A stretch of DNA of 64,000 nucleotides from Rhodovastum atsumiense (GTDB lineage: Bacteria; Pseudomonadota; Alphaproteobacteria; Acetobacterales; Acetobacteraceae). Both the position numbers and the translations under genes were made by a program. The stretch lies in contig NZ_OW485601.1 of the NCBI RefSeq assembly GCF_937425535.1, positions 4,819,501-4,883,500 of the forward strand, given 5' to 3'. Position 1 is the stretch's first letter. Each line of letters begins with the position of its first letter. Positions 1 through 64,000 of this stretch are shown here, in pieces. The notes beneath the pieces are model-generated. The model was not told where the DNA came from. It searched no databases and worked only from the letters and a program-made list of their open reading frames with translations.

Positions 1-405
1 CCCGCCGAACACCTCGACCCGCGTCACCTCCGGGCGGACGACGGAAAGGTCAACATGGTCGTAGCGCTCGCGGCACTGCTGCGCCGTCTCGGCCACGGCC
101 GCCCCGCAATGCGGGCAGGCCTCGACCAGGCAGCATTCCGTCTGATCGGGCGTGTCCGCCAGCGGCCGCGCCGCCCCCGGTCGCGAGGGGCGGGGTTTGC
201 GCGACCGCTTCCGCTCCCGGTTCTTGCGCCCCGGGCCATCCTGGGACGGCGGAAGGCTGGAATTCGACGACGTCTTCCGCGGTTTGCCGACCAGCGCTTC
301 CAACTCGGCGATCCGTGCCGCCATGCGCTCAATCAGCGCCGCCTGCTCCAACAGCAGCGCGTCCTTTTCAGCCTCGGTCAGCCGGATGTGAGGAGGGAGC
401 GGCAT
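1..405 (-). CDS. IS66-type transposase, N-terminal part (runs off window)
   Basis: An open frame starts at an ATG at 405 and continues through the left edge, so only about 135 residues are visible. It begins MPLPPHIRLTEAEKD, followed by a coiled-coil-like stretch (LIERMAARIAELEALVG), a basic SSNSS...PPSQDGPGRKNRERKR segment and a CPHCGAA zinc-ribbon half. This is the N-terminal layout of single-ORF IS66-type TnpC proteins. It is nearly identical to the fragment at 12473-12951. The element's outer end appears to lie near 460, because both copies share the sequence up to CCAACCCCGTGAG and then diverge. Whether this copy is intact cannot be told from the window. Confidence 0.8.
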   Translation of the reverse strand, partial: MPLPPHIRLTEAEKDALLLEQAALIERMAARIAELEALVGKPRKTSSNSSLPPSQDGPGRKNRERKRSRKPRPSRPGAARPLADTPDQTECCLVEACPHCGAAVAETAQQCRERYDHVDLSVVRPEVTRVEVFGG

Positions 406-884
406 CCGGATTTTGATTCACATTTCAGCGTCCAGCGCACCCCTCCCGCCAACCCCGTGAGCAATCACGACAAAATGGCATTGTCGGTGCAAGTTGCACC
501 GTAATTGATGATCCGTAATGTTGATAGATTTGACGAACAAGGCGACTGAATTCGCTCAAGCTCACCCTTATTTCAGAAAGTGAAGACTCTAAAATTCGAT
601 GATATAATTACAGTTTCTGGCAAATTTATAGTTGATTAACGGAAATGTCTCTTAATAAGAACTGCGTCAATTGGTACGCGGGGCATTGAGAGAAGTTTTC
701 TATTTACATTAAAAAATGTAGAATTGTACCAAATGCGGCAATATTATATGGCATGGGTCGATTAAGAAGATGTTACGGATCCATTTTTTCTAAATTGCAT
801 GAGTTGAGCGAAGGGGCAATCTACCAGATTGCCTTCCCCACTCGGCCTTCACCTACCCAATTGGTCGGATGGTCAGCCACAAAA
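406..884. other. IS66 end plus AT-rich gene-free stretch
   Basis: The first 55 bases are the terminal region of the IS66-type element. From about 465 to 884 the composition changes abruptly to AT-rich DNA with no open frame resembling a protein. It is probably the upstream part of the polysaccharide locus. I see no convincing promoter or RNA gene. Confidence 0.5.
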
Positions 885-965
885 TATTATCGTATCAAAA
901 AATATTATCGTACCAAAAAAATATTATTGTGATAAAAAATATTACTGTATCAAAAAAATAATTTT
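885..965. repeat. AT-rich degenerate tandem repeat upstream of rmlB remnant
   Basis: Four to five imperfect direct repeats of about 19-20 bp (type AAAATATTATCGTATCAAA) run head to tail and end about 55 bp before the rmlB start. Later units drift (ATTATTGTGATA, ATTACTGTATCA). They could be a curved upstream element, a regulator-binding array or simple slippage; no function is shown by the sequence. Confidence 0.7.
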
Positions 966-1018
966 GCATTTGTTGGGCGTGGCTGCTATCAGTTAATATC
1001 TATAACGAAAGGTTTTGG

Positions 1019-1446
1019 ATGCGGATCTTACTCACTGGTGGATGTGGATTCATCGGGTCGGCCATTATACGGCAATTGATCCGGTCGACCGGGCACAGCG
1101 TGGTCAATGTTGACAAGCTGACATACGCTGCTTCCGAGGATGCCTTGGAAGACGCATCGCGGCATGATTGTCACACGCTGGTTCAGGCCGACATCGCCGA
1201 CCATGCCGCCATGCGAGAGGTGTTCGCGACCCACGCCCCCGACGCGGTCATGCATCTCACCGCCGAGACGCATGTGGACCGTTCGATCGACGGGCTGGGT
1301 CCCTTCGTCCAGACGAACGTGGTCGGCACATACACGCTGCTCGACGTCGCCCGTGCGTATTGGTCGTCGCTGCCTGTTGCCCGCCGGGATTCGTTCCTAT
1401 TTCATCACATCGTCGACCGACGAGGTGTTCGGGGCGCTGTCACCGA
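1019..1446 (+). pseudogene. rmlB: dTDP-glucose 4,6-dehydratase, 5' remnant
   Basis: The N-terminal 130 or so residues match RmlB, the NAD-dependent dehydratase of dTDP-L-rhamnose synthesis: the Rossmann motif GGCGFIGSAIIRQL, then VNVDKLTYA, HLTAETHVDRSI and FVQTNVVGTYTLLD. A start at 1019 is preceded by AAAGG. Around 1412 one extra G breaks the frame: removing it restores FHHISTDEVFG, which contains the family's T-D-E catalytic motif. After about 1446 the RmlB sequence stops and RmlA sequence begins in a third frame. The gene is therefore dead both by frameshift and by a deletion that removed its 3' two thirds. Confidence 0.85.
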
Positions 1447-1713
1447 CTGGAAGAAAGCAGCCTGCAGGCCGAGAAGCTGGGGCGCGGCTGCGCCTGGCTC
1501 GATGCCGGCACGCCGGATTCGCTGCTGCAGGCCGCCACCTTCGTGCAGACCGTCCAGTCCCGCCAGGGCATGCTGGTCGGCTGCCCGGAGGAAGTGGCCT
1601 ATCGCATGGGCTGGATCGACGCCGACCGGCTGCGCCAGCACGCCCGCGCCCTCGGCAAGACCGAGCTCGGCCGGGTGCTGACCGAACTCGCCGATGCCGG
1701 TCTGGAGGCCTGA
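1447..1713 (+). pseudogene. rmlA: glucose-1-phosphate thymidylyltransferase, 3' remnant
   Basis: The C-terminal 88 residues of RmlA are readable from 1447 to a stop at 1711-1713. Diagnostic segments are LGRGCAWLDAGTPDSLLQAA, VQTVQSRQGMLVGCPEE and VAYRMGWIDADRL. The catalytic nucleotidyltransferase core and everything N-terminal is missing. It directly abuts the rmlB fragment and ends 7 bp before rmlC, so an ancestral rmlB-(others)-rmlA-rmlC order with an internal deletion is the simplest reading. Confidence 0.85.
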
Positions 1714-1720
1714 GACAGCC

Positions 1721-2278
1721 ATGAAAGTCGAACGGCTCGCCATCCCCGACGTGCTGCTGCTTACGCCGCCGCGCTACGGCGATGCGCGGGGATTCTTCTC
1801 CGAGACCTTCAATGCCCGGCGCTGCGCCGAGGCCGGCATCGACCAACCCTTCGTGCAGGACAACCACAGCCTCTCCGCCCGGCGCGGCGTGCTGCGCGGC
1901 CTGCATTGCCAGGTCGCGCCGAACGTGCAGGGCAAGCTGGTGCGGGTGGTCAAGGGCGCGATCTGGGACGTCGCCGTCGACATCCGCCACGGCTCGCCCA
2001 CCTACGGGCAGCACGTGGCGGCGGAACTCAGCGCGGAGAACTGGTCGCAGCTCTGGATCCCCGGGGGCTTCCTGCACGGGTTCTGCACGCTCACGCCGGA
2101 TGTCGAGGTCATCTACAAGGTGACCGGCGACTATGACCGGTCGGCCGAGCGCGGCGTGATCTGGAACGACCCGGACCTCGCCATTCCCTGGCCGGTCGCC
2201 CCAGAGGAGGTCCAGCTCTCCGAGAAGGACACCCAACTGCCTCGCCTCGCCGAATGTGACGTCTGGTTCCGGGCCTGA
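1721..2278 (+). CDS. rmlC: dTDP-4-dehydrorhamnose 3,5-epimerase
   Basis: This 185-residue cupin epimerase of dTDP-L-rhamnose synthesis converts dTDP-4-keto-6-deoxyglucose to its L-lyxo isomer in the cytoplasm. The sequence shows DARGFFSETFN, FVQDNHSLS, the catalytic-His loop GVLRGLHCQ, GKLVRVVKGAIWDVAVDIR, and the WIPGGFLHGFCTL and VIYKVTGDYD segments of the family. The usual LHYQ reads LHCQ. Length is normal. The start is the ATG at 1721, 7 bp after the rmlA remnant's stop. Because rmlA and rmlB next to it are destroyed, RmlC can work only if functional copies exist elsewhere. It is GC-rich, unlike the AT-rich gene that follows. Confidence 0.95.
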   Translation: MKVERLAIPDVLLLTPPRYGDARGFFSETFNARRCAEAGIDQPFVQDNHSLSARRGVLRGLHCQVAPNVQGKLVRVVKGAIWDVAVDIRHGSPTYGQHVAAELSAENWSQLWIPGGFLHGFCTLTPDVEVIYKVTGDYDRSAERGVIWNDPDLAIPWPVAPEEVQLSEKDTQLPRLAECDVWFRA

Positions 2279-2330
2279 CCGGCGCGGACGGAAAAGATCC
2301 GCGGTTGAAAAAATCGAAAGACCCCCTTCC

Positions 2331-5300
2331 ATGGATGATATTCTAGCGTTTCTTACACGTGCAAAAGTCGAAAAGTTTGTCTCTGATGGCAATGTGGATG
2401 CGCCCAAGAATGTGGAAGGGAGTGTACCTATTCAGGTTCAGGAAAAAGTAAAAGAGCGACTTGATAGTCAAAGTATGCAAGCCGCTATTCGCCTTAAAGA
2501 AATAAAACTAATTTCACAATCTGGCTTATTTGATAGAGAATATTATCTAAACACGTACAATGATATTGCCCAGGCTGGGGTTGAGCCTATCGAGCACTTT
2601 TATGATTACGGATTTACTGAAGGTAGAAAGCCGAATCCGTATTTTGATCCACTTTGGTACTTGGCTGCCTACCAAGACGTCCATGATTCTGCTACACAGC
2701 CATTGTTTCACTATGCAGCCTATGGTGATAAGGAAGGACGGTCGCCAGGGCCGCTATTCGATACGAAATGGTATCGAGAAAACTACAACATCGACAAAAA
2801 CGAAATTGCTTTGCGTCATTATTTAAGTAACCGAACTTCTTGCATGTATAGTCCAATAAAAGAATTTGATGTGAAGTATTACATTGAAAACAATAAAGAT
2901 GTCCAGAGTGCATCTGTTGATCCATTTGAGCATTTTATTTTATATGGCTATCGGGAACATCGGAATCCATCAGAGTATTTTGATGTCCGTTATTATGCCC
3001 AGCGCTATTGCGGTGGGAATTTAGACACAAACCCATTCCTGCATTATCTTGAGCACAAAAATGATCCTGGTATTTATGGTTGTATGCCAGATCATGAAAC
3101 CACAATATTTCGCGAAATCAAAAAATTTGCAAAACACGGGCCATTTTTTGAAGAATTTCGGCCTGAAAAGATTGTGGTAGCGAAAGCCAAAATTCTTGCA
3201 TATTATTTGCCACAATTCCACGCATTCGCAGAGAATGACGCTTGGTGGGGATCCGGGTTTACTGAGTGGACCAATATCTCGCGTGGTGTTCCACGGTTTG
3301 TTGGTCACTATCAGCCGCGTGTGCCGCGAGATCTTGGGTTTTACAATTTGCTAAATAAAGATGTAATCGAGCGCCAAATCAACATGGCGAAAAAAGCTGG
3401 TCTGCACGGGTTTGTATTTTATTATTATTGGTTTAACGGTAAGAGAATTATGGAGCAGCCGATTGAAATATTTTTGAATAATAAATCATTGGATATGCCA
3501 TTTTGTCTGATGTGGGCCAATGAAAATTGGACTCGTCGCTGGGATGGCGCGGAGAGTGAAGTACTAATTTCGCAGGATTATCGCCCTGACGATGACGCGC
3601 GGATGACGGCAGAGTTTGCACGCCATTTTGCGGACCACCGATACATCCGTATTGATGGTAGACCTCTGCTGATGATCTATCGGCCTAAGCTTATTCCAAA
3701 TACAAAAGAAACAATTCAAAAGTGGAGACAAATATTCAAGAATGTTCATGGTGAGCAGCCTTTGATTATCATGGCGCAAAGCTTTGATGATTCTGATCCT
3801 GGCCCTTATGGGTTAGATGGCGCGATTGAATTTCCACCTCATAAATTGACGGCTAATCTTCCTCCTATTAATATTGGACTTGATCTTCTTGACCAAGAAT
3901 TTAAAGGAAAAGTTTACAATTATGAAGATGTCATTAAGGTCTCTATAAACGAAGGGCCAGCTAATTATCCGCTAATTAAAACTGCAGTTCCTAGCTGGGA
4001 TAATGACGCGCGCCGTCAGGGAAATGGGTTGGCAATTACAGGCTCTACGCCTGATAAGTATGAAAATTGGCTAACAAAATTAATAGATATGGCACGAGAT
4101 CAGCCGTTTCATGGTGAGCCGATAGTTTGTATAAATGCTTGGAATGAATGGTGCGAAGGCGCTTATCTGGAACCAGACCTCTATTTTGGTGCTGCGTACC
4201 TTAATGCAACATCTCGTGCGATCACCGGTTTTCTCAAAGAAACATCGGCTCCCCGACTTCTACTAATTGGGCATGATGCGTTTCCGAGTGGTGCGCAAAT
4301 GCTTCTTCTTAGCATTGGCAGAACACTAAAAAAATGCTTTGGTTTCGCCGTTGAATTTCTTTTGCTGGATGGCGGTAAATTGGAGAGCCAATATAAATCT
4401 ATAGGGCCGACCGAAATTTGTAATAGCCGTAGCGGCATCAGAGCGAAGCTTGGATCATATTTTGACAGGGGATTTGCATCTGCAATCATCAATACGACGG
4501 CTGCCGCGCACATATTAATGGATGTGCGGAGCGTTGGTATGCGAACAACTGCTCTGGTCCACGAGCTGCCCCGCATTATTAAAGAAAAAAACCTAATTGC
4601 TGGTGCCGAATCGGCAGTGGTTGATGCAGATCAGGTTGTGTTTCCTGCTCCGTTTGTGCGTGATGAATTGTTACGCTTGCTTGGGCGCGAAGCGAGTGAG
4701 CGTGTATCTATTTTGCCTCAAGGAGTATATAAAGACATAAGTTGGAACCCAGAAAGTGCAGCAAAAGTCCGGGCCGAACTGTCTATTGGAAACGATGATG
4801 CTGTTATAGTCGGTATCGGCTATGCAGATATGCGTAAAGGTTTTGATCTTTTTCTCCAACTCTGGCGCCTCCTTCATGGAAAGGCACCGCAGAGACGCAT
4901 CCACCTTATCTGGGTAGGTGCAATGGATCCGGACTTACAGGGGTGGCTAGCAGCTGAAATTGATCTGGCCGCGACGACAGGGACATTCCACCTGTTAGGG
5001 TTCAGGCAGGATGTGGATGCAATTCTGTCCGCTGCGAGCGTTTTTGCTTTAACCTCCCGCGAAGATCCATTTCCAACGGTGGCTCTCGAAGCTCTAAGCG
5101 TAGGGTTGCCGGTTGTCGCATTTGACGCGACCGGTGGAATACCAGATATGCTACAGAGCACCGGGCAGGGGATGGTGGTTCCCTATGGGGACGTGCTCGG
5201 CATGGCTAATGCAATTGAGAAAATTATTGGCACCCCACTGCCAGATGAACTGCGAAAAGAAAGACAGGCATTAGTCACTGAGCGATTTCAGTTTAAACCA

Positions 5301-6263
5301 TACGTAAAGAAGCTTGTCGAGCTTGCATTGCCAAACCTCCCGCAGATTTCGGTGGCAGTACCAAATTATAACTATGCGCGCTATATGGAGGGGCGATTAG
5401 GAACAATTTTCCAGCAAACACATCCTATCCATGAAATCGTCGTGATAGACGATTGCTCGAAGGATGATAGCGCCGTTGTAATTCCGCGTGTAGCTGCCGA
5501 TTGGGGACGTGAAATCGACTTCGTAAAGAACGAAAAAAACTCCGGATCCGTTTTTGCTGCCTGGAGAAAAGCTGCAGAACTGACAACAGGCGAATATATC
5601 TGGATCGCAGAAGCCGATGATTTATCTCATCCGGAATTTCTTGCAAAAACATTGGTGATGCTTAAGGCTGATCCAATGATTCAATTTGCTTTCACGGATT
5701 CAAGCACGGTGCTCAGCGACGGCGCACCGCAATGGAAAAGCTATAAAGATTATTACTCCACAGTTGCCCCTGGTACGCTCTCTAAAACCATGATCTTTGA
5801 TGCTCCGGATTTTATCCGTGACGTAATTTCTGTTAAGAACCTGATTCTGAACGTCAGCGCAGTTGTGTGGCGCCGCGAAGCGTTATTGCAAGCTCTTGAA
5901 GCATGTAATGAAGAGCTTCGAAATTACCGTGTTGCGGGAGACTGGCGTCTTTATTTGGAAGTCTTAGCTCGACCTGGAGCTCGTGTCGCTTATGAAGCGG
6001 AACCTTTAAATATTCACCGGCGTCATGCGGAAAGTGTTACCCATAAATTGGATGCAGAGCAGCATCTGAAAGAAATAGCAGATTGCCATGCTGTCGTTTG
6101 CGGCATTATTGGTGCGGATGACAAAAAAAGAAATGAGCAATCTTCGTATTTGAATGAAATCGCTAATCAGCTTGATATAAAACTAGTTAAAAGTCATGCT
6201 AAAAATATTCACGTTAGACAATCTGTGCCAAAAAAGAAGCGCATGAATCGCGGGCATAAATAA
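2331..6263 (+). CDS. multidomain glycosyltransferase (repeat region, WbsX-like, GT4, GT2)
   Basis: A predicted surface-polysaccharide enzyme of 1310 residues. Residues about 60-270 carry roughly five copies of a motif of type FDxxYYLxxYxDV...HYxxxGxxEGRxP. Residues about 286-640 form a WbsX/GH99-like domain (LAYYLPQFHAF, GFTEWTN, WANENWTRRWDG, INAWNEWCEGAYLEPD). About 650-1000 look like a GT4 glycosyltransferase (ALTSREDPFPTVALEALSVG, VVAFDATGGIPDML). About 1003-1280 form a GT2 domain (ISVAVPNYNYARYM, VVIDDCSKDD, WIAEADD). I chose the ATG at 2331, since extending upstream would overlap rmlC. The gene is markedly AT-rich compared with flanking DNA, which suggests horizontal acquisition. Substrates cannot be inferred. 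Confidence 0.88.
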   Translation: MDDILAFLTRAKVEKFVSDGNVDAPKNVEGSVPIQVQEKVKERLDSQSMQAAIRLKEIKLISQSGLFDREYYLNTYNDIAQAGVEPIEHFYDYGFTEGRKPNPYFDPLWYLAAYQDVHDSATQPLFHYAAYGDKEGRSPGPLFDTKWYRENYNIDKNEIALRHYLSNRTSCMYSPIKEFDVKYYIENNKDVQSASVDPFEHFILYGYREHRNPSEYFDVRYYAQRYCGGNLDTNPFLHYLEHKNDPGIYGCMPDHETTIFREIKKFAKHGPFFEEFRPEKIVVAKAKILAYYLPQFHAFAENDAWWGSGFTEWTNISRGVPRFVGHYQPRVPRDLGFYNLLNKDVIERQINMAKKAGLHGFVFYYYWFNGKRIMEQPIEIFLNNKSLDMPFCLMWANENWTRRWDGAESEVLISQDYRPDDDARMTAEFARHFADHRYIRIDGRPLLMIYRPKLIPNTKETIQKWRQIFKNVHGEQPLIIMAQSFDDSDPGPYGLDGAIEFPPHKLTANLPPINIGLDLLDQEFKGKVYNYEDVIKVSINEGPANYPLIKTAVPSWDNDARRQGNGLAITGSTPDKYENWLTKLIDMARDQPFHGEPIVCINAWNEWCEGAYLEPDLYFGAAYLNATSRAITGFLKETSAPRLLLIGHDAFPSGAQMLLLSIGRTLKKCFGFAVEFLLLDGGKLESQYKSIGPTEICNSRSGIRAKLGSYFDRGFASAIINTTAAAHILMDVRSVGMRTTALVHELPRIIKEKNLIAGAESAVVDADQVVFPAPFVRDELLRLLGREASERVSILPQGVYKDISWNPESAAKVRAELSIGNDDAVIVGIGYADMRKGFDLFLQLWRLLHGKAPQRRIHLIWVGAMDPDLQGWLAAEIDLAATTGTFHLLGFRQDVDAILSAASVFALTSREDPFPTVALEALSVGLPVVAFDATGGIPDMLQSTGQGMVVPYGDVLGMANAIEKIIGTPLPDELRKERQALVTERFQFKPYVKKLVELALPNLPQISVAVPNYNYARYMEGRLGTIFQQTHPIHEIVVIDDCSKDDSAVVIPRVAADWGREIDFVKNEKNSGSVFAAWRKAAELTTGEYIWIAEADDLSHPEFLAKTLVMLKADPMIQFAFTDSSTVLSDGAPQWKSYKDYYSTVAPGTLSKTMIFDAPDFIRDVISVKNLILNVSAVVWRREALLQALEACNEELRNYRVAGDWRLYLEVLARPGARVAYEAEPLNIHRRHAESVTHKLDAEQHLKEIADCHAVVCGIIGADDKKRNEQSSYLNEIANQLDIKLVKSHAKNIHVRQSVPKKKRMNRGHK

Positions 6264-6295
6264 TATATAAAAATCGTAAAAAGAAGGATATTAGT

Positions 6296-6346
6296 ATGGG
6301 TTACGTCCTTGAAGTTCCGAGAGAAAAATCCACTATCGCGTTCTGA
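6296..6346 (+). CDS. 16-residue ORF with good ribosome binding site
   Basis: A tiny frame, MGYVLEVPREKSTIAF, has a strong AAGAAGGA upstream at normal spacing and lies between the glycosyltransferase and the repeat-domain gene. It could be a leader peptide, the decapitated start of a lost gene, or chance. No homology is recognisable. Confidence 0.25.
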   Translation: MGYVLEVPREKSTIAF

Positions 6347-6363
6347 GTATAGAAGGAAATGTG

Positions 6364-6813
6364 ATGTTTGTTCCCCCACTTGGTGTGCTACTTGAGGCAT
6401 CTGGAAAAACGGCGGCAAATTGGGAGAGCGAGAAGCAGATCTCAATTCCAACAGGTCTCTTTAAATTTTTAGTTCAACTTGCTATCGCAACAAGTGACTT
6501 TAATGAGCGCGATTATTTGAAAGAAAATCCGGATGTAAATGATGCGATTAAAATGGGAGATATCGAAAGCGCCAAGCTTCATTACGCCGGCTATGGCTAT
6601 TTTGAAGGACGCATGGGGGCATTGCCCGATGTTGATGAGGCCTGGTACTTAAAGGTATATCCCGACGTGGCTGAAGCTGTCCGGAAACGCCAGATTTCTT
6701 CTGGAGCAGAGCATTTTAGAGTTGTCGGCGTCAAGGAAGGCAGAAGCCCAAGTGCAGCCTATGATTCTGCCGCCGCGAAATGGAAAGCTGCGTTGCGCAG
6801 TATGAATGCCTAA
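6364..6813 (+). CDS. small stand-alone YLxxNPDV-repeat protein
   Basis: A 149-residue protein containing two copies of the repeat seen at the N-terminus of the preceding glycosyltransferase: YLKENPDVNDA...HYAGYGYFEGRMG and YLKVYPDVAEAV...HFRVVGVKEGRSP. There is no glycosyltransferase domain. The ATG at 6364 is preceded by AGAAGGAAAT; a GTG one codon earlier is possible. These repeats commonly precede glycosyltransferase domains in Rhodospirillales, and their role is unknown. Candidate roles are a scaffold for the neighbouring enzyme or a truncated relic of a second one. It is AT-rich like its neighbour. Confidence 0.7.
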   Translation: MFVPPLGVLLEASGKTAANWESEKQISIPTGLFKFLVQLAIATSDFNERDYLKENPDVNDAIKMGDIESAKLHYAGYGYFEGRMGALPDVDEAWYLKVYPDVAEAVRKRQISSGAEHFRVVGVKEGRSPSAAYDSAAAKWKAALRSMNA

Positions 6814-7400
6814 CACTACAGTTGCTTTTTCCGTTTCAGATGTGAGCGCCTGGCGGCGGGCCCACCATGCCGCCAGAGCGACCATGCAATGACGTAGGCG
6901 GGCTCGATACGTCGTTGTGCCAACCGCGTAACCGGGACTATCCGGAATTTCGCGTGCGAGATGACGCGGTGCGTGTCAACGTGGTTGCCGCTTGTATCTC
7001 GTAACGAATATCCCCCTATCCGGGCTGTGCTGAGGGTGGGTGGGCTGGATGCTGTGCCCCTCCGACCAGGGCGGAGCCTGCCACGGTGCTCGCTGCGGGG
7101 AAGGTCCGGTGCTCGCCATGCTCGCTGCGCTGCGCGTGGCTGCGGGCGGCTTCTCTCCTCCCGTCCCCTTCGCTGCGCGCCGTGGCCAGGGCGCTACCAG
7201 GTCGGGGCGGGAAAGCAGGTGCGCCGATCGAACCGGAAAGCTGGGTCTTTGTCGGGCGCATTGCCTCACCTGAACTGCTCCCGAACGATTGACCTCTTGC
7301 CTCATGTGATTTGCTCCCGACCAGCCCCGGGTGGAACAGTATCCATTCGGTGAGCACCGCGGCCTGGTTCGACTTGGTTCGGCCGGATCAGCTGCTCGGC
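6814..7400. other. IS debris: IS256-type end and a dispersed repeat
   Basis: No credible gene. At about 6936-6966 there is a lone IS256-type terminal repeat (GGACTATCCGGAATTTCG...GAGATGAC), matching the end of the intact element at 26910, and it then diverges. About 7002-7135 is, in inverted orientation, a diverged copy of 21905-22035 (shared GGCGAGCACCGG and GCGAGCACCG segments). The remainder is unassigned. Confidence 0.55.
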
Positions 7401-7649
7401 CTACTCTGCGGATGGTTGCTCCCGGCGAGGCGGCGCGCGGCCGGCCTCTCGTTCATCGGCGATGATCTGCCTGAGGCACTCGATGCCGTATTCGGTGAAA
7501 GCCGTCGTGCCGTCGTCGTCGAGATCATAGACGTGAAGGCAGCCGTCTTCGGCGAACATGCCGATAGACAGCTCGTGGAGCCATTCCTCGTCTTCTCCGA
7601 GCATGGCAGCAACGCGGCGGATCGTGAACACGGCGCTGATGGCAGGCAC
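7401..7649 (-). CDS. IS66 passenger small protein
   Basis: An 82-residue protein starting at a GTG two bases after the tnpC stop, which implies translational coupling to the transposase. It reads PAISAVFTIRRVAAMLGEDEEWL...FAEDGCLHVYDLDDDGTTAFTEYGIECLRQII. Small ORFs of this kind are often found after IS66 tnpC in alphaproteobacteria. No biochemical function is known to me. A longer frame to 7703 exists but would overlap the tnpC end. Confidence 0.65.
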   Translation of the reverse strand: MPAISAVFTIRRVAAMLGEDEEWLHELSIGMFAEDGCLHVYDLDDDGTTAFTEYGIECLRQIIADEREAGRAPPRREQPSAE

Positions 7650-7651
7650 GA

Positions 7652-9286
7652 TCAGGCCGCCTCTGCGACGTGCGATGCGGGCTCGCCTGCTTTCCAGTTC
7701 CACGGCAGCAACTCATCAAGCTTGTGAGCCGGATGCCCGGCAATCCGTGCCAGCACGTCGGCCAACCATGCCTGCGGATCAACGTCGTTCATTTTGCAGG
7801 TGACGATGAGGCTGTACATCTTCGCCGCGCGTTGGCCGCCGCGATCCGATCCTGCGAACAGCCACGACTTTCGTCCAAGGGCGATGCCACGCAGCGCGCG
7901 CTCTGCAGCATTGTTGCTCAGGCAGATACGGCCATCTTTCAGAAACTGCGTAAAGGCAGGCCAGCGGCTGAGCATGTAGTCCATGGCCTTGGCAACGTCG
8001 TTGTGCCGCGACAGCTTGGCGCGTTCGGCGCGCATCCAGCTCTCCAGGTCGGCAACCAGCGGAGCGCTGTGTTCCTGCCGTGCGGCAAGACGCTCCGACG
8101 CGCTCTTGCCGTTGACGGCACGCTCGATCTCGAAGAGCGCATCGATGCGCCGCACCGCGGCAAGTGCCAACGGCGAGACGAAGGCCGGCGTCTTGCCCTT
8201 CGCCTTGCGGCGTGCGCTTTCGGCAATGTCGGCAAGCACGAAGAACTTGCGCCGCGCGTGCGCCCAGCACGCCGCTTCCGTGATCGGGCCTGGCTTGCGG
8301 TCCGCTTCATAAAGCTTGCCATATCCGCTGAACGCGTCTGCCTGAAGAATGCCGGCGTAGCTGGCCAGGTGACCTTGCGGATGACCGCCGCCACGGTCCC
8401 GCGAGTAGTAGAACACCGCCGCCGGCGGCGAGGTATGGCCAAATGGGCGATCGTCGCGCACGTAGACCCAACAGCGTCCGGTATCGGTCTTGCCGCGGGC
8501 CAGCACCGGCACCGTGGTGTCGTCGCCGTGCAGCCGTTCTGCTGTAAAGACGTGTTTCTCGAGGCGCTGGAACAGTGGGTCGAGTACCACGCAGCACGCG
8601 CCGATCTGGTCGGTCAGGGTGGACAGGCTGAGCGGCACGCCTTCCCGGGCGTAGCGTTCGGCCTGCCGGTTGAGCGGCTGATGCTGGCCGAACTTCTCGA
8701 AGGCGATCATCGCCAGCAGGCTGGGCCCCGCCCAGCCGCGCGGAACCACATGGAACGGCGCCGGCGCCTGGCTGATGCGCTCGCAGTCGCGGCAGGTGAA
8801 CTTCTCGCGCACGTGCTGGATCACCTTCCAACGCCGGGGAATGGCTTCCAGCGTCTCGGTCACATCCTCGCCCAGCCTGGCCAGACGCGTGCCGCCGCAG
8901 CACGCGCACGTCGTCGGTCCCGGCACGATCACCCGCTCGCGCGGCAGGTGGTCGGGGAACGGCTTGCGCCCCGGACGCTTGCGGGTGAACGGGCCGACCT
9001 GCGTGGTCTTCGCAGCGTCCCGTTCGGCGCGCAGCTCGTCCTCGGTCGCCGCAGTCTCCAGCTCTTCAAGCTGCAGTTCCATCTGGTCGAGTAGGCGCCG
9101 GCCGCGCTCTGAACTTTGGCCGTAGAGTGCACGCCGGAGCTTCTCGATTTCCAGCCTGAGGTTCACAATCAAGGCCTGGGCGTCGGAACGCTCGGCACGC
9201 GCGGCGGCGGCATCAGCGCGGGCGGCAAGAAGCGCTGCCTTGAGCGCCTCGATGTCGTCCGGCAGTGCCGCAGGTTCCGCTTCCAT
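7652..9286 (-). CDS. tnpC: IS66 family transposase TnpC
   Basis: The DDE transposase of an IS66 element, 544 residues, apparently intact. An N-terminal leucine-zipper-like coiled coil (LRLEIEKLRRALYGQSSERG) is followed by a zinc-binding region (CACCGG...CRDCERISQ), the DDE core (HGDDTTVPVL, LQADAFSGYG, NNAAERALRGIALGRKSWLF) and the C-terminal NDVDPQAWLADVLARI...LDELLPWNW. ATG 9286 was chosen over the GTG at 9289. It follows tnpB by about 70 bp. The passenger gene at 7401 is coupled to its stop. Confidence 0.95.
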   Translation of the reverse strand: MEAEPAALPDDIEALKAALLAARADAAAARAERSDAQALIVNLRLEIEKLRRALYGQSSERGRRLLDQMELQLEELETAATEDELRAERDAAKTTQVGPFTRKRPGRKPFPDHLPRERVIVPGPTTCACCGGTRLARLGEDVTETLEAIPRRWKVIQHVREKFTCRDCERISQAPAPFHVVPRGWAGPSLLAMIAFEKFGQHQPLNRQAERYAREGVPLSLSTLTDQIGACCVVLDPLFQRLEKHVFTAERLHGDDTTVPVLARGKTDTGRCWVYVRDDRPFGHTSPPAAVFYYSRDRGGGHPQGHLASYAGILQADAFSGYGKLYEADRKPGPITEAACWAHARRKFFVLADIAESARRKAKGKTPAFVSPLALAAVRRIDALFEIERAVNGKSASERLAARQEHSAPLVADLESWMRAERAKLSRHNDVAKAMDYMLSRWPAFTQFLKDGRICLSNNAAERALRGIALGRKSWLFAGSDRGGQRAAKMYSLIVTCKMNDVDPQAWLADVLARIAGHPAHKLDELLPWNWKAGEPASHVAEAA

Positions 9287-9355
9287 CACCGGATAGAATC
9301 ATGAAAGCCGTGACCGCGTCACGGCTTTCTTCGGTGTCCTCCGAACTATTTTAAT

Positions 9356-9703
9356 CTACCCGGCGGCCTGCGGCCGCCAGGTGCGTTGCGGATTTCTCCA
9401 ATCAATTCCTTCGAGCATATAGCCGAGTTGTGCAGCCGTGACAGGCACCACGCCGTCGGCGGGAGAGGGCCATATAAACCGTCCGCGTTCCAACCGCTTC
9501 GCGTACAGCGACATGCCAAGTCCGTCGTGCCAGAGAATCTTGATCAGGTCACCGCGGCGGCCGCGAAACACGTAAAGATCACCGCCATGCGGATCGCGTC
9601 CGAGCGCCTGCTGCACCTGCAGCGCCAGGCCGTTCATGCCGCGTCGCATATCCGATGGGCCGGACGCCAGCCAGATCCGCACGCCCGAGGGAACCGGGAT
9701 CAT
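9356..9703 (-). CDS. tnpB: IS66 family accessory protein TnpB
   Basis: The 115-residue IS66 Orf2 protein, required for transposition of three-gene IS66 elements though its biochemistry is unclear. Family signatures are VRIWLASGPSDMRRGMNGLA, DPHGGDLYVFRGRRGDLIKI, LWHDGLGMSLYAKRLERGRF and WPSPADGVVPVTAAQL. Its ATG overlaps the tnpA stop by 4 bp (ATGA), the usual coupling in this family. A longer frame upstream is an overlap artefact inside tnpA. Confidence 0.93.
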   Translation of the reverse strand: MIPVPSGVRIWLASGPSDMRRGMNGLALQVQQALGRDPHGGDLYVFRGRRGDLIKILWHDGLGMSLYAKRLERGRFIWPSPADGVVPVTAAQLGYMLEGIDWRNPQRTWRPQAAG

Positions 9704-10086
9704 CCGCGCAGCGCCCCCAGCACGCGCCGCAGCGCCACCGCACCCACATCCCGTCCGACCCTCACCGTGGTGCCGTCCGGCAACCCGATCTCGATGACGG
9801 CATCTCCCGCCACCGCTGGCTGCCGACGCGGCAATGCCAGCGGTTCGGCTGGCATCGCGGGCGCTTCCGCCACCATCTGCACCGGCAGAAACTGTGCCGT
9901 TGTAGGCAGCGCCAACTCGCCGTTCCGCACCTGTCGCCGCCAGTTCCATAACAGGGCCCGACTGACATCGTGCCGACGTGCCACTTCGGTCAGATTGGCG
10001 CCAGGCTCCTCAGCCTCAGCAACGATCCGCAGCTTCTCCTCCAGTCGCCACCGCCGCCGCCGCTCAACCCCCGTGATGATCTCCAC
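9700..10086 (-). CDS. tnpA: IS66 family protein TnpA
   Basis: The 128-residue first protein of the IS66 operon, with a Trp-repressor/IS3-OrfA-like helix-turn-helix (RRRWRLEEKLRIVAEAEE...NLTEVARRHDVSRALLWNWR) and the IS66 C-terminal segment ending GRDVGAVALRRVLGALRG. It probably binds the element's ends. The tnpA-tnpB-tnpC-passenger order makes this a full IS66 set from about 10110 down to about 7390. I could not fix the outer repeats exactly. Confidence 0.9.
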   Translation of the reverse strand: MEIITGVERRRRWRLEEKLRIVAEAEEPGANLTEVARRHDVSRALLWNWRRQVRNGELALPTTAQFLPVQMVAEAPAMPAEPLALPRRQPAVAGDAVIEIGLPDGTTVRVGRDVGAVALRRVLGALRG

Positions 10087-10105
10087 AGCTCTACCTGCTC
10101 CTGTT

Positions 10106-10135
10106 CTTACCGATGTTCGTACGAGCGTCGGTAAG
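10106..10135. repeat. 30-bp imperfect palindrome at IS66/IS3 junction
   Basis: CTTACCGATGTTCGTACG and its imperfect mirror AGCGTCGGTAAG form a near-symmetrical 30-mer centred on CGTACG. It sits between the IS66 tnpA start and the end of the IS3 orfB fragment. CTTAC reads as GTAAG, the usual first bases of an IS66 end, so two abutting IS ends may create the symmetry. Confidence 0.55.
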
Positions 10136-10136
10136 G

Positions 10137-10815
10137 TCAGAGCCGGGATTCAGCGCCACAAGGCGGCCGTCCGCGGAGGGATACGTGGAACAAGCGGGGA
10201 TGAGGAGGGTCAGCATGACGCTGCGGGACGAGTTGGTGCCGGCTCCAGCGCCGGGGATGGCGCTCGCGTGCCGCCTGGTAGACGGCATGGCGGGCGGCGA
10301 GCAAGCCGCCAGCCTCACCGGCATGGCGCTGCGCCGGGGTGACGTAGCGGATGCCGCTGTGCCGGTGCTCATGGTTGTACCACTGCACAAACCACGCTGC
10401 CCATGCCCGGGCCGCTTCCAGGTCGGCAAATCCCCTGGCCGGAAACGCGGGCCGATATTTGGCGGTGCGGAACACCGCCTCGGCAAAGGCATTGTCGTCG
10501 CTCACCCGCGGGCGCGAATACGAAGGGCTGATGCCGAGCCAGTGCAGCATGGCCAGCACCGTGGTCGCCTTCAGCGTGGCCCCGTTGTCGCCGTGCAGTA
10601 CCGGCCGGGCTGGCATCGCATGCACTCCTTCCGCGAGTGCCGTGCGTCGGACCAGATGGGCGGCGTGCTCGGAGGTGTCGCTGTCATGCACCTCGAAGCC
10701 AACAATCTTGCGGCTGTAGAGGTCGAGAATCAGGTACAGATAGAACCAGCGGCCCTGCACCGTGACCGGCAGAAATGTCACGTCCCAGCACCAAACCTCG
10801 CCGGGACGGGGTGAT
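10137..10815 (-). pseudogene. IS3-family OrfB integrase, 5'- and 3'-truncated
   Basis: The retroviral-type integrase core is clear: WCWDVTFLPVTVQGRWFYLY, LHGDNGATLKATTVLAMLHW, SRPRVSDDNAFAEAVFRTAK and WYNHEHRHSGIRYVTPAQR. The DDE residues are present, but everything before WCWD is missing, cut by the IS110-type element at about 10816. The C-terminus becomes unrelated after RHPRRWSR. It is close in sequence to the fragment at 21056-21904. Confidence 0.85.
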
Positions 10816-10816
10816 T

Positions 10817-12412
10817 GCTTGTATGGGGCTTGCCTCTGTCAAGGGGGCTTCATGGCGTGTGTTATCCTGGGTGCGGTGCAACTGCCGTTCTGTGGGGGGA
10901 TGAGCGCTTGGCATATACGATCGAACCGAGGGGAGCCCGCCTTGGCAGCGCGGAGCATCGCGCCGCAACCTTGTATTCGGTTGGCCCCACCCGGGGCCGG
11001 ACCATGAAGCAGCCATTCGCTTCGGCGGCGAGGCTCCAAGGCGGCGGGCCCATTCTCACGACGGCATGAAAAGCCATGCAATCACTCGGGTTGCCGCCAC
11101 CTCGGATCGCGGTCAACGACCCATTATCGATCTGGATGGGCGTTGGAACCTCTATGGTTGCGCTCCGTGCTGTGGGGAATCGGTCAAGCAGGCTGACGCA
11201 GCACGACGCCGTGCGGGACTTCGCCAGCGGTGACCATGCGCCAGAGGGCGATGAGTAGCTTGCGGGCAAGCGCGACGATCATTTTCGTCTTGCGCGTGCC
11301 GCTGGCGCCCTCGGTCCGGGTTCGGAACCAGACAGCCAGCGCGCTTTCCTTCTGGAACATGAGGAACCGCCAGGCGAGTTGAATCAGTCCGCGACGCACG
11401 CGGGCATTGCCTGATTTGGCTAGCCCTTTCTCGCGTCGCTTGGAGCCGCTCTCATCGGGAGCCCCGGTGAGCCCGGCATAGCGTGCGACCGCCCTGCGGT
11501 CACGAAGGTTGCGCGAGAGAACTTCATGGACCAGCATATCGGCTGTCTCGATACCAACCCCGATGATGCTGGCGAGCAGGCGAATCATGCCGGTCGGCCC
11601 GGTTGATGGCGCCTGCTCCAGGCGTGCCAAGCGGGTCTGCTCGATGTCCTTGATCTGGTCACGCAGCATGGCTAACCGAGCGAGGTCACGTCGCATCTCG
11701 TCGAGCGTGTTCCGTGGGATTGGCGAGCCTTCAGGTGTTCGAAGAGATTCCAGAAGACCTGGTGCTTTGCGCAGCTCTGGCTTGAAGCCGCGGATACCCA
11801 GGCGGGTCAGTGCCGCCTTCATGCGATTGACGATGCGTGTGCGCTCGCCGACAAGGTTTTCTCGCTCGCGACTCGGCCGTTTAGCGTCCTCTTCCTCGAT
11901 TGTCGGCACGGCAACCATCCCGCAGTGGCCGCGTTCGCCGCGTAGCCAGCCCATGAACACCCGCATCAACATGGCCGTATCGAGACGATCCGTCTTGGCC
12001 CGTCTGTGCTCTCGGGAGATAGCAACGCTGGTCGAGTGGATCACATGGATCTCGATTCCCCGCTGGGTCAACCAGCGTGCCAACCACACTCCATCACGCC
12101 CCGCCTCGAATGCGACGGCGATGCGGGTGATGGTAGAGCCGCTCCGGATCGCCTCGTCGCGCCACCGGTGCAGCAAGCGTAGCAGGGCCGCCTCGTCCGG
12201 GACGATCTTCTTCAGCGGTTGGCGCTCGACGCCAGGAACGGACGCGGCGATCAGCCAACTCGACTGACTGAGTTCGATGACGGCCACCAGCGTGCTGTCC
12301 TGCTCGAAGGGGGCGAGGGATCGGCTCAGATCGTTCGGCTGGGACATCTGGCACTCCATCGGCATTGATCACGGTGGCGATGGTGTCATCTCCTCACCGC
12401 CTGCCCCATAGT
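10817..12412 (-). mobile_element. IS110-type element, long 3' non-coding end
   Basis: Between an IS3 orfB fragment on the left and an IS66 end on the right lies an IS110-type unit. It has about 50 bp before the transposase start and about 365 bp after its stop. A long non-coding end is where IS110/IS1111 elements encode their target-recognising RNA. Boundaries are set only by where neighbouring elements stop, and no target duplication is expected for this family. Confidence 0.6.
11184..12347 (-). CDS. IS110 family transposase
   Basis: A 387-residue RNA-guided-type recombinase. The N-terminal RuvC-like DEDD domain shows VAVIELSQSSW, IAVAFEAGRDGVWL and RRAKTDRLDTAML. The first acidic position is Glu rather than the usual Asp. 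The C-terminal Tnp20 domain shows LLASIIGVGIETADML, RDRRAVARYAGLTGAPDESG, KRREKGLAKSGNARVRRGLIQLAW, with the conserved serine region. I chose the ATG at 12347 because GGAG lies 6 bp upstream; an ATG at 12365 is also open. It appears intact. Confidence 0.9.
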   Translation of the reverse strand: MSQPNDLSRSLAPFEQDSTLVAVIELSQSSWLIAASVPGVERQPLKKIVPDEAALLRLLHRWRDEAIRSGSTITRIAVAFEAGRDGVWLARWLTQRGIEIHVIHSTSVAISREHRRAKTDRLDTAMLMRVFMGWLRGERGHCGMVAVPTIEEEDAKRPSRERENLVGERTRIVNRMKAALTRLGIRGFKPELRKAPGLLESLRTPEGSPIPRNTLDEMRRDLARLAMLRDQIKDIEQTRLARLEQAPSTGPTGMIRLLASIIGVGIETADMLVHEVLSRNLRDRRAVARYAGLTGAPDESGSKRREKGLAKSGNARVRRGLIQLAWRFLMFQKESALAVWFRTRTEGASGTRKTKMIVALARKLLIALWRMVTAGEVPHGVVLRQPA

Positions 12413-12472
12413 TTCTCACGGGGTTGGCGGGAGGGGATTGCGCTGGGCGCTGAGATGTGAATCAAAATCTGA

Positions 12473-12951
12473 ATGCCGCTCCCTCCTCGCATCCGGCTGA
12501 CCGAGGCTGAAAAGGACGCACTGCTGCTGGAGCAGGCGGCGCTGATTGAGCGCATGGCGGCACGGATCGCCGAGTTGGAAGCGCTGGTTGGCAAACCGCG
12601 GAAGACGTCGTCGAATTCCAGCATTCCGCCATCCCAGGATGGCCCGGGGCGCAAGAACCGAGAGCGGAAGCGGTCGCGCAAACCCCGCCCCTCGCGACCG
12701 GGGGCGACGCGGCCCCTGGCGGACACCCCCGATAAGACGGAACGCTGCCTGGTCGAGGCCTGCCCGCATTGCGGGGCGGCCGTGGCCGAGACGGCGCAGC
12801 AGTGCCGCGAGCGCTACGACCACGTCGACCTTCCTGTCGTCCGCCCGGAGGTGACGCGGGTCGAGGTGTTCGGCGGGCGGTGTCACGGTTGCGGCCGGCG
12901 CTATCGCGCCCCGACGCCGGCGGCCATGCCACCGGGAACGCCGTTCGGGCC
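12473..12951 (+). pseudogene. IS66-type transposase N-terminal fragment
   Basis: This is a second copy of the frame at 1-405 (MPLPPRIRLTEAEKDALLLEQ..., CPHCGAAVAETAQQCRERYDHV, CHGCGRRYRAP). It reads correctly to about TPFGPRLS and is then cut by the IS256 terminal repeat at 12952. The outer IS66 end lies just before 12418. The remaining two thirds of the gene are not on the far side of the IS256 element. Confidence 0.85.
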
Positions 12952-13040
12952 GAGACTGTCGGAAATTTATGGAATGGCCCGCCCCTCTTCTCCTGCTGGT
13001 GTAGACTGGCGGGGGCTACCGGAGGGAAGGAGGACTGGCT

Positions 13041-14069
13041 ATGTCCATCGCTGTTCTCGGCATTGACCTGGGTAAGAACAGCTGCAGCCTCGCTGGGCTG
13101 GACGAGCGCGGGGCGGTGGTCAAGCGGCGTCGGATGCGGCGCGAGAACATTGCAAAGTTTACCTCTGCTCTGACTCCCTGTGTTATTGCAATGGAAGCCT
13201 GCTGTGGTGCCCATCACGTTGGCCGGCTGCTCATGGCCCAGGGCCACACGGTGCGGCTGATGTCGCCGGAGTACGTCCGGCCCTATGTCAAGGCGCAGAA
13301 GAACGACGATCGCGATGCGGAAGCGATTGCCGAAGCCGCGACACGGCCGACCATGCGCTTCGTCGAACTGAAGAGTGAAGAGCAACTCGACATGCAGACG
13401 CTGCATCGTGCGCGTGAGCGTCTTGTCGGGGAGCGGACGGCTCTGATCAATCAGCTACGTGCCATTCTGCTCGAGCGCGGTATTACCGTTCCACAAGGTC
13501 GTTACAAGCTCGCGAAGTATCTCGACGCGGCTGAGGAGCAGACGAAATCAACGCTGAGCTCCCGGATACTGACCTTGATCGACGACATGCGCGAGCAATG
13601 GCACGAGTTGGACCGCCGCATTGATGCTCTGGACGACGAATTTGCTGATCATGCTCGCCAGGACGAAGCCGCACGGCGGCTGGCGACCATTCCGGGCATC
13701 GGTGTACTGAACGCGACAGCGCTGGTGGCCGCCATCGGTGATGGCCGCACATTCGAGCGCGGCCGTGATCTCGCTGCCTGGCTGGGGCTGGTGCCCCGGC
13801 AAGTGACGACGGGTGGCAAACCGCGTCTGGTAGGTATTACCAAGCGTGGCAATAAGTACCTGCGCAAGCTGCTGATCCACGGCGCCCGGTCCGCCATGAC
13901 CCCGCTGGCCAAGAGTGCCACGCCGCTCGGCCAGTGGTTGCGTGCTTTGATGGAGCGCGTGCACCACAATGCCGCGGTTGTTGCCCTGGCCAACAAGCTT
14001 GCACGGATCGCCTGGGCGGTCCTGCGGCATGGAAAGGAGTTCAAGGCGGCGGCAATAGCCGCGGCGTAA
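13041..14069 (+). CDS. IS110/IS1111 family transposase
   Basis: 342 residues, intact. The DEDD domain contains VLGIDLGKNSCSLAGLDE, CVIAMEACCGAHHVG and VKAQKNDDRDAEAIAEA. The C-terminal domain contains LATIPGIGVLNATALVAAIG, RDLAAWLGLVPRQVTTGGK and ITKRGNKYLRKLLIHGARS, where the Ser nucleophile region lies. A strong GGAGGGAAGGAGG precedes ATG 13041. With the subterminal repeats it forms a complete element. The first 23 codons are duplicated at 25832-25900. Confidence 0.95.
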   Translation: MSIAVLGIDLGKNSCSLAGLDERGAVVKRRRMRRENIAKFTSALTPCVIAMEACCGAHHVGRLLMAQGHTVRLMSPEYVRPYVKAQKNDDRDAEAIAEAATRPTMRFVELKSEEQLDMQTLHRARERLVGERTALINQLRAILLERGITVPQGRYKLAKYLDAAEEQTKSTLSSRILTLIDDMREQWHELDRRIDALDDEFADHARQDEAARRLATIPGIGVLNATALVAAIGDGRTFERGRDLAAWLGLVPRQVTTGGKPRLVGITKRGNKYLRKLLIHGARSAMTPLAKSATPLGQWLRALMERVHHNAAVVALANKLARIAWAVLRHGKEFKAAAIAAA

Positions 14070-14326
14070 TCGAACCGGCTGGCAGCGTGCCATGAGGCGC
14101 TGACTGGTCGCCGATGTCTGCGGGTGGTGGAAGCGAGATGGCCTGACAGTCGACCGGCGTTCCGGAAACCTGAGCACACGAATGGCGCTCGACGCCGCGA
14201 AATTTATGAGGACCGGGACGCGCGGATCTCCATCTTGGCCAGGGCCATGCCCATAGGCCGGATACGTTGACGCAGACTGGTCGGTTCATCGCGAAGAAAC
14301 TGCTTGCCGACGGGGCGGGCCATACG
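14070..14326 (+). ncRNA. candidate IS1111 guide RNA (seekRNA/bridge RNA) region
   Basis: The 257 bp between the transposase stop and the right end carry no gene. In IS1111-group elements this 3' non-coding end encodes the structured RNA that pairs with the target and the element's own ends. Location and length fit; I have not derived a fold or a guide loop. If real, one loop should match the IS256 terminal repeat around GGAAATTTCGTG. Confidence 0.35.
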
Positions 14327-14369
14327 TTCGTGTTCGGGATGACATGATGGGAAGGAAGGAGAATCCCTC

Positions 14370-15379
14370 ATGGCCCGACGCAAGGAGCCGCGTATCCCGG
14401 ACGCGGTGCTCGACCAACTGCTGGCGGGAGCTGACCCGAAGACGGCGTTCGATCCGAACGGCCTGCTTGACGAGCTGAAAAAGGCGCTGGCGGAGCGGGT
14501 GCTGAACGCGGAGATGGATCACCATCTGGCTGGCGACGAGACCGGGAACAGCCGCAATGGCTATGGGCGGAAGACGGTGATCACCGACACGGGGAAGTTG
14601 ACCCTGGAGATCCCGCGGGACCGGCAGTCGACCTTCGATCCCCAACTGATTGCGAAGTATCAGAGACGGTTTCCTGGCTTTGACGACAAGATCATCTCCA
14701 TGTATGTGCGTGGCATGAGCACGCGGGAGATTGTCGGTCATCTTCGTGAGCTTTATGGCATCGATGTTTCACCGGATCTGATCAGTGCGGTGACTGATGC
14801 CGTTTTGGACGAGATCACCACCTGGCAGGCGCGGCCGCTGGAGCCGGTCTACCCGCTTGTCTTCTTCGATGCCCTGCGGGTGAAGATCCGGGACGAAGGC
14901 ATGGTCCGCAACAAGGCGGTCCATGTGGCACTTGGCGTGCGAGCCGACGGCACCAAGGAAGTCCTTGGTCTATGGCTCGAACAGAACGAGGGAGCGAAGT
15001 TCTGGCTGCGGGTGATGAACGAGCTGCGCAATCGCGGTGTGGAAGACATCCTGGTTGCCGTGGTTGATGGATTGAAGGGCTTTCCCGAAGCCATCCTCGC
15101 GGTCTTTCCCCAGGCCACCGTTCAGACCTGTATTGTGCATCTGCTGCGCCAGAGCCTGAATTTTGTCTCCTACAAAGATCGTAAGGCGGTTGCCGGTGCC
15201 CTCAAGGAAATCTACCGAGCGGTGGACGCCACCGCAGCGGAAGCGGCATTGACGGCTTTTGAAGAAGGGTCATGGGGCGAGAAATACCCGGCCATTGGCC
15301 AGAGTTGGCGCCGCGCCTGGAGTGAAGTGATCCCCTTCTACGCTTTCCCGGTCGAGGTGCGGCGCATTCTCTACACGAC
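14370..15379 (+). pseudogene. IS256-family transposase, 5' part (interrupted)
   Basis: The first 336 or so residues of an IS256 (mutator-type) transposase are intact, including HHLAGDETGNSRNGYGRKTV, VFFDALRVKIRDEG (first catalytic Asp), VVDGLKGFPEAI (second) and SWRRAWSEVIPFYAFP (Glu). At 15379 the frame runs into an IS110-type element and reads 76 unrelated residues to a stop. The missing C-terminus lies at 17244-17451. It is almost identical to the intact protein at 26953-28170. Confidence 0.92.
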
Positions 15380-15491
15380 GGATGAGATCGACAACCCTCT
15401 CCTTTGCGATTTTGCCGGGACGGCCGGAATTTGGCCGGGGAGACCGGGCCGGGCTACGAGTTGTTGCTGCACGCGAAAGCAGAGTAGTGCG

Positions 15492-15629
15492 TCGACGGCA
15501 TCACGGCCACGCTCTCGGCGGGCGCGCCGGGGTCAAGCCCCGCAGCCGCGCAGCGGGGCGCCGCAGGCGCCGGGCTTGACGACGGCGCGTCCTGCCGAGA
15601 GATACTGAAGCATGCCGTCGGTCGCGTCC
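15492..15629. repeat. about 135-bp imperfect palindrome
   Basis: Nested arms pair outside-in: CGACGGCAT with ATGCCGTCG, CTCTCGGC with GCCGAGAG, GCGCGCCG with CGGCGCG, and GTCAAGCCC with GGGCTTGAC, with a GC-rich centre. It lies in the 3' non-coding end of the IS110-type element. It could be a very stable RNA hairpin, a REP-like repeat or part of the element's own end. Confidence 0.75.
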
Positions 15630-15749
15630 TCGTCCAACGCTATCCGGCAGGTCGAGCACTGAACCTTGTCGACGTGCTATTCTGGCCTCGCACGGGTGAC
15701 CGCGTGGCGAAGAGCAGGGTCCGAGGACGCAAGGCCTGCCGCGCTGCCT

Positions 15750-16985
15750 TCATTGTCGCGCCTCAGTGGCGGCACCCGTGCGCCGCTTCGCCGGGCTACG
15801 TTGCTGACGCTGGCTCACGAATTGCTCGTAGGCACGCTCGGCCTGACGTGCAACGTCGACCTCGCGATCGCGCAGTTCCTTGACGTTATAGGCGTAGGTG
15901 GCGCCGCGCTGGTTGCCTTTCCTGGCTGGTTGCCCGGATTGCAGTTCCATCCCCCGGATCTTATTGGCGACCAGCGCCGGGCGTGCCCAGTGATAGTCTT
16001 CGTTCTTGGTCAGGAGATGCCAGCACAACACCGCCAACTTACGTGCAACCGCGACGGCGGCGATCTGGTGGCCGCGCCGCGCCCGGATCCGTAGGAAGAA
16101 CGCCCGCAACGGCCCTGGTGCCTTGGAGGCCGCCCAGGCAGCTTCCACCAGCATGGCACGCGCATGGGCACGCCCCTGCTTGCTGATGCGGCCATACTGG
16201 GCAAATCCGAGCCCCGATTGGTGAACTCGCGGGTTCAGGCCCACGTAGCTGACCAGCTTCTGCGGATCCGCAAAGCGGCTGATGTCTCCGATGGCGGCGA
16301 GCAAGCCCGCCGCAACCGTCATGTTGACGCCGGTGATGGTCAGCAGGCGCCGGACCGCTGGATTGCCGATCGCGGCATGGGCGATCTCGCGCTCAAGCCC
16401 ATCCAAATCCTCGCCCAGGCGGTCAAGTTCGCGCAGATGACGGTCAATGGCGGCACGCTCGTCGTCGGGCAGGGCCTGTGCCCCGAGCCAGATGCGGCCG
16501 AGCCGCCCGAACAGGTCGGCATGAGGGCACGGCGGCACCAGATGCGCGTGCAGGATCGCGTGCACCTCGTTCTTGATCCGCGTGCGGTGGCGGACAACCT
16601 GGTCGCGGCGGGCGACCAGGCGCCGCATCCGTTCGGTTTCGGGGTCGGGCAGCCAGACCTCAGGCAGGAAGTCTGCAGCCCGCAGCGAGGCCAGCACGCC
16701 CGCATCGATCTTGTCGGTCTTAACGTGAGCGTGCGCGATCGCCTTCACCTGCATCGGGTTGGCCACGATCACCCGCGCCACGTAGGGTGACAGCACCCGC
16801 ACGACCGCCATCGCGTTGCCGGTCGCCTCGATCACCACCTCGTCCTGCTGCGTCAGGCTGCGGGCGAACCCTTCGAGTCCCGAGCGAGTCATGTCGATCC
16901 GCCCCGCCGGTTGCAGCCGACCCGCGTCCCAAAACACCACCTCCGCAAAGGTGCGGTGAATGTCCATGCCGATCACGCGCCGCAT
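15750..16985 (-). CDS. IS110 family transposase with C-terminal extension
   Basis: 411 residues. The DEDD domain shows IGMDIHRTFAEVVFWD, VVIEATGNAMAVV and AHVKTDKIDAGVLASL. The Tnp20 domain shows LLTITGVNMTVAAGLLAAIGD, QKLVSYVGLNPRVHQSG and ISKQGRAHARAMLVEAAW. A basic, glutamine- and arginine-rich tail of about 60 residues (ELQSGQPARKGN...VSQRQQRSPAKRR) extends beyond the usual domain end. It appears intact. It is distinct from the IS1111-type protein at 13041 and the IS110 protein at 11184. Confidence 0.93.
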   Translation of the reverse strand: MRRVIGMDIHRTFAEVVFWDAGRLQPAGRIDMTRSGLEGFARSLTQQDEVVIEATGNAMAVVRVLSPYVARVIVANPMQVKAIAHAHVKTDKIDAGVLASLRAADFLPEVWLPDPETERMRRLVARRDQVVRHRTRIKNEVHAILHAHLVPPCPHADLFGRLGRIWLGAQALPDDERAAIDRHLRELDRLGEDLDGLEREIAHAAIGNPAVRRLLTITGVNMTVAAGLLAAIGDISRFADPQKLVSYVGLNPRVHQSGLGFAQYGRISKQGRAHARAMLVEAAWAASKAPGPLRAFFLRIRARRGHQIAAVAVARKLAVLCWHLLTKNEDYHWARPALVANKIRGMELQSGQPARKGNQRGATYAYNVKELRDREVDVARQAERAYEQFVSQRQQRSPAKRRTGAATEARQ

Positions 16986-17243
16986 GTTCCGCTCCTCTCC
17001 TATGGTCAGACGGGAGCAGTGGGCAACACGACACCTACGGATCCGCGCTCTCGGCGCAACCGGGCAGGTCGCAGGGGCGGCCAGCTACTAACACGAGCTC
17101 TTGGCTCATCGTATAAATCGGCCTACCCACCTTGCGTGCTCCCGGTGCCCCTCGTCCCGGATGGTCGTACCATACGCCAGAACCAGACCGGTTCCAGCCG
17201 GACGTGCAGGCACCGCGATCCTCATACCTGATACCAATGCTAC

Positions 17244-17451
17244 CAATGCTATCGAATCCCTCAATGCCAAACTTCGACGGGCGGTTCGGGCGAGGGGACA
17301 TTTTCCGAATGACGACGCTGCATTGAAGCTGCTCTTTCTGGTCTTGAACCGGGCGGAGAAAGAGTGGACCATGCCAGCGCGTGAGTGGTGCATGGCCAAG
17401 GCCCAGTTCGCTATCCTTTTCGGCGAGCGGTTTACCCGGGCTCTGGCCTGA
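17244..17451 (+). pseudogene. IS256-family transposase, 3' part
   Basis: It supplies the missing C-terminus of the gene begun at 14370: NAIESLNAKLRRAVRARG, DDAALKLLFLVLNRAEKEW, MAKAQFAILFGERFTRALA and stop. The element's terminal repeat follows at 17463-17494. Removing 15380-17243 rejoins the two parts. Confidence 0.9.
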
Positions 17452-17494
17452 ACGTGTGCAACGTCATCTCGCACACGAAATTCCGGATAGTCCC

Positions 17495-17632
17495 TCGAGC
17501 ACCATCGCTTGGCTCAACCGCTGCCGCCGACTGGCCAAGGATTGGGAGTGCCTGAACCGCTCCGGCCTCGCCTTCCTGCGCTGGGCTTCCGTCCGACTCA
17601 TGCTCCGAAAGCTATGCCCGCGCAGGAAATGA
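17495..17632 (+). pseudogene. IS5-family transposase C-terminal fragment
   Basis: Reads IAWLNRCRRLAKDWECLNRSG...RWASVRLMLRKLCPRRK, the conserved C-terminal helix region of IS5/IS1182-like DDE transposases (normally preceded by VERT). It begins immediately at the IS256 end, so the rest was lost or displaced. Confidence 0.75.
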
Positions 17633-18033
17633 TCCCGGATAGACACTGAGGGCGAAAGCCGAATGGCTGAGCTACTCGACCACGACCTCGCCCCCCTCCT
17701 CCTGAATTCCAGTGGAACGAGGGTAGATGGCCGATCTCAGAACCCGAACCGGCCGCAGGTGGCGTCTGCTACATGATGCTGGTTTCGTTCAATCAGAGGC
17801 AGAAGATGGCGAGACAAGATTGCTGATCAGAACTCCATATTGATCCGTCACATATAGGACCGGCCGTCTGAATTTCGACCCAGGCACACCAAAAGTGCGG
17901 AAGGACCAGATTCTCATGGCGCCTGACAACGCCTCTCCGTATCGAGCCAATGCCCTTGTCCCGCGCCCCCATCGCCTCAATCCTATCCACGCGGCAACTT
18001 CAGTGACACAGGGGGACTGACACAGGGGAGGCT
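17633..18033. other. IS debris with an inverted IS3 left end
   Basis: No gene. At about 17940-18025, on the minus strand, are the IS3-type left end and first codons (CTGTGTCACTGAAGTTGCCG, then GCGATGGGGGCGCGGGACAAG), homologous to 25053-25130 and broken after about 20 codons. The terminal CCCCTGTGTCA occurs twice in tandem. 17640-17940 is unassigned. Confidence 0.55.
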
Positions 18034-18151
18034 CTTCCAGAGCAAACCCTGTTGGTTTGACGATCTACTGATTGGGGTACATAATACAAGCCAATATGGG
18101 TTTAGAGAATGTTTCGCAAGAAACCTTCCAATAGATGATTGGAATATTCTA

Positions 18152-19486
18152 ATGGCTGTATCTAGAGACAATCTAGCTGTATATTGCACTGCTGCTCGTA
18201 AAGCAAAATCTCGTCTTGCCCTGCGGCAGATTTTGGCTGATTTGGTTTTGTTTCACTTTCACCTTGATCCAAATTTCTTGACAGCAGTTAGATTTTTGGA
18301 TGCTCTTTATGCAGAAATCAAATTAGATATAGAAAATTTAAATTTGTCAGCCCCCGATGCACACTTTGCTGAATCTTGCTGGAATGCACTAATTAATTGG
18401 CCCCTTCCCGTAGAGGAAAACTCTTACCGTGTGCGGCAGGCCTCTGCTAATTACGATTTTATCGTCGAAAACCGGGAAGTTAGTGATTGGTCACTTTTTA
18501 AAACTATAAACTTTGTCGTTCTCGTTAGCTTGCAGTGCACAAAGCACGCTGCAGTCGTTACGTCTATAAGAAACGAAGGCCTTAGCATCCTTGAGTGGAT
18601 TGCGCATTATCAAGCAATTGGGTTTGAAGGGATTTATATTTATGCAAATTCTAATACAGATGAATCAAGCACATTATTAAAAAATCTAGCTCACCATGGT
18701 ATCATTCATTATATTGAAAATGAGAATGGGAAAAATGTTTCCCCTCAAAGAAAAGCTTTTGAACATTCAATTCATTTTTTACATGACATCAGGAAGTATG
18801 AATGGGTTTGCTATCTCGATGCAGATGAATTTTTAATTCCTCGCTGTGAGCCAGAACTTACAATTCAGAAGCTGACGGAGCACGTAGAACACAAACTTGG
18901 TTCTGATCGTCCCATTGCAATACTTTATAATTGGAAGTGGTTTGGAAGTGAGAATGCTTTCGAGCGAACGGATGGCCTTTTGTTGGAGAGATTTGTTTAC
19001 TCTAAGCATAATAAACATGTAAAAACACTATCGAAATTGTGGTCTATTATTTCTATGTGGCCAATACATTTTCCTATTTTTCTGCCGGGAGTTAGCGTTT
19101 ACAATTCTTCATTACAAGAAATTCCCATTCCAATGGTAGAAATCGAACCGACATATGGTACGGGACAGATAAACCACTATTGGAACAAGTCATTTTGCGA
19201 ATTTGTGATCAAAAAATTTCGCGGGCGCGGAGCCCTGGCAATGGATGGAGAGCAAAGACCATTTGAAACATTTTTTCAATGGGGAAACAATTATGAGAAA
19301 GGAAATTATGACCCTCCTATAGAAAGGATTCTGACAGCAACTCGAGTTACTTATTCAAAGCTTTTGCAGTTAGAAGGTGTGGCAGATGCTTTATATCGTG
19401 TTGAAGAAGTCACCAAAGCCGAGCTAGAAAAAATTGATAAACAATTTAATTTGCGAGCCGTTTATGAAAAGAAAGGTCGACTCTGA
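18152..19486 (+). CDS. glycosyltransferase family 2-like protein, 5'-truncated
   Basis: 444 residues from the first ATG. Good coding sequence continues in frame upstream to about 18037 (WFDDLLIGVHNTSQYGF..., ARNLPIDDWNILMAV), where an IS3 end cuts it, so the true start is lost. The core resembles the Glyco_tranf_2_4 type: AAVVTSIRNEGLSILEWIAH, GIYIYANSNTDES, then WVCYLDADEFLIP with the metal-binding DxD. A transferase acting on a surface glycan is likely; sugar unknown. It is strongly AT-rich like the 2.3-6.8 kb genes and probably belonged to the same acquired locus. Confidence 0.8.
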   Translation: MAVSRDNLAVYCTAARKAKSRLALRQILADLVLFHFHLDPNFLTAVRFLDALYAEIKLDIENLNLSAPDAHFAESCWNALINWPLPVEENSYRVRQASANYDFIVENREVSDWSLFKTINFVVLVSLQCTKHAAVVTSIRNEGLSILEWIAHYQAIGFEGIYIYANSNTDESSTLLKNLAHHGIIHYIENENGKNVSPQRKAFEHSIHFLHDIRKYEWVCYLDADEFLIPRCEPELTIQKLTEHVEHKLGSDRPIAILYNWKWFGSENAFERTDGLLLERFVYSKHNKHVKTLSKLWSIISMWPIHFPIFLPGVSVYNSSLQEIPIPMVEIEPTYGTGQINHYWNKSFCEFVIKKFRGRGALAMDGEQRPFETFFQWGNNYEKGNYDPPIERILTATRVTYSKLLQLEGVADALYRVEEVTKAELEKIDKQFNLRAVYEKKGRL

Positions 19487-19494
19487 TCTTGGTT

Positions 19495-19690
19495 TTTTAT
19501 TTGGCGTACGGGATGCACTTGACCAACTGGGTGTCAATGATGCCCAGCGTCGACTCCGGCGAACGATCTGCCACCTGACGGCACAAAAAGGCCACATCAA
19601 GGAGCAGACGGTCGAATATCTCCAGTGCTTACCGGCGCCGGAACCAGCCATACACGGTCCGCCAGGGCGGAAAAGTCACTGGCAGGGCTC
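19495..19690 (-). pseudogene. IS5-family transposase fragment
   Basis: On the minus strand: [31 protein letters not shown] and GIIDTQLVKCIPYAK, the N-terminal and first catalytic Asp region of an IS5-type transposase, with an in-frame stop after WFRRR. Both ends are cut. Confidence 0.65.
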
Positions 19691-19710
19691 TCCAGCCGCT
19701 GCCCACGCGC

Positions 19711-19824
19711 AGCCCCCTGTGTCACTGAAGTTGCCGCCTGGATTAGGATGAGGCGATGGGGACATTCTGCAGGAGATCGCGCAGGCTCGTGCCGCGGGGG
19801 CCCGGCTCTGGCTGGCATTTATCA
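19711..19824 (+). pseudogene. IS3 left end fused to orfB start by deletion
   Basis: CCCCTGTGTCACTGAAGTTG...GATGAGGCGATGGGG is the IS3 left end seen at 25053. Instead of orfA it continues into a diverged orfB start (LQEIAQARAAGARL; compare LEEVARAHAAGARL at 25592). All of orfA has been deleted. The fragment is then interrupted by the IS1182 element. Confidence 0.6.
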
Positions 19825-21055
19825 GTTCGTTGAGAAATCGGGTGCTGCGACTGGATCAGTTTGGATCGTCTGGCTGCACGGCGATGGCGAGAAGGGCGGT
19901 CTGATCGCCAGCGATGACGATGAGCAGCGCCACCATGCCGCCATCGGGGCACGCAAAGAGGCCGATCCAGACCGAGCCTTGGTCATGGAAGGCCCTTGGT
20001 GTTCCGCTCCCGGTCAGGAGCCGCATGATCAACCCGAGATTGTAGCCAGTGACGTGGATCAGGTAGCGTTTCTGCACCTTCTCGCGGCCGCGGAGCCACA
20101 CCCGGCGCATGCCGCCGCGATCGAAGACCAGGGCGAAACATCGCTCCACCCGTTCGGCTCGCAGCCTGAAGGCGACGCGCGCGACGCCGGAGAGCAGTCC
20201 CGCCCGGTTGTTATAGACGGCCCGGCCGTTCCAGCGCAGGTATTCCTTGCGCTGCGGCCCGGCAATGCGGGTCTTCCACGGCCCGTCCTCAAGATCCTTG
20301 AGCGCTGCCCGCGCGTGATACCCTTTGTCGGCGACCAGTTCGGCTGGCGCCTCGGCGGTCGGCGCCGCGTTCACCTCGGCCAGGTGCCGCGCCGCGGCGA
20401 GCGTGCCGGGCATTGTCGTGGTGTCGCCCTGGTCGGCGCCATGCACCTCGGCGGCAATCACCGCGCCGGTGTCGAGATCCACCGCGTGCTCGGGCTTGTA
20501 GGCCAGATGCGTGCGTCCATCCTTCATCTTGGCGATCTTCGCCTCGGCATCGACCGGGCTCTCCCAGTCGGCGTTCGAGAGCGTCTTGTCCTTGCGGGCG
20601 CGATCGAGCCGGATCAGATCCTCCGTCGTCGGCGTCTCGATGCCGCTCTCGTGCGCCATGCGCCTGAGCATCTCGCGATGGGTTTCGCCGCTGTCGCGCC
20701 GCACCAGCGTGCGCAGCGCCGCGTTGGCCTCCATCGTCGAGGCGTCCACGCCGATCCGCTCGCCCCGGACCAGACCGCGATCGGCCTAGCGTCCCGGCGG
20801 CAGCGACGGACGGCCGCGCCGCTCAGCGTAATGCGCTGCGCACACGCCCTCGACAAAAGGGTCGAACTCGGCCGCGATGAGTTCCGACTGCAGTCGGTCG
20901 TAAAGCGCATGGCCCGGCGAGCGCGGCAACTCCGCCCAGGCTACCAGCATCTCCTCCTGCCGCGTCCGCTGCCGACTCAGTGCCATCCGCCGTCCCCGCC
21001 ACGATGCCCGTCGGCACCACGAATCAGGCCAGGACGATTTCGTCAACGGGTTGTT
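19825..21055 (-). mobile_element. IS1182-like element inserted in IS3 orfB
   Basis: Imperfect terminal repeats CAGTTCGTTGAGAAATCG (about 19828) and, inverted, CAACCCGTTGACGAAATCG (about 21052) bound a broken IS1182-type transposase. IS3 orfB sequence lies on both outer sides, showing insertion into an already rearranged IS3 copy. Confidence 0.7.
19856..20986 (-). pseudogene. IS1182-family transposase, internal deletion
   Basis: The N-terminus (MALSRQRTRQEEMLVAWAEL, PGHALYDRLQSELIA) runs to PSLPPGR and a stop near 20786. The sequence then resumes in the same region as RGERIGVDASTMEANAALRT...ADKGYHARAALKDL...HVTGYNLGLIMRLL. The segment normally between them (about 100 or more residues including YFR...) is missing. 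A second N-terminal fragment of the same family lies at 38740. Confidence 0.8.
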
Positions 21056-21904
21056 ATCCGCGCACACGACGGCGCTGGCAGGGCAGCGGTCAGGCCGATG
21101 CGTCTGCCGAGGTGCGTGCCGACCGCCGGCCGGAAGCGGTGCGCCAGACGCCTTCCCAGGCGCTCGCGGCCGAGCGCGCGCAGATGGTGGCGGTGACCAA
21201 CGAAGCGCGCTTTGCCGATGCGCCACCGACGCGCATCGGCAAAGCATTGGCCGACGAAGGCATCTACATTGCCAGTGAGTCCAGCTTCCATCGGGTGCTG
21301 CGCGCCCATGGCCAGATGAACCGCCGCGGCTGCGCCTGCCTGCCGTGGGCCTCACGCCCGCCGACCACCCACATGGCCACCCGCCCAGGCGAGGTGTGGT
21401 GCTGGGACGTGACCTTGACACTGTCCCTGCCGACTGCGGTGCAGGGACGCTGGTTCCACCTGTATCTGATCCTCGACCTCTTCAACTGCAAGATCGTCGG
21501 CTTCGAGGTGCATGACCGCGACAGCGCTGAGCATGCCGCACACCTGGTCCGGCGTGCCGCGCTTGCGGAGGGTGTGCATGAGATGCCGACCCGGCCGGTG
21601 TTTCATGGCGATAACGGCGCCACGCTGAAGGACACCACGGTGCTGACTATGCTGCACTGGCTCGGCATCAGCCCCTCGTACTCGCGCCCGCGAGTGAGCG
21701 ACAACAATGCGTCCGCCGAAGCGGTGTTCCGCACCGCCAAATACCGGCCTGGATGGCCGCCTGCTCGGCGCCTGCCATGCGCTCTACCAGGAGGCACGCA
21801 AGCGCCATCCCCGGCGCTGGAGTCGGCAGACCCGCAATTGGACCCCAATCAGCGCGGTCACGCTGAACCCAAAGGGCGACGCCGTCATCCAGCCTGGCCC
21901 ATGA
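21056..21904 (+). pseudogene. IS3-family OrfB, internally deleted
   Basis: It resumes the orfB interrupted at 19824: YPRTRRRWQGS, RFADAPPTRIGKALADEGIY, MATRPGEVWCWDVTL, FHGDNGATLKDTTVLTMLHW, SRPRVSDNNASAEAVFRTAK. After KYRPG about 40 codons are missing compared with the 10137 fragment. The C-terminal segment (ACHALYQEARKRHPRRWSRQ) follows in another frame to 21904. Confidence 0.8.
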
Positions 21905-22035
21905 CGAGAACGGCGAGCACCGGATCTTCCCTGCGGCGAGCACCGTGTCAGACTCGGCCCAGGTGGGCGGACCACCGCATCCGGCCAACGTCTGGTCATC
22001 ACGCCGGCCCGGATAAGGGGAATTTTGTTACGAAA
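21905..22035 (+). repeat. dispersed repeat next to IS3 fragment
   Basis: A 130-bp stretch (GGCGAGCACCGGATCTTCCC...CCCGGATAAGGGGAATTTTG) recurs, diverged and inverted, at about 7002-7135. Both copies neighbour IS debris; it may be an IS3 right end or a separate small element. Confidence 0.45.
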
Positions 22036-22292
22036 AAGACACGGTAGCTACATTGACACGCACCAAATGAACAGAATCACTGATAAGTCAAACCGCTGAC
22101 CGGGCCTGGGCTTGGCTTCGGCAGTTTCCGAACAGCACGACGAACTCTAGCGGGCTACGAGGCGATGGTGAGGCTGAAGAAATGACAGGTTCACAGGATC
22201 GGCGGTCAGGACATGAAGGCCCGGGCTGCCTTCGCCGCAAACTTGTCCGATATCCCCAGCTGAATTTCAGTTCATCCAAGGAAGCGCTCGGC

Positions 22293-23417
22293 TTGTTCAT
22301 TAAGTTTGCAGCAAAAGCGCGTGCCACGTCAGTTAGTTTCAGATTGGGGTTACTAATTAGTCAATTCTGTTTCGTCACCAGCGCTTTTGCCGGTGATAGG
22401 CCGACGATTGGTGCGATCCGCTGGGACGCTTGGTACGTGACCTCTTCGCCGGCGCCAGGCTATTTTACCTGCAGTGCCTTGGCAGCCCGCCAATATCATT
22501 GGCGGGCACCGTGGTTTTTTCAAAAGACTGCTGATGGAGGACTCGATTGCAATCAGAAATCTATCGCAGAAATGGGTAAAATTATAGATCAGGAGATTGT
22601 CTATGCACACACGGCGGGACTCGGTTACTGGGCCTTTGTCTGGTACCGGCTTGGCGACCCGATGCTCGAAGGCTGGCGTCTTTACCAGCAGAGCTTGCGT
22701 CGCAACGAGGTGAAATGGTCAATGATTGTCGGCTACAGCCAGTTTCACTTCGATATGACTCGCGCGAACGGCTACGCTTCACCTGAGGTCTATGCACAAT
22801 TTTTCATGCAGGACAATTTTCAGCGTGTGCTTGATCATCGTCCGTTGCTCTATCTCTTTCGGGATTCCGGCGTGACCAATGATCAACTTAAAGCCGATGT
22901 ACTCGCCTTGCGCCGCGCCACATTGGGCGTTGGCAACCCCTATGTCGTCGTCATGTTCGCCAATGCGGCCTTGGCGGCACGAGATGCTGCGGAATTTGGT
23001 GGGGATGCTATCAGCGCCTACGCGACGGTGGGAAATGGAGAGCAGCATACTTTTAAAGATCTCGCGCGAGAGGTATCAACGCTGCGGTCGGCCATGGCCG
23101 CAACGGGATATCCGGTTATACCTCTTGCCATGACGGGCTGGGATACTCGGCCGGAACATGACAGGGTATTGCCATGGAAACCTCAAGCCCATTTACGACC
23201 GAGCCGAGTCTATGATGCGCCGAATCCGGATGAACTCAAGACCGAAATGAATGATATAATTGCTTGGATCCGGACGCATCGCGCGGCTGCTCCGGCTAAT
23301 GTCGCTCTGATTTATGCTTGGAATGAGTTTACCGAAGGAGGATGGCTTTGTCCCACCTGGACTGACAATGGTCCAGACGTATCGCGTATTAATTCCTTAG
23401 CGGAAATACTGAAATGA
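22293..23417 (+). CDS. secreted GH99/WbsX-like glycoside hydrolase-type protein
   Basis: 374 residues from a TTG at 22293 that has AAGGAAG 8 bp upstream. This start gives a classical signal peptide: basic KFAAKARATSVSFR, hydrophobic LGLLISQFCFVTS, cleavage after AFA. An in-frame ATG at 22182 would bury the signal and is less likely. The mature part reads IGAIRWDAWY, WAFVWYRLGDPM, RPLLYLFRDSG, VIPLAMTGWDTRPEHD and ALIYAWNEFTEGGWLCPTW, resembling the WbsX/GH99-like domain of the 2331 gene. Probably periplasmic or exported and acting on a glycan. It overlaps the next gene by 4 bp. Confidence 0.75.
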   Translation: MFIKFAAKARATSVSFRLGLLISQFCFVTSAFAGDRPTIGAIRWDAWYVTSSPAPGYFTCSALAARQYHWRAPWFFQKTADGGLDCNQKSIAEMGKIIDQEIVYAHTAGLGYWAFVWYRLGDPMLEGWRLYQQSLRRNEVKWSMIVGYSQFHFDMTRANGYASPEVYAQFFMQDNFQRVLDHRPLLYLFRDSGVTNDQLKADVLALRRATLGVGNPYVVVMFANAALAARDAAEFGGDAISAYATVGNGEQHTFKDLAREVSTLRSAMAATGYPVIPLAMTGWDTRPEHDRVLPWKPQAHLRPSRVYDAPNPDELKTEMNDIIAWIRTHRAAAPANVALIYAWNEFTEGGWLCPTWTDNGPDVSRINSLAEILK

Positions 23418-24760
23418 AGTATGTTAAATTTGAACAGAATAATCCGGCCTGCCTGGACCAAATTCAATTTCCTTTCGAAATTGCGCATGACATTCTGATC
23501 GGGCCACCTATATTTTGTGAACCAAACCTTATTGGTAGCGTTGCTCCGTACATCAGGAATTTTATTCTGCGCGAAAGGCAGGCTGCCGAGCCAATCCTGA
23601 AGGCACCTTCCGATTACCCAGCTTTTATCAGCCAGCTTGCCTCATCTCATCGGCATGTAAGCATTTTCGAAAAGAGGGAAAGCTTTTTTGTTGGTTGGCT
23701 CGGTCTTACAAGCCGGCCGACACACATCGTCATCCCCAAAGCCGAGGCTGTGATTTACGACCTCCAGCCTGCCGCGTGCCAAACCGCTTGGGATTCATGT
23801 ATGAATCCGCCCACGGGGAGCCTTGGGCCAGGTCGCATAGGTGTCGTCCCGATGCCAATGAATTTTGGCCATCAGATTATGAATAATCTCAGCGGATTGC
23901 AGAGATTGATTGATACCGGGGCGCATCAGCAATTTGATGAATTTTGGATTGTTGGCAAAGAGTTTTTTGGCGACACGCAAAAACTGTTTCCTGAAATTGC
24001 GAATAAAATCCGCAGGATGTCTTACGACGAGGTCAAAACTGGTTATGGGAAGGTCCATAAAATTGGAGCCAATATTTTTCCTCGCTCGTTGCGAAATCGC
24101 ATTTTGCGGCGCGCGTTGCAAAAATTTTCACCCGAAATCCTCAATGCAGACCCAGTCATTGCATTTTCGGTTCGAAATGACGGTCGTCGTTGCCTTAATC
24201 TTGTAGAAGTAGTCAGCAAAATCGTTTCCCACTTTCTCCCACGCTATCCGCGTCTCGGCGTCATTCTCGACGGATGGTGCCTGCCAGATTCGCCCCTTCC
24301 CGACGCAATATTCACCACAAATTCGGCGTTGATCGGCACTGAAGTCGCTTTATGTCGCCAAGTGATGGCGGAGCTTCCGAGCACATTACCGGTCAAAGTC
24401 CTGGTCGGAACCTCCATTCTGAAGGCTATTAGCTCACTACAATGTATCGACGCATATGTCTCACACGTTGGTACACCACAACATAAGCTGGGATGGTTCA
24501 CTCAAGCAGGTGGTGTGGTCCACGGACCAACTGTGTCACTCGACAAGCTCGATTCTGGAACCTTTGCAACCGAGTCCGGCGTGACGCCTTACTTTCTAAG
24601 CAAGCAAGGCGTCATTGACCATCCCAATGACGGACCGCGGGGACCAAGCTTCTATGATTATCGAATTTCGGATATTGATGACATTATTGCTAGACTTGAG
24701 GCCGTTTTAGAAGGGGCCGTTTATGATTCTGCTGCGAATTCCAGACAAGATCATGTGTGA
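23414..24760 (+). CDS. putative polysaccharide-biosynthesis protein, unknown
   Basis: 448 residues; ATG overlaps the stop of the preceding gene (ATGA), so the two are co-translated. I do not recognise a family with confidence. Two features suggest a GT-B or GT61-like glycosyltransferase: an N-terminal part with FVGWLGLTSRPTHIVIPKAE, VVPMPMNFGHQIMNNLSGLQ, and a C-terminal part with VLVGTSILKAISSLQCIDAY, VSHVGTPQHKLGWFTQAGG. No signal peptide or membrane segment. Coupling to a secreted glycan-acting enzyme supports a role in the same surface-glycan pathway. Confidence 0.65.
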   Translation: MKYVKFEQNNPACLDQIQFPFEIAHDILIGPPIFCEPNLIGSVAPYIRNFILRERQAAEPILKAPSDYPAFISQLASSHRHVSIFEKRESFFVGWLGLTSRPTHIVIPKAEAVIYDLQPAACQTAWDSCMNPPTGSLGPGRIGVVPMPMNFGHQIMNNLSGLQRLIDTGAHQQFDEFWIVGKEFFGDTQKLFPEIANKIRRMSYDEVKTGYGKVHKIGANIFPRSLRNRILRRALQKFSPEILNADPVIAFSVRNDGRRCLNLVEVVSKIVSHFLPRYPRLGVILDGWCLPDSPLPDAIFTTNSALIGTEVALCRQVMAELPSTLPVKVLVGTSILKAISSLQCIDAYVSHVGTPQHKLGWFTQAGGVVHGPTVSLDKLDSGTFATESGVTPYFLSKQGVIDHPNDGPRGPSFYDYRISDIDDIIARLEAVLEGAVYDSAANSRQDHV

Positions 24761-24899
24761 ATGGCCTCGTAGATGCAAGGGCGTTTTGGCGTGACGGCGC
24801 CGCGGTCGGGTGCGATCATGTGTCTGGCCTCAATGTGCGGTGCGCATGATCGCGGGCCCTGATCTGTAATTGCTCACCGGGTTGGCTGACGCGTGGGGT

Positions 24900-25052
24900 T
24901 CAGGCGATGGCGAACGAACCATCGATGAGAGCGCGGACGGCGTTGAGGGCGGTCGTCCCTTTCAGGCGGGCCGTCCCGGTGATCGAGCGGTAGCCGGCGT
25001 GGACCTTGGCGCCCCAGGCTGAGCGGAACCCGTTGGTGACCTTGCGGAACAC
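24900..25052 (-). pseudogene. IS66-type transposase C-terminal fragment
   Basis: Reads GVFRKVTNGFRSAWGAKVHA...RLKGTTALNAVRALIDGSFAIA and stop, matching the extreme C-terminus of single-ORF IS66 transposases, probably the same type as the N-terminal fragments at 1 and 12473. It is cut on its upstream side by the IS3 left end at 25053. 24761-24899 holds no gene. Confidence 0.7.
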
Positions 25053-25094
25053 CCCCCTGTGTCACTGAAGTTGCCGCCTGGATAGGATGAGGCG

Positions 25095-25595
25095 ATGGGG
25101 CGCGGGACGACGCAATTGGCTCGATACGGAGAGGCATACAAGCGGCGAGTGGTGGCCCGGTTGCTGCCACCGGAGAGCGCGGCGGTAGAGGTGGTGTCGC
25201 GCGAGGTGGGCGTGAGCGTGGCGACGCTGGAGCGCTGGCGGGCGGCTGCGTTGGTTGAGCCCGGCGCGGCGGCGGGTGGGGAGGAACGATGGACGCCGGC
25301 GGCACGGCTGGAAGCGGTGATCACCACGGCGTCGATGGACGAGGCGAGCCGCAGTGCCTGGTGCCGGGAGCACGGGCTCTACGTCGCGGACCTGGAGCGC
25401 TGGAAGCGTGACGCCATGGCCGGGCTGGGCGAGCCCCGAGGCGCCAGTGCTGCCGACACCAAGCAGGACCGGCGACGGATCAAGGAGCTGGAGCGCGAGT
25501 TGCAGCGCAAGGACAAGGCGCTGGCGGAGACCACGGCCTTGCTGGTGATGCGGGGAAAACTGGCGGCGGTCTTCCGCGACGGCGAGGACGCATGA
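25095..25595 (+). CDS. IS3-family OrfA
   Basis: 166 residues with a helix-turn-helix (YGEAYKRRVVARLLPPES...VSREVGVSVATLERWR), a second similar segment (WCREHGLYVADLERWKRDAM) and a C-terminal leucine-zipper-like helix (DRRRIKELERELQRKDKALA). The element's left end CCCCTGTGTCACTGAAGTTG starts at about 25053. The stop overlaps the orfB start (ATGA). OrfB is destroyed, so this copy cannot transpose by itself. Confidence 0.85.
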   Translation: MGRGTTQLARYGEAYKRRVVARLLPPESAAVEVVSREVGVSVATLERWRAAALVEPGAAAGGEERWTPAARLEAVITTASMDEASRSAWCREHGLYVADLERWKRDAMAGLGEPRGASAADTKQDRRRIKELERELQRKDKALAETTALLVMRGKLAAVFRDGEDA

Positions 25596-25743
25596 CCTCG
25601 CCGGAAGACCGCCGGACCCTGCTGGAGGAGGTTGCCCGGGCGCATGCGGCCGGGGCGCGTCTGAGCGCGGCTTGTGCCGAGGCGGGCATTGATCCGCGGA
25701 CGCGACAGCGCTGGCGTGCCGGCACCGACGCCGCCGCTGGCGG
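25592..25743 (+). pseudogene. IS3-family OrfB, first 50 codons
   Basis: MTSPEDRRTLLEEVARAHAA...AEAGIDPRTRQRWRAGTD is the OrfB N-terminus. It is broken at 25744 by an IS256 terminal repeat carrying an IS1111 left end. The homologous sequence at 21056 shows how it should continue. Confidence 0.85.
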
Positions 25744-25900
25744 AGACTGTCGGAAATTTATGGAATGGCCCGCCCCTCTTCCCCTGCTGGTGTAGACTGG
25801 CGGGGGCTACCGGAGGGAAGGAGGACTGGCTATGTCCATCGCTGTTCTCGGCATTGACCTGGGTAAGAACAGCTGCAGCCTCGCTGGGCTGGACGAGCGC
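25744..25900 (+). mobile_element. IS256 end with docked IS1111 left end, truncated
   Basis: GGAGACTGTCGGAAAT is the terminal repeat of the IS256 element. It is followed at once by TTATGGAATGGCCCGCCCC, the left end of the IS1111-type element, exactly as at 12952-12985. The IS1111 promoter region and first 23 codons follow (ATG 25832), then sequence changes abruptly at 25901 to a serine recombinase gene. Confidence 0.85.
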
Positions 25901-26909
25901 GTACGCGAAACAATTCGGCTTGTCTTCGATATTTTCGATCGCCGCGGCAGCGTGCATGGTGTGATGCGCTATCTCGTGGAGCATGATATCGCTTTGCCTG
26001 ACCGCGTTCGGAGTGGACCGGCCACGGGCGAAGTTGCTTGGCGCCGGCCGCATCGCGGCGGCATCATCAACCTGCTGACCAATCCGGCCTATGCTGGCAC
26101 TTACGCCTTTGGTCGACGTCCGCCGGAGAGCCCGGCCTCGCGCATAAGCAGGTCGTGCACGCAGCGACCCAGCCGTGATCCGGAGGACTGGCGGGTGCTG
26201 CTACATGGCCGCTGGCCGGCCTACATCAGTTGGGAGACTTTCGAGGAGAACCAGAGACGCCTGATGGCGAACCGAAGCAAGCACAAGGGAGTTCCCCGTG
26301 GCGGGCCGTCGCTATTGGCCGGCTTGCTCTACTGCGGCCGCTGCGGCTGCCGAATGGTCACCTGCTATCGCAACAACGGGCATGACCTGCGCTACAGCTG
26401 CACGCGCCATCAGATCAACTACGGCGCTCCACCCTGTCAGGCACTCTCCGGCGCGAAACTCGATGCGCTCGTGACCCGCCTCATTCTGGAGGTGCTGCGC
26501 CCGTCGGCGGTCGAGGTGAGCCTGCAGATGGCGGAAGACATTGAACTTGAGCGCACGGCGCGACACCGGCAATGGGCGCTGCGGCTTGAGCAGGCGCACT
26601 ACGAGGTCGAGCGCGCCGAGCGGCAATACAACGCCGTCGAGCCCGAAAACCGGCTGGTGGCGCGAACCCTTGAGCGACACTGGGAGGAGGCGCTGACGGC
26701 CGAGACGCGGCTGCGCGAGGAGCACACGCGCTTTCTCAGCCGCGAGCCCGCGCGGCTCTCGCCTGGCGACCGCGATGCGATCCGGCGGCTATCGGAGGAG
26801 GTGCCGGCGCTCTGGCACGCAGAAACCACTACAGCTGCGGAGCGGAAGGAGATCGCGCGCCTCTTGCTGGAGCGCATCGAGGTCACGCTGCATGGTGATA
26901 CCGAACAGG
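25832..26909 (+). pseudogene. large serine recombinase, middle part, fused to IS1111 start
   Basis: After 23 residues of IS1111 transposase the frame continues without a stop into a large serine recombinase: VRETIRLVFDIFDRRGSVHG, GGIINLLTNPAYAGTYAFGR (recombinase domain), CGRCGCRMVTCYRNNGHDLR (zinc ribbon), then a long coiled coil (LERTARHRQWALRLEQAHYE...RLREEHTRFL). The N-terminal resolvase domain with the catalytic serine is gone. An IS256 inserted at 26910 splits the gene; the continuation is at 28237. Without its catalytic domain it cannot recombine DNA. Confidence 0.85.
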
Positions 26910-28228
26910 GGGACTATCCGGAATTTCGTGTGCGAGATGACGTTGCACACGTTCAGGCCAGAGCCCGGGTGAACCGTTCGCCGAAAAGGATGGCGAACTG
27001 GGCCTTGGCCATGCACCATTCACGCGCTGGCATGGTCCACTCTTTCTCCGCCCGGTTCAAGACCAGAAAGAGCAGCTTCAATGCAGCGTCGTCATTCGGA
27101 AAATGTCCTCTCGCCCGCACCGCCCGCCGAAGTTTGGCATTGAGAGATTCGATAGCATTGGTCGTATAGAGAATGCGTCGAACCTCGCTCGGGAAGGCGT
27201 AGAAGGGGATCACCTCACTCCAGGCGCGGCGCCAACTCTGGCCAATGGCCGGGTATTTCTGGCCCCATGGCCCTTCTTCAAAAGCCGTCAATGCCGCTTC
27301 TGCCGCGGTGGCGTCTACTGCTCGGTAGATTTCCTTGAGGGCACCGGCGACCGCCTTGCGATCTTTGTAAGAGACGAAATCCAGGCTCTGGCGCAGCAGA
27401 TGAACAATACAGGTCTGAACGGTGGTCTGGGGAAAGACCGCGAGGATGGCTTCGGGGAAGCCCTTCAATCCATCAACTACGGCAACCAGGATGTCTTCCA
27501 CGCCACGATTGCGCAGCTCGTTCATCACCCGCAGCCAGAATTTCGCTCCCTCGTTCTGTTCGAGCCATAGACCAAGGACTTCCTTGGTGCCGTCGGCTCG
27601 CACGCCAAGTGCCACATGGACGGCCTTGTTGCGGACCATGCCTTCGTCCCGGATCTTCACCCGCAGGGCATCGAAGAAAACCAGCGGGTAGACCGGCTCC
27701 AGCGGTCGGGCCTGCCAGGTGGTGATCTCGTCCAAAACGGCATCAGTCACCGCACTGATCAGATCCGGCGAGACATCGATGCCATAAAGCTCACGAAGAT
27801 GGCCGACAATCTCCCGCGTGCTCATGCCACGCGCATACATGGAAATGATCTTGTCGTCGAAGCCAGGAAATCGTCTCTGATACTTCGCAATCAGCTGGGG
27901 ATCGAAAGTCGACTGCCGGTCCCGCGGGATCTCCAGGGTCAGCTTCCCCGTGTCGGTGATCACCGTCTTTCGTCCATAGCCATTGCGGCTGTTCCCGGTC
28001 TCGTCGCCAGCCAGATGGTGATCCATCTCCGCGTTCAGCACCCGCTCCGCCAGCGCCTTCTTCAGCTCGTCAAGCAGGCCTTTCGGGTCAAAGGCCGTCT
28101 TCGGGTCAGCTCCCGCCAGCAGTTGGTCGAGCACCGCGTCCGGGATACGCGGCTCCTTGCGTCGGGCCATGAGGGATTCTCCTTCCTTCCCATCATGTCA
28201 TCCCGCACACGAAATTTCCGACAGTCTC
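26910..28228 (-). mobile_element. intact IS256-family element, copy 2
   Basis: The element is 1319 bp and flanked by a direct repeat CGAACAGG (26902-26909 and 28229-28236; a preceding C also matches, giving 8 or 9 bp). Terminal repeats are GGGACTATCCGGAATTTCG... and, inverted, GGAGACTGTCGGAAATTTCG, continuing to GTGTGCG(A/G)GATGAC. Removing the element plus one direct repeat (1327 bp) puts the downstream recombinase part back in frame. Confidence 0.95.
26953..28170 (-). CDS. IS256-family transposase
   Basis: 405 residues, intact mutator-type DDE transposase. Catalytic motifs: FFDALRVKIRDEG (D), AVVDGLKGFPEAI (D), then SWRRAWSEVIPFYAFPSEV (E), with TVQTCIVHLLRQSLDFVSYK between them and the C-terminal NAIESLNAKLRRAVRARGHF. 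A GGAAGGAAGGAGA precedes the ATG. It is the reference for the broken copy at 14370/17244. As the only intact copy here it could mobilise the broken ends. Confidence 0.96.
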   Translation of the reverse strand: MARRKEPRIPDAVLDQLLAGADPKTAFDPKGLLDELKKALAERVLNAEMDHHLAGDETGNSRNGYGRKTVITDTGKLTLEIPRDRQSTFDPQLIAKYQRRFPGFDDKIISMYARGMSTREIVGHLRELYGIDVSPDLISAVTDAVLDEITTWQARPLEPVYPLVFFDALRVKIRDEGMVRNKAVHVALGVRADGTKEVLGLWLEQNEGAKFWLRVMNELRNRGVEDILVAVVDGLKGFPEAILAVFPQTTVQTCIVHLLRQSLDFVSYKDRKAVAGALKEIYRAVDATAAEAALTAFEEGPWGQKYPAIGQSWRRAWSEVIPFYAFPSEVRRILYTTNAIESLNAKLRRAVRARGHFPNDDAALKLLFLVLNRAEKEWTMPAREWCMAKAQFAILFGERFTRALA

Positions 28229-28730
28229 CGAACAGGCGGATGTCATTTGCCTCTGGGCCGGCGGGCAACGGACGCAGCATGCCCTCGTGCGTTCCGTCCG
28301 GCGCACGACGCAGTTGTCCCGCCATGCGGAATTGCTCGAGCGCATCCGTGCTCTCCACCATGAGGGCAGGCGCCCGCCCGCCATTGCCCGCACCCTCGTG
28401 GCAGAGGGCTGGCGCTCGGCGCACGGCAAGCCTTACCGGGAGAACGGCATCCGCTCCCTCATGATCCGCATGGGCCTTGTTTCGGGGCGGCTTACGCGCC
28501 CGACAGCCATGCTGGTACGCGGTGATGACGAGTTTACGCCCGCAGAGATCGCTGCGCGCCTGAATATGCCGGAAGGCACGGTCTACAGTTGGCTCTACAA
28601 GGGGCGCCTGCCCGCTCGCCGCGCCGTAGCCGCCGACCGAAGCCTTTGGCTCATCCGCCTCGACGATGTCGAGCGGCTGCTGCATCAGCGCGGTTCGGGA
28701 GGCCGTCTGCCGTCCAGGCCGTCCTCGTGA
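28229..28730 (+). pseudogene. large serine recombinase, C-terminal part
   Basis: Once the IS256 is removed, reading continues ...HGDTEQ-ADVICLWAGGQRTQHALV RSVRRTTQLSRHAELLERIR..., as in known large recombinases, followed by a helix-turn-helix-like segment (PAIARTLVAEGWRSAHGK) and a DNA-binding-like stretch FTPAEIAARLNMPEGTVYSW ending at 28730. An isolated ATG at 28287 could be mistaken for a gene start, but the coding sequence extends upstream of it to the insertion point. Confidence 0.85.
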
Positions 28731-28805
28731 ACTCCCACGGCATCTATGACCGGAACACGCGCGTTCTAAATCTGCTTTGGAGAGGCATCATGACCAAGAG
28801 ACGAC

Positions 28806-28997
28806 CATTCCGCTGCCATCCCACGCCAGCAGCTTGATCCGATCGTTCCGCTTCGAGCGGAACACGAAAATATCGCCGCCGTACGGATCAGCGCACAGTA
28901 CATCCGCCACCAACGCGACCAAGCCGTGCACCCCCTTTCGGAAATCCACCGGCCGCGTCGCCATCCACACCCGCAGCCCAGCTCGTGGCGCAATCAA
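28806..28997 (-). pseudogene. tnpB: IS66 TnpB, 3'-truncated
   Basis: MIAPRAGLRVWMATRPVDFR...YGGDIFVFRSKRNDRIKLLA then diverges after WDGSGM. It is nearly identical to the complete TnpB at 50697, which continues LATKWLENGRF. The remaining element (rest of tnpB, tnpC) is missing here. 28731-28805 is spacer. Confidence 0.88.
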
Positions 28998-29413
28998 CCT
29001 ACCCCTCGCACCGCCGCCAACACCATCGCCAGCGTCGCCGCATCCACGCCCGCCGTGACCCGGATGCTCACATCCGCCACCGCAATCTCAATGCTGCCGG
29101 CCACCCGCTGCTGTCGCTGATCCGCAGCTGCGTCGTCGCAGAGCAGCACCGGTACAAACGACGCTGGTGGGGACCGCAATTCCTCGTTTGCTTTTTCGCT
29201 CGCCTCCATCGTCTGCAAGGTCCTCGCCTGCCGCCGCCAGGTGAACACAAGGCTTTCGTTCACACCATGCCGGGCCGCAACCTCCGACACTCGCACACCG
29301 GTCGCATAGCTCTCCGCTACAATCGCCGCCTTTTGCGCTGCCGACCACTGCCGGCGTCCGCCCCCTGCGCTCACCCGGCTCGCCAGACCACCATCCCGTG
29401 CCATCCCGTCCAT
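28994..29413 (-). CDS. tnpA: IS66 TnpA (orphan)
   Basis: 139 residues from ATG 29413, which has GAAGGAGGG upstream. HTH segment RRQWSAAQKAAIVAESYATG, VRVSEVAARHGVNESLVFTW. It overlaps the tnpB remnant by 4 bp (ATGA). The IS66 end GTAAGCATTGTGACGACC terminates at 29498. Complete itself, but its partners tnpB and tnpC are lost. Sister copy at 51089. Confidence 0.88.
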   Translation of the reverse strand: MDGMARDGGLASRVSAGGGRRQWSAAQKAAIVAESYATGVRVSEVAARHGVNESLVFTWRRQARTLQTMEASEKANEELRSPPASFVPVLLCDDAAADQRQQRVAGSIEIAVADVSIRVTAGVDAATLAMVLAAVRGVG

Positions 29414-29504
29414 CGCCGTGCCCTCCTTCAAACAAGAACGGCACCTATCATCTCCGCGCGCACGCGACTTTCGTAGGTGAGGTCGTCACAATGCTTACTC
29501 GGGA

Positions 29505-29915
29505 TCATTCGCGCAGCGCCGCCAGCACGCGGCGCAAGGCGGCCAGGTTCACGTCGCTGCCAACGCGCACCTGCCGTCCGTTGCCCAGTTCGATCTCGAT
29601 CAGGCCGGACGGCGCGGCCGGTCGCGCGGGAGCGGATGGGCGCGCCGCAGGGGGAGGTGGCGCCGGTGCCGCTGTCGGCGCCGCGTCGATCATGCGCACC
29701 GGCATGAAGATCGGCGTCTCCGCCGCCGTCAGCACACCCTCGCGCACCTGACGCCGCCACGTGAACAACAGGCTCTCGCAGACGCCGTGTCGGGCCGCGA
29801 CGGCGCGGATCGAAGCGCCAGTCTCCTGCGTCTCCGCCACCAGCCGGAGCTTCTCCGCCGTGCTCCACCGACGGCGGCGCTCCCGACCCGTGATGATCTC
29901 GACCACCCCGTCCAT
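29505..29915 (-). CDS. tnpA: second IS66 TnpA, orphan
   Basis: 136 residues from ATG 29915: RRRRWSTAEKLRLVAETQET, GASIRAVAARHGVCESLLFT, ending VNLAALRRVLAALRE. More like the TnpA at 9700 than the one at 28994, so a different IS66 type. Its tnpB start overlaps at 29508 (MIPS) and is cut at once by the end of the neighbouring IS66 at 29498. No target duplication is visible. 29916-30129 holds only the element's end and spacer. Confidence 0.85.
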   Translation of the reverse strand: MDGVVEIITGRERRRRWSTAEKLRLVAETQETGASIRAVAARHGVCESLLFTWRRQVREGVLTAAETPIFMPVRMIDAAPTAAPAPPPPAARPSAPARPAAPSGLIEIELGNGRQVRVGSDVNLAALRRVLAALRE

Positions 29916-30129
29916 CAACACAACCTCAAGCGCCGACTTAAACAGCTACTTAAAGCGGCGATCGGCGTCGAACCCAGGCGGCCTTCGGCGAAGGATTACC
30001 CTGAAACCTCACGAAATTCCCACCACGCTGGCTCATCTACACCATGGGATCACGAAACGACCAACGGAAAGCCGAGGTTAGGTGGTGGTGGCGCGATACC
30101 TGTTTGATCGTTTATTTAACAAATCAATA

Positions 30130-33100
30130 TTAATGCTTTAGTGCATTGATATAGCTAAGCTGTCGAACTAATTCGGTATTAGTGGGTAGTAGATCGAGTG
30201 CCGCGCATGTCGCCTCTCGAGCTGAATTTATATCGTTTTTTTGTAGGTGTAATTTGGCCAGCTGGATATGAGAGTGTGCATCAAAAGAATTGGCGGCGAC
30301 GGCGCGTTTGGCCCAGTTGAACGCGGCTTCGAAATCCCCACGTCGGGTGGCGATGTCGCTCATGCGGCGGAGGAAGCCAGAATTGGCGGGCTCGATCTCC
30401 AGCGCCCTGGCGACCGCGGCCTCGGCCGCGGCCGCGGCCAGGGCGCCACGCTGCAGATGCAGCGTGGCCTGATGGTTGTAGGAGTGGGGATCGGCGGGAT
30501 TGGCGACGATGGCGCGGTCGGCCCAGTCGAAGGCGGCTTCGAAATCCCCACGTCGGGCGGCGATGTCGCTCATGCGGCGGAGGAAGCCGGAATTGGTGGG
30601 GTCGAGCTCTAATGCCTTGCCCACTGTGACCTCGGCAGCCGTCAGATTCCCATGCTGTAAGTGTAACGTAGCCTGATGGTTGTAGGAGTGGGGGTCGGCG
30701 GGATTGGCACTGACGGCGCGGCCGGCCCAGTCGAAGGCGGCGGCGAAGTCGCCACGCCGCGCGGCGATGTCGCTCATGCGGCGGAGGAAGCCGGGATTGG
30801 CGGGCTCGATCTCCAGCGCCCTGGCGACCGCGGCCTCGGCCTCGGCCAGGGCGCCGCGCTGCAGATGCAGCGTGGCCTGATGGTTGTAGGAGTGGGGGTC
30901 GGCGGGATTGGCACTGACGGCGCGGCCGGCCCAGTCGAAGGCGGCGGCGAAGTCGCCACGCCGCGCGGCGATGTCGCTCATGCGGCGGAGGAAGCCGGGA
31001 TTGGCGGGCTCGATCTCCAGCGCCCTGGCGACCGCGGCCTCGGCCTCGGCCAGGGCGCCGCGCTGCAGATGCAGCGTGGCCTGATGGTTGTAGGAGTGGG
31101 GGTCGGCGGGATTGGCACTGACGGCGCGGCCGGCCCAGTCGAAGGCGGCGGCGAAGTCGCCACGCCGCGCGGCGATGTCGCTCATGCGGCGGAGGAAGCC
31201 GGGATTGGCGGGCTCGATCTCCAGCGCCCTGGCGACCGCGGCCTCGGCCTCGGCCAGGGCGCCGCGCTGCAGATGCAGCGTGGCCTGATGGTTGTAGGAG
31301 TGGGGGTCGGCGGGATTGGCACTGACGGCGCGGCCGGCCCAGTCGAAGGCGGCGGCGAAGTCGCCACGCCGCGCGGCGATGTCGCTCATGCGGCGGAGGA
31401 AGCCGGGATTGGCGGGCTCGATCTCCAGCGCCCTGGCGACCGCGGCCTCGGCCTCGGCCAGGGCGCCGCGCTGCAGATGCAGCGTGGCCTGATGGTTGTA
31501 GGAGTGGGGGTCGGCGGGATTGGCACTGACGGCGCGGCCGGCCCAGTCGAAGGCGGCGGCGAAGTCGCCACGCCGCGCGGCGATGTCGCTCATGCGGCGG
31601 AGGAAGCCGGGATTGGCGGGCTCGATCTCCAGCGCCCTGGCGACCGCGGCCTCGGCCTCGGCCAGGGCGCCGCGCTGCAGATGCAGCGTGGCCTGATGGT
31701 TGTAGGAGTGGGGGTCGGCGGGATTGGCACTGACGGCGCGGCCGGCCCAGTCGAAGGCGGCGGCGAAGTCGCCACGCCGCGCGGCGATGTCGCTCATGCG
31801 GCGGAGGAAGCCGGGATTGGCGGGCTCGATCTCCAGCGCCCTGGCGACCGCGGCCTCGGCCTCGGCCAGGGCGCCGCGCTGCAGATGCAGCGTGGCCTGA
31901 TGGTTGTAGGAGTGGGGGTCGGCGGGATTGGCACTGACGGCGCGGCCGGCCCAGTCGAAGGCGGCGGCGAAGTCGCCACGCCGCGCGGCGATGTCGCTCA
32001 TGCGGCGGAGGAAGCCGGGATTGGCGGGCTCGATCTCCAGCGCCCTGGCGACCGCGGCCTCGGCCTCGGCCAGGGCGCCGCGCTGCAGATGCAGCGTGGC
32101 CTGATGGTTGTAGGAGTGGGGGTCGGCGGGATTGGCACTGACGGCGCGGCCGGCCCAGTCGAAGGCGGCGGCGAAGTCGCCACGCCGCGCGGCGATGTCG
32201 CTCATGCGGCGGAGGAAGCCGGGATTGGCGGGCTCGATCTCCAGCGCCCTGGCGACCGCGGCCTCGGCCTCGGCCAGGGCGCCGCGCTGCAGATGCAGCG
32301 TGGCCTGATGGTTGTAGGAGTGGGGGTCGGCGGGATTGGCACTGACGGCGCGGCCGGCCCAGTCGAAGGCGGCGGCGAAGTCGCCACGCCGCGCGGCGAT
32401 GTCGCTCATGCGGCGGAGGAAGCCGGGATTGGCGGGCTCGATCTCCAGCGCCCTGGCGACCGCGGCCTCGGCCTCGGCCAGGGCGCCGCGCTGCAGATGC
32501 AGCGTGGCCTGATGGTTGTAGGAGTGGGGGTCGGCGGGATTGGCACTGACGGCGCGGCCGGCCCAGTCGAAGGCGGCGGCGAAGTCGCCACGCCGCGCGG
32601 CGATGTCGCTCATGCGGCGGAGGAAGCCGGGATTGGCGGGCTCGATCTCCAGCGCCCTGGCGACCGCGGCCTCGGCCTCGGCCAGGGCGCCGCGCTGCAG
32701 ATGCAGCGTGGCCTGATGGTTGTAGGAGTGGGGGTCGGCGGGATTGGCACTGACGGCGCGGCCGGCCCAGTCGAAGGCGGCGGCGAAGTCGCCACGCCGC
32801 GCGGCGATGTCGCTCATGCGGCGGAGGAAGCCGGGATTGGCGGGCTCGATCTCCAGCGCCCTGGCGACCGCGGCCTCGGCCTCGGCCAGGGCGCCGCGCT
32901 GCAGATGCAGCGTGGCCTGATGGTTGTAGGAGTGGGGGTCGGCGGGATTGGCACTGACGGCGCGGCCGGCCCAGTCGAAGGCGGCGGCGAAGTCGCCACG
33001 CCGCGCGGCGATGTCGCTCATGCGGCGGAGGAAGCCGGGATTGGCGGGCTCGATCTCCAGCGCCCTGGCGACCGCGGCCTCGGCCTCGGCCAGGGCGCCG

Positions 33101-34401
33101 CGCTGCAGATGCAGCGTGGCCTGATGGTTGTAGGAGTGGGGGTCGGCGGGATTGGCACTGACGGCGCGGCCGGCCCAGTCGAAGGCGGCGGCGAAGTCGC
33201 CACGCCGCGCGGCGATGTCGCTCATGCGGCGGAGGAAGCCGGGATTGGCGGGCTCGATCTCCAGCGCCCTGGCGACCGCGGCCTCGGCCTCGGCCAGGGC
33301 GCCGCGCTGCAGATGCAGCGTGGCCTGATGGTTGTAGGAGTGGGGGTCGGCGGGATTGGCACTGACGGCGCGGCCGGCCCAGTCGAAGGCGGCGGCGAAG
33401 TCGCCACGCCGCGCGGCGATGTCGCTCATGCGGCGGAGGAAGCCGGGATTGGCGGGCTCGATCTCCAGCGCCCTGGCGACCGCGGCCTCGGCCTCGGCCA
33501 GGGCGCCGCGCTGCAGATGCAGCGTGGCCTGATGGTTGTAGGAGTGGGGGTCGGCGGGATTGGCACTGACGGCGCGGCCGGCCCAGTCGAAGGCGGCGGC
33601 GAAGTCGCCACGCCGCGCGGCGATGTCGCTCATGCGGCGGAGGAAGCCGGGATTGGCGGGCTCGATCTCCAGCGCCCTGGCGACCGCGGCCTCGGCCTCG
33701 GCCAGGGCGCCGCGCTGCAGATGCAGCGTGGCCTGATGGTTGTAGGAGTGGGGGTCGGCGGGATTGGCACTGACGGCGCGGCCGGCCCAGTCGAAGGCGG
33801 CGGCGAAGTCGCCACGCCGCGCGGCGATGTCGCTCATGCGGCGGAGGAAGCCGGGATTGGCGGGCTCGATCTCCAGCGCCCTGGCGACCGCGGCCTCGGC
33901 CTCGGCCAGGGCGCCGCGCTGCAGATGCAGCGTGGCCTGATGGTTGTAGGAGTGGGGGTCGGCGGGATTGGCACTGACGGCGCGGCCGGCCCAGTCGAAG
34001 GCGGCGGCGAAGTCGCCACGCCGCGCGGCGATGTCGCTCATGCGCCGCAGCAGCGCCGGGTGCTCCGGCTCGATCTCCAGCCCTTCCTGCACGGTGGCTT
34101 CGGCGGCGGCCGCCTCGCCGCGCCTCAGGTGCAGGCCGGCCAACTGGTTCCGCAGCCCGGTCGTCGCCGGCAACGCGGCGAGGCCTCGTTCCACCCAGTC
34201 GATGGCGGCGTCGAGATTGCCCTTGTAAGCGGCCAGCTCGCCCAACCGTCCCAGCAGAAGGGCATTGGACGGATTGAAGTCGAGCGCCCAACGGATGGCC
34301 TGCTCCGCTCCGTCCAGGTCGCCTTGCCGCTGCAGGTCGAGGGACAGACGAACCGTACGGCCTGGATTGGTCGGATCCGCGAGAAGATCAAGGTCCTGCA
34401 T
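30130..34401 (-). CDS. giant TPR protein with 16 near-identical 68-residue units
   Basis: 1423 residues made almost wholly of tetratricopeptide repeats. The unit is 68 residues (two 34-residue TPRs), of type NPADPHSYNHQATLHLQRGA / LAEAEAAVARALEIEPANPG / FLRRMSDIAARRGDFAAAFD. Sixteen copies look identical in protein, with diverged units at both ends (N-terminal LDFNPSNALLLGRLGELAAY; C-terminal FNWAKRAVAANSFDAHSHI, NSAREATCAALDLLPTN). No signal peptide, membrane segment or catalytic domain. In bacteria such arrays are scaffolds; some precede SPINDLY/OGT glycosyltransferases, but none is present here. It lies 66 bp downstream of the GHKL ATPase gene on the same strand. Confidence 0.9.
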   Translation of the reverse strand: MQDLDLLADPTNPGRTVRLSLDLQRQGDLDGAEQAIRWALDFNPSNALLLGRLGELAAYKGNLDAAIDWVERGLAALPATTGLRNQLAGLHLRRGEAAAAEATVQEGLEIEPEHPALLRRMSDIAARRGDFAAAFDWAGRAVSANPADPHSYNHQATLHLQRGALAEAEAAVARALEIEPANPGFLRRMSDIAARRGDFAAAFDWAGRAVSANPADPHSYNHQATLHLQRGALAEAEAAVARALEIEPANPGFLRRMSDIAARRGDFAAAFDWAGRAVSANPADPHSYNHQATLHLQRGALAEAEAAVARALEIEPANPGFLRRMSDIAARRGDFAAAFDWAGRAVSANPADPHSYNHQATLHLQRGALAEAEAAVARALEIEPANPGFLRRMSDIAARRGDFAAAFDWAGRAVSANPADPHSYNHQATLHLQRGALAEAEAAVARALEIEPANPGFLRRMSDIAARRGDFAAAFDWAGRAVSANPADPHSYNHQATLHLQRGALAEAEAAVARALEIEPANPGFLRRMSDIAARRGDFAAAFDWAGRAVSANPADPHSYNHQATLHLQRGALAEAEAAVARALEIEPANPGFLRRMSDIAARRGDFAAAFDWAGRAVSANPADPHSYNHQATLHLQRGALAEAEAAVARALEIEPANPGFLRRMSDIAARRGDFAAAFDWAGRAVSANPADPHSYNHQATLHLQRGALAEAEAAVARALEIEPANPGFLRRMSDIAARRGDFAAAFDWAGRAVSANPADPHSYNHQATLHLQRGALAEAEAAVARALEIEPANPGFLRRMSDIAARRGDFAAAFDWAGRAVSANPADPHSYNHQATLHLQRGALAEAEAAVARALEIEPANPGFLRRMSDIAARRGDFAAAFDWAGRAVSANPADPHSYNHQATLHLQRGALAEAEAAVARALEIEPANPGFLRRMSDIAARRGDFAAAFDWAGRAVSANPADPHSYNHQATLHLQRGALAEAEAAVARALEIEPANPGFLRRMSDIAARRGDFAAAFDWAGRAVSANPADPHSYNHQATLHLQRGALAEAEAAVARALEIEPANPGFLRRMSDIAARRGDFAAAFDWAGRAVSANPADPHSYNHQATLHLQRGALAEAEAAVARALEIEPANPGFLRRMSDIAARRGDFAAAFDWAGRAVSANPADPHSYNHQATLHLQRGALAEAEAAVARALEIEPANPGFLRRMSDIAARRGDFAAAFDWAGRAVSANPADPHSYNHQATLHLQHGNLTAAEVTVGKALELDPTNSGFLRRMSDIAARRGDFEAAFDWADRAIVANPADPHSYNHQATLHLQRGALAAAAAEAAVARALEIEPANSGFLRRMSDIATRRGDFEAAFNWAKRAVAANSFDAHSHIQLAKLHLQKNDINSAREATCAALDLLPTNTELVRQLSYINALKH
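30774..34037. repeat. 204-bp tandem array, 16 units
   Basis: The start of the same sub-frame recurs every 204 bp from 30774 to 33834, and blocks such as 30901, 31921, 32941 and 33961 (1020 bp apart, five units) read base for base the same. Such DNA-level identity in a coding array implies recent expansion or continuing gene conversion. The copy number in an assembly of this region may not be reliable. Confidence 0.92.
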
Positions 34402-34467
34402 GGTTCATGGCCGATCGTGATTGGTGATATGGCCTGACTGTTTCGATCCGTATGACAAGGCCAGGTG

Positions 34468-36234
34468 TCATGCCGCCAGGGCGCCCGGCGCCCCGTCTTC
34501 CGTTCCGGCGCGGACCGGCAGCATCTCTTCCAGGCGGATCCGCGCCGCCGGAAGAAAGGCCGACCAGTCGTCCACGATGAGACAGAGGCTCTCGGGGGAC
34601 TGGCTCCGCTGCACGTCCTCGGCTTTCCAGCCTGCCGCCTTCTTGGCAAAGCTGTAGACGAGCGCACGGGCGATCCGCCGAGTCACTGCCCAGCGCGCTG
34701 CCTCGGTTGCGGAGGCACGCACCTCCTCGGCTTCGGCTTGGGGGCCGAATTCCGCTTCCAGCTGCTCTGCCAGCGCGAGCACAGCAGAGTACTGAAAGTT
34801 AATGAAGATCTGATGCGACTGCGGGAAGTACTGTGCCACGCGCCCAGTCAACCCACGTTCGGCAATCATCTCGTCCTGGTCCAATCCGATGATTTCCGGC
34901 GGACGCTCATAGATACGGCGGGGTGGGGAAGGGGGGCGCTCGGGACGTTGGGACTCTGCCGTCTTCGGCTCCGTTGTGGTGGCCTTGCCGCTCCCTTCCA
35001 CGCTGCGGCCGGGGGCTGTTGACGGTCGCGGAATGAAGCTTGCCTCAACGCCCAGTTCTGCCAGCAGGTCCCGCAATTCGTCCTGTACCTCGTTGGCGAA
35101 TTTGGCCTGATCAGGGCCATAGGAACGGATGATGCACAGCAGCCATTCCGGCAGATGGGTGCGGACCAGTGCAGAAAAATGCGCCAGAAACACCTGCTGC
35201 TGATCGCCGCCGCGGAAGCGCAGGAACTGTCGGTACGCCTCGGGCCGCACAACATAATCGTCCGGTAATTCCACGAAGACCTTGCAGTGCTTCGCCCCGA
35301 AGCTGAAGCCGAAAGACGGGCCTTCGAGAACCCAGCGCTCTCTGGCCCGCACGTCATAGATTTCGCCTTTATAGACGATGCAGCCGAGTCCTTCCGTCGT
35401 GGCTGAAACGTCACCTTGTCCAGGGTGGGCCTCGCCTGCAGTCGGATCGTAGCAATAGTGGATCGTGATGCCGCTTGCCGTGCGCACCGACTCGGTCTGT
35501 TTGAACTGTTCCCAGTGGGCGAAAAAAGTCTCGAACCGCCTTGGCGTGCTGCCGCCCGCCACCTCAGGGCGTAGATGCAGCGTCAGGCCAGCGGGCAGGC
35601 GGAAAAAGCGCAGCGCCAGGGTCTCGGCGAGCCATCCCGCTTCGTAGCGAGGACTCCCATCGTATGGATCGACCACCGTGTTCTGCCGGGCATGGTTGCC
35701 CCCGAGCACGACCTCGGTCCAGTCGCGGGAGAGATCATAATCCCCCTCCGCTTGGCATATATCCGTAACGTTGAGGACTTCCAACGGGTTTCCCGCGGCA
35801 TCCGTGCCGAGGCAAAGTCGCCCGTACACGCCGCTCCGCTCACACAGGACCACCTCGCTGACGCGTCCGGCCTTGCAGGAGCGATACCGCAGCATATGCC
35901 GGTTGGACGGCAGGGATGCGACCTTCGCACCCATGCCGAAATTACCGTCGAGGCTGTTTTCTTTGTGCAATGAAGAGGCGAGGTCGCAGATCCTGTGCAA
36001 CTCCATCGCCGACAGGCCCGGGCCGGTGTTCCGGATGCAGAGCTTGGGCGTTCCATCGATGATGCGTGCGGTGATCTCGACCAACCGTTCGCCCTCGCCA
36101 CGCATCGCCGCTTCGATTGCGTTCACAACCAATTCCCGAAGCATCATCGTCTTCGGGCAGCGTTCGATCATGCTGGAGACAAGAAATGCCTCATTCGCAA
36201 CGCGCAACGCTGTAACCGGCGAACGCTCCGACAT
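34468..36234 (-). CDS. stand-alone GHKL (Hsp90-like) ATPase, unknown function
   Basis: 588 residues from ATG 36234, with GAGGGG about 6 bp upstream. Residues 28-110 form a GHKL ATP-binding fold: N-box LRELVVNAIEAA (E34, N38), a G1-like box IRNTGPGLS (69-73) and G2 box GNFGMGAK (100-104). G1 normally has Asp where Asn69 stands. The middle (about 150-380) is unassigned; a low-complexity linker (RPERPPSPPRR) precedes a C-terminal helical part. Not a histidine kinase: no HisKA or sensor. Resembles MORC/MutL-like lone ATPases. Probably transcribed with the TPR gene. Confidence 0.75.
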   Translation of the reverse strand: MSERSPVTALRVANEAFLVSSMIERCPKTMMLRELVVNAIEAAMRGEGERLVEITARIIDGTPKLCIRNTGPGLSAMELHRICDLASSLHKENSLDGNFGMGAKVASLPSNRHMLRYRSCKAGRVSEVVLCERSGVYGRLCLGTDAAGNPLEVLNVTDICQAEGDYDLSRDWTEVVLGGNHARQNTVVDPYDGSPRYEAGWLAETLALRFFRLPAGLTLHLRPEVAGGSTPRRFETFFAHWEQFKQTESVRTASGITIHYCYDPTAGEAHPGQGDVSATTEGLGCIVYKGEIYDVRARERWVLEGPSFGFSFGAKHCKVFVELPDDYVVRPEAYRQFLRFRGGDQQQVFLAHFSALVRTHLPEWLLCIIRSYGPDQAKFANEVQDELRDLLAELGVEASFIPRPSTAPGRSVEGSGKATTTEPKTAESQRPERPPSPPRRIYERPPEIIGLDQDEMIAERGLTGRVAQYFPQSHQIFINFQYSAVLALAEQLEAEFGPQAEAEEVRASATEAARWAVTRRIARALVYSFAKKAAGWKAEDVQRSQSPESLCLIVDDWSAFLPAARIRLEEMLPVRAGTEDGAPGALAA

Positions 36235-36320
36235 CAGCACCCCTCAGGTAATTGACCTCTCCTATCATAACCTGAGGGTGAAATACCATCCTGGTGTAGT
36301 GACGAAAACGAGCAAGCCCC

Positions 36321-36854
36321 TCACTCCGTCCCGTCATCCGGCTCGCTTGTCCGGATATCCACCATCAGCTCGTTTCCAAGTCGTTCCAGATCCTCGCGCA
36401 CCAAATCCACCGCCTCGGCGGCCGGGGCGCGCAGGCGGATCTCGGCGCGGAACAGGTGCTCGCCGGAGAACGACCCGCTCAGCACGTCGGTGGTGAGTTC
36501 CTCGATGTTCACGCCCCGGTTCGCCAGCGCCTGGGTGATGTCGCGCACGATGCCCGGGCGGTCCTGGCCGATCAGTTCCACCTGGAAGGCGGTATGGGCG
36601 ATGGAGACCGTCTGGGCGCTGCCTTCCTGCACCAGCACACGCAGCCCACCCGACTGGTAGGCTGCTACCGCCTCGGAGAACCCGGCCAGCTCCGCGCGCG
36701 GCACCGCGACCAGGGCGATACCGGCGAACTGCCCGGCCAGCCGCGCCATCCGGCTCTCCAGCCAGTTGCCGCCGCGGGCGGCGACCTCTTCCGACAACTG
36801 GCGCACCACGCCGGGCCGATCGGGGCCGACCAGAGTCAGAATCAGGGAAGCCAT
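36321..36854 (-). CDS. ACT-domain protein (GcvR-like)
   Basis: 177 residues with two tandem ACT domains: LILTLVGPDRPGVVRQLSEE...GNWLESRMARLAGQFAGI, then FQVELIGQDRPGIVRDITQA...GVNIEELTTDVLSGSFSGE. This is the layout of GcvR, the glycine-cleavage-system regulator, and related amino-acid-sensing proteins. The ATG at 36854 fits the family start; the longer frame to 36929 adds a basic run without homology. No DNA-binding domain. The neighbourhood (36-38.5 kb) is free of IS elements. Confidence 0.85.
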   Translation of the reverse strand: MASLILTLVGPDRPGVVRQLSEEVAARGGNWLESRMARLAGQFAGIALVAVPRAELAGFSEAVAAYQSGGLRVLVQEGSAQTVSIAHTAFQVELIGQDRPGIVRDITQALANRGVNIEELTTDVLSGSFSGEHLFRAEIRLRAPAAEAVDLVREDLERLGNELMVDIRTSEPDDGTE

Positions 36855-37043
36855 TTCCACGGCGCTGCTCCTTCCACTGCGGCGCGGAGAGTGGCGGCGG
36901 CGGCCGCGTGTGGCAAGCCGTCCCGGCACCGCCGGGACGCTTTCGTTGCCAACCCGCCCCGCCGGGACGGCGACTCGCCGCCGCTGCCCCGGCCCCGAGT
37001 AGCCGTCCCGGCGCTGCCTCGCCGCCGTGCCGCGCGCCGGGAC

Positions 37044-38024
37044 TCAGCCCACCCGCACGACGGTGCGCCCGCGCAGCTTACCCTCCACCACCTGCCGGGT
37101 GGCCTCGATCGCCCCGTCCAGCCCGATCTCGGTGGTGGCGCGGGCCAGCGTCGCCGGATCCAGGTCCTCGGCCAGGCGCTGCCAGGCGCGCTGGCGGCGC
37201 GGGATCGGCGCCATGACGCTGTCGATTCCCAGCAGCGCCACGCCGCGCAAGATGAAGGGCGCCACCGAGGTCGGCAGGTCCAGCCCGCCCGCCAGTCCGC
37301 AGGCCGCGACCGCCCCACCGTAGCGACACCCCGCCAGCAGATTCGCGAGCGTGTGGCTGCCCACCGCGTCGATCGCCGCCGCCCAGCGCTCCTTCTGCAG
37401 CGGCTTGCCGGGGGCGCTCAGCTCCGCCCGGTCGATCACCTCGGCCGCGCCCAGTTCCTTGAGGTAGGCCGCCTCGCCGGGACGGCCGGTGCTGGCCACC
37501 ACGTGCCAGCCGCGCCGCGCCAGCAGCGCGATCGCGACGGAGCCGACGCCGCCCGCTGCCCCGGTCACTACCACCTTGCCGCGCGCGGGCTCCAGCCCAT
37601 GGTCCTCCAGCGCCAGCACCGTCAGCATGGCGGTGTAGCCTGCGGTGCCGATCGCCATGGCCTGGGCGGGGGTGAACCCGGCGGGCTGGGGCAGCAGCCA
37701 GTCGGCCTTCACCCGGGCGCGTTCGGCCCAGCCGCCGAGATGCGTCTCGCCCACGCCCCAGCCGTTCAGGATCACCGCATCGCCCGGCGCGAAGCGCGCA
37801 TCGGTCGAGACCTCGACCACGCCCGCCAGGTCGATGCCCGGCACCATCGGCCAGCGCCGCACCACCGGGGCCAGCCCGGTCACCGCGAGTCCATCCTTAT
37901 AATTGACGCCGGAATGGGTAACGCGGAGCGTGACCTCTCCTTCCATCAGTTCGGACTCGGGCAGGTCGGTGAGGGCGGCGTGGGGGACCCCGTTCTCGCC
38001 CCGGGTCAGCAACACGGCCTGCAT
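37044..38024 (-). CDS. acuI: acrylyl-CoA reductase-type MDR oxidoreductase (AcuI/YhdH)
   Basis: 326-residue zinc-free medium-chain dehydrogenase/reductase. Motifs: VTHSGVNYKDGLAVTG, MVPGIDLAGVVEVS, DAVILNGWGVGETHLGGWAE (the YhdH/AcuI signature), MAIGTAGYTAMLTVLALE and nucleotide-binding VVVTGAAGGVGSVAIALLAR with STGRP suggesting NADPH preference. The known reaction for AcuI is NADPH-dependent reduction of acryloyl-CoA to propionyl-CoA, protecting against acrylate. Start and length are normal. 38025-38346 upstream is GC-rich and holds no gene I can support. Confidence 0.9.
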   Translation of the reverse strand: MQAVLLTRGENGVPHAALTDLPESELMEGEVTLRVTHSGVNYKDGLAVTGLAPVVRRWPMVPGIDLAGVVEVSTDARFAPGDAVILNGWGVGETHLGGWAERARVKADWLLPQPAGFTPAQAMAIGTAGYTAMLTVLALEDHGLEPARGKVVVTGAAGGVGSVAIALLARRGWHVVASTGRPGEAAYLKELGAAEVIDRAELSAPGKPLQKERWAAAIDAVGSHTLANLLAGCRYGGAVAACGLAGGLDLPTSVAPFILRGVALLGIDSVMAPIPRRQRAWQRLAEDLDPATLARATTEIGLDGAIEATRQVVEGKLRGRTVVRVG

Positions 38025-38346
38025 GATGGTTTCCTCCGCATCTCTGTTCTGTCGGTCCGGTATCGAGTTTCGTCACTCAGCTATGCCAGAGCGGTCGCGC
38101 GCGGGCTATGGGGCGGGCGAGGGGGGCGGGCGAGGGGGTCGCGCCGTGCAGATCGAGTGATTTCACCGCCCGGGCGCGTCCGCGCTGGCGGGATTCCCGG
38201 TGCCGATCGGGCCGGTGCGCGAGTTGCTGCAGGTCAGTGGGTTGCGGCCGCCCTGCCTGATTGCGTGTGAGGGATATCTTGCCCGGGGGCGTGGGAAGGC
38301 GGCATGCTGCCGGTCGCCCTTTTCTGCCCTGTGTCCGGACCGCTCC

Positions 38347-38547
38347 ATGCTGCGCTTCGTCCTGACCGTGCTGCTCGCCATCCTGACGCTGGCGTTGTTC
38401 GTCAGGCTGGTCACAACGTCGCGGCCGTTCCGCGCAGCCGTGCTGCTGATCGTTGCCGGTTTCGTGCTCGCCTGGCTGTGGACGCATAATCCCCGCCCAT
38501 CCTACTGGCAGGTCGACCCGATTCCGACCGAGGGCCTGCGTCGCTGA
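38347..38547 (+). CDS. small membrane protein
   Basis: 66 residues with two probable membrane helices (MLRFVLTVLLAILTLALFVR and AAVLLIVAGFVLAWLW) and a short C-terminal tail ending PIPTEGLRR. I chose ATG 38347 because the upstream extension to 38200 is arginine/cysteine-rich and unlike a protein start. No recognised family. Confidence 0.55.
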   Translation: MLRFVLTVLLAILTLALFVRLVTTSRPFRAAVLLIVAGFVLAWLWTHNPRPSYWQVDPIPTEGLRR

Positions 38548-38739
38548 AAAACGGGATCCAAGGGCGTTGCGGTATCATGTAGCACAAGCCACCGTTGGCC
38601 GAGCAGCGCGCATCGGCGCGGGTATGCCTGAAAGTCGCAAGGCTCCGACGAAAGTGACGGTCTTACAGTGGCCGTGCAGCATCCCAGCCCGCAACCGCTC
38701 GCCTTGCGGGGGCCGACCATGCAGGCGCGCCATTTTGGT

Positions 38740-38925
38740 GCTGGCAGCGGTTTCGTCGAGTGACCTGGGCGGAACTGCCGCGCTCACCAGGGCACGTCTT
38801 CTACGACCGTCTCCAGATCGAGTTGGTTGGCACCGGGTTCGACGCCTTCGTTGAGAATGCGTGCGCCCCTTACCACGCGGCGAAGTGTGGCCGCTCGTTG
38901 CTACCGTTGGGCCGCTATTTCCGCA
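38740..38925 (+). pseudogene. IS1182-family transposase N-terminal fragment
   Basis: VTWAELPRSPGHVFYDRLQI, ELVGTGFDAFVENACAPYH and LLPLGRYFR match the N-terminus of the transposase at 20986 (AWAELPRSPGHALYDRLQS). The sequence after YFR is unrelated. 38548-38739 carries nothing I can identify. Confidence 0.7.
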
Positions 38926-38985
38926 GTAAGCGTCGGCCGATGACCGCGGTATTTGCCGTCGGCGCCGAGCGGGTGCTGGGCTACT

Positions 38986-39221
38986 TTTTCCAGTGCCAGG
39001 GGAGCATTTCGCTGGTGCGCTGAATGGGATGATCGGCGATGCGGCCGAGGATATCGGTGAGGTAGGCTTGCGGGTCGATGCTGTTCAGCTTGCAGGTCTC
39101 GATGATGGTGTAGATGCAGGCGGCGCGACGGCCGCCCGGGTCGGAGCCGCAGAAGAGGCAGAAGAGGTGGTTGCGCCTACCGAGGACCGGGGGGCGCATG
39201 GTTCTTTCGGCCGCGTTGTTG
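38986..39221 (-). pseudogene. IS66 TnpC C-terminal fragment
   Basis: NNAAERTMRPPVLGRRN, then GSDPGGRRAACIYTIIETCK, SIDPQAYLTDILGRIADHPI, and ending TSEMLPWHWKK: the catalytic Glu region and C-terminus of IS66 TnpC. It begins abruptly at the junction with the IS1380 fragment near 39221. Confidence 0.8.
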
Positions 39222-40136
39222 CTCTGAACTGCGTCGCGTCAACCGGCGGTGCGCCGCCGCGCAACGCCAGCAGTGCCGCCTGCGCCTCGGCGCGCCGTAC
39301 CCGCACATCGTCGGCGAGCGACTCCACCATCTGGTCGAGTTCGGCGTTGCCGGACAGGCCGAAGATGTAGCGCAGGCCGTTCTCTTCGCACCACGCCATC
39401 ACCTCATGGCGGCCGTAGTGGCTGTCACCGCGCAGGATGATGCGCGTGTTGGGCCAGTGCGTGCGGATGCGGCGCATCATACGCCGCACATGGGCGCGGA
39501 TCTCCACCCTGCTTGGCGTCTTGCCCGGGCGGAATACGACCGCCACCGGACGCGTGGTGGCGGCGTCGTAGACGTGGATCGGCAGAAAGCGCCGCTCATC
39601 GTAATTGGTGTGAAACAGAGCCAGCTGCTGGTTGCCATGTGCGACATCACAGGTGTCATCGATGTCCAGCGTGACAGTGACCGGGGGGCGCGCATAGCTG
39701 GCGCAGTAGCGGTCGACCAGGGCGTAGGTCATGCGGATCACCTCGCGCATGGTCGGCGCCTTGGCCGCTTTCGCGGTCAAGCCCAGCGCAACATGGTCGG
39801 CTGCGAGCACAAGTCGCCGCCGCTGTCCTGCAGGCGGCCACAGGCGAGCTTGAAGGCCGGGTCGCCGCGCAGCTGGTCGAGGTCGTCGGCATCCTCGTAG
39901 CCGCAGGCAATGGCGAGGATGCGGGCGCGCAGGATGTCACTGACAGCGTGCGTCACGAACAGCGGGGTGCGGGGATCAGCGATCAGGCTGGCCAGTGTTT
40001 CGGCGATGCCGAGCTGCCGTTCCACCTCGCCGAGCAGCAGCATGCCGCCATCGGAGGTGATGCGCCCGCCGTCGAAGGCGGCGGTCAGTTTCTTGCGGCC
40101 CACAGCTGGAAAGCTGAACTCCGATAAGAGCACCAC
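39222..40136 (-). pseudogene. IS1380-family transposase, frameshifted and truncated
   Basis: N-terminus: KKLTAAFDGGRITSDGGMLL, LFVTHAVSDILRARILAIAC, CGRLQDSGGDLCSQPT. Near 39800 the frame shifts, and the rest continues as PPVTVTLDIDDTCDVAHGNQ, LALFHTNYDERRFLPIHVYD, NTRIILRGDSHYGRHEVMAW, to the middle of the protein, where the IS66 fragment replaces the C-terminus. IS1380 proteins have all these motifs in one frame of about 450 residues. Confidence 0.85.
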
Positions 40137-40388
40137 AGTATAGACCGTGCCTCATCCGTGGCCCGGCATGGTAAGTTTTAGATATCTCTGTCAACAAAAT
40201 GCATGCACGCTGAAGATCGCGCTCAATGCCGTGGCGCAAGTGTGTTATGTACATACCGCTGCAGAAGGTATCAGGCTACCTGATAGAAGAATGTTTTGAA
40301 AGTCTTCAGGCGCGCACTTGCATTTTTGCTTCCAATAACGGCTGTGTAACGCTTTTTGGGAGTCGGGTAATATTTTTCAGAAATTGGA

Positions 40389-40819
40389 TAACACTATTTC
40401 GGTGCGGTGAAACACAAGTTTTGGAAAAGCGGATACCGCCAGCATGCGGTGTTTTTGGGGTGAAATGCCGGTACCGCACCGTCCCGACACCGTATAATAC
40501 GGGTGCGTTGGACGGAACGGCTGCGCCGAGGCGAGCCGGATCAAGGCAGGGCTGAGCCGATCGGGCGTAGCTCTTGGGGTGGCGAACCCGATAACGTCCA
40601 TCGGAATATCAATCAAGGGAGACAACCATGTCACCATTGCGCACGCGAATGATCGGGGACATGGCCCTGGCCAGTTTGAAAGAGGGAAGCCGCAAGCATC
40701 CAACAAAGTTTCTGCGGCAGCTGCGCACCAGAAAAATTGCTAATTCGTTCCAAAAAAGTGTTTCCCCCACTTTCGCGAAAGGACCGGAATTTGTGTTTCA
40801 CAAATCCGAAAATGTGTTA
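40389..40819. repeat. segment bounded by 36-bp imperfect inverted repeats
   Basis: 40389-40424 and, inverted, 40784-40819 share about 28 of 36 positions: TAACAC, TTTCGG, then GTGAAACACAA identical in both. The 430-bp interval contains the integrase-like remnant at 40628. This looks like a miniature or internally deleted element. 40137-40388 has no gene. Confidence 0.6.
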
Positions 40820-40852
40820 CGCAGCACCAGAGTAACGAGGGGACGATGCTGA
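40628..40852 (+). pseudogene. tyrosine-recombinase N-terminal remnant
   Basis: MSPLRTRMIGDMALASLKEG resembles the opening of IS-borne phage-type integrases (usually continuing ...RKAYIxxVRQLAxHY). AAGGGAG precedes the ATG. Similarity ends after about 30 residues and no catalytic Arg-His-Tyr region exists. The tail runs into one of the inverted repeats. Confidence 0.45.
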
Positions 40853-41039
40853 GATGCGTGCTTGGGGTGCATGCAAGTGAAAGTATGCAAGCGAGAGAGA
40901 AAGCGTTACCAGCCTCGCGGCAGTTTCGGACCGCTCGCCATGCAGCGACACCAGCCCGGCTCATTCACGTGCGCCGTCATGGAAACGGGGGTAACCGCAG
41001 TGAGGCGCCGGGATTACGCCGGGACCTTGCCCTTGGACG

Positions 41040-41400
41040 CCACGTAGCCGCGCCTTGGCCGCGGGGCCGTCGAGCTTACCCGCCTCGAGCGGCGCGCAGG
41101 GATCACCTCGATTCCGTTGCGGTGGGCGCGGGCGATCTCCAGCGCCGCCGCATAGGTCGCCGCGAGCCGCCAGCATGGCGTCGATCCCGTCCTCGACCGC
41201 GCGCGGCAACGGTCGCAAGCTGATACGGCGCTCCCCCGCCTGTGCAGCGCTCACCTCTCCGGCTGAGCCTCAAGATCCCATCGCCGCCGTAACCAGGGCG
41301 GTGGCGCGCGCCAGGTCGCTGGCTGGGCCGCCGCCTGCACCGGGCGCCCCCAGGATGATTTCTTCGGCGGCGCCCTCGGCCAGCACGGTCGCGCGTCACA
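41040..41400 (-). pseudogene. decayed FtsH-type M41 peptidase fragment
   Basis: Minus strand reads RATVLAEGAAEEIILGAPGAGGGPASDLARATALVTAAMGS then a stop. After a frame change it reads LRPLPRAVEDGIDAMLAAR and YAAALEIARAHRNGIEVIPA. AEEIILG...SDLARAT is the third-zinc-ligand region of M41 metallopeptidases and matches AEEELLG...ESDLARAT of the gene at 44569. AAA domain and HEAGH are absent. A relic of a second, related protease. 40853-41039 is unassigned. Confidence 0.55.
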
Positions 41401-41479
41401 GCTTTGGCCGCTCGAGACAGGCGGTCCAACCGTAAGCGTAAGCTGATGACCGCCTACCACGCATTCCCGTAATCGGGGA

Positions 41480-41730
41480 TGGTCTCGCCCACGCGGACGA
41501 GCGGCCGCGCCGCCAGCCGGTGCGCACGCCGCTGCCGCCGGGTCTGCCGCGCCAAACCGTCGTCCATGAGCCGCCCTGTACCTGCCCCGGCTGCGGCGGC
41601 ACCACCTTCAGCCGCATCGGCGATGACGAACGCGAAGTGCTCGAATACGTCCCGGCCAACTTCAAGGTGATCAAGCATGTTCGCCCGAAGCTGAGCTGCC
41701 GCGCCTGCGAGACCGTCATGCGCGGCGAGC
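41480..41730 (+). pseudogene. IS66 TnpC zinc-ribbon fragment
   Basis: HEPPCTCPGCGGTTFSRIGD, DEREVLEYVPANFKVIKHVR and PKLSCRACETV are the zinc-binding N-terminal region of IS66 TnpC. Both sides are cut; the right side joins the ISAzo13 remnant. Confidence 0.8.
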
Positions 41731-41754
41731 GAGGCGCGGGCTGCCGGACGCGGC

Positions 41755-42846
41755 GGGATCACCGCGGTCGCCGAAGCGACCGGGGTTGCACGTAGCACGA
41801 TCAATCGGGGGCTGGCGGACCTGCGCTCGGGTACGCAACCTGGCAGCCAGCGCGTCCGCCGGGGGAGGCAGCAAGCCAGCGACCGAGACGCAACCTGGGC
41901 TTTTGGCGGCACTGAGGAGTTGGTACAATCGTCCATCCGTGGTGACCCGTAAGCGGCACTGCGCTGGGCCAGCATAGAGCCAGCGCCATCTCTCGGCCGC
42001 GTTCGCCACACGTGGGTTCGTGGCCGGACAGAAGCTGGTCGGGCGGTTGTAGGCACGCTGGGCTTCAGCCTGCAGGCCAACCGCAAGACCCGCGAGGGCA
42101 CGCAGCATCCCGACCGCAACGCTCAGTTCGAACACATCAACGCCGCCGTGGCCGTCTTCCAGGCGGCCGGACAACCGGCGATCTCGGTTGACACGAAGAA
42201 GAAGGAGCTTGTCGGAGATTTCAGGAACGGCGGATGTGAACTGCGGCCAAAGGGACAACCCGAAGCGGTTCGTGTCCACGATTTCGCCATTCCCGAACTC
42301 GGCAAAGCCGTGCCCTACGGCGTCTACGACATCGCCGCCAATGCCGGGTGGGTCAGCGTCGGCATCGATCACGACACCGCCGTCTTCGCTGTCGAGGCCA
42401 TCCGCCGCTGGTGGCACGACCTCGGCACCACCCGCTATCCCGCCGCGACGAAGCTGCTGATCACCGCCGACTGCGGCGGCAGCAACGGCACACGGGTGCG
42501 GCTGTGGAAGCACGAGTTGCAAGCCCTGGCCGACGAAATCGGCATCGCCATTACCGTCTGCCACCTGCCGCCGGGCACCAGCAAGTGGAACCGAATCGAG
42601 CACCGCCTGTTCGCCTTCATCACCCAGAACTGGCGCGCGCCGTTGGTCAGCTATCAGGTGGTCGTGCAGCTGATCGCCAGCACCATCACCAGAACCGGCC
42701 TGACCGTCGCCTGTCGGCTCGACACCAACAGCTACGAGAAGGACGTCAAGGTTTCCGACACCGAGATGGCCAGCCTCGATATCCAAACCGCCAACTTCCA
42801 CGGCGAATGGAACTACACCATCAGACCAAGGTCGCCCTATAACTGA
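41755..42846 (+). pseudogene. ISAzo13-family transposase, 5' part decayed
   Basis: From 42148 one clean frame carries the DDE half: ISVDTKKKELVGDFRNGGCE, VHDFAIPELGKAVPYGVYDI, SVGIDHDTAVFAVEAIRRWW, LLITADCGGSNGTRVRLWKH, CHLPPGTSKWNRIEHRLFAF, ending GEWNYTIRP. Upstream (TAVAEATGVARSTINRGLAD at 41757, LGFSLQANRKTREGTQHPD at 42060) the same family continues in changing frames, so the 5' half is broken. The extreme N-terminus is missing. Confidence 0.82.
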
Positions 42847-42893
42847 AGCAGCTATTCGGGTTCAGGTCCTAAATTCACCCATAAGGTTCCTGG

Positions 42894-43175
42894 TCAGGGG
42901 GCGCCTTTCTTGATCGCCCGGGCGGCGCCCCCTCGGGGTCGCACGGCCTCGTCCGCCGGTCGCCCGTGACCATGGTGTTCCAGCAAATCGTTGATGGCGC
43001 GGGCGAGCAGGGCCTGGACGGTGGTGTCCTGCGCGGCGGCCAGCATCCGAAGGGCGCGTTTGACCGCTGGATCGAAATGCGCGCCGACCCACACCGCGCC
43101 GATCCGGGACGGCTGACGCCGCGATCCGGCGTCAGCCTCGGCGGGTGTGTGGGCGGGTTCCAGGGACTTCGTCAT
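42894..43175 (-). CDS. ribbon-helix-helix DNA-binding protein
   Basis: 93 residues from ATG 43175, with AAGGAG just upstream. The central segment RIGAVWVGAHFDPAVKRALR then MLAAAQDTTVQALLARAIND is a ribbon-helix-helix of the antitoxin-like type found with plasmid genes; both tails are flexible and basic. The upstream frame to 43304 would run through the operator region and is unlikely. Transcribed divergently from the GIY-YIG gene across about 100 bp that contain two palindromes, so it is the obvious candidate regulator of that operon. No toxin gene adjoins it. Confidence 0.78.
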   Translation of the reverse strand: MTKSLEPAHTPAEADAGSRRQPSRIGAVWVGAHFDPAVKRALRMLAAAQDTTVQALLARAINDLLEHHGHGRPADEAVRPRGGAARAIKKGAP

Positions 43176-43232
43176 CGACTCCTTATCAGGTGGCGCACCA
43201 GGGGCTGCACGACCGATATCCACGAGGTGCAT

Positions 43233-43268
43233 TTCACAATCAAGTGTGAATCCTAAAAGTCGACTTTT
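43233..43268. promoter_or_regulatory. two palindromic operator candidates between divergent genes
   Basis: TTCACA-(6 bp)-TGTGAA occupies 43233-43250 and the perfect 14-bp palindrome AAAAGTCGACTTTT occupies 43255-43268, ending 5 bp before the ATG at 43274. The patch is AT-rich in GC-rich surroundings. Ribbon-helix-helix dimers bind short inverted repeats, so these could be the sites of the 42894 product; the second would overlap the ribosome-binding region if 43274 is the true start. Confidence 0.6.
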
Positions 43269-43273
43269 CATAC

Positions 43274-44566
43274 ATGCATCGATCGAGCACAACTCAGGCG
43301 CCAATCACTCTGCTGGATGATCGCGTGAAAACCCCCACTTCTTACCAAGTTCCTCTTCGGTCAACGATTTCCACTCTGCCATCGGCACGGCCGATCCTCA
43401 TCTACGAGATCCGTCGCACCGCCGACGGCAAGCGCTACGTCGGCCTCACACAGCGTCCGCTGCCGGTCCGCTTCACCGCCCATTGCGCCGACGCCATGCG
43501 CGACGGCGGCCGCCGCGGGCGGCACGGCACGATCACCGAGGCGATCCGCGAGGTGCTCCGGGCAGGCCAGAAGCCGCGTGAGCGCTTCATCACCAAGGTG
43601 CTCGAGGTCTGCGCCGACCTGACGCAGGCTCGTCGGGCCGAGAAGGCCTGGATCGCCCGTCTCGGCACTGCCGCCCCGACCGGCTTCAACCTGATGCCTG
43701 GCGGCGCCTCGGTTGGCGGCCCCGGCAATGCCAAGGAAATCTCGTTCTCCCATCCGGTGCGCGGCGAACTCCGCTTCCCAGCGATTTCCGCCGCGCTCGC
43801 CGACATCAACGCCGAGCGCCTGCGCAGCGGTTTTCGGCCGCTTGCGGAAGCCACGGTTTGCGCCCGCCTGGAACTCGGTTGGCCGACAGACGAGGCGTTC
43901 GAACTGGTCGATCATCGCGATGCGCGGACACGTCGACCGCCCTTTCTGTGGCATGGGCGGCGCTACGACAGCCTGCGCGACCTCGCCAGGGTGGAAGGAC
44001 TGCCGATTGCGACCGCGCGTTCGCGGCTGCACCGGGCTCGTCAGGCCGGTCATGGCGAAAGCCACGATGCCGGAACCGATCGGCGCTGCCACGCGACGCA
44101 GCAGCGATGCCGGGCGGCACGACTCGCTTTGCCGGATCCGCGTTCCTCGTCCGCGCCTCCGGTGGATGCGGCGACCTTCGCGCGCCTGACTGGCATACCG
44201 CGCGCCACGGTGCTGACGCGCTGGCACCGCCTGCGACGTCGGAACACCGACGTCGCTGAGCTCGACCCTACGATGGTGCTGGCGGCGCTGCAGACCCCGG
44301 TGGACCGCCGAGTGCATCTTACCCTCGTTCTGCCTGACGGCCGACGCGTCGCAGGCGGCGTCCGTGAGGTGATCCGGCAGGTGCTGGACGACCCAGGGCT
44401 GAAAGGGGGGCGCATCGAGCGACTGGGTGAATCGGCGATCCGCGCCCGCCTGCGCCGCCTGCCGGGCTGGCCGCAGGGTCCGTTCACGGAGGATGCCATA
44501 TCCTGGGCGTTCGGGTTCACACCGGGCCTCGCCGGCGCGGTGCATCCTCAGGCGAGGGGTGTCTGA
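43274..44566 (+). CDS. GIY-YIG nuclease-like protein
   Basis: 430 residues. A GIY-YIG-type domain covers about 40-140: PILIYEIRRTADGKRYVGLT (the two Tyr motifs as IYE and YVG), PVRFTAHCADA with the conserved Arg, then RRAEKAWIARLGTAAPTGFN with the Glu and Asn positions. The C-terminal 290 residues contain segments resembling DNA-reading helices of homing-type nucleases (YDSLRDLARVEGLPIATARS, TFARLTGIPRATVLTRWHRL). No good ribosome binding site precedes 43274; a GTG at 43325 is a possible start. It ends 2 bp before the AAA protease gene, a likely operon. Cutting activity and target are unproven. Confidence 0.75.
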   Translation: MHRSSTTQAPITLLDDRVKTPTSYQVPLRSTISTLPSARPILIYEIRRTADGKRYVGLTQRPLPVRFTAHCADAMRDGGRRGRHGTITEAIREVLRAGQKPRERFITKVLEVCADLTQARRAEKAWIARLGTAAPTGFNLMPGGASVGGPGNAKEISFSHPVRGELRFPAISAALADINAERLRSGFRPLAEATVCARLELGWPTDEAFELVDHRDARTRRPPFLWHGRRYDSLRDLARVEGLPIATARSRLHRARQAGHGESHDAGTDRRCHATQQRCRAARLALPDPRSSSAPPVDAATFARLTGIPRATVLTRWHRLRRRNTDVAELDPTMVLAALQTPVDRRVHLTLVLPDGRRVAGGVREVIRQVLDDPGLKGGRIERLGESAIRARLRRLPGWPQGPFTEDAISWAFGFTPGLAGAVHPQARGV

Positions 44567-44568
44567 CC

Positions 44569-46800
44569 ATGCACGGTCATTCCGATCAGGACGGACGAGC
44601 GACCGACCAGCAGGTCGTTGGTGAACTGTCCTGCGATCTCCGGCGAATCACCCACCAGCGTCGCTGGTGCCGTCGGATCCGTAGCCAATTGGTAATGCGG
44701 CTCCCATGGCCGTTCTCATTGCGGTGGCGTGCTCATCCGGGCGCACTGACCGCGGATGCAGACGATGTGCCCAACCTGGCTCCGACTGCCTTGTCCGGTT
44801 CGGCCGGCACGGCGCCTGTAGACAATGTCGACGCTCCGGATCCAGACGCGGACCACGGACACATCCGAAAGCAACCGTCCGATCCGGCGCGCATCGCCGT
44901 GCGGGTGATGCTGACTCGCGCACTGGAGGCCGCCGGCATCAGCGCCGGCGCCGCCGGGCGTGACGGTGTCGTTTGCCTTGTCCTGCTCCCCGGCTCGGTC
45001 TGGACGATGATCGCGCAGGATGAATGGGAGGATCTGGCCTGCACAGATAACCGCCCTGCTGATGGCTTGCACGAGATCTACGGGACTCGTGCCATTTGGG
45101 TGGCAAGCGAAGCGCCTCGTGAGTATGAACGGCGCCAGGCCGCCGAGAAGTTCGCCACCAGCATCGCGAAGGGGCGGCACTGCGCCGCATTCACCGCCGA
45201 TCCCGCCTGGCTGCCGAATGATCTGGTCCAGGCCGCCGACATCCGGCTGACGGTGCCAAGGCTTTGTCCGGACGACGTTTCGGCGATCGTAACCGAGCTG
45301 TGCGACGAGACGCCCACGGAACGTCTCTCCGAGGAGCAGACCGTCCTGCTCACGCCGCGGCTGCTACGTCTGGCGCGACGTCCCGGCCAAGCGGCTGATG
45401 CCTATGTTCGTAAGCTGGTCGACCTGATGGACCGCGATCAGGCCGCCGCAGTCCGTGCCGCGATCGTTCCGACCTCTCCGCGGAACACGCCGGATCTCAC
45501 CCGTCTTCACGGCATGGACGAGGCGGTCCGCTGGGGGGTGGGCCTGGCCAGTGACTTGCGGCTGGTTGCCGAAGGCAAGATGACTTCGACCGAAGTGGAT
45601 CGCGGTTGCCTGTTGTCCGGTCCACCCGGCGTCGGCAAGACCTTATTCGCACGCGCCCTGGCCCGGAGCTGCGACGTCCCGCTGGTATCCGGATCGTATT
45701 CCGAGTGGCACGGCACGGGCAACGCCCATCAGGGCGATCTTCTCAAGGCGATGCGACGGACGTTCTCGCGGGCGCGGGAGTCCGCACCATGCATCCTCTT
45801 CCTTGATGAGCTCGACAGTTTTCCAAATCGCTCGACCGTTTCATACCACTACGCTGAATGGGAGATCCAGGTGGTGAACGGGTTGTTGGCGGAGATTGAC
45901 GGCGTAGAGGGGCGGGAAGGTGTGGTCCTCATTGCCGCCTGCAATTACCCGGACAAGCTCGATCCGGCACTGATCCGCAGTGGACGGCTCGACCGCCACA
46001 TTCGTTTGTCCCTACCCGATCGGACGGCCCTGGCGGCGATCCTGCGTGAGCACCTCGGAGCCGACCTCGCGGGCGTGGATCTCTCCGCAGCCGCGCTGGC
46101 CGCAACCGGGGGTACGGGCGCCGACTGCGAGAAATGGGTGCGTGGTGCGCGCCGCCGCGCCAGGACGGCTGCCAGGGCCATGATGCTGGACGATCTGCTT
46201 GCCGAGATCAGTGGTATGGAGAGCAGGGCCCCCAAAGACCTCTGGATCGCCGCCGTACATGAAGCTGGCCATGCCGTAGCAATCAGCGTTCTCCGGCCCG
46301 GGACGCTCAAGGGGGTGTCCTTGCGGGCGGGCAATGGAAAAGGCGGCTTCACCGATGCAGAAATGGCGCAGTCCACGCATCTGTGCGAGGCCGACCTGAA
46401 ACGCCAGTTGATGATCTTGCTCGCTGGTCGTGCGGCTGAAGAAGAGTTGCTGGGCTTCGCGTCGTCCGGTGCGGGCGGTGAACACGAAAGCGACCTCGCC
46501 CGGGCCACGTGGCTGGCGGTGATCGCGGACACGGCGCTCGGTCTCACGGAGGCCGGCTTGGTGTGGTACGGTATGCCAGATGCCAGCACCATTCCGGTGG
46601 TCCTTGCGAGGAATGCCAGGCTCGCCGAGCGCGTCCGCGCCCGACTTGACGATGCTTATGCGGCAGCCCGGGATCTGCTCATCCGGCCGCGGACAGAAGC
46701 TGTGCGGGCGCTCGCCACCATGCTCGTGGAGCGCCAACTGCTTGATGGGCCCGACGCGGAGGCGGTCATCCGACGACATGCCAATGGCGAAAGCCCATAA
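44569..46800 (+). CDS. soluble FtsH-like AAA+/M41 metalloprotease
   Basis: 743 residues. A Walker A GPPGVGKT (351-358), Walker B ILFLDELDS (about 409-417) and the second region of homology IRSGRLDRHI (about 469) define the AAA+ domain. The M41 zinc protease shows AVHEAGHAV (HEAGH 564-568) and third ligand D642 in ESDLARAT. FtsH has two N-terminal membrane helices; this protein has none, but an unassigned domain of about 300 residues (VCLVLLPGSVWTMIAQDEWE, IWVASEAPREYERRQAAEKF). So it should be a cytosolic ATP-dependent protease. The start follows the nuclease stop by 2 bp. All key residues are present. Confidence 0.88.
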   Translation: MHGHSDQDGRATDQQVVGELSCDLRRITHQRRWCRRIRSQLVMRLPWPFSLRWRAHPGALTADADDVPNLAPTALSGSAGTAPVDNVDAPDPDADHGHIRKQPSDPARIAVRVMLTRALEAAGISAGAAGRDGVVCLVLLPGSVWTMIAQDEWEDLACTDNRPADGLHEIYGTRAIWVASEAPREYERRQAAEKFATSIAKGRHCAAFTADPAWLPNDLVQAADIRLTVPRLCPDDVSAIVTELCDETPTERLSEEQTVLLTPRLLRLARRPGQAADAYVRKLVDLMDRDQAAAVRAAIVPTSPRNTPDLTRLHGMDEAVRWGVGLASDLRLVAEGKMTSTEVDRGCLLSGPPGVGKTLFARALARSCDVPLVSGSYSEWHGTGNAHQGDLLKAMRRTFSRARESAPCILFLDELDSFPNRSTVSYHYAEWEIQVVNGLLAEIDGVEGREGVVLIAACNYPDKLDPALIRSGRLDRHIRLSLPDRTALAAILREHLGADLAGVDLSAAALAATGGTGADCEKWVRGARRRARTAARAMMLDDLLAEISGMESRAPKDLWIAAVHEAGHAVAISVLRPGTLKGVSLRAGNGKGGFTDAEMAQSTHLCEADLKRQLMILLAGRAAEEELLGFASSGAGGEHESDLARATWLAVIADTALGLTEAGLVWYGMPDASTIPVVLARNARLAERVRARLDDAYAAARDLLIRPRTEAVRALATMLVERQLLDGPDAEAVIRRHANGESP

Positions 46801-46812
46801 TCACTGTACATA

Positions 46813-47927
46813 TTGATCCGGCCTGGGCGGTCTTGGATCAGGCGGCGTAGCGGAATGTGGGGTGGCGGAAGTAGCTTCGGATGCGGGCTGGCGGCCTGGA
46901 GAGCCTGCGCATGTGGCCGATGAGGTTGCGTTTCAGCGCCTCCCGGCTGCGGGCCGGTGCCTTGCGCGGGATGCTCTGCTTGAGGTCGGCGTTCAGTCCC
47001 TCGTCCGGATTGAGTTCTGGGCTATAGGCGGGCAGGTGGAACACCTCGATCTGGGAACGCCGCCCGGCCAGCCAGTCCTGCACAGCTCGGCCACGGTGGA
47101 CTGGCAGACGGTCGAGGATGAGGAACACCTTGCTCCTGGCATCGCGGATCAGGCGCTCGAGGAAGGTGATCAGCAGTGTAGCGGTGATACCCCGGTCGAG
47201 CACCATCCAACGCAGTTCGCCCTTGTTGGTCACCGCCGAGATCAGGCCGACATTGGCCTGCTTGTGGCAGGGGCGCACCACGGGCGTCTTGCCGCGCGGG
47301 GCATAGCCGCGGCCGCGCACGTCGTCGGAGCGCAGGCCGGTCTCGTCGCCCCAGAAGATCGCGCCTTTCTGTCGCCGCGCCTTCGTCTGGATGGCTGGGT
47401 ATTCCTTCTCCAGCCAGTGCCGGACCTGCCCGGGCCGCTGCTCATAGGCGCGCCGCAGCGGCTTCTGTGCGGTGAAGTTCCAGCGCGCCAGGTAGGTGCT
47501 CATCGTGCGTACCGCCAGACGCACGCCGCAGCACTGCTCGATCAGGGCCGCCACGGCCGCCCGGCTCCACAGCGCAAACGGCAGGCCATAGGCGTCCGGC
47601 GTGCCGCGGCGGATCAGCTTGCGGATCTCCGCTTCCTGTGTCGCCGCGAGAAACCGTCCGGTCCCCGGCGCAGGGCCGCGCGGGCCGGTCTGCAACCCCG
47701 CTATCCCACGCGCTCGGAAGCGCTTGCAGATGTCGAACACGCCGTTCTTGGTCAGCCCAACCTGCGCGGCAATTTCAGCGTAGGTCAAGCCACGTTCCCG
47801 TAGCCCGATCACCTGCCGACGACGCTCCTCTTGAGCCGCAGGCGCCAGGCTCCGCATGTCCAGGTGCTTCATCTGCCAGACCTGGGCGCAGCCCTACCTC
47901 ATTCCAAGACAGCCCAGGCCGGATCAA
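46813..47927 (-). mobile_element. IS630-family element, intact
   Basis: Ends TTGATCCGGCCTGGGCGGTC and, inverted, TTGATCCGGCCTGGGCTGTC, flanked by TA at 46811-46812 and 47928-47929, the target duplicated by IS630/Tc1 elements. It landed 10 bp after the stop of the AAA protease gene without damaging it. Confidence 0.92.
46838..47872 (-). CDS. IS630-family transposase
   Basis: 344 residues. An N-terminal helix-turn-helix (GLTYAEIAAQVGLTKNGVFD) is followed by the DDE domain: IFWGDETGLRSD (D), KVFLILDRLPVHRG (D), YSPELNPDEGLNADLKQ (E). Many IS630 proteins have HxxxH near the second Asp, as here. Full length, no frameshift. Flanked by matching terminal repeats, so potentially active. Confidence 0.95.
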   Translation of the reverse strand: MKHLDMRSLAPAAQEERRRQVIGLRERGLTYAEIAAQVGLTKNGVFDICKRFRARGIAGLQTGPRGPAPGTGRFLAATQEAEIRKLIRRGTPDAYGLPFALWSRAAVAALIEQCCGVRLAVRTMSTYLARWNFTAQKPLRRAYEQRPGQVRHWLEKEYPAIQTKARRQKGAIFWGDETGLRSDDVRGRGYAPRGKTPVVRPCHKQANVGLISAVTNKGELRWMVLDRGITATLLITFLERLIRDARSKVFLILDRLPVHRGRAVQDWLAGRRSQIEVFHLPAYSPELNPDEGLNADLKQSIPRKAPARSREALKRNLIGHMRRLSRPPARIRSYFRHPTFRYAA

Positions 47928-47929
47928 TA

Positions 47930-48139
47930 GCTTTCGCCTGCAGCGAGGTCTGCAGCTTCTCAACCGTTTCAGACGGCGTTGGTAGACTCATCGTCAATCA
48001 CCGGGCTGTTGGCCCTTCCCTCGCCTGGGGCGGGACAGGGCTCCTTCCCTCCGCCGGCATTACCCGGCCTCGACGGTACTATTGTCCAGGAATTCGGGTG
48101 CGGTACACACCGGCGTGCAACGGCGCAGCAAACCGTCGA
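47930..48139. other. gene-free spacer between IS630 and IS1595
   Basis: 210 bp without a credible gene. With the IS1595 composite removed it joins the sequence at 55145 (ACCGTCGA | TCCGTCTCC). I do not recognise the interrupted locus. Confidence 0.5.
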
Positions 48140-48250
48140 GGCTCTTATCGGGTTTCGGGGTGGTGAATGTCGAGGGGTAGCACCAAGGCCAAGTCTCTGA
48201 TCTGATGGGATGAAGATGCAATCCGGTCGGTCCGAGGAGCCTACGCAATC

Positions 48251-48320
48251 ATGGCCGTATCCGATGTAGTCAACCTCTCGGGCCTGCTGGACGAGGCCAA
48301 GTGCTTCGAGCTTGTGCGTC
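48251..48320 (+). pseudogene. IS1595 transposase, part 1
   Basis: MAVSDVVNLSGLLDEAKCFE LVR are the first 23 codons. IS66 sequence begins at 48321. Removing the IS66 with one target copy joins CGT-C to AA-CAT-CGC and continues in frame as RQHRWPDGVRCPEC. Confidence 0.85.
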
Positions 48321-48482
48321 GTAACCATTGCGGCCTGATCACCTGGCGCTGTCACGCGCGCGCGGCGAGACTGGCGGGGGCGCGGACGATGATTGGAGAC
48401 GCAGCAGGAGGCGGAGTGCTGGCACAGGCGCGCGGCCGCTGAGGTAAGGGTACGGCGGCTGCGTGCTCCGCACGCCCGGTGG

Positions 48483-49115
48483 TCAGCGGCCGTAGCGGGT
48501 GGGCGCCCAGAATTCGCGCATGGCGACGATGGCGGATGGGATGTTGCGATGGGCGTCGAAGCGGGCCAGTTCGGTCAGTGGTCCCGGAGGTGGGGCCCCC
48601 GGGACCCGGCGGCCGTCGGGGTCGGTGCAGTGGGCGAGGATAGGGATCAGCCAGAGATGGGCCTGCCGGCGTGCGGGCAGCAGGGGGCGCCAGTATTTCG
48701 GATTGAGCTGGATGGCGGCGTGGAAGCCGCGGCACCAGGGCCCGACATCAACCGCACCCGATTCGCTGCGGTCGAACCGCGGCGTGAACTGGTCCGGCGT
48801 CTCGCTCAGCGTGGCGGCCAGCGCATTGTGATATTTGGCGACAGCGGCGATGGCGGCGAACTCCGGCGTGTTGCCGTGGCAATACGCGTCCTTGCTGACG
48901 CCGAGCAGCGGGCAGATCCAGCCGAGCGGTTCATAGGTAACCGGGCCGACGACGATGGCGGTGAGAAAGCCGTCGAGCATGGTCAGGCCGTCGGCGATGG
49001 GGGTTCGCGGACGGGGTGTGCGCAGCCAGCGGTCGAGTTCATCGAACGGCATGGGCGGACGAGCCACGCTGGCTGCGGCCGATGGCGGCACTGGCTTGGT
49101 CAATCGGCGCGTCAT
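48483..49115 (-). CDS. UPF0149/YecA-like passenger protein of IS66
   Basis: 210 residues. ATG 49115 overlaps the tnpC stop (ATGA), so it is translated with the transposase. Family-like segments: PIADGLTMLDGFLTAIVVGP, EPLGWICPLLG, AVAKYHNALAATLSETPDQF and DVGPWCRGFHAAIQLNPKYW, matching the UPF0149 (YecA/YgfB) pattern of a helical domain with a WCxGF motif. No C-terminal SEC zinc motif is present. Such genes recur behind tnpC in alphaproteobacterial IS66 elements; function unknown. A longer frame to 49295 lies inside tnpC and is not used. Confidence 0.8.
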   Translation of the reverse strand: MTRRLTKPVPPSAAASVARPPMPFDELDRWLRTPRPRTPIADGLTMLDGFLTAIVVGPVTYEPLGWICPLLGVSKDAYCHGNTPEFAAIAAVAKYHNALAATLSETPDQFTPRFDRSESGAVDVGPWCRGFHAAIQLNPKYWRPLLPARRQAHLWLIPILAHCTDPDGRRVPGAPPPGPLTELARFDAHRNIPSAIVAMREFWAPTRYGR

Positions 49116-50689
49116 GCTGCTTCCTGCAACGACTGAGGCATGCGGGCGGCCTTCCAGTTCCAGGCCAGCAACTCGTGCAGTTGATGGCTCTTGGTGCGGC
49201 CGGAGACGATGCGCTCCAGCACGTCGGTCAACCAGGTCAGCGGATCGACGTCGTTCAGCCGGCACGTATTCAGCAGCGACGCCAGGATCGCCCAAGTGCG
49301 CCCGCCACGTTCCGAGCCGGCAAAGAGCGAACTGTGCCTGCCCTGAGCGATGATCCGCATCGAGCGCTCCACCGTGTTGGAGTCGACTTCCACGCGGCCG
49401 TCTTCGAGAAACAGCGTCAGGCCGTCCCAGTGCCTCAGCGTGTAGCGGATCGCCGCTGCCAGTGTCGATTTCACCGAGATCTCGGCGAGCAATTCGGTCA
49501 GCCGGCGCTTCAGCGCTGCCATCAGTGGCTTGCTCTCGACCTGACGCACCGCCAGTCGCTGGTCGGCCGTGCCGCCCCGAATGCGCTTCTCGATGGCATA
49601 GATCGCGGCGATCTCGACGAGGATCTCGGCAGCGGCTGTCGACTGCGTGGTCTTGTGCACGGCCACGAACTTCCGACGCGCGTGCGCGAGGCAGAAGGCA
49701 AGCCGGATCTTGCCGCGCCGGGTGCGCTTCACCAACGCCTTGTAGGCGCCATAGCCGTCGACCTGCAGGATGCCGGTGAAGTCATCCCCGAGTTGGGTGG
49801 CGATCGCCTCGGTGTTGCGTCCGGTGCTGAACACGTAGGCCACCGCCGGCGGCGCCGGTCCCTGCCAGGGCCCGTCGTCCACCGCGTGCGCCCACAGCTG
49901 GCACTTGCGCGTCCGGCGACGTCCTTTCTCGAGCACCGGCAATGGGGTTTCGTCACAAAAGACATGCTGGAAGCTGTGGATCGTCTTCAGCTGCAGGTCA
50001 TACAAGCCCTCAAGCCACCAGGCGGCGCGATCGACCCAGTGCACCAGGGTCGAGCAGTCGAGCGCGATCCCGTAGCTGGCGAGCATCCGGGTCTGTCGGT
50101 TGAGCGGCATGGCCCAGGCGAAGCGGGAGACCACGACCCAGGAGATCAGGGCCGTGGAGGCCATGCCGGCGGTGATCAGCCGCGAGGGAGCCGGCGCCTG
50201 CACCACGGCGCTCTCGCAGGCACGGCAGCCATATTTCGGCCGCACCGTGCGCAGCACCCGCAGGATCGCCGGCACGATGTCGAGTTCCTCGGTCGCACAT
50301 TCACCGATGCGGTGCATCCGGCCGCTGCAGCACGGGCATCTGGTATTGTCCGGCTCGATCACCCGCTCACACCGTGGCAGGTGCGTGGGCAGGGCACCGA
50401 TGTTGCGGCGTGCCGGTTTGTGCGAAGGTCTGGCCGACGCCTTCGGCTTTGCCGTGCCAGCGTCGTTGGCCGGCGGTGGCGGTGGACTCGCGTCGGTGGC
50501 CAGGTCGCCGAGACCCAGCGTCATCTGCCCGTCCACGACGACCACCAGCCGCTCGGATTTCGTGCCAAAATGCAGGGTGTTGATCGTCTTCAGCGCTGCG
50601 CGCAGCCGCTCGTTCTCCGCCGCGAGTTCCAGGGCCAGCGCGATAAGCTGGTCGGGATCGGTGGGGAGATCTTCGCGGCGCAGCGGCAT
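49112..50689 (-). CDS. tnpC: IS66 family transposase TnpC
   Basis: 525 residues from ATG 50689. Coiled coil (LALELAAENERLRAALKTIN), LHFGTKSERL, zinc region (CPCCSGRMHRIGE...CRACESAVVQAP), DDE core (FCDETPLPVLEKG, LQVDGYGAYKALV, SNTVERSMRIIAQGRHSSLF) and C-terminal NDVDPLTWLTDVLERIV...LHELLAWNWK. Complete. It belongs to a different IS66 subtype from the TnpC at 7652. Confidence 0.95.
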   Translation of the reverse strand: MPLRREDLPTDPDQLIALALELAAENERLRAALKTINTLHFGTKSERLVVVVDGQMTLGLGDLATDASPPPPPANDAGTAKPKASARPSHKPARRNIGALPTHLPRCERVIEPDNTRCPCCSGRMHRIGECATEELDIVPAILRVLRTVRPKYGCRACESAVVQAPAPSRLITAGMASTALISWVVVSRFAWAMPLNRQTRMLASYGIALDCSTLVHWVDRAAWWLEGLYDLQLKTIHSFQHVFCDETPLPVLEKGRRRTRKCQLWAHAVDDGPWQGPAPPAVAYVFSTGRNTEAIATQLGDDFTGILQVDGYGAYKALVKRTRRGKIRLAFCLAHARRKFVAVHKTTQSTAAAEILVEIAAIYAIEKRIRGGTADQRLAVRQVESKPLMAALKRRLTELLAEISVKSTLAAAIRYTLRHWDGLTLFLEDGRVEVDSNTVERSMRIIAQGRHSSLFAGSERGGRTWAILASLLNTCRLNDVDPLTWLTDVLERIVSGRTKSHQLHELLAWNWKAARMPQSLQEAA

Positions 50690-50696
50690 AGCCAAC

Positions 50697-51092
50697 CTAT
50701 ACCAGCGTGGCCGCGGTCGTACCAGAGGGATTTCTCGTCCCAGACGGCCAGACAGGCCGTCTGACAGGGGCCGCCACCGCGTGCGACCACGACAGCCCGT
50801 CCAACAGCAGAGCCAGCTGGCTCGCAGACAAGCTCATTGCGCCGTCCTGGACCGGTGGCCAGACGAATCGTCCATTTTCCAACCACTTTGTCGCTAACAC
50901 AATTCCGCTACCGTCCCATGCCAGCAGTTTGACACGATCGTTTCGCTTCGAGCGGAACACGAAAACATCTCCGCCGTACGGATCAGCGCACATTACATCT
51001 GCCACCAACGCGACCAAGCCGTGCACCCCCTTTCGGAAATCCACCGGCCGCGTCGCCATCCACACCCGCAGCCCAGCTCGTGGCGCAATCAC
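50697..51092 (-). CDS. tnpB: IS66 TnpB
   Basis: 131 residues: LRVWMATRPVDFRKGVHGLV, DPYGGDVFVFRSKRNDRVKL, LATKWLENGRFVWPPVQDGA and a C-terminal extension (AVAAPVRRPVWPSGTRNPSG). ATG overlaps the tnpA stop by 4 bp. It is the complete counterpart of the remnant at 28806-28997. Confidence 0.93.
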   Translation of the reverse strand: MIAPRAGLRVWMATRPVDFRKGVHGLVALVADVMCADPYGGDVFVFRSKRNDRVKLLAWDGSGIVLATKWLENGRFVWPPVQDGAMSLSASQLALLLDGLSWSHAVAAPVRRPVWPSGTRNPSGTTAATLV

Positions 51093-51508
51093 CCCACCCC
51101 TCGCACCGCCGCCAACACCATCGCCAGCGTCGCCGCATCCGCGCCCACCGTGACCCGGATGCTCACATCCGCCACCGCAATCTCAATGCTGCCGGCCGCC
51201 CGCTGAAGCCGCTGATCCGCAGCTGCGTCATCACAAAGCATCACCGGTACAAACGACGCTGGTGAGGACTGCAATTCCTCGTTTGCTCTTTCACTCGCCA
51301 CCATCGCTTGCGAGGTCCTCGCCTGCCGCCGCCAGGTAAACACAAGGCTTTCGTTCACACCATGCCGGGCCGCAACCTCCGACACTCGCACACCGGCCGC
51401 ATAGCTCTCCGCTACAATCGCCGCCTTTTGCGCTGCCGACCACTGCCGGCGCCCGCCCCCTGCGCTCACCCGGCTCGCCAGACCACCATCCCTTGCCATC
51501 CCGTCCAT
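51089..51508 (-). CDS. tnpA: IS66 TnpA
   Basis: 139 residues from ATG 51508, preceded by GAAGGAGGGCACGGCG. HTH segment RRQWSAAQKAAIVAESYAAG, VRVSEVAARHGVNESLVFTW; C-terminus IEIAVADVSIRVTVGADAAT LAMVLAAVRGVG. Nearly identical to the orphan TnpA at 28994. The element's end lies about 85 bp upstream. Confidence 0.92.
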   Translation of the reverse strand: MDGMARDGGLASRVSAGGGRRQWSAAQKAAIVAESYAAGVRVSEVAARHGVNESLVFTWRRQARTSQAMVASERANEELQSSPASFVPVMLCDDAAADQRLQRAAGSIEIAVADVSIRVTVGADAATLAMVLAAVRGVG

Positions 51509-51593
51509 CGCCGTGCCCTCCTTCAAACAGGAACAGCACCTATCATCTCCGCGTGCACGCGACTTTCGTAGGTGGGGTCGTCACAATGGTTAC

Positions 51594-51997
51594 TGTGCGT
51601 CAACATCGCTGGCCGGACGGCGTGCGCTGTCCCGAGTGCGACAGTGCCATGGTGATCCGCAACGGCCACGACGAAGGGCAGCCACATCGACAGCGCTATC
51701 TTTGCAAGGCTTGCCACGGACGTTTCGACGACCTCAGCGGCACGGTGCTGGCGGGACACCACCAGCCGCTGCGCGTATGGGTCCTGTGCCTCTACCTAAT
51801 GGGGTTGAACCTTTCCAACCGGCAGATTGCCCAGGAACTGGATCTGGGTACCTCGGATGTGCAGGCCATGACCGAGCAGCTCCGCCAAGGGCTGGTGGCC
51901 CGAACACCGGCCGCGAAGCTGGAAGGCGCCGTGGAAATCGATGAAGTCTATGTCGTGGCTGGACACAAGGGCCAACCGACAGAGGTCGCAAAAAGGG
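51594..51997 (+). pseudogene. IS1595 transposase, part 2
   Basis: Zinc ribbon (HRWPDGVRCPECDSAMVIRN, RYLCKACHGRFDDLSGTVLA) and the first part of the DDE domain (IDEVYVVAGHKGQPTEVAK), cut at 51998 by the IS21 end. The apparent start of this frame (MVTV) lies in IS66 sequence and is not a real start. Confidence 0.88.
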
Positions 51998-52138
51998 TGC
52001 GTATTCCGACGAAAACAGCCGGCGATTCCGACGCAAGCCAGCCACCTGTTCCGAGGCAAACCAGCCGGGCATTCCGATGATGCCAGCCAGGGAGGGCGAC
52101 ACGGTTCGTGGACGCGAACATTGAGCTCGTCGGAGACG

Positions 52139-52891
52139 CTACTCGTCAAGCCGGGGCTGCTTGCCCGCCTGCAGCTTGCGCAGTGACTCCCCCTTGAGCT
52201 CGATGCGATGGGCACCGTGCACGAGGCGGTCGAGCACCGCGTCGGCGATAGTCGGGTTGTCGATGTGCTGATGCCAGAGTTCCACGGGCAACTGGCTGGT
52301 AATGATGGTGGAGGCGCGACCGTGCCGGTCATCGACCACCTCCAGCAGGTCGCGCCGCTGTTCGGCAGTCAGCGGCGTAATGCCCCAGTCGTCGAGGATC
52401 AGCACCTGCACCCGCGCCAGGCTTTTGAGCATACGTGCATAGCGCCCGTCGCCACGGGCGATGCCGAGGGCCTCCAGCAGCCGCGGCACGCGGTGATAAA
52501 GGACGGAGCGGTTGTCACGGCAGGCACGATGACCAAGGGCGCATGACAGCCAGGTTTTGCCGGTACCGGTCGGCCCAGTGACGAGAATATTCTCATGGCG
52601 CTCGATCCACTCGCCCATGAGCAACTTCTGAAACAGGGGACGGTCGAGGCCGCGAGAGGTGCGCCAGTCGATGTTTTCCGGCGCTGCCTGCTGGCGCAGG
52701 CCGGCAAAGCGCAGACGGATCCGTAGCCGCCGGTTGTCGCGCTCCAGTACCTCCTGGTCGACAAGCAGGCCGAGCCGGTCCTCAAAGCAGAGGTCGGAGA
52801 GGTCCGGCTGGCGACGCTGGTCCTCGAGCGCGCGAGCCATACCGGCGAGACCGAGCTCGCGCAGGCGGTCACTGGTCGGGTGGGTGAGCAT
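52139..52891 (-). CDS. istB: IS21 helper ATPase IstB
   Basis: 250-residue AAA+ ATPase that helps IS21 transposase choose and hold target DNA. Walker A VTGPTGTGKTWLSCALG, Walker B VQVLILDDWGI, sensor-like ASTIITSQLPVELWHQHI and NPTIADAVLDRLVHGAHRIE. ATG 52891 follows GGAGATCCTCC; the frame extends upstream to 53281 but that part overlaps istA and lacks IstB homology. It starts 12 bp after the istA stop. Confidence 0.95.
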   Translation of the reverse strand: MLTHPTSDRLRELGLAGMARALEDQRRQPDLSDLCFEDRLGLLVDQEVLERDNRRLRIRLRFAGLRQQAAPENIDWRTSRGLDRPLFQKLLMGEWIERHENILVTGPTGTGKTWLSCALGHRACRDNRSVLYHRVPRLLEALGIARGDGRYARMLKSLARVQVLILDDWGITPLTAEQRRDLLEVVDDRHGRASTIITSQLPVELWHQHIDNPTIADAVLDRLVHGAHRIELKGESLRKLQAGKQPRLDE

Positions 52892-52902
52892 GGAGGATCT
52901 CC

Positions 52903-54438
52903 TCAGTGGTAATAGCGGCTGCCGCGAATGTTGCTGTGCAGCTGCGGCTTTTCCTCCGACGCGGACTGCGTCGGCAGGCGGTCGAGGTTGTTGCGTAGGA
53001 TCGACTGCACCGAGCCGTAGGAGCGGGCGCCGATGTCCAATCCGCGCCGACAAGCCGCCTCGACACGGGTGGGCCCGTAGCCGCGCACCAGGCGCAGGAT
53101 GCCCAACCCGGCCCGGAACCCCTGCTCGGGATGGGGCTTGTCGGCGAGCAGGGCCTTGATCAGTTCGGCCGTGGCGGGGCCGATCGCGGCGGCTTCCTGC
53201 AGCAGCCGGGTCGGCGTCCACTCGGCATGGCGTCGGTGTGCGCTCGGCATATGGCCAGGCGTCGTGGTCTGACCTGGGCACTGCGGGCTGCGCGCGTGGC
53301 TGGCCACCCGCGTGCCGCCATGGAATAGCTCGACCGTTGCCTCGGTGACCCGGGCTTCGATCACCGTCCGCGCCAAGCGGTAAGGTACGGAGTAGAAATG
53401 CCCATGCAACTCAATGTGGTAGTCGAGCCCGGCCCGGCAGCGATGCCACTCGGCATAGGCATAGGGCTCCGCCGGCAGCGGCAATAGGACGGCGCGCTCG
53501 AGACGCTCGAACAGGGCCTGCCGGCTGATGCCGAGATGGCGCATCGGCCGGGCGTTGAGGTCGGTGACCAGGTCCCGGATCGCGCCGTTCAGGTCCGCCA
53601 GAGAGAAGAACCGCCGGTGCCGCAGCCGGGCCAGGATCCACCGTTGCACGACCTGGACAGCCACTTCGACCTTGGCCTTGTCGCGTGGCCGACGCACCCG
53701 CGCCGGCACGACGGCGGTGCCGTAGTGGGCGGCCATCTCCGCGTAGCTACGGTTGATCCCCGGCTCGTAGCGGCAGGCGGCGGTGACGCCGGCCTTGAGG
53801 TTGTCGCAGACGATCTGGCGGGTGACCCCGCCGAAGGCGGCAAAGGTATTGACGTGGCAGCCAATCCAATCCGCCAGCCCCTGGCTCCAGCGTGCTTCGG
53901 CATAGACCAGGTTGGACGCGCCGAGGGCGGCGACGAAGATCTGCGCGGCCCGCGTCGCCCCGGTGGCCGCGTCGATCACCGCCACCGTCTGCCCGGCGTA
54001 GTCGACAAACAGTCGCTCGCCAGCAGGGTGGGCCTGACGCATCGTCGGCGACAGCCGCCCCCGCCACTCGGCATAGAGGTCGCAAAAGCGGCTGTAGCCA
54101 TACCCATCCGGTTGCCCGGCCCGGTATTCCTCCCAGAGCAGAAGCAGCGTCACTCCGGGACGACGCAGCTCCGCGTGGATCCGCGTCCATTCCGGTTGCG
54201 GGCGCGTTGGCTCCGCCACGAAAGGTGGGGTGAACAGCTTGCGTTCCAGTGCCGCGTCGTCGAGTTCGGGCGGCACCGGCCAGGTGATCCCGACCACCGT
54301 GGCCCGGCGCAGATACTCGGCCACCGTGTAGCGGCTGATACCGACCGCCGCGGCAATCCGGTGACCACTCTGGCCGCAAACGTGCTTGAGACGAAGAACT
54401 TCTCGAACCTGACGCATCGGCAGTCTCTGGCCTGGCAT
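52903..54438 (-). CDS. istA: IS21 transposase IstA
   Basis: 511-residue DDE transposase. N-terminal helix-turn-helix region (QVREVLRLKHVCGQSGHRIA, AAVGISRYTVAEYLRRATVV), rve core (GERLFVDYAGQTVAVIDAAT, QIVCDNLKAGVTAACRYEPG, RRPRDKAKVEVAVQVVQRWI with the Glu) and C-terminal Mu-B-like region (YHIELHGHFYSVPYRLARTV). Intact and paired with istB. Confidence 0.95.
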   Translation of the reverse strand: MPGQRLPMRQVREVLRLKHVCGQSGHRIAAAVGISRYTVAEYLRRATVVGITWPVPPELDDAALERKLFTPPFVAEPTRPQPEWTRIHAELRRPGVTLLLLWEEYRAGQPDGYGYSRFCDLYAEWRGRLSPTMRQAHPAGERLFVDYAGQTVAVIDAATGATRAAQIFVAALGASNLVYAEARWSQGLADWIGCHVNTFAAFGGVTRQIVCDNLKAGVTAACRYEPGINRSYAEMAAHYGTAVVPARVRRPRDKAKVEVAVQVVQRWILARLRHRRFFSLADLNGAIRDLVTDLNARPMRHLGISRQALFERLERAVLLPLPAEPYAYAEWHRCRAGLDYHIELHGHFYSVPYRLARTVIEARVTEATVELFHGGTRVASHARSPQCPGQTTTPGHMPSAHRRHAEWTPTRLLQEAAAIGPATAELIKALLADKPHPEQGFRAGLGILRLVRGYGPTRVEAACRRGLDIGARSYGSVQSILRNNLDRLPTQSASEEKPQLHSNIRGSRYYH

Positions 54439-54616
54439 GGCGCTCCCCGGGGTCGTGCGGGAGAGAGCCTGCCCTCGTTGGGGGACTGCCCACGAGCCGT
54501 GCCGCCTACCCTGGATCAGACCTGGCTGGCTTGCTTCGGAATGGGTGGCTGGGTTCCGTCGGAATCACCGGCCGGCTTGCGTCGGAATCACTGGCTGCTT
54601 TGCGTCGGAATACGCA

Positions 54617-55103
54617 CAAAAAGGGGCAGCCGGGACGACGTCGCAGGCTCCCGGGTGCGCCGGGACGCGGCACTCTGGAAAAGGAGAAACCGCCGATCCT
54701 CGGCCTGATCCAGCGTGGCGGACAGGTGATCCTGCACATGCTGGCCAACGTGCAACAGGCGACCATCAAGCCGATCATCACGCAGGCGGTTGGACCAGGC
54801 ACGCTGATCCATACCGACGAATACGACATCTACGCCCGGCTGCCAGCCTGGGGCTACGCGCACAAGACGGTCTGCCACGCTCACGGCGAGTATGCGCGCG
54901 ATGAAGATGGCGATGGGTTCTGTGAAGTTCACGTCAATACCATCGAGGGTTTCTGGTCGCTGCTGCGCTCCTGGCTTCGCCCTCACCGTGGCATCTCGCA
55001 GGACAAGCTGCCGCTCTATCTCGGCTTCTTCCAGTTCGTGCACAACGCCCGGCGCCGCGGCAAGGCCCTGCTCAGTGCCCTCGTGAGCGGTCTGGTCGGG
55101 TGA
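54617..55103 (+). pseudogene. IS1595 transposase, part 3
   Basis: KKGQPGRRRRLPGAPGRGTL, EKEKPPILGLIQRGGQVILH, LIHTDEYDIYARLPAWGYAH, HVNTIEGFWSLLRSWLRPHR, ending ALVSGLVG: the rest of the IS1595 DDE domain. Joining parts 2 and 3 with one copy of the target repeat leaves the A-run one base short for continuous reading, so either the duplication limits differ or the copy was already frameshifted. Confidence 0.87.
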
Positions 55104-55144
55104 GGCTTCCTACCACCCCGGAACCCGATAAGAGCCACCGTCGA

Positions 55145-55487
55145 TCCGTCTCCTGTCCTCGAAGGCCAACCGGCCGTCCACGGGTTGACGCCGTCCAAGG
55201 AAAACTTCTTATCTATAAGAACAGAATATATCAAACAGCAAGCAAAAATGGATATCATTCCTTGCAAAGAAATATAAAAGCAAGGATTACTTCAGGACTT
55301 ATCCAGTTTTCCTTTACACAGGAAGTAAATCATTTAAAGACTCGTTTAGGGATCTGCTATTCGAAAGTAGCATAACATAAATCTGATTGGACATGTCATA
55401 TATTTAGATGAAGTTATGTAGATGGAGTTCATACTTATTTTCATCATCCTATGAAAATACTTTAATATTGACAGTATAATCTTGACA
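55145..55487. other. AT-rich intergenic stretch
   Basis: No gene. Strongly AT-rich from about 55200, with two TTGACA hexamers and a TATAAT between 55468 and 55487. They are too close to each other to form one standard promoter. Nothing else identified. Confidence 0.5.
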
Positions 55488-55595
55488 GTGGAGGCTGGTA
55501 CACGCACGATCACCGTCACTCTGTCCACGATAGACTGGCAACAGTTGGAAGGGCCACTCTCCGGTTCCGCTTCGGGCGGTGAACTCGGCCCTTAA
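55488..55595 (+). CDS. possible 35-residue ORF (GTG start)
   Basis: VEAGTRTITVTLSTIDWQQL EGPLSGSASGGELGP, with the beta-strand-like pattern TRTITVTLS. GTG start with only weak upstream GACAG. It precedes the 55636 gene by 40 bp. It may be a short real gene, a relic or chance. Confidence 0.25.
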   Translation: MEAGTRTITVTLSTIDWQQLEGPLSGSASGGELGP

Positions 55596-55635
55596 TACTT
55601 GAGATGATAAGGCACGTCGCATGAGGAGTTTGAAT

Positions 55636-56202
55636 ATGGAATCAAATCAAAAGTCTGACTGGCATGACTGGCATGACTGGCATGACCGGCATGACTGGCA
55701 AATTCTGTGGGAACCGTCTGCAAGAAAAGTGGCCGACTCCCCGGCAGATGCGTTCGCTCGCGCTATCCTTGATTATGCGCAATCTCGCCCGAACGACGAA
55801 TTCGCAACCAAATTTGCTGCTTCGGTCGCTGCGGCAGGATGGATCAATGTCAGCAACGAGTTGAGCCGGGCCGCTGGCGACGTGGCGGATCACCTGCCGC
55901 TTGATCAGGTGTCGGCGTTGAGCCTGCCTTTTCCTGTCACCTGGGTCGAAGGCAATGTCCCGGATATGGTAGGGGTGCGCTTCGGCTTCCTTTATGAGCG
56001 TGATAAGCGTGATAGCAGAGTGCTCTCAGTCCGCTGTGCAAAACACGACAAAAAGGATGAAGTCGTTTTCCTCCGTCATGAGATTATCGCTTCTGCAGAG
56101 CGCCTTTCTATTCTGCCGCCAAATTTTTTCCGTGCAAACGCAGCAGAGAAGACAGCGGCCCTCGTGCTCCGGCTGATCACGCTTATCTGCGGAGAAAGCT
56201 GA
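55636..56202 (+). CDS. hypothetical protein with DWH microsatellite
   Basis: 188 residues from ATG 55636, which has AGGAG 7 bp upstream; an ATG at 55621 is possible but has no such site. The N-terminus contains DWHDWHDWHDRHDW encoded by four to five tandem 9-bp units (CTGGCATGA), which can change number without breaking frame. The rest (FARAILDYAQSRPNDEFATK, VSALSLPFPVTWVEGNVPDM, RFGFLYERDKRDS) matches no family I know. Probably cytosolic. A GC hairpin (GCGGTCGCCAC/GTGGCCGC) follows at 56210 without a T-run. Confidence 0.65.
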   Translation: MESNQKSDWHDWHDWHDRHDWQILWEPSARKVADSPADAFARAILDYAQSRPNDEFATKFAASVAAAGWINVSNELSRAAGDVADHLPLDQVSALSLPFPVTWVEGNVPDMVGVRFGFLYERDKRDSRVLSVRCAKHDKKDEVVFLRHEIIASAERLSILPPNFFRANAAEKTAALVLRLITLICGES

Positions 56203-56322
56203 ACAACCGCGGCGGTCGCCACAGGGTGGCCGCTTCGGTCCGTTCATGGGAGTAATGTCCTAGGTTGCGGGAAGAATGGTGGTTTCTTTTGGCACCGAAT
56301 TGGTTCCGGCTAATACCAATGC

Positions 56323-56595
56323 TCATGGACCAGAACCGATGACCCAAGGAGAGGTTCGCGCAAGCCATCTCTCCCGACCCATCCATAGGTTCTGATCCAC
56401 GAGCTTTGGTATGATCGGGCGGATGGCGCGATCGCATAGCACAATTTCCTGGTAGACCGCCGGATGAACAAGTCGCAGCAGATACGCTGGACTCGCCATG
56501 ATGCCGATCTTCTGCTGCAGGTTCGCTGCGCTGTCTACAACGGCACCTTCGGTCTCGGCTTCGGGCAACGCTTTCAGATCGCCGACGATCAGCAT
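56323..56595 (-). CDS. hypothetical protein, possibly partial
   Basis: 90 residues: MLIVGDLKALPEAETEGAVV, NLQQKIGIMASPAYLLRLVH, AVYQEIVLCDRAIRPIIPKL. The composition looks coding and codon use is natural, but I recognise no family. No clear ribosome binding site. The frame stays open upstream for a few codons, so it may be a fragment. Confidence 0.4.
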   Translation of the reverse strand: MLIVGDLKALPEAETEGAVVDSAANLQQKIGIMASPAYLLRLVHPAVYQEIVLCDRAIRPIIPKLVDQNLWMGRERWLARTSPWVIGSGP

Positions 56596-56681
56596 CCGCC
56601 AGCAGCCCGCGCGGCCTGACCCCCAATCATGAGACAGTTCCCCTCATTCTATGGCGGGACCCCGGGCCGCACCTTGCCCAT

Positions 56682-56738
56682 TTACAAGCAAAAATTCATA
56701 CAACTTATAGACGATATTTTCTTGAAATATGCTTGTAA
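56682..56738. repeat. 9-bp inverted repeat around an AT-rich core, upstream of rep
   Basis: TTACAAGCA (56682-56690) and TGCTTGTAA (56730-56738) enclose about 39 bp of AT-rich DNA, 390 bp before the rep start. Possible part of a replication origin, a regulator site or a stem. No clear iteron series or DnaA-box cluster is visible by eye. Confidence 0.45.
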
Positions 56739-56936
56739 CGAGCGCATAATACAGGTGAATTACTCGTCGAGCTCAATGTCGTCGTGTCCGCCGGTTCAGT
56801 CTGTTCCTTACCAGGACAATCCACGCCCCCAAGGGTAGGGATTGGAATCCGGGTGAGGGCACCGGAAACACCAACTTTGCTGTGCGGGCGAGGGTGATGT
56901 CTCAAGATCAGGCGATGTTGTAAAGGAATAACCAAC

Positions 56937-57119
56937 GTGCTCAAATCGACGGTGGCCGAATGCAACCTTAAGAGATCTTCTGCGAATACATGTCGCAAGA
57001 AGGATTGTCCTGGGATTACTGCGTTCTTCTTTACCGTTTCCGCGTTTATTGGCTTTCCGGTTGCAACGTCCCTGACGCCTGCCATGTCCTGCGCCCGTCC
57101 GTCCGCAGCTGAGGGCTGA
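56937..57119 (+). CDS. possible 60-residue leader ORF before rep
   Basis: GTG start with AAAGGA 8 bp upstream; stop 4 bp before the rep ATG. The product has a basic, Cys-containing N-terminus (ECNLKRSSANTCRKKDC) and one hydrophobic segment (ITAFFFTVSAFIGFPVATS). Spacing suggests translational coupling to rep, as known for leader peptides of several plasmid rep genes. The product itself need not have a function. Confidence 0.45.
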   Translation: MLKSTVAECNLKRSSANTCRKKDCPGITAFFFTVSAFIGFPVATSLTPAMSCARPSAAEG

Positions 57120-57123
57120 GCAC

Positions 57124-59712
57124 ATGTCATCCCGCGCTGACCGCCGCAAGAAGGCCAGGACCGAAAACGAAGACGCCCTCGCCCACGTTGTCATTGATCC
57201 CGACACCGGACGCACGCACTTCGATCCGCGTGCCGACGGCGCCGATTGGGCCGAGGCGTTCGACGAGGTCTACGCCAGGCACCGCGGCGACTGGAAGCTG
57301 GATAAACCCGAGGTGCAGGACGAGAAGGCGGCCAAGCTCGACCGCCGCGCCCAGGCATACTGCGAAGCTCTGAGCCGCCGTTCTGCCGAAGCTTTCGCCC
57401 GCCTCAGCGCCGATTACGCCCGCGACGTTGGGCATCTCGCCAAGATCAGGGAACTCCGGAATATCCGTGCCGAAGACCCCGGGCTCTATGCGTATCTCGA
57501 AACGCGAGCCGAGAAAGGCGACCGCGGCGCCAGAGACATCATCCGGCACTCCCGTCTCGTGGCCGAGAATTGGGGCAAGAAGGCTGCCGCCGAACGCGCC
57601 ATCACCAATGCTCTGAACAAGGCACGGATCGAGGTCGGATATGTCCACGACGGCGGCGAATTCGGCAACGGATACGGGCGGGAACCATTTACTTACCAGG
57701 GGTTCGTGTCTGACGAACACCCTATCCTGCGGCTGTTTAACTCAATCCTGCCGCGTGTCAAAAAGTTCCGCGGCGGCAGAACAAAAGAGGATTACCAGTC
57801 GGTCCGGAGCAAATTGCTCGGCGCCGACCTCCCTTACGCCTCCGTTAACCGGGACATGCGGTCCTTGCTCCGGGTTGACCTCGATCGCACCTACGATTCC
57901 GCTGAGGCGCTTCTGGGTCTCATCAATTCGTGCGCCATCTTGGCGCCGAACCTGATCGTCGGTTACGTCGACCGCCAGGGGCGATTCGTGCATCCACAAG
58001 CATACTGGCTGCTGGCCGACGCGGCCTGCTGGATGTCGAAGGGTGAAGCCCGTTTCCGCTTCAAGTTCGACGCGGTCAAGCGCGGTCTCAACGCCGCTCT
58101 CCTGCCGATCGGCGCCGATCCTTGCGCGATTTGGAACGACACTTGGATCAAGAACGCCCTTTCGCCGCTCTGGTCCTGCACCGTCGGTGCCCAGGTGCCA
58201 TATTCGCTGGAGGTCCTGGGCGAGAACCTGAACCTCATCGGCTTCGGCAAGAACAAGGAAAACCTCGCCCTCCTGAAGGCGGCAACGCCTGACCTTCGCG
58301 GCGCCGGCCCGGTTCCGGTCGAACATCCCGACCCTGAGGTCCAGGCGGGCAGCCAGCCGGCGTTCCGCATCCTCCGCGCCGTCGCCCTGGACAGTGTCGC
58401 CTCCTATGCCGACGGCAATGGCGGCACTCACGGCGTCGGACGCGAGGCGTTCGAGGAATTCATGATCGCCCAAGCCCGCCGCATCAACCCGCATGGCAGC
58501 ATCACGCGCGTCGAAAGCCAGGGCGCCAGTGTCGCCAAATACGTATGGAAGGAACACGCCGGCAGGAAGCAGAAGGCGGCGGACGCCGCTGATGCGCGCG
58601 AGATCCGCAACGCCGCCCGGAGGAAGCACGCCGACGCCACGGGCGTCCACCGCGCCCGGAAATCCGCCGGGCAAACCTCGGCGACCAAGCGCCGTACCGG
58701 GTCTGTAAGGCTGATTTCCGCCGCCGCCATTGGCCTCATTGGCGATGGCGACAGGCCGACGAAAGCGGCTGTCACCCGCGCACTGGACGGGAAGGTCGTG
58801 TTGGAGACGGTGAAGCGGAACTGGTCCGACGCCATGACGTCCCTCGTGCCGCTCTGCGACATCCTCGACGCCGCGCATGCGCACGTCGCCACGGGCGGGA
58901 AACTGCCGGGGAAGGAACTGCTTGTCCCAGTCATCGAGCGGCTGGACGAGCTCAAGGAACTGCTGGAGACCGCACAGTCGGAAAGCCAGCGCGAGGCGGC
59001 GGGAAAAGAGGTCGTCGCGGCGGAGGATGAACTCGTGGCGGCGAAAAAGATGATTGCCACGGCAAAGAAGGCGGTCACAAACCGTTTTGCGGACGGCTCA
59101 CGCGAGATGCTTATGCCCCCCATCACACCCCAGGCCCGCGAACGTGCTACCCTGGAACGCGGCGCTGCCGTCGTCGCCGAAGCCAGGGACCTGGTTGCGC
59201 GCGGTAAGATCAAGGCTTTTCACCTCGTCGAGGGGTCCGCGAACGACTACGAGGACGGGCTCGCCGCCGGCTACGTGACGACCCGCGCCGCCTGGATGGT
59301 GGTCGGCTATTGGGATGTCGTTGTGCACGCCATCACGAACGGCTGGAATCCGAAGATGCGTCCTGCCGCCTGCCGCCTGCCGCCGCGTGAACGGGATTCC
59401 TCCGTCACTGCCCCCATCCGTTGGATCGCCGTCGATGACACCGTCGAAGCCGACGGCGCTACCGCCATGCCGATAGCCGGCTGCCCTCCGGAAGCTGCCC
59501 TCCCGGAGGCGCCGGAGGATGTGTCCGCCGCCCCAGACAAGGAAAACGCCTCCGCTGTCTCTGACCCCGAAATGGCCTGCCACCACGTCCGGCAGCTGGT
59601 GGTGGAGGAGCTGGAGCCCGTTCACGTCTCCAAACATCTCGGGGAGACGCTGGATTTGGATGTGGTCGAGTTCTGGCTCGCCTGGCAACCGCCGCCACCT
59701 GCCGTCATCTGA
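57124..59712 (+). CDS. plasmid-type replication protein (Replicase/primase-like)
   Basis: 862 residues. Residues about 240-360 resemble the Replicase family of plasmid Rep proteins with a primase-like fold: RSLLRVDLDRTYDSAEALLG, APNLIVGYVDRQGRFVHPQA, YWLLADAACW, ALLPIGADPCAIWNDTWIKN and ALSPLWS. The N-terminus is charged and helical (DRRKKARTENEDALAHVVID); the centre carries a basic linker (RRKHADATGVHRARKSAGQT), then a long coiled coil (ELLETAQSESQREAAGKEVV). GAGGG precedes the ATG. This is the main evidence for a plasmid replicon. The assignment rests on motif resemblance; no par genes are seen nearby. Confidence 0.6.
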   Translation: MSSRADRRKKARTENEDALAHVVIDPDTGRTHFDPRADGADWAEAFDEVYARHRGDWKLDKPEVQDEKAAKLDRRAQAYCEALSRRSAEAFARLSADYARDVGHLAKIRELRNIRAEDPGLYAYLETRAEKGDRGARDIIRHSRLVAENWGKKAAAERAITNALNKARIEVGYVHDGGEFGNGYGREPFTYQGFVSDEHPILRLFNSILPRVKKFRGGRTKEDYQSVRSKLLGADLPYASVNRDMRSLLRVDLDRTYDSAEALLGLINSCAILAPNLIVGYVDRQGRFVHPQAYWLLADAACWMSKGEARFRFKFDAVKRGLNAALLPIGADPCAIWNDTWIKNALSPLWSCTVGAQVPYSLEVLGENLNLIGFGKNKENLALLKAATPDLRGAGPVPVEHPDPEVQAGSQPAFRILRAVALDSVASYADGNGGTHGVGREAFEEFMIAQARRINPHGSITRVESQGASVAKYVWKEHAGRKQKAADAADAREIRNAARRKHADATGVHRARKSAGQTSATKRRTGSVRLISAAAIGLIGDGDRPTKAAVTRALDGKVVLETVKRNWSDAMTSLVPLCDILDAAHAHVATGGKLPGKELLVPVIERLDELKELLETAQSESQREAAGKEVVAAEDELVAAKKMIATAKKAVTNRFADGSREMLMPPITPQARERATLERGAAVVAEARDLVARGKIKAFHLVEGSANDYEDGLAAGYVTTRAAWMVVGYWDVVVHAITNGWNPKMRPAACRLPPRERDSSVTAPIRWIAVDDTVEADGATAMPIAGCPPEAALPEAPEDVSAAPDKENASAVSDPEMACHHVRQLVVEELEPVHVSKHLGETLDLDVVEFWLAWQPPPPAVI

Positions 59713-59898
59713 CGGAATCCGCGGCAGACGGCCGGCGGAAAACAGCTCATTCGGTCATGTCCCTGTTAAAGAGAACAGCAGCTTGTGGCAAGAGAACTGC
59801 AGATAATGGCATCAACCATGGCTGTCATTCCATACATCAATGCTGTTCCCCCATAGGCCTGCAACCACTATGCAGCCACTTCTGGCTATATTCTGTTA
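59713..59898. other. spacer between rep and IS630
   Basis: 186 bp with no gene. It may contain the 3' side of the replicon, cut by the IS630. Confidence 0.4.
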
Positions 59899-59982
59899 TA
59901 CCGCCCTGCTGATGAACTGATTTTTTAATGCGGGAGGCTGTTGGGGTGTGATGCTCTTCGTCCGGTTACGAAGGAGCCCCCG

Positions 59983-60501
59983 ATGGCAAGGCAAGCGCTG
60001 GAAATCCGGACCGACTTGCACACGGCTGATGCTCTGCGACGCATGGCGCGTCAGGAGCAAGACCGGCGCGCGGCGATGCGGATGCTGGCGTTGCCCAATG
60101 CCATGGAGGGGATGACACGGGCTGAAGCGGCGCGGCTGGCCGGAATGGAGCAGCAGGCGTTGCGGGATGCGGTGATCCGCTACAACGCCGAGGGTCTGTC
60201 CGGACTACATGACCGCCCCAAACCGGGTCGGACACCGACGCTGACGGAAGGTGAGCAGGCGACCTTGCGCGCCGTGATCCTGCGTGGCCCCGATCCTGCC
60301 TGCGATGGTGGCGGTGACTGGACGTTGCCGATGCTGTGCCGCTGGATGGAAGACCATTTCGGCAAAACCATGCATCCGGACAACCTCTCGCGCGTGGTGC
60401 GGCGGCTCGACCTGTCGCGCCAGAAGACGCGCCCGCGGCATCCGAAAGCAGACGAGGCAGCGCAGGCTGCCTTCAAAAAGGGGGGCTGCGCGATGCCGTA
60501 A
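59983..60501 (+). CDS. IS630 transposase, frame 1 (HTH part)
   Basis: 172 residues from ATG 59983, with AAGGAG 7 bp upstream. Helix-turn-helix (MTRAEAARLAGMEQQALRDA), GLSGLHDRPKPGRTPTLTEG and WTLPMLCRWMEDHFGKTMHP belong to the IS630 N-terminal half. It ends after AAFKKGGCAMP. At 60475-60485 the run AAAAAGGGGGG offers a slip site: a -1 shift gives QKGGLRDAV and continues into the DDE frame. Confidence 0.88.
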   Translation: MARQALEIRTDLHTADALRRMARQEQDRRAAMRMLALPNAMEGMTRAEAARLAGMEQQALRDAVIRYNAEGLSGLHDRPKPGRTPTLTEGEQATLRAVILRGPDPACDGGGDWTLPMLCRWMEDHFGKTMHPDNLSRVVRRLDLSRQKTRPRHPKADEAAQAAFKKGGCAMP

Positions 60502-61049
60502 CCGAGGTCGCGCAGGCCCATCCGGACCGACGGATCGAAGTATGGTTCATGGACGAAGCCAGAGTCGGCCAAAAGGGCCGCACCGGCCATCGCTGGTGGT
60601 TGCGGGGCGAGCGTCCACGCGGGCTGTGCGACCGGCGCTTCGAATCCACCTATATTTTTGGCGCTGTCCGTCCCGCCACCGGCGACGGTCTCGCTCTGGT
60701 CCTCCCCACCGTCTCGACCGAGACCATGCAGATTTTCCTCGACGAGTTCGCGGCACGCTTTGCCGCCGATGCGCAGGCCGTACTGGTGCTCGACGGTGCG
60801 GGTTGGCATGCCTCCAGCGATCTTGTAGTGCCTGACCGCGTCAGCCTGGTGATGTTGCCTCCATACGCGCCCGAACTAAACCCGGTCGAGCGTGTGTGGC
60901 TCTATCTGCGAGAACGATTTCTCTCGCATTGCGTGTTCGCCACCTACGACGACATTGTCCAGGCTTGCGCTGACGCTTGGTGCGCGCTCACCCCCGACAC
61001 GCTCAGGTCGCTCACCGCCTATCCGTGGCTCAAAGAGATCAGTTCATAG
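60474..61049 (+). CDS. IS630 transposase, frame 2 (DDE part)
   Basis: Reached by -1 frameshift from frame 1. Contains EVWFMDEARVGQKGRTGHRW (D), AVLVLDGAGWHASSDLVVPD (D) and YAPELNPVERVWLYLRERFL (E), ending YPWLKEISS. The fused protein would be about 355 residues, the usual size. An open frame starting at 60336 exists but lacks an independent ribosome binding site. Confidence 0.88.
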   Translation, partial: QKGGLRDAVTEVAQAHPDRRIEVWFMDEARVGQKGRTGHRWWLRGERPRGLCDRRFESTYIFGAVRPATGDGLALVLPTVSTETMQIFLDEFAARFAADAQAVLVLDGAGWHASSDLVVPDRVSLVMLPPYAPELNPVERVWLYLRERFLSHCVFATYDDIVQACADAWCALTPDTLRSLTAYPWLKEISS

Positions 61050-61158
61050 GCAGGGCGGTATTACACAATTATGCCAATGCCCGTGAATGACGACTCATGC
61101 GGGGGTTGCCCGACGCGGGTGAAATCGGATTCAAGATGGCGAACGAAGGAGGTTCGCC

Positions 61159-61682
61159 ATGGCTCGCCCCTTGCTCTTGCGAGGTGATTTTGACGCGGTG
61201 TCGGTACGTGGCGGCGATCTACGAGGGGGCGAGCCGGGCGGAGGCGGCGAAGATCGGCGGAGTGACGCCGCAGATTGTTCGGGACTGGGTGGTGAAGTTC
61301 AACGCGGCCGGTCCGGCGGGGCTGATCGATCCCAAGCGGCCAGGGCCAGTGCCTCTGCTGAGCGCGGAGCAGCGTGCGGCATTGGCCGCGGTCATCGACA
61401 GCAGACCGATCCCGGCGGCGCACGGTGTGGTGCGCTGACGGCAAATCGACCTGTGTCAGTGGGTCTGGGAAGAATTCCAGATATCGGTGTCGCGGCAAAC
61501 GATGAGCCGGGAGTTGCGGGCGATGGGCTTTCGCAAGCTGTCGGTCCGGCCGCGCCATCATGCCCAGGTCGAAGGGGCAATTGAACATTTTAAAAAAGTT
61601 TCCCGGCCCGGCTGGAAGAAATCGCCGCCGAGAAGGGTATCGCCCCTGAACGAATAGAGATCTGGTTTGCCGATGGGGTTGA
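61159..61682 (+). pseudogene. IS630-family transposase, N-terminal part, frameshifted
   Basis: AAGGAGG precedes ATG 61159 (MARPLLLRGDFDA), then the frame shifts near 61200 to YVAAIYEGASRAEAAKIGG, VTPQIVRDWVVKFNAAGPAG. A stop at 61438 is followed in another frame by CQWVWEEFQISVSRQTMSRE, LRAMGFRKLSVRPRHHAQVE and IEIWFADG. Cut by an IS256-type element at 61683; the DDE half continues at 63047. Confidence 0.8.
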
Positions 61683-63046
61683 GATCGTGTCCCGGGGAGT
61701 GGTGTAGGAGCGGCAGTGGCGGGCCTGTCTCCGGCGGTGTGGGTTTGCCGCGGTCAGGCTGCGACGGCGGGCAGCTCAGTATTGCCCATGGGGGCCAGCG
61801 CCTCCAGAGGCATATAGCGCCGCTGGACCGCCCATTCGATCAGCAGCGCGCCGACGAGGCGGATGACCGCGGCATCGTTGGGAAAGATGCCGACGACATC
61901 GCAGCGGCGCTTGACCTCGGCATTGAGGCGTTCGAGCGGGTTGGTGCTGTGCAGCTTGCTCCAGTGCGCCTTGGGGAAATCCATGTAGGCCAGCACATCG
62001 GCCTCGGCGGCCTCCAGGAAGGCGGCCAGTTTGGGGAACTGCCCTCGCAACCGGTCGGTGACGTCGCGCCATTGCGCCTGGGCGGCGGCGCGGTCGGGCT
62101 GGGCGAAGATGGTCTTGAGCAGGGCGATCACCATCGGCCGCTGGGTGGCGCCGACATAGGCCAGTGCGTTGCGCATGAAATGCACCCGGCAGCGCTGCCA
62201 GGTGGCGCGCAGCGTCTTGGCCGCGGCCGCTTTCAGCCCCTCGTGGGCATCCGAAATCACCAGCTTGACCCCGCGCAGGCCGCGCCGGGTCAGGGAGCGC
62301 AGGAAGTCGGTCCAGAAGATCTCCGCCTCCGACGGGCCGGTCGCCAGGCCGAGCACTTCGCGGCGGCCGTCGGTGTTCACTCCCACAGCGATTATCACCG
62401 CCGTCGAGACCACCCGCCCGGCCTCGCGCGTCTTCACGTAGGTGGCGTCGATCCACAGATATGGCCAATCGCCCTCGATCGGCCGGTTGCGGAACGCCGC
62501 CACCTGGCCGTCGAGTTCGGCGCAGATGCGGCTGACTTCGCTCTTGGAAACACCCTCCAGGCCGAGCGCTTTGACCAGGTCATCCACGCTGCGCGTCGAA
62601 ACACCATGGACGTAGGCTTCCTGGATCACTGCCGCCAGCGCCCGCTCGGCGGTGCGCCGCGGCTCAAGGAAGCTGGGAAAGTAAGAGCCGTGACGCAGCT
62701 TCGGGATCCTGACTTCCAGGCGGCCTGCCCGCGTGTCCCAGGGACGTGACCGGGTACCATTGCGCTGGTTGGTGCGCTCGGGGCTGCGCTCGCCGTGCCC
62801 GGCACCGCAGAGCTGCGACACCTCGGCGTCCATCAGCCGGTGCACCATGAAGCTGAGCATCTCGCGCAGCAGGTCGGTCTCCGCCCCCTTCTCAAGCAAC
62901 TCGGTAAGGGCGATCGTGTCGGCGGTCATGGTCGGTCTCCGGGGAAGGTTGCGTGGTCGTGACAACCCAAACCTACCCGGCGATCAGGCCATGGCCACCC
63001 CCCCCTCACGGGGCGCCGCTCCTACACCACTCCCCGGGACACGATC
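61683..63046 (-). mobile_element. IS256-family element, second type
   Basis: 1364 bp with perfect terminal repeats beginning GATCGTGTCCCGGGGAGTGG and extending into TGTAGGAGCGGC. Flanks GATGGGGTTG (left) and GATGGTGTTG (right) look like a target duplication with one mismatch. Unrelated in sequence to the IS256 copies at 12952 and 26910. Confidence 0.88.
61754..62929 (-). CDS. IS256-family transposase
   Basis: 391 residues from ATG 62929 with GGAGACC upstream. Catalytic region: YLWIDATYVKTREAGRVVST (D), KLVISDAHEGLKAAAAKTLR (D), TWQRCRVHFMRNALAYVGAT, and STNPLERLNAEVKRRCDVVG near the Glu. The N-terminus reads LLREMLSFMVHRLMDAEVSQ, and GERSPERTNQRNGTRSRPWD is the family's NGxR segment. Intact. 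Confidence 0.95.
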   Translation of the reverse strand: MTADTIALTELLEKGAETDLLREMLSFMVHRLMDAEVSQLCGAGHGERSPERTNQRNGTRSRPWDTRAGRLEVRIPKLRHGSYFPSFLEPRRTAERALAAVIQEAYVHGVSTRSVDDLVKALGLEGVSKSEVSRICAELDGQVAAFRNRPIEGDWPYLWIDATYVKTREAGRVVSTAVIIAVGVNTDGRREVLGLATGPSEAEIFWTDFLRSLTRRGLRGVKLVISDAHEGLKAAAAKTLRATWQRCRVHFMRNALAYVGATQRPMVIALLKTIFAQPDRAAAQAQWRDVTDRLRGQFPKLAAFLEAAEADVLAYMDFPKAHWSKLHSTNPLERLNAEVKRRCDVVGIFPNDAAVIRLVGALLIEWAVQRRYMPLEALAPMGNTELPAVAA

Positions 63047-63433
63047 GATGGTGTTGGTGGTGGTTGAGCGCCGAAGGCGATCAACCGCATTGGTCAGAAA
63101 AACAAGCTCACCCGCCGCTGGGCCCGACGGGGCACTCGGCCCTCTGCTCCCCAGGACCAGCGCACGGCGATCTTCGGCGCCATCTGTCCTCGGGAGGGCA
63201 AGGAGGCCGCGCTGGTTCTGCCCCGATGTAATCTCGATGCGATGAACCTGCATCTGGTCGAGATCGCCGCCGCCGTGGTGCCCGGTGCGCATGCTGTGCT
63301 GATGCTCGATCAGGCGGGGTGGCATACCTCAGCGCGCCTCGCGGTGCCCTCCAACATCACCTTGGTGCCGCTGCCACCGAAATGCCCTGAGCTCAACCCG
63401 ACCGAGAATATATGGCAGTTTTTACGGGACTGA
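63047..63433 (+). pseudogene. IS630-family transposase, DDE part
   Basis: After about 40 bp of extra sequence the IS630 gene of 61159 continues: IGQKNKLTRRWARRGTRPSA, RTAIFGAICPREGKEAALVL, AVLMLDQAGWHTSARLAVPS, PKCPELNPTENIWQFLRD. It stops early at 63431, where an IS3-type end follows. Confidence 0.82.
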
Positions 63434-63494
63434 GCTGGTCCCCGGATCCCGGACAGTTGGATAAGCTTGGTCCGACTGGACGAAGAACGAACGG

Positions 63495-63779
63495 ATGAGC
63501 GGGCAGCGGAAGCGCTACTCGGCGGAGTTCAAGGCGAAGGTAGCTCTGGAGGCGATCCGGGGCGAGTTGACGGTGGCGCAACTGGTGGCCAAGCACGGGG
63601 TGCACCAGACGCTGATCAACGCCTGGAAGAAGCAGGCCATTGAAGGGATGACCGGGGTGTTCTCGGGCCGCGCGGAGGCGATGGAGACGGCACGGGCGGA
63701 GGAGCTCGAGAAGCTGCACGCCAAGATTGGCCAGTTGGTGATGGAACGGGATTTTTTGCGGAAGGCCCCCGGTCGATGA
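63495..63779 (+). CDS. IS3-family OrfA
   Basis: 94 residues with the classic IS3 OrfA layout: helix-turn-helix RKRYSAEFKAKVALEAIRGE...VAQLVAKHGVHQTLINAWKK followed by a leucine-zipper helix AEELEKLHAKIGQLVMERDF. The stop overlaps the orfB start (ATGA at 63776). Confidence 0.9.
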   Translation: MSGQRKRYSAEFKAKVALEAIRGELTVAQLVAKHGVHQTLINAWKKQAIEGMTGVFSGRAEAMETARAEELEKLHAKIGQLVMERDFLRKAPGR

Positions 63780-64000
63780 GCGTCGGCCGGAGGCGAGAGT
63801 GTACAGCACGGAGCAAACCGGCTGTGGATCACGCTCGAAACCGGCAACTCACCACGCTGGAAAGCGGCGGTGGATCACGCAGGAAACCGGCACCCTGGCA
63901 CGGGGCGAAGCGGCACCGGCTGCGGCGGACGGGGCTCTCCTGGCAGGCGAGTAATCGCCAAGAACATCCCTCCCTTTCACCGGGAGTGATGGATGCCGAG
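63776..64000 (+). pseudogene. IS3 OrfB start, then repeat-containing IS debris
   Basis: OrfB begins MSVGRRRE and is broken within about ten codons. From about 63820 the motif GTGGATCACGC(N)GGAAACCGG and relatives recur at 63823, 63846 (degenerate) and 63870, resembling the repeated subterminal sites of IS21-type ends. The window ends here. Confidence 0.5.

What the first reader, a model, noticed from the sequence alone, without database searches (positions are those of the whole stretch)
42894..46800. Candidate system: RHH regulator, GIY-YIG nuclease-like protein and soluble FtsH-like protease
A nuclease-like gene and an ATP-dependent zinc protease gene are 2 bp apart in one operon, divergent from a small ribbon-helix-helix gene. 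The protease keeps all AAA+ and M41 residues but has lost FtsH's membrane helices and gained a roughly 300-residue N-terminal domain. Nuclease plus regulated protease is a logic used in defence, addiction and phage-like control. I know no named system with this pair. Function is inference only.
Basis: partly seen in the sequence, partly recalled or inferred. Interest (0 to 1): 0.8.

Follow-up and report, generated by a model that had tools for sequence, protein, structure and literature searches.

The report
Mobile soluble FtsH-like protease, unpaired nuclease
A bacterial chromosome region full of insertion sequences carries an intact, membrane-free relative of the FtsH protease from an unnamed family found on mobile DNA, often beside a small protein called DUF6634; the DNA-cutting gene next to it here looks like a chance neighbour.

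Summary
The three genes are real. The protease (44569-46800) is an intact AAA+/M41 enzyme without FtsH's membrane helices, from an unnamed family split from true FtsH at 100/100 support. Its N-terminal domain predicts confidently and resembles a degenerate AAA+ domain, so the architecture is probably pseudo-AAA+ - AAA+ - M41. 26 of 299 genomes of the bacterial family carry it; other copies lie on plasmids, predicted virus contigs and a phage-plasmid-like contig of the same genome.

The proposed pairing fails. The GIY-YIG protein has no full-length relative in the searches made and stands beside the protease in 1 of 63 loci, the window itself. The recurrent partner is DUF6634: 12 of 19 copies in those genomes lie within 1 kb on the same strand, genome co-occurrence p = 6e-11. 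The window protease branches among DUF6634-linked relatives but has none. The RHH gene is of a kind that follows parA on plasmids, here without parA. IS sequences flank the segment.

I read it as a relic of a mobile element that brought together a soluble protease, a homing-endonuclease-like gene and an orphan partition gene. The protease's role (regulated proteolysis, possibly defence) is inference.

The parts
42148..42846 (+). Remnant of an ISAzo13-type transposase (left flank; its N-terminal part is missing)
   Evidence: PF07592 3.1e-102, profile positions 84-308 of 308
42894..43178 (-). Ribbon-helix-helix gene, 94 aa, of the type that follows parA on plasmids; no parA here
   Evidence: PF20605 7.9e-22 (on the 136-aa reading); in the 6 plasmid records opened (of 74 matching) the homologue is directly downstream of a gene annotated parA (4) or AAA family ATPase of parA size (2); own-genome paralogue on C5 follows a parA-type gene
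43233..43250 (.). Inverted repeat TTCACA-N6-TGTGAA in the divergent gap, possible operator
   Evidence: weak, such repeats are common in the window
43255..43268 (.). Perfect 14-bp palindrome AAAAGTCGACTTTT, possible operator, 5 bp before the GIY start codon
   Evidence: one of 7 such palindromes in the 64-kb window
43274..44566 (+). GIY-YIG nuclease-like protein, 430 aa: GIY-YIG domain (residues 42-130) plus ~280 residues with weak HTH-like signals; homing-endonuclease-like
   Evidence: PF01541 5.4e-5, Sigma70_r4_2 0.013 below cut-off; TIGR01453 group I intron endonuclease 5.1e-4, below its cut-off; phrog_314 homing endonuclease 6.2e-6
44569..46800 (+). Soluble FtsH-like protease, 743 aa: degenerate AAA+ domain, AAA+ ATPase, M41 zinc peptidase
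44791..45528 (+). Stretch folded alone: N-terminal degenerate AAA+-like domain
46811..47929 (-). IS630-like element with 27-bp terminal inverted repeats, beginning 10 bp after the protease stop codon
   Evidence: inverted repeat I1; DDE_3 8.7e-34 in 46838-47872

Best explanation
The segment is a relic of a mobile element (plasmid, phage or phage-plasmid) caught in an IS-rich chromosomal island. It carries an intact member of an unnamed family of soluble FtsH-like proteases. By its parts the protease works as a cytosolic ring: the AAA+ domain unfolds and threads a protein, the M41 zinc site cuts it, and the N-terminal degenerate AAA+ domain replaces the membrane anchor as the ring-holding and substrate- or adaptor-docking platform. 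In many relatives the probable adaptor or regulator is the co-encoded DUF6634 protein; here it has been lost, and the slot directly upstream is taken by an unrelated, homing-endonuclease-like GIY-YIG gene that is probably co-transcribed. Shown: domain order, conserved active sites, mobile setting of relatives, DUF6634 linkage in relatives, no GIY-YIG pairing elsewhere in the searched sets. Inferred: hexamer, soluble location, docking role, co-transcription, loss of DUF6634, origin of the window segment. What the protease degrades is unknown; the likeliest use is regulated proteolysis on behalf of the mobile element (phage or superinfection control, or turnover of an antitoxin-like partner).
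For: Family split from FtsH: 45 soluble and 12 FtsH rows divided by one branch at 100/100; window grouped with L048 and L049 (98/84), then L051 (98/92), then L050 (99/99). N-terminal model and its AAA+ matches. Catalytic residues invariant in 25 of 25. Protease in 26 of 299 family genomes, DUF6634 in 17 of 299, 12 shared, in 7 genera, p = 5.6e-11 (relatedness not corrected for); 12 of 19 DUF6634 copies within 1 kb and same strand, and a 13th (G293) is followed by protease pieces that one search had missed. L048, L049 and L050, three of the four nearest relatives, have DUF6634 beside the protease. DUF6634 in 13 of 51 upstream neighbours scanned, GIY-YIG in 1 of 51, the window. Mobile setting: same-genome paralogue on C5 with terminase- and portal-like genes (named by eye), a parA-type gene and an RHH paralogue, identical over 13,001 bases to an IMG/VR virus contig; Rep3 initiators in 5 of 51 upstream neighbours.
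Confidence: 0.65

Rival explanations
1. A recently assembled two-gene toxin-control or defence module: the GIY-YIG protein is a DNA-cutting toxin or anti-invader nuclease and the protease controls or activates it; the RHH represses both from the palindromes.
For: 2-bp spacing with a ribosome-binding-like GAGGGG; divergent RHH and a 14-bp palindrome in the gap; expected active-site residues of both proteins present.
Against: No pairing in the searched sets; the nearest protease relatives use DUF6634; the RHH belongs to a parA-linked type. Tight spacing is also what a compact replicon gives by chance.
Confidence: 0.12
2. The DUF6634-protease(-phosphoesterase) neighbourhood is an undescribed anti-phage or superinfection-exclusion system and the window copy is a decayed or rearranged instance.
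For: Gene pairs or triples in predicted virus contigs (L092, L095, L100, L104); the L104 phosphoesterase matches the PADLOC model PDC-S10 at 2.4e-10 (PDC as 'phage defence candidate' is recalled); patchy distribution (26 of 299).
Against: No activity data; PADLOC matches of the protease are to the AAA region of other systems, mainly IetA and TRIP13, and DUF6634 has none; patchy, mobile genes may serve replication or lysogeny instead.
Confidence: 0.25
3. Decaying cargo without present function: three unrelated genes stranded between IS elements.
For: IS sequences on both sides; no parA and no DUF6634; the 6 other genomes of the genus in the sample show neither gene at the thresholds used.
Against: The three reading frames are open and the catalytic residues are present.
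Confidence: 0.2

Closest known systems
FtsH (NCBIfam TIGR01241; Pfam AAA + Peptidase_M41)
   Same: Order AAA+ then M41; Walker motifs, HExxH and the Asp taken as third zinc ligand; 178 bits to TIGR01241
   Different: No N-terminal membrane helices; AAA+-like degenerate domain instead; far below the TIGR01241 cut-off of 600; separate branch
IetAS defence system (PADLOC IetA; NCBIfam NF042959)
   Same: AAA+ region matches IetA models (3.7e-22)
   Different: One polypeptide with an M41 zinc peptidase instead of an ATPase plus a separate serine protease (the make-up of IetAS is recalled, not from a call); only the AAA region matches
GIY-YIG homing endonucleases (orthodox class in Dunin-Horkawicz et al. 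2006, PMC1564403; passages seen)
   Same: GIY-YIG domain first, possible DNA-binding C-terminal part; mobile setting, which that paper reports for most bacterial members
   Different: No NUMOD match; only weak HTH signals. That paper found no such enzymes in Alphaproteobacteria in 2006
ParA-RHH plasmid partition cassettes
   Same: RHH family and small size
   Different: parA and replication gene not beside it here

Membership tests
FtsH | AAA+ ATPase followed by M41 peptidase with the active-site residues | tested here: met
FtsH | N-terminal transmembrane helices | tested here: not met
   hydropathy 1.46 against 2.02-2.83 in the four FtsH-like matches of the genome (over all loci the ranges touch: one soluble member, L058, reaches 2.16)
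FtsH | NCBIfam equivalog cut-off (600 bits) | tested here: not met
   178 bits
Soluble FtsH-like family described here | Match over the whole length including the N-terminal domain, and position on the soluble side of the tree | tested here: met
   861 bits over profile positions 39-683 of 688, a profile that includes the window sequence; tree
Soluble FtsH-like family described here | Adjacent DUF6634 gene (common, not universal) | tested here: not met
   none in window ORFs by a profile made from relatives; none in the genome by PF20339 (all 22 candidates scored; the same search rings in 17 relatives)
GIY-YIG homing endonuclease | GIY-YIG domain with its Tyr, Arg, Glu and Asn | tested here: met
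   LIY from 42, Y55, R66, E123, N139 (residue roles recalled); Pfam match just above cut-off
GIY-YIG homing endonuclease | C-terminal NUMOD/HTH DNA-binding modules | tested here: inconclusive
   only Sigma70_r4_2 0.013 and phrog_3377 0.55
GIY-YIG homing endonuclease | Spread into empty alleles (homing) | not testable with these tools
   no full-length relative or empty site known
IetAS | Separate serine protease partner | tested here: not met
   the immediate neighbours are GIY-YIG and an IS630-like transposase
ParA-RHH partition cassette | parA directly upstream of the RHH gene | tested here: not met
   the upstream gene is the divergent GIY-YIG ORF
Toxin-antitoxin pair | Conserved two-gene module | tested here: not met
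   within the limits of those samples

The most novel reading that the evidence does not exclude
A cytosolic double-ring protease family (degenerate AAA+ / AAA+ / M41) carried by phages and plasmids, with DUF6634 as its dedicated adaptor and a metallophosphoesterase or Xre/MbcA-type protein as further parts, forms an undescribed mobile defence or lysogeny-control system; in the window the adaptor has been swapped for a GIY-YIG nuclease that now works with the protease.
Probability: 0.2. Interest if true: 0.75.

Novelty: new variant of a known kind. Interest (0 to 1): 0.45.

Why it matters
FtsH is textbook membrane machinery. A family of relatives on mobile DNA that has a second, apparently dead AAA+ domain where FtsH has its membrane anchor, and that often travels with an unstudied small protein, gives DUF6634 a first testable role (adaptor or regulator of an AAA+ protease) and raises the question of why phages and plasmids carry their own FtsH-like machine. 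The nuclease-protease pairing itself is a local accident as far as the data go.

Tried and rejected

Limits of counts: per genome, one search scored at most 5, at most 4 and at most 3 candidates, so relatives can be missed, as in G293. One search covers 63 chosen loci; some are from near-identical sequences (such as L053, L054, L010; L182, L183; L059, L201) and several hold split, cut or shortened members (L107, L111, L112, L113, L185, L197). One search listed same-strand neighbours from 55 loci, stopping at the first opposite-strand ORF, and so misses some DUF6634 genes (L184, L195); one search scanned 51 of its 78 upstream genes and one search scanned 39 of its 69 downstream genes; the rest, mostly third neighbours and small doubtful ORFs, were left out by hand, and an upstream gene of L092 fell out because my coordinates were wrong. 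Gene calls in relatives come from a simple GC-bias script, not a trained gene finder. The co-occurrence p-value ignores relatedness of the genomes.

Full report
What is there. The window holds a divergent RHH gene, a GIY-YIG ORF and an AAA+/M41 protease ORF as described. The better RHH start is ATG 43178. The 95-bp divergent gap contains a perfect 14-bp palindrome found at one place in the genome and a looser inverted repeat; shuffles of the gap contain a 14-bp palindrome in 102 of 20,000 trials, and the 64-kb window holds 7 such palindromes in all.

Surroundings. The window lies on the 6.48-Mb contig C1 of a 7.4-Mb genome in a stretch crowded with transposase-like genes (named by eye except the two). 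To the left, an ISAzo13-type transposase remnant ends 47 bp before the RHH stop codon; to the right, an IS630-like element with 27-bp terminal repeats begins 10 bp after the protease stop. Original neighbours may have been cut off.

Distribution. 26 of 299 genomes drawn from the bacterial family have it at E up to 1e-60, 32 copies. The window genome has two more: C1:4338997 (43%) and C5:91561 (41%). C5 carries terminase- and portal-like genes (L046, named by eye), a parA-type gene and an RHH paralogue; the 13,001 bases held as L046 are identical to an IMG/VR virus contig. Three large plasmid records match at E up to 1e-50. Further soluble members lie in IMG/VR contigs. Rep3 replication initiators are 5 of 51 upstream neighbours scanned (one checked singly, in L093), which points to plasmid-like prophages.

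The partner. DUF6634 occurs in 17 of 299 family genomes, 12 of them, in 7 genera, among the 26 with the protease (p = 5.6e-11, relatedness not corrected for). 12 of 19 DUF6634 copies are within 1 kb and on the same strand, and a 13th (G293) is followed by protease pieces in two frames that one search had missed. Over 63 loci chosen from genomes, plasmids and virus contigs, 19 have a same-strand DUF6634 within about 1.6 kb (18 upstream, 1 downstream), 7 a same-strand phosphoesterase of the profile built here, 4 an Xre/MbcA-type gene and 1, the window, the GIY-YIG gene. Pfam scans agree: upstream 13 of 51 DUF6634, 4 of 51 Metallophos_2 and 1 of 51 GIY-YIG; downstream 4 of 39 Metallophos and 4 of 39 Xre_MbcA_ParS_C. 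In L104 the genes DUF6634, phosphoesterase and protease overlap in that order, and that phosphoesterase matches the PADLOC model PDC-S10 at 2.4e-10. The window protease branches with L048, L049, L051 and L050, three of which keep DUF6634. Against a fixed system: 44 of 63 loci lack a close same-strand DUF6634.

The GIY-YIG gene. Mainly its GIY-YIG domain has relatives: 4 plasmid and 4 phage records, none covering 80%, and 3 partial matches in 384 other genomes of the class, two of them in frames with a stop; none in 298 other family genomes. The best plasmid relative, in Sinorhizobium meliloti near repABC, has no protease of this kind annotated within 6 kb. Domain order and best matches suggest a homing-endonuclease-like protein. 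The C-terminal ~280 residues remain unassigned.

The RHH gene. It matches 74 plasmid records, none over 80% of its length; in the 6 that I opened it is directly downstream of a gene annotated parA (4) or AAA family ATPase of the same size (2), and on C5 it follows a parA-type gene. Here parA is missing. It may still bind the palindromes, but calling it the pair's regulator is unproven.

Conclusion. The interesting object is the protease family with its DUF6634 link, not the nuclease-protease operon. The mechanism given is inferred from architecture; substrate and biological role are open.

Noticed in passing
L111:4737-9945 and L112:3505-6302 (IMG/VR contigs): The AAA+ and M41 halves are two overlapping genes; in L111 a Lon-like AAA gene and a DUF6634 gene stand upstream and a phosphoesterase fragment downstream.
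   Followed up: partly
L051:446-2515: The protease's N-terminal AAA+-like domain is fused to a calcineurin-like phosphoesterase, so the domain is a reusable module.
   Followed up: partly
L186-L191 (other families of the class): A group of ~900-aa soluble AAA-M41 proteins with a longer N-terminus; the 3 of 6 put in the tree (L186, L187, L191) fall nearest to true FtsH in the midpoint-rooted drawing.
   Followed up: no
L057:3993-4874: Another GIY-YIG-looking gene (judged by eye, no Pfam match) lies convergent with a soluble protease; the profile of the window's GIY protein does not find it.
   Followed up: no
window 57124-59712 and 55621-56202: Two long ORFs (862 and 193 aa) without any Pfam match at E up to 0.01.
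   Followed up: no
window 34468-36240: 590-aa protein with a match to HSP90/histidine-kinase-like ATPase domains, below Pfam's cut-offs.
   Followed up: no
L048:5104-5811 and L050:4808-5713: A second conserved unknown gene family near DUF6634 and the protease in two genomes of one genus, without Pfam match.
   Followed up: no
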